Origin: a virus
IMG/VR virus record: IMGVR_UViG_3300030419_004862
Coordinates: 1 to 37,864 of that record
DNA length: 37,864 nt
Strand: one strand, 5' to 3'
Shown here: piece by piece, positions 1 to 37,864 of the stretch
How positions within the stretch are numbered: the stretch's first letter is position 1
How the letters are laid out: each line of letters starts with the position of its first letter
The notes under the pieces: model-generated
Databases searched by the model: none
What the model saw: the letters and a program-made list of their open reading frames with translations, nothing else
Told to the model about the DNA's origin: nothing
Position numbers and translations under genes: made by a program

Positions 1-410
1 AAGTTTGCGGTTTGCTCAGCAAAGGAAAGTACACGCTTGGCTAGCTCAATTACATCATCACAGTGCTTATCCAAACCATTAAAGCCAGCGTTACCAGCAC
101 AAATGGCCTTAATATCCTCCGCTGCAGAGCGTAGGTGGCCCGCGTGCTTGGCGATATCAGTGCAACCGGCAAGGATATCATCAATACTGACAGGCCTAGC
201 GGGAATGAGGCGGTATGCGGTCTGACCGTCGTCATCTTTGCCGGCTTCAACAAACAGCGCTAAGATATCGTCGTCATTTTTTATGGCAGCGTTAGCAATC
301 AACACAGCTTCACCGTGTGACTCTGCCTTGAAGTGGATTGCATCCGTCAAAACTGTAGTGTTTTTTGATGCGGTGTCCGAACGATTGTGAAACAGAATAA
401 AATTTTTCAT
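1..410 (-). CDS. Hypothetical early protein, 5' part of a gene that crosses the contig ends
   Basis: The gene starts at ATG 410-408 behind AAAGGAG with 10-base spacing (MKNFILFHNRSD...) and reads without a stop to base 1. If the terminal repeat is collapsed, the frame continues at 37730 and stops at 37700-37702, giving about 146 residues. I recognise no family. The protein is acidic and probably soluble: a beta-rich N-terminal half with a KNDDD stretch, then an alpha-helical half rich in Ala, Asp and Lys. It lies in the leftward accessory arm, with its own candidate promoter and palindrome just upstream (438-466). Its stop overlaps the start of the next gene by 8 bases, which suggests translational coupling. 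Confidence 0.8.
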   Translation of the reverse strand, partial: MKNFILFHNRSDTASKNTTVLTDAIHFKAESHGEAVLIANAAIKNDDDILALFVEAGKDDDGQTAYRLIPARPVSIDDILAGCTDIAKHAGHLRSAAEDIKAICAGNAGFNGLDKHCDDVIELAKRVLSFAEQTAN

Positions 411-530
411 CTTTGTTACACTCCTTTAAGGTGTTTTTGTATGCCATGTTAGGCATAAACCGTCAACGGTCGCAGCGGTAACGCAACGCCGTTGCTCGGT
501 CGTGTGTGTTTTGGTATGTTGATACGGTTG
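411..530. other. Intergenic region between two leftward genes
   Basis: This 120-base gap holds the promoter and palindrome at 438-466, a short hairpin GCAAC-GCC-GTTGC at 483-495, and the leader GGAGTGTAACA (414-424, minus). The same 11-mer stands directly before the first gene of the rightward early arm at 33132-33142. I see no convincing gene here. Confidence 0.6.
438..466 (-). promoter_or_regulatory. Candidate promoter overlapped by a palindrome
   Basis: On the minus strand TTGACG (466-461) is followed after 17 bases by CATACA (443-438), a good -35 and a weak -10. The inverted repeat TATGCC-N6-GGCATA at 440-457 covers the -10 and part of the spacer, as an operator would. The -35 and first spacer bases (TTGACGGTTTATG) resemble those of the promoter at 4478-4506 (TTGACTAGGGTTTATG). 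Activity is inferred. Confidence 0.45.
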
Positions 531-725
531 TTATGCTTCGGGGTCTGGCGTTACGGCGTCAGGCTCCATCTTTTTCAACGTCATTTCGAACACTAAACGA
601 ATTGCAAAGTGAGCGGTTTTAAGCCCGGTTACAATGCCGTGCCTGTATGACATTTCCTTTTTGTATTGTTGTTTTTCTAGCAAGCCTTCTATTGTGGCCA
701 GTGCTACGCCTAGTCCGTCAGTCAT
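531..725 (-). CDS. Small hypothetical protein (64 aa)
   Basis: I chose the start ATG 725-723 (MTDGLGVALATIEGLLEKQQ...). It has AAGGA 8 bases upstream and overlaps the 3' end of the zinc-ribbon gene by 8 bases. A longer reading from 890 is possible but would run through that gene in another frame. The product is mainly alpha-helical, with an acidic, proline-rich C-terminus (DAVTPDPEA). No family is recognised. Function unknown; probably translationally coupled to its upstream neighbour. Confidence 0.6.
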   Translation of the reverse strand: MTDGLGVALATIEGLLEKQQYKKEMSYRHGIVTGLKTAHFAIRLVFEMTLKKMEPDAVTPDPEA

Positions 726-894
726 TGTCGTTATCCTTTTCTTTTTTGCCTTCCAGTGGTTTACAGTCTGTGCAAATCTCGCCGGTATCAGTGACAGTGC
801 CACCGCTGTCTTGGGGTTTGTTGCACTTTTCACAGTAGTAATATTTGCCGGTGTGACCGTCGTATAATTTCCATCTGTCATAAATTCCAAACAT
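718..894 (-). CDS. Small zinc-ribbon protein (58 aa)
   Basis: Starts at ATG 894-892 behind a strong AAAGGAGG with 8-base spacing and ends at TGA 720-718. The product MFGIYDRWKLYDGHTGKYYY... has two cysteine pairs, CEKC near residue 21 and CTDC near residue 42, separated by about 18 residues. This is a typical four-Cys zinc ribbon, followed by a charged KKEKDNDND tail. Such mini-ribbons are common among phage accessory proteins and may bind nucleic acid or a host protein. The strong ribosome binding site and overlapping stop and start favour this frame over the frame read across it. Confidence 0.65.
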   Translation of the reverse strand: MFGIYDRWKLYDGHTGKYYYCEKCNKPQDSGGTVTDTGEICTDCKPLEGKKEKDNDND

Positions 895-895
895 G

Positions 896-1138
896 TTAAG
901 CGCCTCCTTTTGGCTTGGCTAAATCCTTTTCAGTTTTGACTATCTCGGCGGCCCTATCAGCTATATCAGAAGCCCTTAATGCAGGGACTCCAGCAATGTT
1001 TAGGCTGCCGGCCACGTCAACCGGACAGCCTCCCTGCTCAATGCAAGCGATTGCGTAGCGCAGCGCGTGCTCGTCTCTTATTATACGTGGGGCGCTTAAG
1101 TCATACTTAAGGGTCAGTGTTTTTGCCTTGTCTTTCAT
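896..1138 (-). CDS. Hypothetical protein (80 aa)
   Basis: ATG 1138 lies one base after the TAA of the upstream gene, inside the recurring leader GGGAGCTACTAAC. Residues 1-35 are mixed alpha/beta with basic stretches. The rest (GSLNIAGVPALRASDIADRA) looks like a helix-turn-helix-sized helical segment and ends in a lysine-rich tail. I know no family. Its size, leader and coupling match the other accessory genes of this arm. Confidence 0.65.
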   Translation of the reverse strand: MKDKAKTLTLKYDLSAPRIIRDEHALRYAIACIEQGGCPVDVAGSLNIAGVPALRASDIADRAAEIVKTEKDLAKPKGGA

Positions 1139-1139
1139 G

Positions 1140-1580
1140 TTAGTAGCTCCCGTTACCTAGGTTTAAATCGTCGTGGTCAACGCTAACCTTAATGCCTCGA
1201 CATAGCCCACAAGGGCAGGTAGTAACCTGTATGTAATGGTTCTCTAGTTGCTGTTTTAGGAATCGCTCTGACAATAGGGCGTATTTTAGCTCATCTCGCA
1301 GCCATTCGTTTTCTCTGCGGATTTTATCAATGCCGTTAGTGGTTTTGTTTTTCATGTTAGTAGCTCTCACTTTATTGCTGCCAGTCCAAAGGGCTGGATT
1401 TTCAAGCGTTGGGCTAACACCCAAACCCTCCCACATCTGAGCTTTTACATGGAGCCCGCGTAGCATTGCCTTGCCTGCGTGAATTGCTTCTGACTTAGTC
1501 TGAAAAAATACCCGACTAGCCGCCATGCCTTGACGGATTTCAAGCGTGAACCATTTTTCACAATCAGTTTTCTTTTTCAT
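1140..1580 (-). CDS. Hypothetical protein (146 aa), possibly two joined small genes
   Basis: Starts at ATG 1580 behind GGAGCAACTAAA. Residues 1-75 are a small alpha/beta domain (KWFTLEIRQGMAASRVFFQT). Residue 76 is a Met preceded by GAGAGCTACTAAC, the same start module that opens neighbouring genes, so a 71-aa protein may also start at 1355. That second part is coiled-coil-like (KIRRENEWLRDELKYALLSE) and then has a CPCGLC cluster near residue 123. The frame is open across the internal start, so the gene is either a fusion or one that makes both full-length and short products. No family recognised. Confidence 0.6.
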   Translation of the reverse strand: MKKKTDCEKWFTLEIRQGMAASRVFFQTKSEAIHAGKAMLRGLHVKAQMWEGLGVSPTLENPALWTGSNKVRATNMKNKTTNGIDKIRRENEWLRDELKYALLSERFLKQQLENHYIQVTTCPCGLCRGIKVSVDHDDLNLGNGSY

Positions 1581-1581
1581 T

Positions 1582-1683
1582 TTAGTTGCTCCAATTCTGA
1601 CGCGCGTCAGTAATCAAAAACACGGTGTCTGCGATACAAATTGTGGACGTGAATAGCGCGCAAAATATAGTTAGTGTGAACAT
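1582..1683 (-). CDS. Putative mini membrane or secreted protein (33 aa)
   Basis: ATG 1683-1681 follows AAAGGATAACAACACAC. The product begins MFTLTIFCALFTSTICIADT, a hydrophobic segment ending in an Ala/Asp boundary like a signal peptide or single membrane helix, and ends DARQNWSN. Its stop TAA lies inside the start module of the next gene (TGG AGC AAC TAA AATG), the same arrangement as confirmed neighbours, which supports expression. Function unknown. Confidence 0.45.
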   Translation of the reverse strand: MFTLTIFCALFTSTICIADTVFLITDARQNWSN

Positions 1684-1726
1684 GTGTGTTGTTATCCTTT
1701 TTTGTTAGAGTAAAAGCACTCCATAA

Positions 1727-1754
1727 GGTCACCAACTGTTGCTAGTTGGTGACC
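1727..1754 (-). other. Perfect 11-bp hairpin with 6-base loop
   Basis: GGTCACCAACT and AGTTGGTGACC pair completely around GTTGCT. It sits between the stop of the GP88-like gene (1767) and the next small genes. No T-run follows on either strand, so it is not a standard intrinsic terminator. An mRNA-stabilising, RNase III-processing or protein-binding hairpin is likelier. Confidence 0.6.
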
Positions 1755-1766
1755 CTAGCAAAGCTT

Positions 1767-2684
1767 TCACTGGTTGCCGTTCACAGTCTCGCCACTGTCA
1801 AAAGAGACAACAAAACCACTATCGACCGCTTGTTTTTTCTGTGCTTTAGTGCCTTTAGCGCGCAATCCAACAACAAAAGCGCCGGTTTTTGGTGCTCTAA
1901 GGAACCACAAATCATTTGTGTCGCCGTCAATCACTGGGAATCCGTGCCATGTTTTAGGTAATGGGGCTTTTGTGCGTGCGTCAACGTCAAAGACTACCGC
2001 TGCGCCATGGCCAGCGCTCAACATTGCAAGCGCTTGATTGTGTCGCGCTTTACCATCTTTGCGCGAGTAGACACGGCGCACCCTGCCATTAGAGCGCACA
2101 GCGTTAGGAATTGCGCTGTAGTCGTAAAACGTGACGTTAGGGTGTCGCTCTGCACAATCGTCTGCTAATTTCCAATGGTCTGTCGCAACGTTGAATCGAA
2201 ACGCAAGTTTGACGCCAAAGATTGCGGCGCGCATGGCCTCTGAGGCTATCTCACAATCAAGCAATGCGTTGAATCGTTCGCTGTCATACCGCATAGCGAG
2301 CGTACGCCCGATGCGGGCTATCTTGCTACTGGGCAGTGCACCTTGCCCCGTGCGACTACCGACACAGGCAGCTATACAGGCTTCCGTTGCGCCTGGACAT
2401 GCATTGTACCCTTTCAATTCGTCGATGAATTCAGCAGCCTCAAAGGCACTGGATAGCGTGAGCCCTCTGTTTATGTAGCCCGTCTCTGTGCCTTGTGCTT
2501 TGTCTAGTTTGGTCTGACTTCGCGTTATTACTCCGCGTCTACCCTCTAGAATCATCGCAGCTTGCCATGTGACAGCGTCAAACGGTGTCATCTTGCACTG
2601 CTCTGCCATTTTAGGCGGTTTGACGCCTTGTACAATCTGTTGTCGTTTTTGGGCTATTAGTTGTTTTGTCGTTGTCGTTGTCAT
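1767..2684 (-). CDS. GP88-like phage protein (305 aa)
   Basis: Starts at ATG 2684 behind AAAGGGTTTAGCAACC. The protein has a basic N-terminus, then a cysteine cluster near residues 96-107 (CPGATEACIAAC, CX6CX3C) followed by a basic helix and YDSERFNALL. Later come aromatic and histidine motifs (FRFNVATDHWKL, RVYSRKDGKARHN) and a C-terminal domain with FPVIDGDTNDLWFL. This pattern matches my memory of the 'gene product 88' family of phage proteins of unknown function. I could not run a profile search. The Cys cluster suggests metal or iron-sulphur binding. It is the largest gene of the leftward accessory arm. Confidence 0.6.
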   Translation of the reverse strand: MTTTTTKQLIAQKRQQIVQGVKPPKMAEQCKMTPFDAVTWQAAMILEGRRGVITRSQTKLDKAQGTETGYINRGLTLSSAFEAAEFIDELKGYNACPGATEACIAACVGSRTGQGALPSSKIARIGRTLAMRYDSERFNALLDCEIASEAMRAAIFGVKLAFRFNVATDHWKLADDCAERHPNVTFYDYSAIPNAVRSNGRVRRVYSRKDGKARHNQALAMLSAGHGAAVVFDVDARTKAPLPKTWHGFPVIDGDTNDLWFLRAPKTGAFVVGLRAKGTKAQKKQAVDSGFVVSFDSGETVNGNQ

Positions 2685-2712
2685 GGTTGCTAAACCCTTT
2701 TTTTTGTTGGTG

Positions 2713-3234
2713 TTATTGGTTCACGTATTCAAGCGCTTGAAGCGCTTCAAGTATCTTCTCGTCACTTGGGCTGCGCTCGTGCTCGTTGTACCATTCGAGG
2801 TACTCGGCAACGCCGCTTGGGCAGTAGCTGTTAGTTAGCGTTTTGTCGCTATTCCGCGCAATGCGGGCGCATTCTTGGTCAATCCAATTGGTATGTTTGG
2901 ACCATTCCAGCTCACTGAAATGGCTATCGTCGAGCACTGGATAACTAGCCAAACAAGCCTCTATTTCTTCAGCTACCTTATGCGCCGCCGTCTCTGGCCT
3001 AACGATAACAACCTCAAGCCAGCCGCAAGCCCAATGACCGAAGCTGTGAACCTTATGGTCTAGGTTCTCAGGGTCAACGGCCTCTAATGACTCAACAGCA
3101 CAGGTATAGTTGCTACGCTCTAGTGCGTCACTGTCTCGATTTTGACCGATAAAAACTAACCAGTCCTGTTTACTTTCCAGCCCTAAACCCTCCCTATCGA
3201 ATTGAGTTGGAGCGTATTCTTTATATGTAATCAT
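2713..3234 (-). CDS. Conserved phage/plasmid hypothetical protein (173 aa)
   Basis: Starts at ATG 3234 behind AAAGAGGTTTAGCAA. The central block FGHWACGWLEVVIVR, followed by YPVLDDSHFSELEW, matches a pattern I recall from unnamed proteins in many phages and plasmids (FGHWxVGWxE ... YPVLDExxxSxxE). The biochemical role of that group is not known to me. No membrane segment or signal peptide. The start overlaps the end of the preceding 28-aa reading frame by 14 bases. Confidence 0.65.
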   Translation of the reverse strand: MITYKEYAPTQFDREGLGLESKQDWLVFIGQNRDSDALERSNYTCAVESLEAVDPENLDHKVHSFGHWACGWLEVVIVRPETAAHKVAEEIEACLASYPVLDDSHFSELEWSKHTNWIDQECARIARNSDKTLTNSYCPSGVAEYLEWYNEHERSPSDEKILEALQALEYVNQ

Positions 3235-3307
3235 TTGCTAAACCTCTTTTAAGTATTAATGGTGCAACTAGGACCGCCAGCAGTGCCAGCGGTCCCGATT
3301 GGAACAT
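3221..3307 (-). CDS. Putative mini membrane protein (28 aa)
   Basis: The start forms a TAATG overlap with the stop of the upstream gene (TAA 3309-3307, ATG 3307-3305), and the end overlaps the start of the next gene. The product MFQSGPLALLAVLVAPLILK... is one hydrophobic helix plus a charged tail (RGLANDYI). A hairpin GGACCGC-N11-GCGGTCC (3271-3295) lies inside it. The exact stop-start coupling is the main evidence; no ribosome binding site stands out. Confidence 0.4.
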   Translation of the reverse strand: MFQSGPLALLAVLVAPLILKRGLANDYI

Positions 3308-3708
3308 TAATGCTCTATTACAATTGCCTTGCCCTGGTAGCCCATGGCCTTGACTAGGGCCAATAGTTGTTCGCGCACTACCGACAAGCCTTGACCGCTG
3401 GCGCTTTCAGACACCCCAACACCGGCGCTTTCCAGTGCGTCAGCAAAAGCCGCTGAGCGCTTACAGTAGCCCCAGCCGCCAGCAGTACCGTGGCCGCTGT
3501 TGCTGTAATAGTGTTGCTCTGCCATAAGCCACAGCGAGCAATGCACCCTCGATGCGTTGGGCGAGCGCCCCATATACCACCGAGCACACACAACCTCTTT
3601 GAGCCCTTTTTTTGTGTTCACCACAATAGACAGTGCTCGCACTATTTCTTTATCTCCGCCTAAGTTTCTGGCGTTGCTGATTATTGTTTTTGGTAGTGTA
3701 AATTTCAT
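3307..3708 (-). CDS. Conserved phage/plasmid hypothetical protein (133 aa)
   Basis: ATG 3708 lies behind AAAAGGGTTTAGCAA. The protein has a basic N-terminal segment, then RWYMGRSPNASRVHCSLW and a Gly/aromatic block (GHGTAGGWGYCKRSAAFADA), followed by an alpha-helical tail. The block GxAxGxGYxKxSxAxxxAL is familiar from unnamed small proteins of phages and plasmids. I know no function. The start codon overlaps the stop of a 10-codon leader frame (3705-3737) by 4 bases. Confidence 0.65.
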   Translation of the reverse strand: MKFTLPKTIISNARNLGGDKEIVRALSIVVNTKKGLKEVVCARWYMGRSPNASRVHCSLWLMAEQHYYSNSGHGTAGGWGYCKRSAAFADALESAGVGVSESASGQGLSVVREQLLALVKAMGYQGKAIVIEH

Positions 3709-3737
3709 TTGCTAAACCCTTTTTTGGTTAATGACAT
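3705..3737 (-). CDS. Possible 10-codon leader micro-ORF
   Basis: ATG 3737 directly follows a full copy of the GGGAGTAACTAAC start module and encodes MSLTKKGFSK. Its TGA overlaps the ATG of the next gene as ATGA. The frame contains the AAAAAGGGTTTAGC leader that also acts as ribosome binding site for that gene. It may be a coupling leader rather than a working peptide. Confidence 0.3.
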   Translation of the reverse strand: MSLTKKGFSK

Positions 3738-3739
3738 TG

Positions 3740-3937
3740 TTAGTTACTCCCTTGCGAACGGCATAAGTCTAAAAGGTTTTGACGTGCGTCTTCTGCTGAT
3801 TTGGTTGATTGCCCCATGGGGAAACCCTCGACTCCCGCTGATTTTATCTCGCTGTCTGTCCCTTCTAAGGTTGCAATCCAGAGGGACCCAATGCCAATTG
3901 AACGACTGTAAGTGATTTTCACTGATAGGTTTTCCAT
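3740..3937 (-). CDS. Small hypothetical protein (65 aa), weakly HicB-like
   Basis: ATG 3937 lies behind GGGAGTAACTAACCA. The product has a beta-beta-alpha pattern: KITYSRSIGIGSLWIATLEG, then an Asp/Glu stretch, then a helix with ARQNLLDLC. This layout (strand, W-A-T-L-E-G strand, helix with N-L) is reminiscent of the small HicB-type fold, but I see no toxin partner and the similarity is weak. Function unknown. The stop lies in the start module of the following leader frame. Confidence 0.6.
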   Translation of the reverse strand: MENLSVKITYSRSIGIGSLWIATLEGTDSEIKSAGVEGFPMGQSTKSAEDARQNLLDLCRSQGSN

Positions 3938-3940
3938 TGG

Positions 3941-4114
3941 TTAGTTACTCCCTAGGCAAAGTGAGGCGAATAATGCTGCGCTCCGAGCCTCAGTTTTACT
4001 AAGCGCAAGGAATTGAACATCACCGTAATGAACCTCGAACTGGTCCCAAGCTTCGTTATAATAAACTGAGACGCCATGGTCGTAGGACTGGACGTGATTT
4101 AGTTGGTCTTTCAT
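3941..4114 (-). CDS. Small hypothetical protein (57 aa)
   Basis: ATG 4114-4112 follows GGAGCAACTAACCG. The product begins MKDQLNHVQSYDHGVSVYYN and ends ALFASLCLGSN, with its TAA embedded in the next gene's start module. It has a strand-strand-helix pattern (VSVYYNEAWDQFEVHYGDVQ, then KTEARSAALFASL) like the 65-aa neighbour downstream, so the two may be distant paralogues. No named family. Confidence 0.65.
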   Translation of the reverse strand: MKDQLNHVQSYDHGVSVYYNEAWDQFEVHYGDVQFLALSKTEARSAALFASLCLGSN

Positions 4115-4128
4115 CGGTTAGTTGCTCC
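4115..4128 (-). repeat. Start-site module GGAGCAACTAACCG
   Basis: One of a family of short leaders placed directly before start codons in this arm. Other copies, all on the minus strand, are at 1139-1151, 1356-1368, 1581-1592, 3738-3751, 3938-3952 and, diverged, 4440-4453. The consensus is GGGAG(C/T)(A/T)ACTAAC followed by 0-2 bases and ATG. The GGGAG serves as ribosome binding site. In four copies (1139, 1581, 3738 and 3938) the TAA inside the module is the stop codon of the upstream gene. Confidence 0.75.
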
Positions 4129-4439
4129 TAGTGTCCGCGTATGCGGCTTTTAGCTTTATAGATTAATCTTTCAATTGTTGGGATTGTATCGTGACAACCA
4201 GGACAACCGGGCTCGTCAAATTTTCCCATACCATGAGAATAGTCCGGCCACGTTTGACCACACTGTGGGCGTGGGCACTGTTCGCCGCCTCGACCGTCCA
4301 TGGTCTCACCATCTTTTAGAGTTAGGCCAACCAAGTAATAACGCTCAGCGGTTAGTTGATAGAATTTATCAAAGTTTCCCGCGTGGAACGCTTTATGTGC
4401 TGCTAATGAGAGGCTTCTGATTTTCCCGTCTGTTGTCAC
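4128..4439 (-). CDS. Zinc-binding hypothetical protein (103 aa), first gene of the leftward arm
   Basis: The start is GTG 4439-4437, with GGGAG 9 bases upstream in a diverged copy of the recurring start module (GGGAGTGACTACCA). The N-terminal half is helical (LSLAAHKAFHAGNFDKFYQL). The second half has CPRPQCG and, about 18 residues on, CPGCH, a four-Cys zinc site with a nearby His. It ends with a basic helix (ERLIYKAKSRIRGH), consistent with nucleic-acid binding. It is the first gene after the promoter at 4478-4506. No named family. Confidence 0.7.
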   Translation of the reverse strand: MTTDGKIRSLSLAAHKAFHAGNFDKFYQLTAERYYLVGLTLKDGETMDGRGGEQCPRPQCGQTWPDYSHGMGKFDEPGCPGCHDTIPTIERLIYKAKSRIRGH

Positions 4440-4477
4440 TGGTAGTCACTCCCTTTGTTAGTGTTTCAACGCCTCCA

Positions 4478-4506
4478 AGTACAAACGATACATAAACCCT
4501 AGTCAA
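4478..4506 (-). promoter_or_regulatory. Candidate main promoter of the leftward early arm
   Basis: TTGACT (4506-4501), a 17-base spacer and TGTACT (4483-4478) fit a sigma70 promoter with 5/6 and 4/6 matches. Transcription would begin about 30 bases before the GTG start at 4439. A perfect palindrome TTAATCA-A-TGATTAA (4515-4529) lies just upstream of the -35 and could bind a regulator; the flanking sequence is AT-rich. Confidence 0.6.
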
Positions 4507-4514
4507 GCTATTAT

Positions 4515-4529
4515 TTAATCAATGATTAA
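4515..4529. promoter_or_regulatory. Perfect palindrome upstream of the early promoter
   Basis: TTAATCA-A-TGATTAA is a perfect 7-1-7 inverted repeat ending 8 bases upstream of the -35 at 4501-4506. It lies between the HTH gene (4601) and the promoter of the leftward arm, so an operator for that HTH protein or an activator site is plausible. This is inferred from position and symmetry only. Confidence 0.5.
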
Positions 4530-4600
4530 CAATAAGGGTAGGTAATCGAGCGCAGTGGTTTGATTATTGGTGTGTAAATTATTTTTGTTTGGCGTTGTTT

Positions 4601-4945
4601 TTAGTACTTAGGTTTTCGTTTTCTTGGCGGCTTTTTGTCTTTGATTATGTCTAGGAGGTAGCAGGCGGTATTGGGTGGTCTAGTGACGTTGTTGCGCCAA
4701 TTGAATATGGAGGATTCCACGACGCCCAATCTCCAGGCAATAGCTCTAAACGACCAGCCTTTGGTTTTCATATAGTCTGTTGTGTCTTTGACCCATTGAG
4801 CACGTTGTGGCCTTTGTTCTGGTAGTTGGAGGTAGGGCTTTTTGGGTACTGTGATTTTCTTACCGCCACCACCTTTATTTGTTTTGCGTCGTCTTTTTGG
4901 TGGGTTCCAATTAAACCACCATGGGCGCTCTTCATTGTCGTACAT
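4601..4945 (-). CDS. HTH DNA-binding protein, probable phage regulator (114 aa)
   Basis: I prefer the start ATG 4945 (MYDNEERPWWFNWNPPKRRR...). A GTG start at 5023 would give 140 residues but has no usable ribosome binding site. After a basic Lys/Gly-rich linker comes a helix-turn-helix, GWSFRAIAWRLGVVESSIFN, typical of DNA-binding regulators, and a very basic C-terminus (KKPPRKRKPKY). It lies just upstream of the leftward early promoter. A promoter-like TAGACC-17-TACACT would start transcription at or next to the ATG, giving a leaderless message. The alternative reading is a small terminase subunit, which also carries an HTH; none is otherwise found. I favour a regulator. Confidence 0.65.
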   Translation of the reverse strand: MYDNEERPWWFNWNPPKRRRKTNKGGGGKKITVPKKPYLQLPEQRPQRAQWVKDTTDYMKTKGWSFRAIAWRLGVVESSIFNWRNNVTRPPNTACYLLDIIKDKKPPRKRKPKY

Positions 4946-4951
4946 ATATAT

Positions 4952-4980
4952 AGTGTAGGATTTGATATCGGTTTGGTCTA
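4952..4980 (-). promoter_or_regulatory. Candidate promoter giving a leaderless mRNA
   Basis: TAGACC (4980-4975), 17 bases, then TACACT (4957-4952), each 4/6 to consensus. Only six bases (ATATAT) separate the -10 from ATG 4945, so the transcript would start at or near the A of the start codon. This would explain why that ATG lacks a ribosome binding site, as for lambda cI made from PRM. Confidence 0.4.
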
Positions 4981-5365
4981 TGTGGTTTTTTATAACGGGG
5001 GTTGGGTGGGAAGGGACCAGCACCCCTATCCGTCATCCACCTTATTTAATGGGGGGATAGGTGGTGAATATCTGGGAGGCTTGGCGCAATTTTTCTATGG
5101 TGTTGGTGCACTGAACGAGTGTGTATGAGTGTACATCTGTGTAGTAGTGTTCATTTGTACAGTACTGAACATCCGCAGGTGTATATGATGGGGAGTATCC
5201 GATGCGGGTGTGTCGTTGTCGTGTGAGGTAATAGATCTTACCCCATTGCCTCTCTTAGCGGACACCTCGTTCCGGGTGTGGGGTTATGGTAGTTTGTTTG
5301 GCTCTCGCATTAGAGTTCTGGTTAGAAGGGAAGCCCGGAGGAGGAGTGCGAGATCTCGATAAGGT

Positions 5366-5395
5366 ATAGAAAGCACAGTAAAAACAGGCTGTCAA
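5366..5395 (-). promoter_or_regulatory. Candidate minus-strand promoter
   Basis: A perfect -35 TTGACA (5395-5390) is followed after 18 bases by TTCTAT (5371-5366), a weak -10. It would transcribe toward the HTH gene at 4945 with a leader of about 415 bases, and could be an alternative to the leaderless promoter. The TTGACA is part of an imperfect inverted repeat, TGTCAA...TTGACA (5390-5411). Confidence 0.3.
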
Positions 5396-5410
5396 TGGGT
5401 ATAATTTGAC

Positions 5411-5494
5411 ACCAGGTGCTGTGTGCGTTTAAGAGGGGGGAGTCATTGAGAGGGGGTGTGGATGGGGAGGAGGGAAGTTGTTGATGTTATTAGT
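5411..5494 (-). terminator. Possible Rho-dependent termination (rut) region
   Basis: Directly after the stop of the last packaging gene (5495), the minus-strand transcript is very rich in C and poor in G, for example CTTCCCTCCTCCCCATCC followed by CCCCC and CCCCCC runs. It shows no strong hairpin or T-run. This is the classic makeup of a Rho loading site. On the plus strand the same bases form four G-runs (5435-5473) that could form a G-quadruplex. Confidence 0.4.
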
Positions 5495-5914
5495 TTATTG
5501 GGGGCGTAATGATTCGCCTTTTTGCTCGTACTGAAAGAGTTGTTTGTGGATGGAGGGTAGGGCTCTGGCGTTGATGGGGAGGAGTCTTTGGATGTTGGGA
5601 CGCATGGCGTTTATGGCGTCTTGCATTACGGAAGAGATGTTGACCTCTAATGCTGTGGTGTATGGGGTGAGTTCTTTGCAGAGTTCCCGTGATATAGGGA
5701 GGGTGCGGAACTCTGGGCCACCTGCGTTGCCTATCTTTAGGCCACCCTTCTTTGTGGCGGTGGGGAGTGATCGTGCTTTGAATTGTGAAAGTAACATCTG
5801 GCCGCAGAAGTTGACTATGACGTCTTCACTGATGTTTAGCTTTCCGGCCTTGCGGCTAACCATTTGTGCTGTGGCTGTGTTTACTTTTATTTCTACTAGA
5901 TAATCATGGGTCAT
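5495..5914 (-). CDS. Hypothetical protein at the end of the packaging operon (139 aa)
   Basis: ATG 5914 lies behind AAGGAG with a strong GGAGCAGCAAC leader, 11 bases after the portal stop. Residues 1-45 (MTHDYLVEIKVNTATAQMVS) form a beta-helix unit with a hydrophobic helix. A Lys/Gly linker follows (TKKGGLKIGNAGG), then a helical C-terminal half. No family is recognised. Its position after portal suggests a head-related, packaging or regulatory role. I considered a small terminase but see no clear HTH. Confidence 0.65.
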   Translation of the reverse strand: MTHDYLVEIKVNTATAQMVSRKAGKLNISEDVIVNFCGQMLLSQFKARSLPTATKKGGLKIGNAGGPEFRTLPISRELCKELTPYTTALEVNISSVMQDAINAMRPNIQRLLPINARALPSIHKQLFQYEQKGESLRPQ

Positions 5915-5925
5915 GTTGCTGCTCC

Positions 5926-8154
5926 TTATTGACTAAATTCTGTCGCGGCTCCTGGTCCAAGTGGGCCAATAGCGTTGTTGAGTTCTGGTAATCCACCTTG
6001 GCCTGCGGCTAGAGGTATCTGACCTCCGGGTGGCTGCATGCCTGGTTGTTGTGGTGGCCTTTGCATTGCTTCGTACTGTAGCTCTTCAGGCGTGGGGTTG
6101 AATGCGTCCACTTGTGGTCCTGCGACGTCTACTCCATCAGGGGGGAGTGAGGCTGGTGCGGCCTGTGGCTGTTGTCCGGGTTGTGCTGGTGGAGCTACTG
6201 GTGGCCATCCTTGTTGTCCGGCGTCAGAGTATGGTGTCCACCATGGAACTCCGGCTTGTTGTTGTGACTCTAGGTGATAGTGCCATGCCAGGTGTTTCTG
6301 GAAGAGCATCTTTGTTTCATCGTCTAGCAGTCTGTAGTCTACGCTTTTCATGTAGGACAGCAGTTCATCGATGTGGGTTATGTGGTCTTCCCATGGTTGT
6401 GGGTCTGTCCATTGTCCGTTGGATAGCACGTGGTTTTCTTCACGCGCGTAGTTGCGGTCCCTGGAGCGGTCGCCGTGTATTTTCTCATCGTTACCAAACT
6501 CCATATCTTTCCTGGCCTGCATTTTGACTCGTGGATCGTTTTGATCTCCATACAGACCCAACTGGTACATCTGGAGAACAAGCTCCTGACGAACAGCAAT
6601 GTTTCGGCTGAGCATGGAGAACGGCTGAACCCGTACCTCCGTGTTCTTTATCTTGCTGCGGTAAAAAGAAAACACCTCTAGCTCATTGTTGCGCCCAGAC
6701 ACCCGGAGCATCCTGGACTTGGGCATGTACTCCCTCAACAACAATAACCAGTGACTACACATGTCAGCCACAGCCCCTTCAAGCTCACGCACCGTTGGAC
6801 CAAGTTTGGTGTGGTCTAGCGCGGCAGAGTGCCGTATTGCCCTTCCAGAAAAGCTGGCCGGGGCTTGGCCGCGTGAAACGTCTGATATTCCACTGATGTT
6901 CTCAATGTGCTTTATCTGCTCATTCTGAATGCGCTCGTGCTCAGGGGAGAGTCCGGGTGGAGGCATGGGCATGGGTGGCCTTGATGCCGTCCTGTTGTAG
7001 AAAATGATTTCACCGGGCTCGTCGCTGATGGCACCTTTCTCTACAGACCCCTTCTCGGCAACCCACTTAGGTTGAGCATGAAGGTTTTTGTTTTCAATCC
7101 GCTGGCTCGCAGACTTATTGAGTTCTTTCTGCGCCGGGATTATCGCTTTAACTAAGCCCTCGCCGGCCCATCGACCGGGAACGGTGTTATGACGCACTGC
7201 ATAAAACGGCAGTTTGTTGAACGGTAGGTCGCCTTTCTCAAGAAGGACATCTCCAGCGACCACGGCATAGAGCCCGCGAGGGTTCCTTGGTGACGCCTTC
7301 TCAAAGTACTCCACAATTAAAACACGGTCTAAGGCAGAGTCTTCGTCTCCCGTCGTGCCGCGAAAGTGGCGTATCAACTGTTGGCTAAATGAATCGGATT
7401 CGGCTGTAGATGACGGGTGAACAAACTTACCCTTCTGCGGCCACCGCGCTCGAACGGAATCAATGTGTACGTAGTTTGAGTGGTACATCCAGCGGCATGT
7501 GCTTTTATCTTTGGCTCCTGGATCCCACGACACCTCAAGCGGGTTGACTGCCGAAATAACAACATCACCAGCTTTCCGGGTCTCATAAATACGCGGGTAG
7601 TTACCCTCAGAGTCGGGCTCTGCGTCACTGGGAGTTACATCAACCTCAATGTCCTCACCAAGAGTGGGGTCCCACCATATCTTGAGAAAGCCTATCGGGG
7701 ACACGGCAACCCACTTCGCTAGCTCATGAATGACCTGAGCTGCGCCTGCACGCTCCCATTCGTACTCAAGCATCTTGTCGCACTGACGAGCAGCCTCAAT
7801 ATCATCATCATCGTTGGTCGCCGGAAGACAAATAAACCCAGGACGGTTTTCTGTAAGCTTGCCAACAAACGTCTCCACAGTTGGTAAGACGTAATTAAGG
7901 ACCATACGAACGCGCCACGCGGGCGGGTTGTCGGTGGTCAACACACTTTGAATGCGGTTGAACCGGCTCCACTGATGACCGGTAAGAAAAGCCATCCCAA
8001 GCCACGTGTCTTCTGTTGTTTGTAACTTAGAGCTTTCAGCTATCTGATGCTGCTCCATGACATAGGCTACAAGCTTTTGGTCTGCCACAGATGGGGCATA
8101 TGACGCTTTGGTGTCTTTGTAGTCCTGCGTAATCGGTCCTGATGGAAATGACAT
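5926..8154 (-). CDS. Portal protein (742 aa)
   Basis: The portal is the dodecameric ring at one capsid vertex through which DNA is packaged and ejected. Its length fits P22-like podovirus portals. Diagnostic features are an N-terminal helical region with GHQWSRFNR, then KLTENRPGF near residue 100, NPLEVSWDPGA around 207, and a strongly portal-like stem segment around residues 340-360 (IIPAQKELNKSASQRIENK). The last 100 or so residues are Pro/Gln/Gly-rich and probably disordered. ATG 8154 lies behind AAAGG at 5 bases. It is transcribed with the large terminase, as is usual, but away from the capsid gene, which is not. Confidence 0.9.
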   Translation of the reverse strand: MSFPSGPITQDYKDTKASYAPSVADQKLVAYVMEQHQIAESSKLQTTEDTWLGMAFLTGHQWSRFNRIQSVLTTDNPPAWRVRMVLNYVLPTVETFVGKLTENRPGFICLPATNDDDDIEAARQCDKMLEYEWERAGAAQVIHELAKWVAVSPIGFLKIWWDPTLGEDIEVDVTPSDAEPDSEGNYPRIYETRKAGDVVISAVNPLEVSWDPGAKDKSTCRWMYHSNYVHIDSVRARWPQKGKFVHPSSTAESDSFSQQLIRHFRGTTGDEDSALDRVLIVEYFEKASPRNPRGLYAVVAGDVLLEKGDLPFNKLPFYAVRHNTVPGRWAGEGLVKAIIPAQKELNKSASQRIENKNLHAQPKWVAEKGSVEKGAISDEPGEIIFYNRTASRPPMPMPPPGLSPEHERIQNEQIKHIENISGISDVSRGQAPASFSGRAIRHSAALDHTKLGPTVRELEGAVADMCSHWLLLLREYMPKSRMLRVSGRNNELEVFSFYRSKIKNTEVRVQPFSMLSRNIAVRQELVLQMYQLGLYGDQNDPRVKMQARKDMEFGNDEKIHGDRSRDRNYAREENHVLSNGQWTDPQPWEDHITHIDELLSYMKSVDYRLLDDETKMLFQKHLAWHYHLESQQQAGVPWWTPYSDAGQQGWPPVAPPAQPGQQPQAAPASLPPDGVDVAGPQVDAFNPTPEELQYEAMQRPPQQPGMQPPGGQIPLAAGQGGLPELNNAIGPLGPGAATEFSQ

Positions 8155-8173
8155 ATGTACCTTTTGTTTGTGT

Positions 8174-8593
8174 TTAGGCTCTGTCGCTCATTGGTCCACT
8201 TAGGGACATGGGTGTCGCCGGGAGTGACATCGGCGGCGTATATGGGTCCTGCGAGTTGTAGGTTGATAGCGCTGACGCTGCACCGCCGCCCCATCGATCT
8301 CTAATCCTCTGAAGAGCGGCCTGCAACGCTGGGCTGTGCTCACCAGGACGAGCGCCAACCGTGTCCGGGGGAGTCGGCGCGGATATCGGTGATGGCGTCG
8401 GAGTCTCTAAGCTGGCGGCTTTACTAGCAAGAAACTGCTTTAAGAACTCATCGTTATTAGGCTTTCTGTATACTTGCGGCACCCTCGGGCCACCACTCGT
8501 GGGCTGTCCAGTTATTGCGCCACCTAAAGCATTAAACAAACCACCTATAACATTAGAACCTAGCGCGCTAGCTAATGATGCAGCAAACGACAT
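8174..8593 (-). CDS. Small hypothetical, probable virion-associated protein (139 aa)
   Basis: The start is a TAATG overlap with the gene before it and has GGAGG five bases upstream. Residues 1-35 are a Gly/Ala-rich amphipathic stretch (ASALGSNVIGGLFNALGGA), like membrane-active N-termini of ejection or pilot proteins. The rest is Pro/Ser/Thr-rich and low in complexity, with a helical island (ALQAALQRIRDRWGGG). No family recognised. Its place between terminase and portal argues for a head or ejection role. Confidence 0.65.
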   Translation of the reverse strand: MSFAASLASALGSNVIGGLFNALGGAITGQPTSGGPRVPQVYRKPNNDEFLKQFLASKAASLETPTPSPISAPTPPDTVGARPGEHSPALQAALQRIRDRWGGGAASALSTYNSQDPYTPPMSLPATPMSLSGPMSDRA

Positions 8594-8829
8594 TAAGCAC
8601 CTCCCTCACCACCTGCAACCAACCGGTAATCCCTCTCGAACCCTGCCCTATGCTTGGCATCAAACAGTTCCCAGTGCTGGGATGAGTTGGTTGCGGCTTT
8701 AAGTTTCAAATCCTTGAACTCACTATCCTCGCGAAAATTTCGCGCATAGCAATATAATGCCACGCTAGCACACATAATTGTTACAGAAATCAACGCAACG
8801 CATGAAAAAACAATTAATACAGTTATCAT
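8593..8829 (-). CDS. Small membrane protein (78 aa)
   Basis: The start ATG 8829 shares its A with the TAA of the terminase (TAATG); a GTG two codons upstream (8835) is an alternative, with AGGA five bases before it. Residues 1-30 form one hydrophobic helix (MITVLIVFSCVALISVTIMC), followed by a charged soluble tail (NFREDSEFKDLKLKAATNS) of about 48 residues. No family known. It could anchor a packaging or ejection factor at the membrane. Confidence 0.65.
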   Translation of the reverse strand: MITVLIVFSCVALISVTIMCASVALYCYARNFREDSEFKDLKLKAATNSSQHWELFDAKHRAGFERDYRLVAGGEGGA

Positions 8830-10709
8830 TACCACTTTGTTCCTAGGTAAGTATCGTGACCATCAGGGTATGCAGAATAAAAGCGCTCCCAAAACGCATC
8901 TCTAACATGGGGCTCTTCATCCTCTCTGACAACAGAGACCTCGCCTAACTCCGTGTCAATATAAAGTAGCTGGGCCATTGCAAACACTGCATCGTCATGC
9001 TCACCAGGCATAGCCTCACACCGGCCTCTTGATGTAGTGATAAACGTTTGGCACTCCCTTAGAAGGGTTTCGCTGTGGAAGTCCCAGCTATTGTATCGTA
9101 TTGCACGAGATAGCGCCGCTACACAGGCATCGCGTTTACCCTTGTTTCCCATTCTGAACCCAAACCGCTGGGTCCAATTGCCGCTGGTTGAGCGGACATA
9201 TAGGTTGGGGTAGCCTGCGCCTTTGTTCATCTCTAAAAGATTTTGCAGTGTAGCTAACCCTGGACCATCCACCTCTGGAGACATTAACGCTACGTTGTAA
9301 TGCATTGCTGCGGCTATAGCCTGACTGGCAACAACGTCAGGTGGGCTGCGGTGATAGAACTCAGCAACCTGCTTTCGGTCGGTTCTGTCGCCAACCTGGA
9401 TACAGGAAAAGTCACCCTCGTCGCTGCCGTGTGCCGTGTCAATTGTTACGATGTACTCATGCCCAGGCTCAGGATCAAACCACACTCTCCACCTTGGAGC
9501 GCCCTCGGTTAGGGTGACCTCTTTGGTTCTGGAGTTGTAATCAATGCTTTCATAGGCCGTTGAGGGGGTGGCGTCCTCTGCCATGCCTGTTAGGCGTTGC
9601 CTAATCTTAACCTGATCGATAGGTGAAGACGAAGAAGATGTAAAAGCTATCTCAGGAGACAAAGGAAACTCCGTGTCGAAAGCCTTGATGTCGCCGTCAA
9701 ACTTAGTTAAAAGCGTCTGAACCGCCCACCTGACCTGGCATGGCTTAAGGTCAAACATAATAGCCCTACGCGCCCAACGTTCATCATAGTGTAACTTTTC
9801 AGCTAACCGCCAAAATTCAGACTGATTCTCATCTGCATACGCTTTTCTAAACTTCCGATCAAGCGTTCGGTCTCCAGGTTTTTCTGCTAGTTTGTATTTG
9901 TCGTGATCTTGCCATCCAAAGAAAAAAGCTTTGAATAGGTTGCCCGGTTCTTTTTTGTGCGCTTTCCAGAATCGATCATAAAACGCACCAGCGCTGCCAC
10001 ACGCCGTGGATTCAATGATGACGTATGTGCCGTGCACGTCACTAATGGAGCCCATTGACGACTGCATAACATCAGCATCACTGGTTGTGCGCCGCTTTTT
10101 CCACCACAGCCCAAGCTCGCTAAGATGAAGGTAGTCTGGCGTTGCACCGCGATCAGCATCAGTTGCCCCCTGCGTTTCAACTTCAAACCGGGAATCATGC
10201 TCCCAGTAAATACCCATGTCCCGGCTAGAGCGCTTGTGCTTGCCAGGGGCAATATTTGCAATGGCGGGGTGCTGGTAGGTCTGGTAGCGGTGCGCAATCT
10301 CAAATATTTCCTCGGTCGATTCTTTACGGTGAGCCATGCACTTGGCCAAATAGTGTTTATTGAACTGACACTTCCAATGGCCATAGGCTTCTATAAGGGT
10401 GGAGAATCCAATCTTTCGGCTCTTGAGTATGATCACCCTGACAGGGCGCTTTAGTCGTTCCATCTCAATAAACTCTTCGAGAACTACTTTTTGCTCTGGA
10501 TTCAAAAGAAAAGGAATCATCTTGTTGCGCCCAGTCTCCCTATCCTTTACGCGGATACGAAGACAGTGCTCAGCATAATACTCAAAACTTTTCTTACACT
10601 TATCCCAAAAAGCCTCCGGGGATAAATTCCCAGGTATAGGCCGCAGCGCGTCTTCATCAGACGCGGAACCTTGGGCATCAAAGGGCGACCAATTGGTTGC
10701 TCCGCTCAT
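8829..10709 (-). CDS. terL: Terminase large subunit (626 aa)
   Basis: This is the ATP-driven packaging motor and DNA-cutting nuclease. The ATPase domain has a Walker A-like loop LKSRKIGFST (95-104), a Walker B with Ser-Glu instead of Asp-Glu (YLHLSE, 193-198) and a coupling motif YVIIESTA (229-236). The C-terminal RNase H-like nuclease keeps its acidic residues: Asp424 in VTIDTAHGSDEGDFS, Glu479 in MSPEVDGPG and the EHDDAV motif at 570-575. Length is slightly above typical. No small terminase is recognisable beside it. The ATG has no obvious ribosome binding site and lies close to an AT-rich TTATAT sequence. Confidence 0.93.
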   Translation of the reverse strand: MSGATNWSPFDAQGSASDEDALRPIPGNLSPEAFWDKCKKSFEYYAEHCLRIRVKDRETGRNKMIPFLLNPEQKVVLEEFIEMERLKRPVRVIILKSRKIGFSTLIEAYGHWKCQFNKHYLAKCMAHRKESTEEIFEIAHRYQTYQHPAIANIAPGKHKRSSRDMGIYWEHDSRFEVETQGATDADRGATPDYLHLSELGLWWKKRRTTSDADVMQSSMGSISDVHGTYVIIESTACGSAGAFYDRFWKAHKKEPGNLFKAFFFGWQDHDKYKLAEKPGDRTLDRKFRKAYADENQSEFWRLAEKLHYDERWARRAIMFDLKPCQVRWAVQTLLTKFDGDIKAFDTEFPLSPEIAFTSSSSSPIDQVKIRQRLTGMAEDATPSTAYESIDYNSRTKEVTLTEGAPRWRVWFDPEPGHEYIVTIDTAHGSDEGDFSCIQVGDRTDRKQVAEFYHRSPPDVVASQAIAAAMHYNVALMSPEVDGPGLATLQNLLEMNKGAGYPNLYVRSTSGNWTQRFGFRMGNKGKRDACVAALSRAIRYNSWDFHSETLLRECQTFITTSRGRCEAMPGEHDDAVFAMAQLLYIDTELGEVSVVREDEEPHVRDAFWERFYSAYPDGHDTYLGTKW

Positions 10710-10857
10710 GGATATAATCTGTCAAAAAAAAAGGCATGTGTAAAACACTGTTGACACTTGGGGTTGTGCGCGGTCAAACTAATCGAGCCAGCGTCAATGG
10801 TTGATGTGGTGATTAACACTCCACGGGTCGAACCCGTAAACAACGTAGGGGGAATCC
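10710..10857. promoter_or_regulatory. Divergent control region between packaging and capsid operons
   Basis: This 148-bp gap separates oppositely transcribed late genes. Rightward candidates are TTGACA (10751-10756)-17-TCAAAC (10774-10779), and a perfect TATAAT at 10713-10718 with no good -35. TTGAC elements also occur on the minus strand at 10720-10725, 10772-10777 and 10792-10797. The hairpin ACGGGT-CGA-ACCCGT (10823-10837) lies in the leader of the scaffold gene, whose GGGGG ribosome binding site follows. Promoter assignments are uncertain; several TTGAC repeats could be regulator sites. Confidence 0.45.
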
Positions 10858-11676
10858 ATGATAGACAACGACGTAAACTTAGAAGGACCTGGTGATTCGT
10901 CATCTCCAGAAAATGCGGCACTCCACACGCCCCCGTCAGGCGAAACAGACGAGTTTGTGCCGGAACGCGACCCGGACACGGGTCAGGTCAAGCCTGTTCC
11001 TTATGATCGGTTTCATCAAGTAAATGAAAGATATCGGTCGACTAGAACAGACCTTGAGCAAGCTCAACATAATTTACAATTAAACCAAGAACTTTCCGAG
11101 CAGCTTAGAGCGCAAAACCAGCAGTACGCTAATTTGATTTCGCAGATGCACGAGGCGCAGCAGCGCCAGCCTGTGTATCAGCAGCCAGAGGTTCCTCAAG
11201 ATCCCTATGGGGGTCCTGAGTACGACCCATATGAAGACCCAACCGATGCAAAGATTAGGCAAATGCACGCCCAGGTTAAACAATCCAGGGATGCGCTTTC
11301 TCAACTGCAATCGCAAATGGAATCTCAAAGCAAAGAGTTTGGCATGTACAGACAGGAGCAACAAACTAAAGCACTGGAGCGTCAGATAACAACTGACATC
11401 GACAGTGCACTTAGAGAGTTCCCTGCTGCCAATAAATATTGGATGCACAACGAAATGCTTAGAACTGGCAAGCACGACAGTCAAACCATCAGACTTCTGG
11501 CAAAACGTTCACATGAAGCTCAAGATTCAAAACGAAGAGATTGGGCACGCGCACAGGGATACATTGAGCCGCCACGCAAGCTAATGAGTAGCGGTCCACC
11601 TGCGCAGCAAATTCAAGACCTTGGTGACGATCTTGACGCTATTGAAGAAGCAATTCGGCAAAGGTTCGGAAGCTAA
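10858..11676 (+). CDS. Scaffolding protein (272 aa)
   Basis: It sits directly before the major capsid gene, where phage scaffolds normally lie, and has the usual makeup. The N-terminus is acidic and disordered (PERDPDTGQVKPVPYDRFHQ) and is followed by Gln/Glu-rich coiled coil (about residues 60-100), a Pro/Tyr/Asp-rich linker (PYGGPEYDPYEDP) and a second coiled coil (about 140-185). A basic helical C-terminus would contact coat protein. Scaffolds guide procapsid assembly and then exit. Sequence identity to a named scaffold is not claimed; the call rests on context, composition and coiled coils. Confidence 0.75.
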   Translation: MIDNDVNLEGPGDSSSPENAALHTPPSGETDEFVPERDPDTGQVKPVPYDRFHQVNERYRSTRTDLEQAQHNLQLNQELSEQLRAQNQQYANLISQMHEAQQRQPVYQQPEVPQDPYGGPEYDPYEDPTDAKIRQMHAQVKQSRDALSQLQSQMESQSKEFGMYRQEQQTKALERQITTDIDSALREFPAANKYWMHNEMLRTGKHDSQTIRLLAKRSHEAQDSKRRDWARAQGYIEPPRKLMSSGPPAQQIQDLGDDLDAIEEAIRQRFGS

Positions 11677-11688
11677 AGGAGAGCCAAA

Positions 11689-12951
11689 ATGGCCTTAGAG
11701 ACGGGTGGCGGTACTGCCAACAGTGAATACGATGCAATGCTAAAAGACTTCTACGAAGGTGGAGTCCGGTCGCACATCCAAAACAAAGTAACAATTCTTT
11801 CAAAGCTTGAAAAAAGCAAGCGCAAGTGGAACGGTCGCCAAGTGACGTTTCCTTTGCACCTTGGCCGAAACCATGGTGTTGGAGCGCGCGGTGAGGGAAC
11901 TAACATCCCTACAGCCGGTGAGCAAAGCTACAAAGAGAGCAAGATCAAGGCCAAGTACCAATACGGTCGAATCTCTCTTACTGGCCCAGTAATCGCCGCC
12001 TCGCAGGGTGACAAAGGGGCGTTTGCCTCTGCGCTGACCCAAGAGATTAAGGGAATGCGAAACGACCTTCGCAATGACATGAACCGCCAGTGCTGGGGTG
12101 TGGTCCTCGACAGCGGCGATGGTGCCGGTAATTCTGGTGTATTGGCAATAACAACAAGCAGTGGCGCTGTATCAACACTGGCGTGCGCAAATGATACCGG
12201 CGTTCGGTATCTGAAAACAGGCATGTCTGTTGTAATTGGAACTCCTGGCGCATCGGCACTTACGAATGCAGACGCGGTTGAAATCTTAGACGTTGATAGC
12301 TCGGCAAAAACGGTGACTATTGCTGAGACAACGGTGGCATCGAGCGACGTTGTTGTTCGCGGAGATTCGACATCTGCGCACTCGTACACCAACGAGATTA
12401 CTGGCCTGTCAAGCATTGTTCACGACGACGATGACATCGACCTACAGACTGTTGATGTTTCCGCGAACACTGAGTTCAAGGCGCACGTTGAGTCAAACAG
12501 CGGTGTCAAGCGGGACCTAAGTCTTGAGTTGATGCAGTTGGCGCTGGATGCTTGTGATGAAAAGGGTGGCGAAGAGCCAGACCTTATCATGGGTCATCAC
12601 TCAATGCGTCGTGAGTACGTGAACTTGCTTACAAGTGACGTTCGTTATGCTCCAGAGCAGATGCGCGCAGGATTCAAGACATTGACATATGCTGGTGGAA
12701 ATCAGCCTATTCCTATCTTGTTTGACAAGCACGCTCCATATCATAAGTTGTACTTCATCAATACTGGCGACATTAAGCAGTACGTGATGAAGGACTGGGG
12801 CTGGGCAGACCGTGACGGTGCTGTTCTTAGCCGTCAGAGCGACCAAGACTCTTGGGAAGCTTTCATGTGTTGGTACGGTAACTTGGGCTGTGAGGTTAGA
12901 AACACTCACGCTGTGATTACTGATCTCAATGCGTCTAATTTAGTCTTCTAG
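11689..12951 (+). CDS. Major capsid protein (420 aa)
   Basis: Starts 12 bases after the scaffold gene behind AAAGGAG. The N-terminus (LKDFYEGGVRSHIQNKVTIL) and the region RKWNGRQVTFPLHLGRNHGV are typical of phage coat proteins of the HK97 fold. An inserted beta-rich domain follows around residues 145-220 (Ser/Ala/Val/Thr-rich). The C-terminal part carries DLIMGHHSMRREYVNLLTSD and a strand-rich end (WYGNLGCEVRNTHAVITDLN). It forms the icosahedral shell. A strong terminator follows the gene, consistent with a highly expressed unit made in excess over the downstream genes. Confidence 0.88.
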   Translation: MALETGGGTANSEYDAMLKDFYEGGVRSHIQNKVTILSKLEKSKRKWNGRQVTFPLHLGRNHGVGARGEGTNIPTAGEQSYKESKIKAKYQYGRISLTGPVIAASQGDKGAFASALTQEIKGMRNDLRNDMNRQCWGVVLDSGDGAGNSGVLAITTSSGAVSTLACANDTGVRYLKTGMSVVIGTPGASALTNADAVEILDVDSSAKTVTIAETTVASSDVVVRGDSTSAHSYTNEITGLSSIVHDDDDIDLQTVDVSANTEFKAHVESNSGVKRDLSLELMQLALDACDEKGGEEPDLIMGHHSMRREYVNLLTSDVRYAPEQMRAGFKTLTYAGGNQPIPILFDKHAPYHKLYFINTGDIKQYVMKDWGWADRDGAVLSRQSDQDSWEAFMCWYGNLGCEVRNTHAVITDLNASNLVF

Positions 12952-12971
12952 GGATCGTGCAAAGTCCCTAG
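12948..12971 (+). other. Inverted repeat at the end of the capsid gene
   Basis: CTAGGGA-N10-TCCCTAG is a perfect 7-bp stem that includes the capsid stop codon. It directly precedes the intrinsic terminator and could protect the capsid mRNA 3' end. Confidence 0.55.
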
Positions 12972-12975
12972 CGCG

Positions 12976-13006
12976 CCGGGGGGTTAGTAGCCCCCTGGTG
13001 TTTTTT
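12976..13006 (+). terminator. Intrinsic terminator after the major capsid gene
   Basis: CCGGGGGG-TTAGTAG-CCCCCTGG forms an 8-bp stem with one G-T pair, followed by TG and six T residues. It lies 25 bases after the capsid stop. A second hairpin, CCCCG-CAA-CGGGG (13016-13028), follows without a T-run and stands just before the ribosome binding site of the next gene. Partial read-through would lower expression of tail genes relative to coat. Confidence 0.8.
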
Positions 13007-13051
13007 ACTTAGTATCCCCGCAACGGGGGGAAAACTGTGGAGTGGTGATCT

Positions 13052-13645
13052 ATGATTTTAGATAGAAACATTAAGTATAAGTATCAAAGCCTGTACTTTC
13101 CGGCTGCGGCCTTTGACTGGAAACCGGGTTCAGCAGACAACCAAGACGCTGGCGACGGCAATGATGACTTGGTAGAAGTTGGCACAACTGGATTTGTTGG
13201 CTGGAAGTTTGATGCTGACCCTAGCGACGATCAGGTGTTTATAACAATGCCTACGCCAACAAACGTTGACTGGGACAATGATGTGTTTTACCGGGTTATC
13301 TGGGCTGCGGCTACATCAAGTGACCTTAGCTTAACGGAGAGCTTTGCTATTTCTGCCGCCGAGGTAGCGTTTGGTGCTGCGCCAGCGACGAGTGCCCCAA
13401 CAGCATTTGCCACGGTATCAGATACGCCAAGCGCCATTAATGTTCCGCTGGCCACCCCGTGGGCCAAGGCAAACTCATCTACGACAGACGGCATTGCCGG
13501 GACAAGTGATATTTTGCGAGTATTCGTAGACTGCACAACGGACACGGCAAACGATCCACGGTTGATTGGCCTGGAGCTAAAGTACTTACCTAAACTAACT
13601 GACGGTGCGCAACACAAGTTGACAACGGATCCAACTGACGCATGA
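13052..13645 (+). CDS. Probable capsid-associated or decoration protein (197 aa)
   Basis: ATG 13052 has GGAG nine bases upstream. The protein is beta-rich and low in charge clusters: FPAAAFDWKPGSADNQDAGD at the start, then alternating Val/Thr/Ser stretches and an Ala/Pro/Thr-rich centre. It ends with strand-like LRVFVDCTTDTANDPRLIGL. No motif assigns a family. Position straight after the coat gene and a beta-sandwich look suggest a decoration or head-fibre subunit; this is inference. Confidence 0.6.
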   Translation: MILDRNIKYKYQSLYFPAAAFDWKPGSADNQDAGDGNDDLVEVGTTGFVGWKFDADPSDDQVFITMPTPTNVDWDNDVFYRVIWAAATSSDLSLTESFAISAAEVAFGAAPATSAPTAFATVSDTPSAINVPLATPWAKANSSTTDGIAGTSDILRVFVDCTTDTANDPRLIGLELKYLPKLTDGAQHKLTTDPTDA

Positions 13646-14211
13646 CATTAACTGAGAGACAGTGGCGAGCAGCGAAGCGTATAAAATGGTCAGACAAGCA
13701 TACGCGCCGCGTGAGAGCGCAAATCCATGACGATAAGCTCATGGTTGGTTACAACCAAAAAGAGCGCGTATGGGTGCTCGCTCGCCTCTGTCCCGCAACA
13801 GTAATGATGCAGTTTGGTGTGCGGACGATACCGACAAGTGAGAACGCTCCGATTGTCTGGGCGCAGTGGCGCGATGATGGAATAACCACACCGGAACACC
13901 CGGCGGGGATTCCTTTAGACATTATGGATCCACGGCTTATTCCTTATATCCAGCGATGTGATCTATGGCGGCAAGGAGCCGCTAAGTACATACAACAGTT
14001 CGATCACTTGGACTGGCTGGAAGAATCGAAAGACCGCAGCGAAGATGATGACCTTATGTATATAGGTCGCACTCTAGCGTTTGACCGAGTTAAAGAAGCA
14101 AGCGACAAAGTTTGCGGGTTTGTGAATCGTTCGCCAATCGAAAAGAAATGGCACGTTCCTACTTCAATGAAACCGTGGTGGGAGAAAACACATGACTCGG
14201 CGGTGGTATAG
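13642..14211 (+). CDS. Hypothetical structural-region protein (189 aa)
   Basis: ATG overlaps the preceding stop (ATGA). The protein has a basic N-terminus (ERQWRAAKRIKWSDKHTRRV), then a beta stretch (LMVGYNQKERVWVLARLCPA), a proline-rich middle (PEHPAGIPLDIMDPRLIPYI) and a helical, tryptophan-containing end. No family recognised. It lies between coat and adaptor, where podoviruses often keep head-completion or small connector proteins, but the sequence does not prove that. Confidence 0.6.
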   Translation: MTLTERQWRAAKRIKWSDKHTRRVRAQIHDDKLMVGYNQKERVWVLARLCPATVMMQFGVRTIPTSENAPIVWAQWRDDGITTPEHPAGIPLDIMDPRLIPYIQRCDLWRQGAAKYIQQFDHLDWLEESKDRSEDDDLMYIGRTLAFDRVKEASDKVCGFVNRSPIEKKWHVPTSMKPWWEKTHDSAVV

Positions 14212-14927
14212 TGGCAAAGGTAAAAACAAGGGGCGATGCAATAGCGTTCGCTAAGAACCTGCTCGATGAGCGGGGGAATACCTTCTTCTCAACAACTCTG
14301 CAACAGACATTTGTTGATGAAGCCAACAGGATTGTCTTTGAAGAGCTTGTTAATACAAACTACGAGTTCTTCTTAAACACAGCTTCGTTCACATACACCG
14401 CTGATGCGGAGCGGTTTGACATACAATCAACCACCGTAGACTCAGCTAGTGCAGCAGCAACGCCATATAAGATAATCGACCTGGGGCACACAGCGTCATC
14501 TGATGCGGTATCAGCCAACAACCAGCTACTTCAATGGCGACCAATGAGATTCAAAGAGCGCTTTGCGATACAACGCCAGTTCGGAGACTACAAAGCTTCC
14601 GCAACATATCACTGGTGTCTTGTTGGCAAATACCTGTACGTCGCCCCAATGCCAAGTGAAGCACTAAACTGCAAGATATACTACATTGCACCTCTGGCTG
14701 ATATGACTAATGATAACGATGAGTTGCTTGGCGGCTATGCTCACCAGTCTTTCGGTGACGCGGTGGGCTATTGCATGGCGCACCTAATGAACGCAAAGCA
14801 ACACAAGGAGAACCCCATGGTTGAACAGCTATGGGCTTCTGCGTTAGAGCGGATAAGAAACTGTGCAACAAGCCGGGTTACCGAGGAAGGCGGTCACGTC
14901 CGCGTAACCAGGCACCCGTGGGACTAG
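14211..14927 (+). CDS. Head-tail adaptor protein, podovirus connector type (238 aa)
   Basis: Starts at GTG 14211, overlapping the TAG of the gene before by one base. The all-helical N-terminus (AIAFAKNLLDERGNTFFSTT, with QTFVDEANRIVFEEL) and the central WRPMRFKERFAIQRQFGDY, LYVAPMPSEALNCKIYYIAP and GGYAHQSFGDAVGYCMAHLM blocks fit adaptor proteins that sit under the portal (gp4-like in P22, gp11-like in T7). It directly precedes the nozzle gene, which supports the call. No profile search was possible. Confidence 0.7.
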   Translation: MAKVKTRGDAIAFAKNLLDERGNTFFSTTLQQTFVDEANRIVFEELVNTNYEFFLNTASFTYTADAERFDIQSTTVDSASAAATPYKIIDLGHTASSDAVSANNQLLQWRPMRFKERFAIQRQFGDYKASATYHWCLVGKYLYVAPMPSEALNCKIYYIAPLADMTNDNDELLGGYAHQSFGDAVGYCMAHLMNAKQHKENPMVEQLWASALERIRNCATSRVTEEGGHVRVTRHPWD

Positions 14928-14930
14928 GTC

Positions 14931-16823
14931 ATGCCAGTACGCCAACCGCGTCAAATTACGCTTACTGGGCCATGGGGTGGCATGGAAGAGCGCGCCGCAT
15001 ACAGAAAGCCAACCCAGTGTACACTTGCAATCAACTGCAACTTTGCGGACGGAACCATCAAGGCGCGAGATGGGTTTCGACGAATATACGACGCATCAAC
15101 CGCTATACGATGGCAACTGCATGTCGTAAAGAAAGATGGAGACGCGCAGTACATTATCGGCGTGGGCTTTGACTCCAGCGATAATAAAGTAAAGTTTGCC
15201 TCATGGAGGCCGAGCGGGGCCATACTAAGTTCAATCATAACCCTGGACGGGGACAGGAATCACCACGGACGCACGCCATCATGGCGATGTAGTTTTGTTG
15301 ATGTGATCATCGGCCACTACGATTCCCTGATTAACAAGCGGGTGCACCCACATAGAGTCACGCTTATAGTAACCCCAAGCACTACGTATAAGTTTGACGC
15401 TGACGGCGACTCAACAACCGTAACACAGGTCGATGTAAGCAAAGACGCGGTGAAGGGCAATGAGGTTAACATTGCCTATATAAAACATGAACCAAGAGCC
15501 CGCTTTGCGGTGGCTCACCTTAATGCTGTTGTTTACGCTGGATTCTCCCCAGGGCAAGCTTTTGAGCTAGACCAAAACCTGGATGACGAACAGGACCTCG
15601 TCCCAGAGCAGCACGTGAACGGGGATTCAAGATCTAGGCTTGGACTAGGCCCACAGTTTGGTTACATCAGTGACCCGCATGACCCTGTTGGGGTTAGGGG
15701 AGACAGGTTCTTTAGGGTTGGAGATAGAGAGCAGATAACCGGGTTAGCCTCGTTCCAGGAAACCTTGGTTGTGTTTACCGATGAAGCCATATATTCCGGC
15801 ACAGGCTTTGGGGAGTCCTTTGCCCTTCGCCCAGTAGCCAAGGGTGTTGGCTGCGTATCCCACGATTCAATCGTAGAGGTTGCGGGCGCATTGTACTTTA
15901 TGAGTCATGACGGCGTTTATATGTTTCATGGCGGTGGCCCTCAAGGCGGGGTAGCCAAGATAAGCAAACCAATAGACTCTCTCTTTAGCGGGCGGCATCA
16001 AAACAGCTTTATCTCTGAAGAGATAGCAACCCTAATGAGCGGTCTGGGCTGGCCGTTCACTGCTGCTGCGACATCTCTAGAGCTATCTCAGGGGCTCCAC
16101 GTTCAAAGCTCTAACCAGATATGGTGGTCTATTCCAATAACAAATGAGAGCGCAGGTGCGTACAGCGTTACACTGGTGTTTGACTACATCAACATGGCCT
16201 GGTCTTACAATGTCCCAAACAGCGCCGCTATTCCCTCATGCATGTTTAGCGGAGTGACCTTTAAGTCAGGGAACAAAGAACGAGTCGTCACATCCACGTC
16301 TGATGGTGATCTACTGGAATACGGTTGGTACATTGATGGCACTGATGGCGCAACAGTCAGAGGCATTCCGTTTGTATACCAGACTGGTCGCCTCATGGCA
16401 GACAAAGACTACTTTGGAACACTGAGCACCGTAAGGCTAAAGATGTTGTCGTGGGGTAAAAACCCGTCATCCAATAAACCACGATGGTTCTTTGATGGCG
16501 AAGAGTCTCATTACGATGGTTATGTAAACAACGTGGCGCAAGCTGACTCTGCTAGACAGGCAGTGGCTGGAGACCTTAGAACGCATCCCGGCGCAGATGA
16601 CGAGGATGGAGCCACAGACAACACATACTTTTGGAACGCCACAACGTGGAATGGAAGTAAATGGGTTGCCAGAGACTGGTGGTCAAATGAGATTGAGCAC
16701 AACTCAGTAAAGAGCCGTTCATTCAGGCTGGGCATTGTAGATAATCCAGACACAACCGATAGAGACGTGGCCGTCAATGTGCAGGCCATAACCATTGCCT
16801 ACAGCAACGAGGACAACCGTTGA
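14931..16823 (+). CDS. Tail nozzle / tail tubular protein, beta-propeller type (630 aa)
   Basis: The N-terminus reads CNFADGTIKARDGFRRIYD, like nozzle proteins that begin with a conserved 'GxxxxRxGFRRI' strand. Repeated beta units follow, among them SFQETLVVFTDEAIYSGTGF, VEVAGALYFMSHDGVYMFHG and SSNQIWWSIPITNESAGAYS. That W/Y/F-rich blade pattern marks the six-bladed propeller of podovirus nozzle proteins (P22 gp10, T7 gp12). It forms the distal channel of the short tail. Order adaptor-nozzle-fibre is as expected. The start has a weak ribosome binding site. Confidence 0.78.
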   Translation: MPVRQPRQITLTGPWGGMEERAAYRKPTQCTLAINCNFADGTIKARDGFRRIYDASTAIRWQLHVVKKDGDAQYIIGVGFDSSDNKVKFASWRPSGAILSSIITLDGDRNHHGRTPSWRCSFVDVIIGHYDSLINKRVHPHRVTLIVTPSTTYKFDADGDSTTVTQVDVSKDAVKGNEVNIAYIKHEPRARFAVAHLNAVVYAGFSPGQAFELDQNLDDEQDLVPEQHVNGDSRSRLGLGPQFGYISDPHDPVGVRGDRFFRVGDREQITGLASFQETLVVFTDEAIYSGTGFGESFALRPVAKGVGCVSHDSIVEVAGALYFMSHDGVYMFHGGGPQGGVAKISKPIDSLFSGRHQNSFISEEIATLMSGLGWPFTAAATSLELSQGLHVQSSNQIWWSIPITNESAGAYSVTLVFDYINMAWSYNVPNSAAIPSCMFSGVTFKSGNKERVVTSTSDGDLLEYGWYIDGTDGATVRGIPFVYQTGRLMADKDYFGTLSTVRLKMLSWGKNPSSNKPRWFFDGEESHYDGYVNNVAQADSARQAVAGDLRTHPGADDEDGATDNTYFWNATTWNGSKWVARDWWSNEIEHNSVKSRSFRLGIVDNPDTTDRDVAVNVQAITIAYSNEDNR

Positions 16824-17716
16824 GCGGAAAGGGACCAGTTAACACCCACCCTAACCCGGTGGTTGCGTTTAATTACGACCCACGGTTGCGCACAATTGCA
16901 GCTCAGATAGAAAACGACAGAAAGCGTCAGGCTGCACGCGGCCACATAGTTACGCCGGGTGAGTCCATAACCGCAGCTATAAAGCGCTTACCCACGGACG
17001 GTGGCATTGTTTGGCTATCAGAGGGCACCCATGTGTTCTACTCAGACCTAACCGTAGCCAGGGGTGGCGTGGTTATTCGCGGCGTCTCTCCAGAGAAAAC
17101 GGTGATAAAGCGCGACAGAACAAGCACGTCGCCGTTGATCACATTTAGCGGCACAGACAATGTGCTAGAAAACTTCACAATAAAGGACACATCTAGCGGG
17201 GTGGCAGTTAAGTTCACCGGGCAGAGGTCCACAATCAGAAACTGTGTGGTAGAGGATTGTTACGGTTTTGTTGAAATTGATGGCGCTAACTGGTGCGAGG
17301 TCATCAACAACAAGGTTGTGTCGTCGCGAGACAAGGGCGTAAACGTTACCGGCACTGTTGCGGGCTGTGTTATAAACGGAAACAGGTTTATTTCAACCGC
17401 TGCGGCGACGGTGTATTTGGGCGACAGTGTTTCATCTGTTTCTATCATGGGTAACCTTTTCGACTACTCCAGTGGAAGTATTAGCTATTTGGCAGCAGCC
17501 GATGGTATTCCTGGTGCAGATAAGAACCAAGTGTCAGATTCCACGGGTGGAACGGTGAGGGTTGGGTTGCAAAACTTGAACTCAATCAGTGTTGGTGGAA
17601 TTTTGGCTCGCAGTGAATCGTCTTTACCGGCGACAGAGTTTGGCGAAAATGAGATAATTCAAATGCGTATATTCTCAAATTCATCCGGTTTGTCTTTGGA
17701 TGGGGGCCAGCGATGA
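16820..17716 (+). CDS. Right-handed beta-helix tail protein, possible tailspike (298 aa)
   Basis: Starts at TTG 16820, overlapping the previous TGA, with GAGG seven bases upstream. After a helical head-binding segment (TIAAQIENDRKRQAARGHIV) it has GESITAAIKRLPTDGGIVWL and successive short coils of the pectate-lyase type: ENFTIKDTSSGVAVKFTG, IRNCVVEDCYGFVEIDGANW, VINNKVVSSRDKGVNVTG, INGNRFISTAAATVYLGD. Such beta-helices form trimeric spikes that bind or cleave host polysaccharide. No catalytic pair is evident, so binding is as likely as cleavage. It is short for a tailspike, with a compact C-terminal domain. Confidence 0.75.
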   Translation: MSGKGPVNTHPNPVVAFNYDPRLRTIAAQIENDRKRQAARGHIVTPGESITAAIKRLPTDGGIVWLSEGTHVFYSDLTVARGGVVIRGVSPEKTVIKRDRTSTSPLITFSGTDNVLENFTIKDTSSGVAVKFTGQRSTIRNCVVEDCYGFVEIDGANWCEVINNKVVSSRDKGVNVTGTVAGCVINGNRFISTAAATVYLGDSVSSVSIMGNLFDYSSGSISYLAAADGIPGADKNQVSDSTGGTVRVGLQNLNSISVGGILARSESSLPATEFGENEIIQMRIFSNSSGLSLDGGQR

Positions 17717-18084
17717 GCAATAGTTACAGCCGTGAGTTTTTTACGGGCACGGGTGACGGCACTGGCTTAAAGGTTACGTCTACGACGGCGGGTGCTGCTG
17801 ATACAATCCATCTTGCGCCGTCAGATGTTAGAGACGAGGTGTGGTTGTATGCGTATAATGACCACAGTGCTGATGTGTTGCTTACTTTGTTGTGGGGTGA
17901 TGCTACAGACCCAGATGATTATATACGCAAGACGATTCCCACTAGGGCGGGTTTTACGTTGGTCATACCGGGTCTTATGGTGGACGAGGGCAAGCGGATC
18001 AAAGCGTTCGCAGCAACAGCTAACGAAGTTATGATTCACGGTTATGTAAACAGAATAACGTCAACATCAAGCGGTGGCGGGTAG
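17713..18084 (+). CDS. Small beta-rich virion protein (123 aa)
   Basis: ATG overlaps the end of the beta-helix gene (ATGAGC in TGA context). The protein is strand-rich, with WLYAYNDHSADVLLTLLWGD, TIPTRAGFTLVIPGLMVDEG and a Ser/Gly tail. This jelly-roll-like composition resembles small tail or head appendage proteins. Coupled translation with the spike suggests a shared structure. No family named. Confidence 0.65.
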   Translation: MSNSYSREFFTGTGDGTGLKVTSTTAGAADTIHLAPSDVRDEVWLYAYNDHSADVLLTLLWGDATDPDDYIRKTIPTRAGFTLVIPGLMVDEGKRIKAFAATANEVMIHGYVNRITSTSSGGG

Positions 18085-18092
18085 GGATAGGG

Positions 18093-18617
18093 ATGCCAGA
18101 TCTAACTTACAGTAACAATCTAACGAACGGTAACGCCAACGATGCCTCACAGGTAATGGCGAATTTTAACAACGTAAAGACCTTGGTGAACGACACCCTG
18201 TTGGACCAGGATAACATCAAGTATTTTTATACTGATGTCTTCTTTACGTTTACCGCAGACTCGGTAGAAGAGGACAAGACCGTTGTTTACTACCTGAAGC
18301 CAAAGGTGAGCAATGGAGATCTTGAGCCACAGAGGGTTGGGTTAATCTTTGACTCTCAACTTACCGGCACCGCAGTCACCGCAACGCTTGATGTGCAGCG
18401 CGATGCTGGCTCTGGTTTTGCGACCATCCTTAGCTCAACAATAAGTGAGTCATCTGCCGACACATTTGAGACCACTGATAGCTTTATTGGCTCACCTAAC
18501 ATCTCTAATGATTACGGCTTGAAGTTTATACTCACAACTAACAACCCGGCTGGCAGCGGCAACGGCATAGCAAACGTAACTATCTGGCTTCAATGCAAAG
18601 CGAAACACCGTCAATAA
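18093..18617 (+). CDS. Probable tail appendage protein (174 aa)
   Basis: The opening LTNGNANDASQVMANFNNVK resembles the N-terminal 'NGTxADAxQVMANFNAV' segment seen in many phage fibre-related proteins. Then come beta-strand runs (DVFFTFTADSVEEDKTVVYY, VGLIFDSQLTGTAVTATLDV) ending in IWLQCKAKHRQ. A structural role in the tail or fibre base is inferred from that segment and its position. AGGGATAGGG serves as ribosome binding site. Confidence 0.65.
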   Translation: MPDLTYSNNLTNGNANDASQVMANFNNVKTLVNDTLLDQDNIKYFYTDVFFTFTADSVEEDKTVVYYLKPKVSNGDLEPQRVGLIFDSQLTGTAVTATLDVQRDAGSGFATILSSTISESSADTFETTDSFIGSPNISNDYGLKFILTTNNPAGSGNGIANVTIWLQCKAKHRQ

Positions 18618-18626
18618 GGGGCTACA

Positions 18627-20639
18627 ATGGCAATTGATTACGGAACAGAAAAGAAAAAGCCTAGACTGAACCCACAGGGTGGCGGTGGCTACTCAATGAA
18701 CTCGAAGCCCCCAACTGCCCCAATGCGGGGTGGTGGTATAGCCGCTTTGGCCGCGCAGCAGGCATCGCGCCAGCCAGCGCCAGGTAACCCGCCAATACCC
18801 ACGCAAACCCCAAGGAGCCTTCTGGGCACCTACGCTCAAAGGGCGACAAAGCAAGATCCGCAGGATATGAAGTTTGGCGGCGGCGGAGGCGGTGGTGGTG
18901 GTGTTCCGCTCCCAACACCGGGCTTGCCATCAGGAACACCTCAGGCTGGACTGGGCGGCATTCCCGTTCAACAGCAGACAAGCGTCGGGCAGCAGCAGGC
19001 ACCGCAGACACCAACAAGCCCAACAGGTCCAGTTGGGGCGCAGGATGCTCCGACAGACCCGCGCGGACCACAGCAGCTACCAGTAAGCCCAACTGGGCTG
19101 GGTGATCCAACAGATCCAGGGAGCCGCAGTCCAGAGGAAGCTGAAGCTGACATCCAGCAATTCCAATTGCTGCAGGCACTACAGCAGGCTGGCGATGCGT
19201 CGTACAGCGTGCGCCCGGAAACAAAAGAGGCACTGCAACAGGGAGTGCAACAAGCAATGCTCCAAAAAGCGTTGACGGGCCAAGCTTTTGATTTCACGAC
19301 CCCACAGGAATCGCAGATGCAACAGGCGTTGACGGGACAGGGTTTTGATTTTACCGCGCCAGATCAATTCAGCAGTGGAGCGTTTACAGAGGACGGGCGC
19401 TGGGTTCCTGGCATGGTTAAAGACCCAAGACGCGCACCAGCAAGACCAGGCTCCGGTGACGACAGAAGGCCGTCAACGATGGCCACTGGCCCTCAAGGCT
19501 CTATCTTAGAGCAGCTTTACAGTCAGATTCAGGGTGAAGACTTTGGGATTGGAGATGAGGCCCAAGAGCTTGAAAAGAACATTTGGAACAAAGCAACTGA
19601 CCTGGCAGCACAGCAGGCAGAGAAAGCCGCGATGATGGGAGTCGGCGGCGCAGGGCTTACGCAGGCCGGGTTTGGCGACATAATGAGCAAAGCCCTGGGC
19701 GAGGCAAGGCAGTTGCAGTTCGACACAGCAAACGTAGCCCTCCAGGATGAGATGGCCAAGATAAGCCTCTACCTTGCGACTGAAGGCAAGAACCTTGATA
19801 GAGACCTGAGAAAGCAACTTGAAGAGAAAAAACTTGCCCTCCAGAAAGAGCAAAACGATCTACTCGCCAAACAGTACGGTAAGAGCGACTTCAACACATT
19901 CGTTGCCGAGGTACTAGGCATTGCAGACCTTAACAAGCTGGGCGTAGGCGCTTTGAAAGAACTCCATGAAGCATGGGGAGACGGCGGCTATGAGGGAGCT
20001 AAGGCTGTGCTGGCTGTATGGGACCAAATAAGCCCGTCAACAGCGGCAGATAAAGCGCCTGGGTTTACCGAGGGTGAAGGCGGCTCCGCAGGAAGCCAGT
20101 TTGGCGTGACAGAGGGGTGGAATCAGCCCCCTGGGAACCAAGTATCAGGAGTGGATTGGAAGAAGTGGCTAAACCCAGAAGAGATTGATCCAGCTCAAGG
20201 CCCAGATGCTGGCAAGGCAGTCGTCGCCCACATGAATACCCTGGGCAGTAAGTTCGCAACCGGCGACGAAGAAACGGTAAAAATGGTCGAGCAGATGTAC
20301 GACGATGTTTATGCGTGGCTGGCCGCTAACCCAGACAAGTCCATTGATGATGCCTTCGGGGTGTTTTTCGATGACATGATAACAGCGTATGAGTCAGCCC
20401 ATATAGGCGGTCGCTGGATTGAGAATCCCATCTGGGAGAACATGTATGATTATCTCTACGATAAAATGCATGCAGACGGCACGCTTCAGGAGTATTACAA
20501 CACGCACTATAAAGAGGACGTTGATGCCGGAACGGGCGATAACTGGCAACCGACCAGGGGGGGTCAGAACAAATCGGCCTTACTAGGGAAGTACCAAAAA
20601 AATGATGAGTATTATTCTCCACCATATGAGGATGTATAG
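18627..20639 (+). CDS. Internal virion / ejection-type protein, low-complexity N-terminus (670 aa)
   Basis: The first of three large proteins between the tail genes and the fibre, where podoviruses keep ejection proteins. Residues 1-280 are disordered: Gly/Pro/Gln-rich, with a nine-glycine run near residue 84 and two copies of ALTGQxFDFT 19 residues apart (DNA 19269 and 19326). Residues about 365-415 form a charged coiled coil (RDLRKQLEEKKLALQKEQND). The C-terminal part is globular and acidic, rich in Trp and Tyr. It ends PPYEDV. No enzymatic motif seen. The GGGGCTACAATG start context recurs at the next gene. Confidence 0.65.
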   Translation: MAIDYGTEKKKPRLNPQGGGGYSMNSKPPTAPMRGGGIAALAAQQASRQPAPGNPPIPTQTPRSLLGTYAQRATKQDPQDMKFGGGGGGGGGVPLPTPGLPSGTPQAGLGGIPVQQQTSVGQQQAPQTPTSPTGPVGAQDAPTDPRGPQQLPVSPTGLGDPTDPGSRSPEEAEADIQQFQLLQALQQAGDASYSVRPETKEALQQGVQQAMLQKALTGQAFDFTTPQESQMQQALTGQGFDFTAPDQFSSGAFTEDGRWVPGMVKDPRRAPARPGSGDDRRPSTMATGPQGSILEQLYSQIQGEDFGIGDEAQELEKNIWNKATDLAAQQAEKAAMMGVGGAGLTQAGFGDIMSKALGEARQLQFDTANVALQDEMAKISLYLATEGKNLDRDLRKQLEEKKLALQKEQNDLLAKQYGKSDFNTFVAEVLGIADLNKLGVGALKELHEAWGDGGYEGAKAVLAVWDQISPSTAADKAPGFTEGEGGSAGSQFGVTEGWNQPPGNQVSGVDWKKWLNPEEIDPAQGPDAGKAVVAHMNTLGSKFATGDEETVKMVEQMYDDVYAWLAANPDKSIDDAFGVFFDDMITAYESAHIGGRWIENPIWENMYDYLYDKMHADGTLQEYYNTHYKEDVDAGTGDNWQPTRGGQNKSALLGKYQKNDEYYSPPYEDV

Positions 20640-20648
20640 GGGGCTACA

Positions 20649-22301
20649 ATGTCAAGAGCACTAGCAGCGTTAATGTCGAGGCGCGAGGCAAAGGCCAACC
20701 GTCAACTGCGAAGGCAGATGGAGGAGGCGCAAATCCGAGCCGCCGCCGCGCGACAGAAGGATGCATTTAAGAACGCCCTTATCCGTCAAGGTATTGGCCT
20801 GCTTGGCAATGTGGCCAGCGGTGTGGTTAGCGATTACATGCCCACGGCTATTGCAAAGAGAGCCGCCCTGGAGCAGCGCCAAAAGCTTGCAGCGGATCAG
20901 GAAAAGCGAAGCAAAGACATGCACACCATGGCATTGATTAGACATAAGGCCGCTATGGACCCAGACGCTTACAAAAACGCCATCACGAGTGAGATGGGGA
21001 AGGAAATCACTGGTGGTGAAATGGGTAGCGGTGGGTCTGAGTTAATACCAGCGCAAGCAGAACAGAGCCCCACAACTCCTCCACCGCACTGGCCCTCCTC
21101 GGTGCAGCGCTACGTTAAGGACTTTGGTGAGACGGGGCGCTTGGGCCTTGGTGATAAAGAGCCAATGCCGCCGCCTGAGGTGTCAAGGCAAGCGATTATT
21201 AACGTCGCGGCAGGGCCACGGGCGGCTGAGCCGTCGAGGCGCGGGGCTGCAAAGATTGATACCCGTAGAGCGAGAGGAACCATAACAGACAAAGAAAAGC
21301 CGACAGGCCCAACTCTCTTTGGTAAAACTATTGAAGAGAACGTCAGAGACTTGACCAGGGCAGATGCAGCCAAGCAACGTCGTGAAGACAGGATAAGGGA
21401 AGAAGGCAGAAGGCACGATGTACAGAAAACCATAGCTGTAAAAGCCCTGACGCGCCGGGGCGGGCACGTTATTGACCCGAGAAAAGTCGCAAATCCCAAA
21501 GATCAAAAAGGCTTTCTTGATTTTATTAAGCTGAAGCCAAAGCACCGGGGAACAGCAGCCAGCCTTTTTGGCCTTAACTTTAATAAACTAACTCCAGAAC
21601 AAAAGCTTAGATACAAGAGGGTCCGTGGGTGGATGAAAAACAAAAGGGTACTTGACCCGCAGATAGCCCACATGCTGACCGCTGATGGCTATGGTGAAAA
21701 CGATGGGGTTCTTAAAGGCTACGTGTTGGGCACCACGGAAGCGCGAGAGGACTACAAAATCGCGAAGCGCGTGGTTACGGAGGGCGGAGACCATAAAATC
21801 CGGCTCAGGGCTAGAATTAAACAGCGCTCTGAGGCTAAAAAAGCTGCCGCAGCCCAATATAGACGCGATAAAAAAGAATACGAGGACGCCTTAAGCGGTA
21901 AAACTGACACTACAATAACGGTCGGTTCGGGCGGCAAGAAAAACGTATCCGCAAGAACAGCTTCGTTCTCAAAAAGACATATGGCTTTACTTAAGGCCAA
22001 TATGGAAAAATCGAAAGCGAAACTTGACGCATTTAGTAAACGCCCTTCCGCAAGAACCACAGGAACGGACAGGCCGAGCAGGCCCAAAAAGAATCGCAGC
22101 TCCAAGGGTGGTGATAAATCATTCCCTGGTTTTAATGAGATGGTTAGAGCGGCTGAGTCAATGAAAGATCCCAAGTTTGCAATGAAAGCAAAACGTGATG
22201 AGATTATGGCAAATCTAAAGAGAGAGAATCCAGACACGCCAGTGGAGCAGCTAGTGCCTGAAGGAAAGCGGCGGCTAAGAGCGTGGAAGGCTAGCCGCTA
22301 G
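20649..22301 (+). CDS. Internal virion / ejection-type protein, basic and helical (550 aa)
   Basis: Starts behind GGGGGCTACA, the same leader as the gene before. The N-terminus is helical and basic (SRREAKANRQLRRQMEEAQI) with one short hydrophobic stretch (GIGLLGNVASGVVSDYM). The middle is proline-rich and disordered; the C-terminal half is dense in Lys and Arg (IRLRARIKQRSEAKKAAAAQ, RPKKNRSSKGG). Strong positive charge fits a protein packaged with DNA and ejected. No catalytic motif seen. The giant gene that follows begins right after its stop. Confidence 0.62.
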   Translation: MSRALAALMSRREAKANRQLRRQMEEAQIRAAAARQKDAFKNALIRQGIGLLGNVASGVVSDYMPTAIAKRAALEQRQKLAADQEKRSKDMHTMALIRHKAAMDPDAYKNAITSEMGKEITGGEMGSGGSELIPAQAEQSPTTPPPHWPSSVQRYVKDFGETGRLGLGDKEPMPPPEVSRQAIINVAAGPRAAEPSRRGAAKIDTRRARGTITDKEKPTGPTLFGKTIEENVRDLTRADAAKQRREDRIREEGRRHDVQKTIAVKALTRRGGHVIDPRKVANPKDQKGFLDFIKLKPKHRGTAASLFGLNFNKLTPEQKLRYKRVRGWMKNKRVLDPQIAHMLTADGYGENDGVLKGYVLGTTEAREDYKIAKRVVTEGGDHKIRLRARIKQRSEAKKAAAAQYRRDKKEYEDALSGKTDTTITVGSGGKKNVSARTASFSKRHMALLKANMEKSKAKLDAFSKRPSARTTGTDRPSRPKKNRSSKGGDKSFPGFNEMVRAAESMKDPKFAMKAKRDEIMANLKRENPDTPVEQLVPEGKRRLRAWKASR

Positions 22302-25300
22302 ATGTCATCACAGCCACCGGTAGAGGTCGATGACGTAGACTTGCTCTTTGAAGAGCTTGGGTACGACAGTAAACCAAAGCCGGTAGACCCGGACCTTGCC
22401 GGGTCTGCCGAAGATGACGTAGACTTGCTCTTTGAAGAGCTTGGGTACCCGCAGCCCGAGCCTAAGCCCGCAGAGGACGTATCACTCCCAGCCCCAGATT
22501 TATCTGACTTCGTTAGAAAGCCATCAGTACATACGCCTGATTTCGCTGCCGAAGCGGGCTTTCGCGGGCGTCTATGGGACCATCTAATATACGAGCACGC
22601 TGAGCCCAAAGATGTATACAAGAGGATAAAGCAAGGGGGCAAAGAGGCAAGAGAGGCTGCTTACCAGGAAGCTTTAGACTCCATGATGGAGGAGGCGAGG
22701 GCGAAAAGCAGGGGTCTCACTCGAGCAAATGTAGAAAGACACTGGGCGGTTCCAGTCTCTGGCCCACGAGTTGGAAGGGGTGGATACGACGCGCCGCCAT
22801 CCACAGAGGCGCATGAGGTTAAGTTTGGCATAGTCCCTTACCCAGGGAAGCCGTTTGTTCAAATTGGAACACGAGGTTTGGTGACAAAGCCCGATCTTGC
22901 AGAGTCAATGGTTGGAAAGCCCCTCATGGCCATTGCCAATATTTTGGACAAGACTCTGGGCCTCGGTCTACCTGGCAGCATTTATGAAGCAGTCGATAAG
23001 AATGTTGCAGAGAAGGTCTTTGGTCTGACCCGATCTAAAGAGGCCAGGGAGGCCGAGATAGCCAAAGAAAAGGCAGACCTTGAAAGGGGCAGTCGTGCCG
23101 CCAGTACCGTAAGACAGCAGCTAATAAAAGAGCATGGGATACGAGACGTGGACGATGATGAGTCCTGGTTCTCAATCAACCCGATAGCAAACCTCTATGA
23201 AACCATTAACCTAACTCCAGCAAGCGTTTCATTGGTCGAGCCTGGAAAGAAAATGCCAGCCCGGTGGGTCAAACCGGGAACCCCTGTGAACTGGGACACC
23301 GCAAAGCATTCAGTCGTAAACAGTTGGGACTTCATCACGGCGTTCCCTGCTGCAACGGTCCAGTTGATAACATTTGGCGTGGACTTTGTGACAACACCCG
23401 ATGAGCTAACTAGCAGGGTGGAAACGATTGGCGGTCTGGTGCCAGAGACATTCGAATACACCGGGAGGCGGGTAGGGCAGTTCATTACAGACCCGGCTGG
23501 GTTTCTCAAAGAGGGCTTTATACAAGCAGGGCTAGATATAGCTGTCCCCTTTGTGGCAGTTAGGTCTGCCGCCCAGCGTGTTGGTGTAAAGAAGCTGCGT
23601 AAAACCCTGAAGGACATGGGGGATAAGGCTCCCCCGGACTTTCGGAAGCTGAACGACATTGATGATGACGCGCAGTTTGTCCGCGAACTCCAGGACACTA
23701 TAAAAAAACATGAGCAAGAAGCAGTCACAGCGAGAAAGAAGGGTATAGAGCTTGCTGATGATTGGCTAGCTTCGGTTGGCACTGAGGGTGGCCGGGAGCT
23801 TAGGGGGGCGCTCCATGCGACTGGCGAGGCTATAGAGACCGAGATCGCATCTGCTGCCAGAAGGGTAGCAAAGGTTGATGTCAGACTAGCTAAAACCACA
23901 GGGGAAATTCTATACACAGAAAGGGCGCGCAAGAACATCGTATCCAACATCACCGCGCTTGAGAAAGAAGTGGAGGCCGCTAGAAAAGCCGTGCCTGACG
24001 CCGAGGCTCCAGAAAGCCTAACCCGAGAGATCGGCAGACTGGAAGCAAGGCTCGACGTTGCGAATACACACCTATCCACACTGCGCGCCGCTGCCTCTGA
24101 AAAGATAGAAGCCGTCGCGTCAAAGCGTCGTGCAGAGGTAGATTCACTTGGGAGGCGAGCAGCGGACCTTGATATGCTCGCTAGTGATATCCGGTTTAAC
24201 TTGAGTCACCCCGAGGGGCCAAGGATATTGAGCAGCTCACCGTTTTATGACGACTACATAAGGGCGTCTAATGTGGCAGAGGGCAAGATTGGAAAGAAGA
24301 GCGCAGCCAATATTAAACAAGCCGAGGCGCAGATGGCGGCAATTGAGGAAGCGGCGATAGCTCATGACAGGACTAGGCTGGGCTCGATTGAGATTCAGGC
24401 CGCAGCCTTGAAAAGAAAAAAGAAGAAGATTGAGCTAACCAATACACCGTCTAAGCTCAAAGAGCAGCAGAGGGCTATACTAGGGAGCAAGCAAACCAAG
24501 AGGGGTATCGAGGCAGAGTCTGCCGTGCTAGTCGCAGAGGCGGAGCTTGGGGCTGCGAGAGAGGCTGCGCGGCGAGCGAAGGCGACTAACGCGGCTAAGG
24601 CACGCGCGCGCGTTTCCACAGCAGAGGCACGGCTAAGCAAGGCAAGGTCCGCGCTGGAGAGGTTTGAGGCTAAAAAACTACCGAGGCTTCAGGGGCTCAG
24701 GACTGGCGTTTTGGAGTTGGCTGCTGAGCGAAATTTTGCTGTTGAGCTTCACCGTGTTTTGTCTGACCGCGCAAAAATGTCCAACGTCCTTGGTCGCACC
24801 AGAGCCCAAAGGGTGGCTGACAACCTTGGCATAAGCACAAAGGGTCGCCCGGAGGTAGGGCAGGCATTTGCGAGGACCCATATTGCTCGTTCAAAAGCAG
24901 TGGAAAAGCACAGGAAACTTGTAGAGGGAATAGAGCAACGGTTCGAGCGTAGAATGCATTTCGAGGATGGCATCAACACCGGATTGAGGCTGCGCTCCGA
25001 CTTGATGGGGAAAAACACTGGTTACTACACGTGGATGGGTATAGCGAACGCAATATCAGAGGCCAACATGGTGCTCAATCCTTTGTGGGGCCCATGGGTT
25101 TTAGCTAACCGGCTGAAGAATAAGTTAATTGAGGGGCCTGGTTATCTGTTTATAAGCGCTAACACCGCGCGGGCCTTGAGGGAGAAGAACTTTCTTAAGT
25201 CGGACAAGGTAGAAGGTCTAGATAGCCGTGGTTTCGGGAGGTTCATTACAGACAAGCTGGACAAGGGTTACCTGCGCCAAAGGCTGCGCGATGCTGACAA

Positions 25301-28184
25301 GGTTATTCCTGAGTTGGTGCAGGGTCTTATGCGTGCGGGGCAGTCCCATGTGGACGCAGCAACCTTTGAACTTCGGGATTGGGCGCTAAAATCCAGGGAT
25401 GACATGATAGAACAGTTTGGCTGGGAGATGGGCGTTAGGGAATGGAAAACGTTTCTGCTTCCAACGGTGCGCGAGGGCCTGTTTTTTGAGCACCGGAGCA
25501 TGAGGGCTCATTTCAACAGAGAGCTTACCGAAGATTACACAATAAAGTTTAGCAGAAAGTCGAAAGAGCAGATGGCAAGGGAGGGGTTCGGAAAAGAGGT
25601 CGGGGAGTTAACCAAGGAAGCGGAAGAAGTTCTTGAAAGAAAGCTGATTATATTAAACAAACACGCAGCCGGTTTGCATGACATAACAAGAAACCGCGTC
25701 ACTGAGCTTGGGTTAGATCTTGGGGCTTTTGATGATGCAGCTCGCATTAATAAGCGAGTGTGGCACCCGCAACTCTTCAACGATATGGACGCACTCTCCG
25801 CTATGGAGGTGGCTGACCAGGCTATTACCGGCAAAGCACTCCGCTACTCTGCACTTAGAGGCAGAGGTGTACCCATTGAGGCCAGGGAAACCCCGAGGGG
25901 GGTGCGGATAGATGAAAGTGCAGCATGGTTTAAGGCTCTAAAGAACGATAACCCAAAGGTGTATGACGAGCTAAAGCAGCGCAACAAAAACATAGACATC
26001 AAAGACTCACCGGTCGATCAACGGGGCGGGTGGGGCATGACCACGGATGCGCTTGAGGAGGTTCTGATAGGCATCCCGGATGCAGCCAGAGACTTCCAGA
26101 ACATGGCCATGTTTAAAGCCATTGAAGACACCATGGGGACAGCGAACCCTTTGATGTCGATGGACCCATTGAAAAAAGACGCAGGGTGGAAAAGAGCGCC
26201 TGATGTAATCCCTGCCAAGGGCTTTGGTTACCGCCTTAAGGACATAGAGGTTAACGACGACTTTTGGGGAGCGTTGACCAAGAAGCGCAATAAAGATGGA
26301 GTTGTGTCCAACGAGATTACGGCTCAGCGGGCGTATTTACACCCAGACCTGTACTGGCACTTGGTGGCCACAGAGCAGTTTGCCTCTTACAACAGGTCAG
26401 CGACAGGGAGGGCGCTCAACTATTGGAAAGCGTCTAAGACTATCGACTCTCCTGGATCTCACTTTACCAACTTTATTGCCAACCCTCTGTTTCTCGCACC
26501 AGCCGCTGGCCTTGCCATCTACAACCCAGCCAACTGGGGCGTAATCCTTGAGGGCGCTAAGGCGCTGTTCACAGGCCCCGGTAAAAACAAATACTACAAG
26601 GAGTTTATCTTGCACGGCGGCCTGGGGCGCAAAAGAGGCATTGGTCGCTCCGACATTGCCCAGGCATCTGACACGGTGATGGGCATCCTTTACGAGGGTA
26701 TAATCAAGGAAGCCCAAAAGGCGGGCCGTAGCGGCCCCGGTGTGGTCCTGAAGAGCATTGAAGACGCTGGGCAATTGCTTATGAACAGCCCTGATGGGTT
26801 TATGGCTCTTGTGAAGGGGGGCAAAAACACTAACAAGCTCACGGCACTTAAGTATGTCACCAGGGAAAGCTTGGTAAAAGCCCACGAGTCGTGGATAAAG
26901 ATTCAGAATGTGGCAGGGGTAGCGTATGAATCTGGCGATAGGTTTTGGCGCATCACCAAGTTCATACAAGAGCGCAGACGCGGGGTACCTGCAGCCGAGG
27001 CTGTGCAGATAGCACGTAAAGCGTTTGCGGATTATGAGAATCTTGCTGGCATCTTCAACGTTATTAGACAGTCATGGTGGGGCGTTCCGTTTCTTGCGTA
27101 TGATGCTCGCGCTATTCCGCAATTTGTGGACTTCATGAGGAGGTCGCCGCACATCGCCCAGATGCATGTCATCCTCCACAACTACCTGTCTGACATTAAC
27201 ATGGCCAGGTCTGGCATCGACTTTGGGGCTGCGGCAGAACACGTTGACACGTACAAAGACCTGCTCCCCTGGTACTACCGGGATAAGCTCATACCGTGGG
27301 CCATGATTAATCCAGACGCTGGAACAACGGCACGCGGTGGAATAAGGTTCGTTGACTTCTCAAAGTATGCTTCCGGTGCGCGCTTTATACCGCTGTTCGA
27401 TGAGATTGAGCGGTGGGATGAAGGCATGAAGAGAGAAAGCTGGTTTGGTGAAGAGGTGAAGAAGGAGGGCCTCCTGCTTGGCACTGGCGCTAAAGAGTAC
27501 CTCACGAGGGCAGTGGGCGGCTCGTCCCCAGGTTTGACGCTAGCACTCCTTGCTGCGGGCATTGACCCAAAATACAAGCGGGAGATTGGTTGGGACGAGA
27601 TGAAGGAAAGGTTTATGGAGATGTTGTTTCCCAACTTCCCATTACTCCCAGGCAGCTATAGCTACAACAGAATAAAGAGCGCTGAAATGATGGAGCCCAG
27701 GGCGGGCCTAGCTTTCGGTGAGTCGCCTGAGCAAGCCTCGAGGGCTACGTGGTATGGCGTTGTGGACTTGGATTACACCCTAAAAGAGGGCTATGCTAAC
27801 GCGTGGAAGAACAGGCTGCGCTCTGCGCCAGAATGGGCAACGCTAAAGAATAGGTTTGGTCAAACAACCTACAGAATGTTTAAGAAAAAACAAGGGAGAC
27901 TAGGTCGCTGGCAATCTGGTAACATGCGTTTGCTGACTGACGCCTCCATGCCACCCGGTCTCACTGTGGATGAGAAGAAGTCTTATATAAACGCTTTGTA
28001 TGAGGCCAATCCTGCGAGGCGGCAGAAGTATTTGGAGGAGGTCATGAGCATATTTGAGCCAGAGCTGAACGAATTACAGGAAATAATGAAGATGGCAGGT
28101 GCACTCCAAGGGGGAGACCTGGGTGAAATGAACATACCTCTGGAGACCGTCCGAAAAGCGGTTAAAGATTTTAGTATTAGATAA
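22302..28184 (+). CDS. Giant internal virion / ejection protein (1960 aa)
   Basis: The largest gene of the phage. It begins with two identical DDVDLLFEELGY motifs at residues 10-21 and 38-49, encoded by a 36-bp perfect repeat. Residues about 480-920 form a long Ala/Glu/Arg/Lys-rich helical coiled-coil region. Later come aromatic, partly hydrophobic segments, including KTIDSPGSHFTNFIANPLF and GLAIYNPANWGVILEGAKAL around 1370-1410, then RQSWWGVPFLAYDARAIPQF around 1590. I see no lysozyme or transglycosylase motif. Size, position and make-up match the large core protein that extends the podovirus channel across the envelope (as gp16 in T7). Resemblance to large polyvalent phage proteins is possible but unchecked. 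Confidence 0.7.
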   Translation: MSSQPPVEVDDVDLLFEELGYDSKPKPVDPDLAGSAEDDVDLLFEELGYPQPEPKPAEDVSLPAPDLSDFVRKPSVHTPDFAAEAGFRGRLWDHLIYEHAEPKDVYKRIKQGGKEAREAAYQEALDSMMEEARAKSRGLTRANVERHWAVPVSGPRVGRGGYDAPPSTEAHEVKFGIVPYPGKPFVQIGTRGLVTKPDLAESMVGKPLMAIANILDKTLGLGLPGSIYEAVDKNVAEKVFGLTRSKEAREAEIAKEKADLERGSRAASTVRQQLIKEHGIRDVDDDESWFSINPIANLYETINLTPASVSLVEPGKKMPARWVKPGTPVNWDTAKHSVVNSWDFITAFPAATVQLITFGVDFVTTPDELTSRVETIGGLVPETFEYTGRRVGQFITDPAGFLKEGFIQAGLDIAVPFVAVRSAAQRVGVKKLRKTLKDMGDKAPPDFRKLNDIDDDAQFVRELQDTIKKHEQEAVTARKKGIELADDWLASVGTEGGRELRGALHATGEAIETEIASAARRVAKVDVRLAKTTGEILYTERARKNIVSNITALEKEVEAARKAVPDAEAPESLTREIGRLEARLDVANTHLSTLRAAASEKIEAVASKRRAEVDSLGRRAADLDMLASDIRFNLSHPEGPRILSSSPFYDDYIRASNVAEGKIGKKSAANIKQAEAQMAAIEEAAIAHDRTRLGSIEIQAAALKRKKKKIELTNTPSKLKEQQRAILGSKQTKRGIEAESAVLVAEAELGAAREAARRAKATNAAKARARVSTAEARLSKARSALERFEAKKLPRLQGLRTGVLELAAERNFAVELHRVLSDRAKMSNVLGRTRAQRVADNLGISTKGRPEVGQAFARTHIARSKAVEKHRKLVEGIEQRFERRMHFEDGINTGLRLRSDLMGKNTGYYTWMGIANAISEANMVLNPLWGPWVLANRLKNKLIEGPGYLFISANTARALREKNFLKSDKVEGLDSRGFGRFITDKLDKGYLRQRLRDADKVIPELVQGLMRAGQSHVDAATFELRDWALKSRDDMIEQFGWEMGVREWKTFLLPTVREGLFFEHRSMRAHFNRELTEDYTIKFSRKSKEQMAREGFGKEVGELTKEAEEVLERKLIILNKHAAGLHDITRNRVTELGLDLGAFDDAARINKRVWHPQLFNDMDALSAMEVADQAITGKALRYSALRGRGVPIEARETPRGVRIDESAAWFKALKNDNPKVYDELKQRNKNIDIKDSPVDQRGGWGMTTDALEEVLIGIPDAARDFQNMAMFKAIEDTMGTANPLMSMDPLKKDAGWKRAPDVIPAKGFGYRLKDIEVNDDFWGALTKKRNKDGVVSNEITAQRAYLHPDLYWHLVATEQFASYNRSATGRALNYWKASKTIDSPGSHFTNFIANPLFLAPAAGLAIYNPANWGVILEGAKALFTGPGKNKYYKEFILHGGLGRKRGIGRSDIAQASDTVMGILYEGIIKEAQKAGRSGPGVVLKSIEDAGQLLMNSPDGFMALVKGGKNTNKLTALKYVTRESLVKAHESWIKIQNVAGVAYESGDRFWRITKFIQERRRGVPAAEAVQIARKAFADYENLAGIFNVIRQSWWGVPFLAYDARAIPQFVDFMRRSPHIAQMHVILHNYLSDINMARSGIDFGAAAEHVDTYKDLLPWYYRDKLIPWAMINPDAGTTARGGIRFVDFSKYASGARFIPLFDEIERWDEGMKRESWFGEEVKKEGLLLGTGAKEYLTRAVGGSSPGLTLALLAAGIDPKYKREIGWDEMKERFMEMLFPNFPLLPGSYSYNRIKSAEMMEPRAGLAFGESPEQASRATWYGVVDLDYTLKEGYANAWKNRLRSAPEWATLKNRFGQTTYRMFKKKQGRLGRWQSGNMRLLTDASMPPGLTVDEKKSYINALYEANPARRQKYLEEVMSIFEPELNELQEIMKMAGALQGGDLGEMNIPLETVRKAVKDFSIR
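22329..22448 (+). repeat. 36-bp perfect direct repeat in the giant gene
   Basis: Bases 22329-22364 and 22413-22448 are identical, 84 bases apart (28 codons, in frame). Each encodes the acidic motif DDVDLLFEELGY. Identity at the third codon positions shows a recent duplication or conversion. Confidence 0.85.
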
Positions 28185-28195
28185 GGAGTTTTACA

Positions 28196-28567
28196 GTGGC
28201 TAACTCAAGAACAGCATACATGGCAAAGCAGCAGACGGGAGATGCTACGACGTTTACCCCGCCGTTCGGGTGTAACACCTGGCAGCTTCGTTTTATTACA
28301 GACAATTCCGCTGGTGGTTCAATCACGGTTCACACTGTTGATGAGGACGGTCATGAGGTGGAGATAGATGGGTCGCCGTTCAAAAAGAATGATGGCGACT
28401 TTGATGCATCAGGCAACCTTGAGGTTACCCTGGACTCAAGTAATCCATCTATCAAGATTGAGCCAGATGGGTACTCTGCTAACCCATGGATTAAGGTTAA
28501 AGCGTATCGAACATTGGATGATACAATGAACGCGGGCGCATACTCTACTACATTAGGGATAGGCTAA
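28196..28567 (+). CDS. Small beta-rich virion protein (123 aa)
   Basis: Starts at GTG 28196 behind AAGGAG. The product has strands CNTWQLRFITDNSAGGSITV and LEVTLDSSNPSIKIEPDGYS and ends AGAYSTTLGIG, a compact beta-sandwich look. It directly precedes the fibre gene and may be its base or a chaperone; no family named. Confidence 0.6.
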   Translation: MANSRTAYMAKQQTGDATTFTPPFGCNTWQLRFITDNSAGGSITVHTVDEDGHEVEIDGSPFKKNDGDFDASGNLEVTLDSSNPSIKIEPDGYSANPWIKVKAYRTLDDTMNAGAYSTTLGIG

Positions 28568-28568
28568 A

Positions 28569-31160
28569 ATGGGAACACGATACGGCACTCGTCAGGGCTT
28601 GAGTCGCTCAGCAGCTAAGGCCGCCAAAGACTTGGCAGATGGAACTCTCACCACCACAACGACCAACATTGAGTCAACTACGGTCACGATTGACGACAAG
28701 AATATAGAGCTTGGCTCTACTGACAGTCCATCGGATTCAACGGCAGACGGCGGCGGTATCACACTTAAGGGCTCAACGGACAAGACCATCCTTTGGGAAA
28801 ACGATGACGATAAGTGGCACCTTAACCAAGGGATTACCGTAAGCGACAGCACTACAGGTAGCGCCAATACCGGTGGGTCGCTAAGGCTTTCCGCAAATGA
28901 TGGAAATCCTATGGGGGACAGCCACAGGCTCGGCGTGATCGAGTTCACCGGAGCAGAGGATACAAGCAACACACAAGTTGTTGGCGCACGTATTGAGGCG
29001 TTGACGGATGCCGCGTGGACAAACGTAGAAAACGGGACCGCGTTGTACTTCTACACCACGGACGGTGACGCTTCACAGCACAACGTTTTGAAACTAGACA
29101 GTAACGAGAAGGCTACGTTTTCTGGTGATGTTGACATCACTGGTGGCCTACAGTTTGATGGCGGCACAGCAGTCACCTCTATAGACACAGACCTAAGCAG
29201 CGTTTCAGGCAGTGATGATACCTTGGCAAGCGCCAAAGCCATCAAAGCTTACGTGGACTCAGAGGTTGGTGGCGGTGGTGGCGGTGGTGGCGGCATGTCT
29301 AACTTCGTTCTTGAGGACGATGACGGCACAGAGGTCACTATAGCTGACGCTAAAGAGGTGAAGTTCATTGGTTCTGGTATAACCACCAACTGGACGGATA
29401 CCTCTACTGGTTCAGACGGCGATCCATATGACTTAACCTTCACCGTTGATGCAGCCCAGACTGGCATTACTTCCTTGTTGGCTACCGATATTAAAATCGG
29501 TGAAGACAACGAGACTAAGATTGACTTTGAAGATGCAGACAAGATCAATTTCTACGCGGACAACACAAAGAGCGTGTCCATCACAGACCATGGCCTAACT
29601 AGCCTCGGTGGAGAGATTGAGTTTGGCAACGGCCAAGAGGCAACTCTTGCCGTAGATGCAACAACAGGCACCAACACAGCAGGCAGAGGGCTTACAATTA
29701 AAGCTGGCGCTGGAACGGGCTCTGGTGCAGGTGGCTTTATCTACCTCCAGACTGCTGACGCAAGCGGCTCAGGCAGCAGCACCAACTCTCACTCCACCGC
29801 ACTCACTGTTACCAACGGCGCTCTCCAGATGGGCAGTGACCATAACTGCGAACTAAGCATTGCCGCAACCGCACATAATGTCGCCGGTAAGAAGCTAACA
29901 CTAGCAGCCGGGGACACCACTGCCGGAACAACAAGCAACATAGCCGGTGGCGACGTTGAGATTGTGGCTGGCAAAGGCAAGGGAACGGGTGCGGGTGGAG
30001 AGATTATCTTCAAGACGGCTCCCGCTAGTACCTCTGGCCACACCCCGTTGAACAGTCACGCCACTGCGCTGACAATAGAGTCCTCTGGCTTGCTTCATCA
30101 CGCGAAGGGTCTTCAAAGTTCATACACTGCGGTCACTAGCAATACCACGCTAGACGACAGCCACTTCATTGTACAGGCTTCTCGCGGTGTCGAGATTACA
30201 CTGCCTGCAGTTGGCTCAAAGACTGGTCGCTGGTACTTCATTACCCGTGTAGATGACGGTACGTCTAACGGCGTTATTGATATCGAGGCAGATAGCGGTG
30301 AAACCATCGAGGGCAATGACCTTTACCACTTAGAGTCAGATGGCGACGGCGTTGCCTTGTACAACAACGGCTCGAAGTGGATTGTCATGTGGGAAAAGAA
30401 AGCTCCAACCCGTGCAGGGTTTACTCCAACTGACGTGGAAAACTGCGTCATCTGGCTGCGAGGCTATGCTTCTGGCGAGACCGCATCAGACTTTATGACA
30501 ATGGACGGTAGCGATGTTGGTAGCTGGCTAGACCAGTCAGGCAATTCAAACCATGCGTCAAATGCTGGAACACTTGCTCACCCAGCCACTACCACCGTAA
30601 ACAATCACACGGTCCCAGAGTTTACCGCTGGCGATGTATTGCACCACGCCACAAACGTTTTTGAAGATGATGATGAGCCCTTCACTTTATTCACTGTCAT
30701 AAACACAAGTGGAAACGCCCCAGCAAGCACCCACATTTTCGGCACTGGCAGTCACGCGGATGGCTACTTGTACAGCGAAGACGAGAATGGTTTTGGTAAA
30801 AAGCTTTTTGTTGATGACTCTAACAGGGCTGGGTTTGCCATGTTAAAAACCGATGCCGGGGCTGAGACGATAAACAGGTCTCACACGCTAAACGGCACTG
30901 AGGTTCTTATTGCTTCGTACGGCGGGCCAGGTACGTTAAAACTTGACGGTGGTGCGAAGAAATGGACGGTCAGTAAGTCCGAGCTTGGCGAAGATCAGGG
31001 GTATACTAAATTAACTATCGGAGCTTCCAGTGGTAGCGGGGTTGATTACGCTGTTGATGGCTTTACCGGCAGTATCTGCGAGGTAATCGTGTACCAACGT
31101 GCGCTAGACCACAGCGAGATTGTGTTAGTTAGAGACTACCTGCTTAGCCGCTGGACATAG
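28569..31160 (+). CDS. Tail fibre / receptor-binding protein with LamG-like C-terminal domain (863 aa)
   Basis: The N-terminal part is Thr/Ser/Asp-rich beta (TVTIDDKNIELGSTDSPSDS) and holds repeated 'KATFSGDVDITGGLQFDGG' style fibre segments. A nine-glycine linker lies near residue 234. Repeats with AGRGLTIKAGAGTGSGAGGF and GGDVEIVAGKGKGTGAGGEI occupy about 370-480. Residues about 617-863 form a concanavalin/LamG-like sandwich: VENCVIWLRGYASG, SWLDQSGNSNHASNAG, FTLFTVINTSG and GSICEVIVYQRALDHSEIVL. LamG-like domains bind sugars, so this probably recognises the host surface. It is the last gene before the lysis cassette. Confidence 0.75.
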   Translation: MGTRYGTRQGLSRSAAKAAKDLADGTLTTTTTNIESTTVTIDDKNIELGSTDSPSDSTADGGGITLKGSTDKTILWENDDDKWHLNQGITVSDSTTGSANTGGSLRLSANDGNPMGDSHRLGVIEFTGAEDTSNTQVVGARIEALTDAAWTNVENGTALYFYTTDGDASQHNVLKLDSNEKATFSGDVDITGGLQFDGGTAVTSIDTDLSSVSGSDDTLASAKAIKAYVDSEVGGGGGGGGGMSNFVLEDDDGTEVTIADAKEVKFIGSGITTNWTDTSTGSDGDPYDLTFTVDAAQTGITSLLATDIKIGEDNETKIDFEDADKINFYADNTKSVSITDHGLTSLGGEIEFGNGQEATLAVDATTGTNTAGRGLTIKAGAGTGSGAGGFIYLQTADASGSGSSTNSHSTALTVTNGALQMGSDHNCELSIAATAHNVAGKKLTLAAGDTTAGTTSNIAGGDVEIVAGKGKGTGAGGEIIFKTAPASTSGHTPLNSHATALTIESSGLLHHAKGLQSSYTAVTSNTTLDDSHFIVQASRGVEITLPAVGSKTGRWYFITRVDDGTSNGVIDIEADSGETIEGNDLYHLESDGDGVALYNNGSKWIVMWEKKAPTRAGFTPTDVENCVIWLRGYASGETASDFMTMDGSDVGSWLDQSGNSNHASNAGTLAHPATTTVNNHTVPEFTAGDVLHHATNVFEDDDEPFTLFTVINTSGNAPASTHIFGTGSHADGYLYSEDENGFGKKLFVDDSNRAGFAMLKTDAGAETINRSHTLNGTEVLIASYGGPGTLKLDGGAKKWTVSKSELGEDQGYTKLTIGASSGSGVDYAVDGFTGSICEVIVYQRALDHSEIVLVRDYLLSRWT

Positions 31161-31171
31161 AGGAGTTAGAT

Positions 31172-31303
31172 ATGTTTTCAATTGCTTTTAGAAGTCGTCG
31201 AGCCAAAGCCAAGGCAGAGCCTGTCAAGAAGAAGGCTGCGCCTAAGAAGAAGGCAGTCAAAAAGAAAGCTCCGGCCAAAAAGAAAACGGCCAAAAAGAAA
31301 TGA
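31172..31303 (+). CDS. Histone-H1-like lysine/alanine-rich mini-protein (43 aa)
   Basis: ATG 31172 has AGAGGAG seven bases upstream, and the TGA overlaps the ATG of the endolysin gene (ATGA). After MFSIAFRSRRAKAKAEPV the chain is almost only Lys, Ala and Pro (repeats such as KKKAAPKKKAVKKK). The composition matches the C-terminal tails of H1-like and AlgP-like proteins, which bind DNA or RNA nonspecifically. It has no acidic residue beyond one Glu. A role in DNA condensation or nucleic-acid contact is likely, but its place beside the endolysin is unexplained. Confidence 0.65.
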   Translation: MFSIAFRSRRAKAKAEPVKKKAAPKKKAVKKKAPAKKKTAKKK

Positions 31304-32139
31304 GCCCCGATGAGGTAAAGAGGCTCCAGCACCTATTGAACTTCGTAGGTTACAATGCTGGCCTGCTTGATGGGGTGCTGGGGCCAAAGACACTATCCGC
31401 TGCCGCTGCTTATTTACACGTAGAGCACGGCGATACTTTTGTGGCTTCACGTGCACTCAACCGTCTTACTGTGGAAGCTGTCGTTGATTTAATTGAAGGC
31501 ATTGACGTAAGTGGACATCAAGGCAAGGTCGATTGGAAAAAGGTGGCGGCAGCGGGCTGCAACTTTGCCTGGGTAAAAGCTACCGAGGGCACTACCCACA
31601 AACAACGCACAATGCAACGCAATCTCGATGGTGCCAGGGCTTGGCAGATACCTGTGGGCGTGTACCACTATGGCAGGCCTAACACATATAGAAGTCTCAA
31701 GCTGGTTGACGCCAAGAAAGAGGCTGAGAATATGTTGTCGCATTACGGTGCGCCGCAGCCTGGTGACCTTGTTCCTGTGTTGGACATGGAGAGTGGGTAC
31801 ATCAAGACCGAGCATGACTACAACGTTGACTGGACGTTGGAGTGGTGCCGAGTTGTAGAGGAAGAACTTGGGTGCAAGCCCATGTTGTATACTGCTAGAT
31901 GGGCTATACAGTCTCGGCTGGAGAAGGCGGCTAACGTAGAGGAGTTGGCTAAGTATAAGCTGTGGTGGGCTGAGTATCGTAGCGCTACGACAAAAGCACC
32001 TCGAAAAAAGATGTTGCCATGGAAGGGCTACACAGTATGGCAATGGACAGGGAGTGGTAGTATTGCTGGGGTGAAGGGTCGTGTAGATCGAAACCGCATG
32101 AAGCCAAAAGATTTAGAAGGATTAAAAATTTCATCATGA
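31300..32139 (+). CDS. Endolysin: GH25 lysozyme with N-terminal cell-wall-binding-like segment (279 aa)
   Basis: The enzyme cuts the glycan of peptidoglycan at the end of infection. Residues 1-40 (LQHLLNFVGYNAGLLDGVLG plus PKTLSAA) match a peptidoglycan-binding repeat. From residue 67 the GH25 fold is clear: GIDVSGHQGKVDWKKV with catalytic-site Asp69, WVKATEGTTHK, PVGVYHYGRP, VPVLDMES with Asp162 and Glu164, PMLYTARW, LWWAEY and VWQWTGSGSIAGVKGRVDRN. There is no signal peptide, so it needs a holin. Its start overlaps the stop of the lysine-rich mini-gene by 4 bases. Lysis partners follow directly. Confidence 0.92.
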   Translation: MSPDEVKRLQHLLNFVGYNAGLLDGVLGPKTLSAAAAYLHVEHGDTFVASRALNRLTVEAVVDLIEGIDVSGHQGKVDWKKVAAAGCNFAWVKATEGTTHKQRTMQRNLDGARAWQIPVGVYHYGRPNTYRSLKLVDAKKEAENMLSHYGAPQPGDLVPVLDMESGYIKTEHDYNVDWTLEWCRVVEEELGCKPMLYTARWAIQSRLEKAANVEELAKYKLWWAEYRSATTKAPRKKMLPWKGYTVWQWTGSGSIAGVKGRVDRNRMKPKDLEGLKISS

Positions 32140-32459
32140 CACGTACTCAAGTTGCTAAGTATTGGCCGGTGATTACCGGAGTTGCAGTTGGAGTTGGCTG
32201 GCTTGTTACGGGCTCAGTACAACTCGGCGAAATAAAATCAAATAACAAACACAGTCACGAGAAAGCTGCTGTTGAACGTAGCCAGCTCATCAGCGAGGAC
32301 GTGCGCTTGAACAAACGTATCGACAAGACTGATAAAAAACTAAACAGGTTAAAAACTAAAACTGAGTCGATGAACGAAACGGTTATCAAGATAGAGATTG
32401 GGCAGAAGCAGGTTATTAAAAATCAGCAGCGTATTTTGAACAAGTTAGAGGGTAGGTAA
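32136..32459 (+). CDS. Membrane-anchored coiled-coil protein, spanin- or holin-like (107 aa)
   Basis: The start overlaps the endolysin stop (ATGA). Residues 9-27 (YWPVITGVAVGVGWLVTGS) are a single membrane helix. The rest is charged helical coil (RLNKRIDKTDKKLNRLKTKT, VIKIEIGQKQVIKNQQRILN). One N-terminal helix plus a coiled coil fits an inner-membrane spanin (Rz-like) or a haemolysin XhlA-like lysis protein. Family not proven. It ends coupled to the next gene. Confidence 0.65.
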   Translation: MTRTQVAKYWPVITGVAVGVGWLVTGSVQLGEIKSNNKHSHEKAAVERSQLISEDVRLNKRIDKTDKKLNRLKTKTESMNETVIKIEIGQKQVIKNQQRILNKLEGR

Positions 32460-32818
32460 TGGCTAAGAAGAAGACATCAAAACCTTTGTATAAATCGCTT
32501 ACAGTACAAAGCTCTGTGTTGCTAGCGGTCTTGATAGTTGTCAGAGCGTTTTATCCGGAGCACCTTAACGATGAATTGTTTAGTACCTTACTTGCTGTGT
32601 TTGGCCTGGGCGGCGCGGTCGGTGTCCGCCGTGCTCTTGGAATTATTATACTATGTAGCATGCCGGTTTCTGCTATCAATTGTGGACCTTCTGTTTGTGA
32701 GAAGACTAGCATTGTAATCACATCACACCCAGATCTACCTAAGCCAGCGGGCAAGGTGACGGTGAAGTGTGACGGTAAGGACAAGGCTGTTATCATTTCC
32801 AAGAAGGTAACCAAATGA
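32459..32818 (+). CDS. Probable holin with unusual cysteine-containing C-terminal extension (119 aa)
   Basis: The start shares a base with the preceding stop (TAATGG). Residues 1-60 look like a small phage holin: basic N-terminus (KKKTSKPLYKSLTVQ), a membrane helix at about 17-31, a polar turn (YPEHLNDE) and a second helix (FSTLLAVFGLGGAVGVRRAL). A third hydrophobic stretch, GIIILCSMPVSAINC (61-75), resembles a signal or lipoprotein sequence with Cys75, and a soluble tail follows with Cys80 and Cys104. The tail may be a fused outer-membrane-spanin-like part. Holin function is inferred from position and helices. Confidence 0.6.
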   Translation: MAKKKTSKPLYKSLTVQSSVLLAVLIVVRAFYPEHLNDELFSTLLAVFGLGGAVGVRRALGIIILCSMPVSAINCGPSVCEKTSIVITSHPDLPKPAGKVTVKCDGKDKAVIISKKVTK

Positions 32819-33030
32819 CACCCGAACAAGTAGCTGACCTGCTGGTCGCTAGCCTAGAGCAGTACGCCAGAAAGAAGTTGCCAGATTTTATCCAGTCAAG
32901 CTGGATTGCGGCGCTCGCACACCTTGTTGCGGACGGCCTAAAGGATGTGTGGGTAGCTATCATTGAGGACATTACTGTTGTTCGCATCATGTCCGACGAT
33001 GTTGAGATTGTGGACAAGCGCGAAACATAA
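32815..33030 (+). CDS. Small hypothetical protein (71 aa)
   Basis: Starts at the overlapping ATGA of the holin-like gene. It is mainly amphipathic helix (EQVADLLVASLEQYARKKLP, WIAALAHLVADGLKDVWVAI) with an acidic tail ending DKRET. There is no true membrane span. It is the last gene of the late plus-strand block. Function unknown. Confidence 0.6.
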   Translation: MTPEQVADLLVASLEQYARKKLPDFIQSSWIAALAHLVADGLKDVWVAIIEDITVVRIMSDDVEIVDKRET

Positions 33031-33086
33031 CACCACACCGCAGTGCCCCGAATAAAATAAAACTTACACAAAAACTAACTAACCTA

Positions 33087-33119
33087 TTGCACCCTATCTA
33101 AACTGTGTGTACAGTGTAC
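33087..33119 (+). promoter_or_regulatory. Candidate promoter of the replication arm with overlapping palindrome
   Basis: TTGCAC (33087-33092), 17 bases, TACAGT (33110-33115); the -10 matches 4/6. The perfect palindrome GTACA-G-TGTAC (33109-33119) covers the -10. TGTACAGT recurs on the plus strand in the control region at 5157-5164. The first gene starts at ATG 33143 behind AGGAGTGTAACA. An operator that blocks RNA polymerase is plausible. Confidence 0.5.
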
Positions 33120-33142
33120 GTACTTACAGTAGGAGTGTAACA

Positions 33143-33304
33143 ATGTTTCCAGAAACCTATGAGGATTACTATGTCTCGTTTCTCCACCACATGGTGGATG
33201 AGCACGGGTGGGATACCGACGATGTGATCTACTTTGTGGATGCACCACACAAGTGGCGGCGGGAATTGAAAGAGTTCAAGGACACAGGGGAGGTTGAGGT
33301 TTGA
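33143..33304 (+). CDS. Small acidic hypothetical protein (53 aa)
   Basis: I chose ATG 33143, which has AGGAG seven bases upstream; an upstream ATG at 33107 lies inside the promoter. The product begins MFPETYEDYYVSFLHHMVDE and carries KWRRELKEFKDTGEVEV. It is acidic, aromatic and helical. No family recognised. It is the first gene of the replication arm, a usual place for small takeover proteins. Confidence 0.65.
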   Translation: MFPETYEDYYVSFLHHMVDEHGWDTDDVIYFVDAPHKWRRELKEFKDTGEVEV

Positions 33305-33513
33305 ACTTATCAGAGCAGCAAAAGAAGGCGTATAAATTTATCCAATCTTACAACGATGAGACTGGCTTTTGCCCAACGCTTAGGGAGATTGCTAACCACC
33401 TGTCTATCTCAGTCAATGCAACCAGGGAAAAGCTCAACGCCTTAAAGAAGAAAGGCCTTGTTGAGTGGACACCAAGAACCCCAAGGACAATACGGACAAC
33501 CGATGAGAATTAG
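33301..33513 (+). CDS. LexA-type winged-helix DNA-binding protein without peptidase domain (70 aa)
   Basis: Starts at TTG 33301 overlapping the previous TGA. The sequence QQKKAYKFIQSYNDETGFCP followed by TLREIANHLSISVNATREKL closely resembles the N-terminal DNA-binding domain of LexA (helix-turn-helix with PTLREIAxxLxIS, then a winged end, KKKGLVEWTPRTPRTIR). The C-terminal Ser-Lys autoproteolysis domain is absent. It may bind SOS-like or phage operators constitutively. Context suggests control of the replication arm. The next gene starts inside its 3' end. Confidence 0.8.
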   Translation: MNLSEQQKKAYKFIQSYNDETGFCPTLREIANHLSISVNATREKLNALKKKGLVEWTPRTPRTIRTTDEN

Positions 33514-34282
33514 GGCCATCAAACCAGAGTTCTTTTTTGATGAAGAGCTTGCAAACCTACCGCCGCTTACCCGCCTTCTTTACATTGGCTTGTGGTGTGA
33601 GGCAGATGACGAGGGTCGCCTGCGATTACACCCAATGTACCTTCGAGGTAAGCTGTTTCCATACTCAAGTGAAGACCTTCAGCCTCACATTGACTCACTG
33701 AAGTCTCATGGAAAGCTCATTGAGTACTCAGTGAAGGCTCAAACATACGGTTTTCTGCCTAACTTTAACACCCATCAGCGCATCAATCGGCCATCAAAAA
33801 GTAAGCTGCCAGAACCACCAACAAACGTTGCACTGAAGGCCCTCACTGAATCCTCAGTGAATACTCACGGAGGGCTCACTATAGGAAAGGAAAGGAAAGG
33901 AAAACAAAGCGCGCCCTCGTGTGCGCGTGAGGTTTGTTCATCTTCCAGGGAGTTGCTTGACGAGTGGAATAAGTTATCTGGTCAGTCGCGGAAGCTGAAA
34001 GCCTTTGACCGCCGGGTTAGTCCGAGGCTAGGCGATGGCTTCAGTAAGGCTGATGTGTTGTGTGTGATCAGGTGGGTGTTTGCTAGCGAGCACAAGTCTG
34101 CTCACTACCTTAGAGAAAACGGCTACGCTAGACCAGAGACAGTGTTCAGGGCTAGCAAGTTTGAGAGCTACCTTGAACTAGCTAAGCTTGGCGGCGACCT
34201 TCTGTCCGTTGTCAGCCAGAGAAACAGCGATGGCCCTCAACCTTTGATTGAGTACGCAGATGGGGAGAAGGTATGGGGCTGA
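33503..34282 (+). CDS. Phage replication initiator-like protein (259 aa)
   Basis: I chose ATG 33503 (MRIRAIKPEFFFDEELANLP...), which matches the N-terminus of a common group of phage replication proteins (RxIKPEFF xDEELA xLxxxxRLLYIGLW xxADxEGRL). This winged-helix domain is followed by a Ser-rich linker and a helical C-terminal part from about residue 150 (ELLDEWNKLSGQSRKLKAFD) with DnaD/loader-like content. It lies directly upstream of the DnaB helicase. The likely role is origin binding and helicase loading. No origin is identified. A longer reading from 33458 is possible but lacks support. Confidence 0.75.
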   Translation: MRIRAIKPEFFFDEELANLPPLTRLLYIGLWCEADDEGRLRLHPMYLRGKLFPYSSEDLQPHIDSLKSHGKLIEYSVKAQTYGFLPNFNTHQRINRPSKSKLPEPPTNVALKALTESSVNTHGGLTIGKERKGKQSAPSCAREVCSSSRELLDEWNKLSGQSRKLKAFDRRVSPRLGDGFSKADVLCVIRWVFASEHKSAHYLRENGYARPETVFRASKFESYLELAKLGGDLLSVVSQRNSDGPQPLIEYADGEKVWG

Positions 34283-35571
34283 CGAACCATGAGGCAGAGC
34301 GCCGAGTTCTCGGCTGCTTCTTACGTTTTGATGGACTATCCGAATTGCACTGTGCGAGCTTACAGCCAGAGGATTTCAATGAGGGTAGACACGTTATGAT
34401 TTTCTCTGCAATCGCCCAGGCTGTAACGGAGGGCCAGCCAACAACGATGGCCTTTATTGCTGACAGACTAAGAGCTAACAACCAGCTAAAGATTGTGACG
34501 TCTTCGTACCTCACGGGGTTACACGAGGATGTGGGCACTCGTATCGGATTGGAGTTTTGGATTGGAAAGGTTCGTAATTTGTCGCGCCTGCGGGGCTTCC
34601 GTAAGCTTGCCCAAGAGCTTGCTGCTGACGCTGAACAGCAAGATGATGGTGACTCGGAAGCTTTCTTCAATAGCTCAGTGTTGCAACTGGTTGGGCTACT
34701 CAAATCACCAAGCGCAAAGAACACGGTCACGCCAATCTCAAGACTTGTTGACTTGGCGATGTCTGACTTAACCGCTAGAGCAGAGCGGAACATTATACCT
34801 GCAGAGCCAACAGGACTCAACGCAATCGACAGGCTGGTAGGTGGTTTGCGAAAGCAAAACCTAGTTGTTGTTGCAGCCAGACCGGGCATGGGCAAGTCCG
34901 CACTGGCCGCTGGTTGGGCGGTCAAGCAGTCGCGCAAGAAGGTGTCCGTGCTCTTCTCTCTTGAGATGGCTGGATTGGAGTTGGCCCAGCGCATCTTGTC
35001 GGACACGGGCAACATACCTTTCGCCAGCTTGAATGCTTCAGTCCCATCAGGGCCAGAGATTTTCCGGGCCAAAAACGCTGCCAAGACACTGGCAGACCAC
35101 AAGCTATTCATTGACACATCGCCGGTACTCAGGGTTGCGGACATCAGGGCGCGTTGCATTAGGCTAAAGGCAACACAGGGAGACATTGGCCTTGTGGTTG
35201 TGGACTACCTGCAACTACTAGCCCCAGAAAACAAACGCGACCCAAGAGAACAACAGGTCGCACAAATGTCGCGAAGCCTAAAGGCTCTAGCCAAAGAACT
35301 CGATGTCCCCGTGGTGGCGTTAGCTCAACTCAACAGGGGCAACGAGGCCAGACCAGACAAGAGGCCACGGCTGAGTGACCTCCGGGAATCTGGAGCCATT
35401 GAGCAAGACGCAGACCTTGTGGTGTTTGTGCACAGGCCAAGCTACTACAAGCCAGGGGAGCCAGACGACGGCGTTGCTGAACTAATCATAGCCAAAAATA
35501 GAAATGGCCGGTGTGGCAAGGCAAGGGTAAGGTGGGTCGGTGAGAAGGTGAGGTTTGAGAATGCCCATTAG
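34273..35571 (+). CDS. dnaB: Replicative DNA helicase, DnaB family (432 aa)
   Basis: The hexameric helicase opens the fork. Residues 5-120 are the N-terminal helical domain (AERRVLGCFLRFDGLSELHC). The RecA-like core shows Walker A RPGMGKSA (203-210), the SLEMAG motif (229-234), Walker B with Asp311 in LVVVDYLQLL and the end motif SDLRESGAIEQDADLVVFVH. All key residues are present. Translation overlaps the initiator gene by 10 bases. No primase domain is attached, and no primase or polymerase is found elsewhere, so host primase is probably used. Confidence 0.95.
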   Translation: MGLTNHEAERRVLGCFLRFDGLSELHCASLQPEDFNEGRHVMIFSAIAQAVTEGQPTTMAFIADRLRANNQLKIVTSSYLTGLHEDVGTRIGLEFWIGKVRNLSRLRGFRKLAQELAADAEQQDDGDSEAFFNSSVLQLVGLLKSPSAKNTVTPISRLVDLAMSDLTARAERNIIPAEPTGLNAIDRLVGGLRKQNLVVVAARPGMGKSALAAGWAVKQSRKKVSVLFSLEMAGLELAQRILSDTGNIPFASLNASVPSGPEIFRAKNAAKTLADHKLFIDTSPVLRVADIRARCIRLKATQGDIGLVVVDYLQLLAPENKRDPREQQVAQMSRSLKALAKELDVPVVALAQLNRGNEARPDKRPRLSDLRESGAIEQDADLVVFVHRPSYYKPGEPDDGVAELIIAKNRNGRCGKARVRWVGEKVRFENAH

Positions 35572-35740
35572 ACAGACACAGAGCACGTATAACAGGACTT
35601 TAACCCCCAGGCCAGGGGCAACTAAGGGTGAGGCGGTAAAGCCCAGAGAAACAGCAGCTAAAAGAGCCCGAGTATTTGCAAGGCTACCTGCTGAGTTTCC
35701 TGCGCCACCACCAACAGCAGGAGGGACAAGCAATGGGTAA
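35561..35740 (+). CDS. Small basic proline-rich hypothetical protein (59 aa)
   Basis: ATG 35561 lies within the end of the helicase gene with GAGG seven bases upstream; the end overlaps the start of the nuclease gene. The product (MPIRQTQSTYNRTLTPRPGA...) is basic, Arg/Pro/Thr-rich and probably disordered, with an AAKRARVFARLPAEFPAPPP segment. Coupling at both ends favours a real gene. Function unknown. Confidence 0.5.
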   Translation: MPIRQTQSTYNRTLTPRPGATKGEAVKPRETAAKRARVFARLPAEFPAPPPTAGGTSNG

Positions 35741-36170
35741 GGCACAGCGAGACAAGGGCCACCGCTTTGAGCGTCAGGTGGCGGCAGATGCAACTGTGGC
35801 TCTGGGCAAGAAGGTTACACGGACAATCCAGTTTAGGGGTGGTGAGTCTGAAGGTTCAGATGTTGTTGTTGAGCCCTTCGCGATTGAGTGTAAGGCATAC
35901 AAGAAAGTTGGAGGGCTAATCAATAGGGCTTATGAGCAGGCTAAGCGTGACGCCAAGGAGGGGTTTATTCCCATCTGTATATGCAAGGGCGACAGACAAG
36001 AGCCTTTAGTTACGATGGGTTACAGCGATTTCTGGGAGCTGATCAGGGAGTGGCGAGAAAGGGGTGAGGGTTATGACGCACCCTACGATGCGGCTACTGT
36101 CAGGGAGTTTGAGAAACTGTTCGCGGTAGCGGTTGATCGTGAGATTAAGAAGAAAGAAGGTGAGAAATGA
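35733..36170 (+). CDS. PDDEXK-fold nuclease, probable Holliday-junction or recombination nuclease (145 aa)
   Basis: I chose ATG 35733, with AGGAGG eight bases upstream; an upstream ATG at 35676 is unlikely. The N-terminus KGHRFERQVA supplies Glu13, and GSDVVVEPFAIECKAYK gives Asp43, Glu52 and Lys54, the D...ExK core of PDDEXK enzymes. The later helix (INRAYEQAKRDAKEGFIPI) and CKGDRQEPLVTM strand fit Hjc/VRR-like small nucleases. In this position, between helicase and annealase, a recombination or resolution role is likely. Substrate not shown. Confidence 0.78.
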   Translation: MGKAQRDKGHRFERQVAADATVALGKKVTRTIQFRGGESEGSDVVVEPFAIECKAYKKVGGLINRAYEQAKRDAKEGFIPICICKGDRQEPLVTMGYSDFWELIREWRERGEGYDAPYDAATVREFEKLFAVAVDREIKKKEGEK

Positions 36171-36343
36171 AGACATTTATAGTTAAAATTTCGCAGTATT
36201 TGCGGCCCTATGGCCCCTCGTACGACACCTACGTCGTAAAGGCAGAGAGCATAAACTGTGTCTGGGAGTTCTTTAGTAGTCAGGACGAGCTGGGAGATAT
36301 TTCCATTCGCGAGATAGATAGCGAGAAGGTTATCAGTGTTTGA
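36167..36343 (+). CDS. Small hypothetical protein (58 aa)
   Basis: ATG 36167 overlaps the nuclease stop (AATGA), with AAGG and GAG just upstream. The product begins MKTFIVKISQYLRPYGPSYD and has strand-strand-helix order with CVWEFFSSQDEL and DISIREIDSEKVISV. The pattern is of a small alpha/beta protein. No family named. Stop-start coupling and clear protein-like composition support it. Confidence 0.65.
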   Translation: MKTFIVKISQYLRPYGPSYDTYVVKAESINCVWEFFSSQDELGDISIREIDSEKVISV

Positions 36344-36416
36344 GCTTGCTAACTATGTTGCGGGAGAAGATGAATTTAAACAGAGGAGTATAACACACAA
36401 TGACGATTCCATTTGA
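36336..36416 (+). CDS. Possible 26-aa reading frame
   Basis: A GTG at 36336 behind GAGAAGG opens a frame beginning MFELANYVAGEDEFKQRSIT that stops inside the annealase gene. It is short and acidic; there is no homology evidence. Listed as weak. Confidence 0.2.
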   Translation: MFELANYVAGEDEFKQRSITHNDDSI

Positions 36417-37200
36417 GATTAGAGAAGTTTTAGAGAAAAGGTTCGAGCCCGGTGAATGCTCGATACACCCGTATCATAAGTGGACTTACGTTGAGGGCCA
36501 CCGCGTAATCCACCGGCTCAATGATGCGTTTGAGGGCGGCTGGAGTCACACGATAATCAACCGCTGGCGAGAGGGTGACACGCTTATGGTCACGGTTAGG
36601 GTTACGGCTGACATGTTCTGGATGAATGAGCACGGCATGAGGGAGGAGACCACTGTAAGCCATGAGGGCTTTGGCTCTGCTGACGTGAAGTTCCGCAAGT
36701 GTAAGGCCAGGACGTGTGAAATCTGCCCAACTAACCCCAACCATATGGGACCGGTGGACATTGGTGGTGACTGGAAGGCCGCTGCAACTGACGGGCTAAA
36801 GAAAGCCTCAACCCACTTTGGTGTCGCTCTTCACCTTTACGATGCCGCAGATGCGATCCACCATGACACCAGGGAGGACCACCACAGAAGAAAGGGTGAA
36901 AGGATGACACCCAACTTCAACACCAGCATAGGTGGAGGGCCGACGCCGCAGCGTCAGCCAGCGTTACCAGCACAATCGCCACCGCAGCAGCAACAAGCAC
37001 CGCAGCAGCAGGCTGCAGGTGACATACCTCAGTGCGAGAAATGCGGCAGTGATGTCTGGAACAATCGCGAAAAGTGTGCTGGCGGTTGGCGTGGCCCAGT
37101 GTTTAAATGTAAGGACCGGGCGTGTGACTGGGTGAAGTGGAAAGAAAAAGCGGAAGCGCCACCCGCGCAGCCTATTCCGCTAGATGAGATACCTTTTTAG
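36400..37200 (+). CDS. Rad52-type single-strand annealing protein with zinc ribbon and SSB-like tip (266 aa)
   Basis: ATG 36400 has AGGAG upstream. Residues about 10-150 match the Rad52/22 annealase domain (HKWTYVEGHRVIHRLNDAFE, GDWKAAATDGLKKASTHFG, VALHLYD). It would anneal complementary strands for recombination-dependent replication. A Cys cluster lies at 101-109, then a Gln/Pro linker (about 180-205) and a four-Cys zinc ribbon (Cys212, 215, 226, 237/242). The chain ends PLDEIPF, like the acidic DDDIPF tip of bacterial SSB that recruits repair proteins. It lies at the end of the replication arm, beside the nuclease. The tip call is mine, from sequence alone. Confidence 0.85.
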   Translation: MTIPFEIREVLEKRFEPGECSIHPYHKWTYVEGHRVIHRLNDAFEGGWSHTIINRWREGDTLMVTVRVTADMFWMNEHGMREETTVSHEGFGSADVKFRKCKARTCEICPTNPNHMGPVDIGGDWKAAATDGLKKASTHFGVALHLYDAADAIHHDTREDHHRRKGERMTPNFNTSIGGGPTPQRQPALPAQSPPQQQQAPQQQAAGDIPQCEKCGSDVWNNREKCAGGWRGPVFKCKDRACDWVKWKEKAEAPPAQPIPLDEIPF

Positions 37201-37480
37201 ATAGGTTGAACTTGGCTATTGCCTCGGCTTGTGCTGGGGAGGGTAGGTGCTGCTGCCGTTCGGGCTCAAGGTGCCTGCCCTTCTCTGCTCGTTTTCTCAT
37301 GGCGACCGCTTGAACAATGGCCGCTGTGCATGAGTCACACAGGTCGTCAAGCTGCTCCCCTGGTGGGTCAACGGTGAAGTTGATTTTCATTTGCCGCCAC
37401 CCATCAGGGGATTTACCTGTCGCCGTGTGCGCTACCCGCGAGCAAGTGTCGCATACCCACTTGACTTGCTCGTGCCTCAA
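37172..37480 (-). CDS. Zinc-binding hypothetical protein (102 aa)
   Basis: Starts at TTG 37480, overlapping the stop of the gene before (TTGA), with AAGG five bases upstream. Two CxxC pairs, CDTC near residue 10 and CDSC near 48, flank a tryptophan-containing strand (PDGWRQMKINFTVDPPGE), as in small phage zinc ribbons. A helical basic tail follows (AVAMRKRAEKGRHLEPERQQ). Its 3' end overlaps that of the convergent annealase gene by 29 bases. No named family. Confidence 0.7.
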   Translation of the reverse strand: MRHEQVKWVCDTCSRVAHTATGKSPDGWRQMKINFTVDPPGEQLDDLCDSCTAAIVQAVAMRKRAEKGRHLEPERQQHLPSPAQAEAIAKFNLSKKVSHLAE

Positions 37481-37707
37481 TAGACCTTCTCAATTGCCGC
37501 TAGCAATGTGGCCAGCTTTACCATGGTGTTGGATGGCTGGCTGCACCGCTTGTCCCCTACATCTTTGCCGTCATCGCTTTCAGCTTGCGCCTTGTAGGTG
37601 TAGAGTTGCTGGACGTGTGCAAGCCCAAGTAAGTCGGCTGCACGAGTGGGGCTCCACCCTGCGTCCTTGATAATCAACATGAGTTTTTGTGCGTTTGTGT
37701 CATCCAC
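37477..37707 (-). CDS. Small HTH-like hypothetical protein (76 aa)
   Basis: I chose GTG 37707, with GGAGG six bases upstream (MDDTNAQKLMLIIKDAGWSP...); a longer reading to 37764 lacks a ribosome binding site. The first 40 residues hold a helix-turn-helix-like stretch, GWSPTRAADLLGLAHVQQLY, followed by a polar linker and a C-terminal helix (MVKLATLLAAIEKVY). This suggests DNA binding. Its stop and start overlap those of both neighbours. Confidence 0.65.
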   Translation of the reverse strand: MDDTNAQKLMLIIKDAGWSPTRAADLLGLAHVQQLYTYKAQAESDDGKDVGDKRCSQPSNTMVKLATLLAAIEKVY

Positions 37708-37864
37708 GGTGGTCCTCCGAATCAAAAGCAAAGTTTGCGGTTTGCTCAGCAAAGGAAAGCACACGCTTGGCTAGCTCAATCACATCGTCACAGTGCTTAT
37801 CCAAACCATTAAAGCCAGCGTTACCAGCACAAATGGCCTTAATATCCTCCGCTGCAGAGCGTAG
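37700..37864 (-). CDS. 3' part of the gene that starts at 410 (end copy)
   Basis: The window ends inside this gene; 37864 to 37731 repeats bases 134 to 1 and 37730-37700 adds the C-terminus (FAFDSEDHRG and TGA). It is the continuation of the gene starting at 410 on the circular map, not a second gene. Three bases differ from the left copy, all at third codon positions and silent. Confidence 0.8.
   Translation of the reverse strand, partial: LRSAAEDIKAICAGNAGFNGLDKHCDDVIELAKRVLSFAEQTANFAFDSEDHRG
37731..37864. repeat. Terminal direct repeat of bases 1-134 (circular overlap)
   Basis: 131 of 134 bases match the left end. Differences are T30/C37760, T51/C37781 and A57/G37787, all transitions. 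A gene reads through the join in frame, so the simplest explanation is one circular or circularly permuted genome closed in assembly, with two variants supplying the ends. Confidence 0.85.

Follow-up and report, generated by a model that had tools for sequence, protein, structure and literature searches.

Terminal repeats in viral contigs and cultured phages

In the CheckV study, contigs with direct terminal repeats (DTR) were recognised by a sequence of 20 bp or more that recurs at the contig start and end. The lengths of these repeats were found in excess at 55, 77 and 99 bp, and the excess was put down to assemblers that break a circular template and leave behind a repeat of length k (PMC8116208). 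Direct terminal repeats have also been reported for the cultured Arthrobacter phage Jasmine (PMC5513430). In the two cultured distant relatives checked here, Jasmine and Microbacterium phage Shocker, the direct terminal repeats are exact and span 1330 bp and 484 bp, respectively.

The sequence investigated here, hereafter the window, is a single IMG/VR virus contig and comprises the whole of record IMGVR_UViG_3300030419_004862 (37,864 bp). It shares with the CheckV-type DTR contigs an end overlap of k-mer length, but whereas those contigs have an identical prefix and suffix, the window carries a 57-base variant branch ahead of the exact overlap. It also differs from Jasmine and Shocker in that its overlap is no such exact repeat of hundreds of base pairs or more. 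In our reading, to which we give a probability of roughly 0.88, the window is a complete circular map of 37,730 bp that was closed by a de Bruijn-graph assembler, with the closure hidden from an exact comparison of the contig ends.

Gene content and relatives of the window

The record is one uncultivated podovirus-like phage. A P22/SU10-like portal protein (5926-8154) and the terminase large subunit, TerL (8829-10709), are encoded on the minus strand and an SU10-like major capsid protein (11689-12951) on the plus strand. Further along are an endolysin of glycosyl hydrolase family 25 (31300-32139) and a Rad52-like gene (36400-37200, plus strand; Pfam Rad52_Rad22), and the window also encodes a replication initiation protein, a DnaB-like helicase and a RusA-like resolvase. 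By capsid and portal, the nearest cultured phages are the actinobacterial podoviruses of the Jasmine and Shocker type, whose capsid protein is homologous to that of the window with approximately 29-31% identity and whose portal is homologous with approximately 23% identity. These identities reach only 23-31%, and an actinobacterial host for the window phage is at most hinted at. A nucleotide search of cultured phages with the first 20 kb of the window gave no match.

Searches with the capsid and the terminase recovered about 50 related IMG/VR contigs. The portal-terminase block (5926-10709) of the window is inverted with respect to the capsid genes, and the same inversion is found in the relatives G001 and G018, so that an error in assembling this record does not account for it; in the more distant relatives G010, G014 and G005 the terminase, portal and capsid genes all lie on the same strand. 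Some window genes are mosaic in their affinities. The product of 13052-13645 is 87% identical in amino acids to its counterpart in G010 as against 37% in G001, and that of 35676-36170 is 90% identical to G014 as against 45% to G001. A GP88-like gene (1767-2684, minus strand) shows 88% amino acid identity to G018 and has no match in G001. An exact direct repeat of 36 bases (22329-22364 and 22413-22448) was observed at the start of an open reading frame of 1960 amino acids.

The overlap at the contig ends

A first-pass annotation had described the contig ends as overlapping by 134 bp with three silent differences, and the comparison of positions 1-134 with 37731-37864 bears this out: the two copies are identical at 131 of 134 positions and differ by three transitions, at 30/37760 (T/C), 51/37781 (T/C) and 57/37787 (A/G). 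All three fall at third codon positions of a minus-strand gene (GTA/GTG twice and GAT/GAC), and the frame is open through the join, as had also been stated, giving a joined protein of 146 amino acids. This gene starts at 410 and runs off the left end of the contig, with residues 1-136 encoded in 1-410; in the joined frame, residues 137-146 and the stop codon follow in 37700-37730. A 25-mer taken from the overlap is present twice in the record against none expected in shuffled sequences, which rejects pure chance as the source of the overlap.

The protein encoded across the join had no match in Pfam or PHROG, none when searched alone against viral contigs and none by tblastn against cultured phages; a 22-mer from the overlap likewise found no match among viral contigs. 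A separate exact direct repeat of 20 bases links this gene (83-102) and the Rad52-like gene (36956-36975), the two being read on opposite strands.

The 134 bp are better understood as two parts than as the single overlap first described. The differences separate exact runs of 29, 20, 5 and 77 bases, and the last of these, 58-134, identical to 37788-37864 at the right end of the contig, is the sole repeated 77-mer of the record. Several k-mers are repeated at k = 55 and none at a k of 79 or more. Built at k = 77, the graph of the record has a single dead end, at position 1, and a single merge, of positions 58 and 37788, and is otherwise unbranched. The graph thus consists of a perfect circle of 37,730 bases (58 to 37787), entered at 58 by a branch of 57 bases (1-57) that carries T30, T51 and A57. 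The circle holds its own version of these 57 bases at 37731-37787, with C37760, C37781 and G37787, as part of the closed loop.

This structure is what would be left behind if the final k of the assembler was 77, as we infer, and if a circular template was closed with a 77-base k-mer overlap at the contig ends. The length of the overlap coincides with one of the reported peaks, the k used for this assembly being deduced from that length; we estimate the probability of an exact run matching a standard k by chance at roughly 4-13%. The 57 bases on the left probably stem from a co-occurring strain with three silent differences. Since the branch breaks the identity of prefix and suffix, an exact terminal-repeat check is blind to the closure. 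The literal start and end of the contig differ at three sites and share no identical repeat of at least 20 bp that would qualify under the CheckV rule; the exact repeat of 77 bp appears only when the 57 bases on the left are set aside. In effect the window behaves as a contig of this kind, short of the literal rule. An inexact overlap was also observed at the ends of G010 (L034-L036), where 98 exact bases follow a mismatched lead-in of 2 bases on the left.

Relatives that span the join

Among the approximately 50 related contigs, two carry an unbroken homologue of the join gene within the contig: the closest relative, G001, at 4612-5034 of 37,220 bp and G018 at 11079-11501 of 13,106 bp. Both homologues align collinearly over all 146 residues of the join protein, a span that takes in residues 1-92, present at the left end of the window only, as well as the last ten, present at its right end only. 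The neighbouring genes agree with this. In both relatives one side of the join gene is occupied by homologues of 37477-37764, 37172-37480 and the Rad52-like gene, all from the right end of the window, and in G018 the other side holds the left-hand neighbours of the join gene, 1140-1580 (minus strand) and the GP88-like gene. The ends of G001 in turn map to approximately 5 kb of the window, where both the window and G018 are continuous, and the window and G001 are thus circularly permuted relative to each other. Contigs that are circular permutations of one another are what a circular map predicts.

That the ends of the window join into a circular map of 37,730 bp is therefore well supported, because G001 and G018 carry the join gene intact with the same neighbours and G001 is circularly permuted. 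The map of about 37,730 bp proposed in the first-pass annotation rests on these two independent relatives spanning the join together with the exact 77-base overlap.

Integrated elements are flanked by direct repeats, and repeats at the two ends of a contig might accordingly be the attachment-site-like repeats of a provirus trimmed from a host contig. We regard this as exceedingly improbable for the window. No integrase was found among the proteins scanned, a set that covers only part of the small open reading frames, nor is there a tRNA gene in the window, and a TerL profile scan of genome contigs found no relative, host or provirus. Moreover, a single phage gene runs on through the repeat at either side, and an attachment site at this position is contradicted by the relatives in which the join is surrounded by phage sequence.

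Source of the 57-base branch

With the circular map taken as real, the three differences on the left branch might still be sequencing or assembly errors. Errors at read ends commonly make dead-end branches in assembly graphs, and the variant stretch is exactly one dead-end branch in the k = 77 graph. Assemblers often clip branches this short, a point against the strain reading as well, since this one can have survived only with decent coverage or with a longer variant path leading into it; errors, for their part, would persist only if several reads shared them. The nature of the changes also points away from error, all three being synonymous third-position transitions. The synonymous share of possible transitions in the overlap is 35%, and the probability that three of three changes are synonymous is 0.043 for transitions and 0.012 for any substitutions; for three uniform changes to be all silent transitions it is 0.0016. 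Sequencing error is thus disfavoured as the source of the three differences, and we consider errors on an otherwise genuine closure unlikely. The earlier statement that the pattern is unlikely for random error holds in its direction, which these values favour, but was overstated, as probabilities of 4.3% for transitions and 1.2% for any changes are only moderately strong.

A second, co-occurring strain is, judging from the sequence, the most likely source of the 57-base branch. Between the join-gene homologues of G001 and G018 there are 18 silent and 8 changed codons (pS 0.18, pN 0.025), and with a pN/pS of approximately 0.14 silent differences are to be expected between related strains. The proposal of two strains under purifying selection consequently stands as the likeliest explanation, in keeping with the low pN of these homologues relative to their pS.

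Position of the virion DNA ends

The circular map by itself says nothing about the ends of the virion DNA, nor does it show that the virion genome is circular or permuted. Both a linear virion genome ending in repeats and headful packaging agree with a circular assembly map. TerL had no meaningful match among solved structures, and the packaging type is thus not readable from it.

The overlap might alternatively consist of true direct terminal repeats, the linear virion genome then running from 1 to 37864, and repeats of this type do occur in Jasmine and Shocker. Their copies, however, are exact, whereas the two copies in the window show three differences. Termini at these positions would also cut the join gene, which is kept whole and internal in both G001 and G018. 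We therefore hold true terminal repeats at these positions to be very improbable. Terminal repeats that had diverged within one virion molecule appear no more probable, as these would be non-identical redundant ends placed inside a coding gene.

The contig ends of relatives also speak against termini at the join, as they cluster elsewhere, at approximately 5.05-5.21 kb on the window map. Among the contigs listed, twenty-three have an end upstream of the terminase gene, and in ten of these (L004, L008, L011, L013, L018, L027, L055, L065, L074 and L075) it is located 219-375 bp downstream of the homologue of 5495-5914; the ends of the remaining contigs are scattered over several kilobases. The region at 5.05-5.21 kb may mark the natural end of the virion DNA, or it may simply assemble poorly. 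Beside the homologue of 5495-5914, in the intergenic space upstream of the terminase gene, the motif GGGGTACCTTAG was detected with at most 2 mismatches in about half of the loci (L008, L010, L011, L016, L018, L063, L074, L075 and others). It is absent from this intergenic site in the window, G001 and G018. The motif is not claimed as a marker of a natural terminus, since its distance to the contig ends varies and it is missing from the window at this site.

Implications

The overlap at the ends of the window is an ordinary assembly signature on ordinary biology, of a kind already known, and the point it makes about inexact closures is a small methodological one. The demand for an identical prefix and suffix misses contigs that were entered via a strain-variant branch, and such contigs can be recovered if an exact repeat of length k is also accepted when a few mismatched bases precede it as a short lead-in. 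For the phage itself, what looks like an open contig to an exact comparison of the ends becomes a complete circular map, so that the absence of a gene from it can be read as real absence.

Follow-up and report, generated by a model that had tools for sequence, protein, structure and literature searches.

A virus record of 37,864 bases (the window, i.e., the whole stretch of DNA analysed here) was found to encode a putative giant ejection protein of 1960 aa that carries the same 12-residue word twice at its N-terminus. Comparison with relatives and with the giants of a second group of phages, the HMO-2011 type, revealed that what recurs is the doubling and not the exact word, the copies matching each other within a protein and differing between phages. 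Based on this pattern, the repeated word in the flexible N-terminal part of the giant may serve as a multivalent docking peptide directed at a fast-changing partner, a reading whose chance we put somewhat short of even. The features concerned are the following:

18627..20639, plus strand: 670-aa neighbour, first of the putative ejection trio (position conserved in relatives)
20649..22301, plus strand: 550-aa neighbour, second of the putative ejection trio (position conserved in relatives)
22302..28184, plus strand: ORF of 1960 aa, putative giant ejection protein, third of the 670-550-1960 aa trio
22329..22364, plus strand: copy 1 of DDVDLLFEELGY, residues 10–21
22365..22412, plus strand: 48-bp linker DSKPKPVDPDLAGSAE separating the copies
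22413..22448, plus strand: copy 2 of DDVDLLFEELGY, residues 38–49, 36/36 nt the same as copy 1
22473..22490, plus strand: possible degenerate third element EDVSLP, residues 58–63 (pairwise alignment, by eye; weak)

The nucleotide sequence GATGACGTAGACTTGCTCTTTGAAGAGCTTGGGTAC is present twice with 36/36 identical positions and a start-to-start distance of 84 bp, and both copies lie in frame, so that the translated word falls twice inside the first 49 residues of the protein. This confirmed the original prediction of a perfect in-frame duplication of 36 bp at the start of the giant. Since neither the 16-residue linker nor the outer flanks match each other, the repeat comprises exactly 12 codons. 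In a self-match test, the highest-scoring ungapped alignment of the first 100 residues with themselves was compared with 200 shuffles and with the remaining windows of the same protein. The pair outscored 200/200 shuffles and each of the 36 other windows, and its N-terminal score of 51 stood against 23 for the runner-up among the 33 ORFs of the window tested, so that a comparable N-terminal doubling was absent from the other 32. As the copies show no synonymous change at all (0/36 bases differ), the doubling or rewriting was recent, in agreement with what had been predicted for this phage.

The N-terminus of the giant is rich in proline and acidic residues, and V12, L15, F16, and L19 of the word place hydrophobic residues at i, i+3, i+4, and i+7, a spacing that, by inspection, resembles that of a short amphipathic helix. 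When residues 1–400 were modelled with AlphaFold, residues 1–66 formed coil, but pLDDT was below 50 in 392/400 residues (mean 33.7) because the alignment comprised two sequences, which is at best consistent with the claim that the N-terminus is otherwise disordered. For the C-terminal 711 residues, mean pLDDT was 36.9 with five sequences in the alignment. Elsewhere in the window, a simple repeat was seen at 29267–29293, where TGGTGGCGG occurs three times as a glycine run in an 863-aa putative tail-fibre protein.

The label of the 1960-aa protein as a putative ejection protein, packaged and ejected, derives from gene order and position. The capsid protein of the window matches PHROG 14242 and the SU10 capsid model, its portal matches P22_portal, and a terminase is recognisable. 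A hub-like protein (P0007) is followed by the 670-550-1960 aa trio, an order also present in the relatives read over the corresponding stretch, and the giant is the last and largest member of this putative ejection run after the tail-hub genes. Database searches with the giant gave no family at E<=10 in Pfam and only two matches (E 6.4 and 9.9) in PHROGs, hence no homology to any named ejection protein family in these two collections. The whole protein had no match among 50,697 annotated phage records, six peptide patterns from it found no relative in IMG/VR, and a C-terminal alignment found none in GTDB genomes. Two stretches, K.SKTI..GTH.TN..GN...APAG and R.AFADYENL.G.F...R..WWG..F.AFDAR, are shared in the C-terminal third of the giants (window 26049–28181 and P0010, P0011, P0012, and P0016), and both can be used to find further members. 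Portal and terminase (5926–10709) are encoded on the minus strand and scaffold and capsid on the other, as is the case in the nearest relatives L002 and L026. Other loci, e.g., L003, L004, L014, and L018, have terminase, portal, scaffold, and capsid all on one strand, and it looks like the terminase-portal block was inverted in the lineage of the window.

The capsid query yielded 25 IMG/VR loci and the capsid profile 40; a detectable relative of the giant was present in 6/25 records and, with a C-terminal profile, in 4/13 (12 of the 13 new). Twelve N-termini were tested, namely those of the window, of eight giants with sequence similarity to it (G001, G011, G008, G021, G010, G028, G030, and G036), and of three (G004, G009, and G033) that have no sequence match to it and were chosen by gene position and size. 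Five giants, those of the window, G001, G011, G008, and G021, outscored 200/200 shuffles as well as all remaining windows of the respective protein, with two to five copies of a private N-terminal word. Thus, G001 has PPYDEVEV twice after PSYDDVVL, G011 the pair DIFDEIGEDIGV / DIFDTIARDLGV, G008 four copies of EDYRQFTIGDP (or one residue off) plus DYRDFEIGPP, and G021 four copies of PYQLPPL. Three giants were borderline, namely G036 (SFTYL twice; 4/200 shuffles as good), G028 (6/200), and G033 (LFDDFL/LFADFL/LFEEFL, the best pair matched by 12/200), and no doubled word was seen in G010, G004, G009, and G030, where 91–138 of 200 shuffles were as good. The count of copies in relatives that had been proposed as a check gave, with the window included, five doubled giants out of twelve, three borderline, and four with none.

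The exact word of the window occurred in none of the other 11 giants tested; tblastn with the first 60 residues gave one weak match (E=2), and a degenerate DNA pattern of the word gave none in IMG/VR. It is therefore absent from the homologues found, the outcome that the original prediction had named as refuting it, but several of these carry other doubled words in its place. The closest relative of the giant, G001 (39% identity), has a possible single cognate, YDDVVLPEEGEGY, by pairwise alignment, and the putative third element EDVSLP bears a weak resemblance to its YDDVVLP. By eye, a loose core [LI]F[DEA][DET][LIF] is common to the window, G011, and G033. The copies of G008 at residues 31, 49, 64, and 79 have 10–11 of 11 residues in common and differ by 4–7 synonymous codons; pairs with the copies at residue 12 of G008 and residue 92 of G033 were left out of the codon comparison.

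A second group was reached via the hub protein, which led to the cultured Roseobacter phage CRP-345, whose giant gp40 starts DFLNFLN...GFLDFLN. tblastn with gp40 found five phage records, including CRP-345 itself and HMO-2011 twice. A profile search gave 394 IMG/VR loci, the best 80 of which were kept and tested together with L099 (81 loci; the truncated L100 and L101 were left out). The N-terminus was complete in 75/81 loci, corresponding to 55 distinct proteins at 80% over 100 residues. Among these 55, from the best 80 of 394 loci plus L099, 33 giants beat at least 190/200 shuffles, and in 30 the N-terminal window was the best of its own protein. Examples are the pairs REALRQQLRRR/RDTLRAQLRRK, EELLKQMDA/DDLLKQMDA, and FVPFASKL/FVPFSAPL, and three copies were recognised by eye in L162, L167, L174, and L179. 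The remaining 22/55 giants fail singly, nine of them (L110, L139, L141, L149, L150, L157, L173, L176, and L178) with more than 100/200 shuffles as good, and the giant of CRP-2 has no word pair. Altogether, doubling is more consistent and frequent in the HMO-type giants than in the family of the window.

The words range from acidic to basic (basic, e.g., in L135 and L167), and some are strongly like-charged (REALRQQLRRR, SLKDKLKARR, FDDAFEEDDD), so that the acidic character noted in the original prediction does not hold as a general trait. In L130, residues 30–64 form a plain tandem array of five copies of VVIDKEP where other HMO-type phages carry a spaced pair; this low-complexity array was kept in the own-versus-swapped and codon counts and scored as a pass among the 33/55. 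Alignment of HMO-type and window giants with hhalign revealed no detectable homology (0.1% probability; shallow profiles), and therefore the feature presumably either arose twice or is very old. Another doubled N-terminal element was observed in L105 (13027–14139), where HTVC010P gp17, a pelagiphage gene near tail genes, starts RLNDAGFSQKEI...KLNSAGFNNQEI.

Matching within rather than between proteins was measured by comparing residues 1–25 with residues 26–75 in the 55 HMO-type giants. Own pairs had a mean score of 28.02, as against 18.31 +- 0.58 for swapped pairs, and none of 20000 permutations was as high. The own partner ranked best of all 55 in 18 proteins and among the top three in 31. 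Composition-shuffled own segments gave 18.02, with 50/55 proteins above their own shuffled mean, and five internal positions of the same giants gave pair scores of 15.45–19.00. In the 35/55 giants with a pair score of at least 26, the median copy spacing was 33 residues. The doubling is nearly restricted to the giant: ORFs of at least 250 aa in the same loci (n=102) reached a score of 30 in 0/102 cases, compared with 23/55 giants, and of 26 in 4/102 compared with 30/55 (rank test 1e-16, uncorrected for relatedness). Nor is a doubled N-terminal word common to ejection proteins at large, since it was lacking in 12 other giants, matched by 19–165 of 200 shuffles, namely P22 gp16, epsilon15 gp17, SIO1 gp26, F116 p60, those of Jasmine, Shocker, and DS1, the Manatee Spring genomes ct52p938, ctLwi270, ctEqG8, and ctf1B273, and a Helicobacter pullorum prophage.

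The age of the copies was judged from their codons. In the 22/55 HMO-type giants with a score of at least 33, synonymous differences were seen at 75 of the 162 codons that encode identical residues (0.46, as against 0.55 expected if codons were independent), and 51 aligned residues differ between copies; L130 and L179 show no synonymous difference. Since the residues were picked for similarity, these figures indicate age and constraint and give no exact rate. Synonymous drift with matched residues argues in most cases for selection on the peptide and not for recent duplication or gene conversion. Thus, the copies are mostly old in the HMO-type giants, with the window as the recent extreme. At least two copies with amino acids held against synonymous change, as in a multivalent motif, were found in some relatives and in HMO-type proteins, and the copies in the window are too recent to display such conservation. 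The putative docking peptide of the original prediction hence receives indirect backing, since some relatives and the HMO-type family carry a short word two to five times at the corresponding N-terminal position and preserve its residues despite synonymous change.

Were the word to act as a multivalent docking peptide, the individual copies would occupy equivalent sites of a repeated, symmetric partner, and two or more copies would provide the avidity that repetition suggests, holding the giant in the assembling head until ejection. Because the copies stay matched while the word differs between phages, the binding site of the partner would have to change fast, with both copies following, and in the phage of the window the second copy would have been made or rewritten recently. 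The likeliest partner would be another component of the ejection assembly, i.e., the 670/550-aa proteins or the portal-adaptor channel. A bolder version, which we regard as rather unlikely, is that the self-matching, lineage-private pair, present in at least two groups without detectable homology, engages a symmetric partner of the ejection machine at several points, like a lock whose two sides coevolve fast. As a private key, the pair would exclude foreign ejection proteins from the particles of a mixed infection and limit the exchange of modules.

Candidate partners were sought in several ways. None of the other ORFs of the window matched the word better than expected from shuffled words (best score 26, against 29 at the 95% point of this null). 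In HMO-type loci, the adjacent upstream protein hardly matches the N-terminus of its own giant better than swapped ones (25.25 vs 24.56 +- 0.38; 185/5000). An exploratory covariation scan of 30 loci, uncorrected for multiple tests, gave best partial r values of 0.35 (the giant's own N-terminal third) and 0.32 (the end of the upstream protein), and no clear partner emerged. The HMO-type coat was matched in 10/16 records with 71–93% identity, one of them split and nine full matches at 75–93%. Five scaffolds were found in nine loci, plus that of CRP-345, and these are closely alike though the words differ. Given this conservation, coat and scaffold are not obvious partners for specificity, and we prefer an ejection protein or the portal-adaptor channel. 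The split coat gene belongs to G041 (L189/L190) and consists of two overlapping pieces, one with two internal stops, reflecting a frameshift, an intron, or an assembly error. The C-terminal tail of the scaffold (window 11617–11676; L002–L059), D[FLY]G[DE][DNS][LM]xxAEAAA-like, is conserved in most relatives read. Mimicry of the word by the scaffold was considered as a general rule and found unsupported, as scaffold motif and sequence are kept while the words differ.

The words could instead be an encapsidation signal that binds scaffold in the procapsid and is released when the scaffold leaves, as proposed for P22. There, incorporation of gp7, gp16, and gp20 is described as requiring scaffold, with the portal dispensable (available text of PMC8402733), and gp16 is affected by the N-loop of the scaffold, with docking proposed to take place at the inner end of the scaffold column (excerpt of PMC12005531). 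The scaffold tail of the window contains DDLDAIEEAIRQ, whose faint resemblance to the word scores 20 and stays below the null. The conserved C-terminal motif is kept, however, in L002, L009, L012, and L022, whose giants bear quite different words, and the likeness of coat and scaffold among HMO-type phages with differing words speaks against it in the same manner; we consider this signal unlikely. Variation of the words over such similar coats and scaffolds would suit peptides that, once ejected, bind a host protein and turn over with the host, since ejection proteins are reported to enter the host (PMC8954989, in part). Two matched copies would, however, require a repeated host site, and a host target appears clearly improbable. 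Free drift with matched copies would also be explained if the copies stuck together or to those of neighbouring subunits, so that any matched sequence would serve; the like-charged words named above should repel each other, however, and the AlphaFold model with its low pLDDT in 392/400 residues offers no structural support, which makes such pairing very unlikely. A functionless repeat, produced when a disordered N-terminus free of constraint recently underwent slippage or recombination, would fit the identical copies in a region rich in proline and acid, the plain tandem expansion of L130, and the four family giants without a doubled word, but it was already disfavoured and has a very low probability, given relatives whose copies hold amino acids as codons diverge, own pairs above swapped ones in 20000/20000 permutations, and 0/102 other ORFs scoring 30.

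If the word is a multivalent docking peptide, it would bear on how ejection proteins are recruited into heads and retained until ejection, which is poorly known. A position-specific, copy-matched pair offers a testable handle, as it names residues to delete or swap and predicts which proteins are interchangeable, and covariation of the words across the 394 HMO-type loci could reveal the partner from sequence alone. Besides, a duplication that seems trivial and recent in a single genome can represent one state of a system that is maintained. Short packaging signals at the N-terminus are already known; matched, lineage-private, repeated N-terminal words are new to our knowledge, and searches of open-licence PMC papers pointed to no doubled N-terminal words in ejection proteins.

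Among known systems, the capsid-targeting signal of T4, which a prohead protease removes, is present in a single copy, unlike the two to five copies of lineage-private sequence in the giants described here. The T4 IpIII sequence is likewise a short N-terminal peptide on a packaged and ejected protein, ten N-terminal residues being enough for packaging (PMC8402733, in part). In P22, the consecutive genes of gp7, gp20, and gp16 encode three ejected proteins in a place like that of the trio in the window; gp16 has no doubled N-terminal word (41/200 shuffles as good), and the window giant, with no PHROG family match, is three times longer. Residues 1–314 of gp20 and 21–154 of gp7 direct incorporation into procapsids, and removing residues 1–20 from gp7 changes little (available text of PMC8402733), so that the extreme N-terminus is not the packaging signal in P22, a point against the docking reading. 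The ejection proteins of P22 are placed at the scaffold column's inner end (excerpt of PMC12005531). In N4, 12 fragments, fitted as residues 1–16 of the ejection protein gp52, line the lumen of the head-tail adaptor before ejection, likewise a short N-terminal peptide docked on a symmetric ring; unlike the window giant, gp52 is not the giant protein of its phage, and a repeated word is not mentioned for it in the accessible part of PMC12633501. Taken together, the P22, T4, and N4 precedents lend plausibility to a docking peptide at the N-terminus that engages a symmetric ring. The closest architecture is that of the HMO-2011, CRP-1, and CRP-345 giants, many members of which carry a private word two to three times among their first ~80 residues; unlike in the window, these copies are mostly old, homology with the giant of the window was not detectable, and CRP-2 lacks the pair. 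Outside phages, BRCA2 and HSF2BP, a eukaryotic system that differs in having a known partner, provide an example in which a cryptic motif, present as a repeat, binds to an oligomer (PMC8322138, in part).
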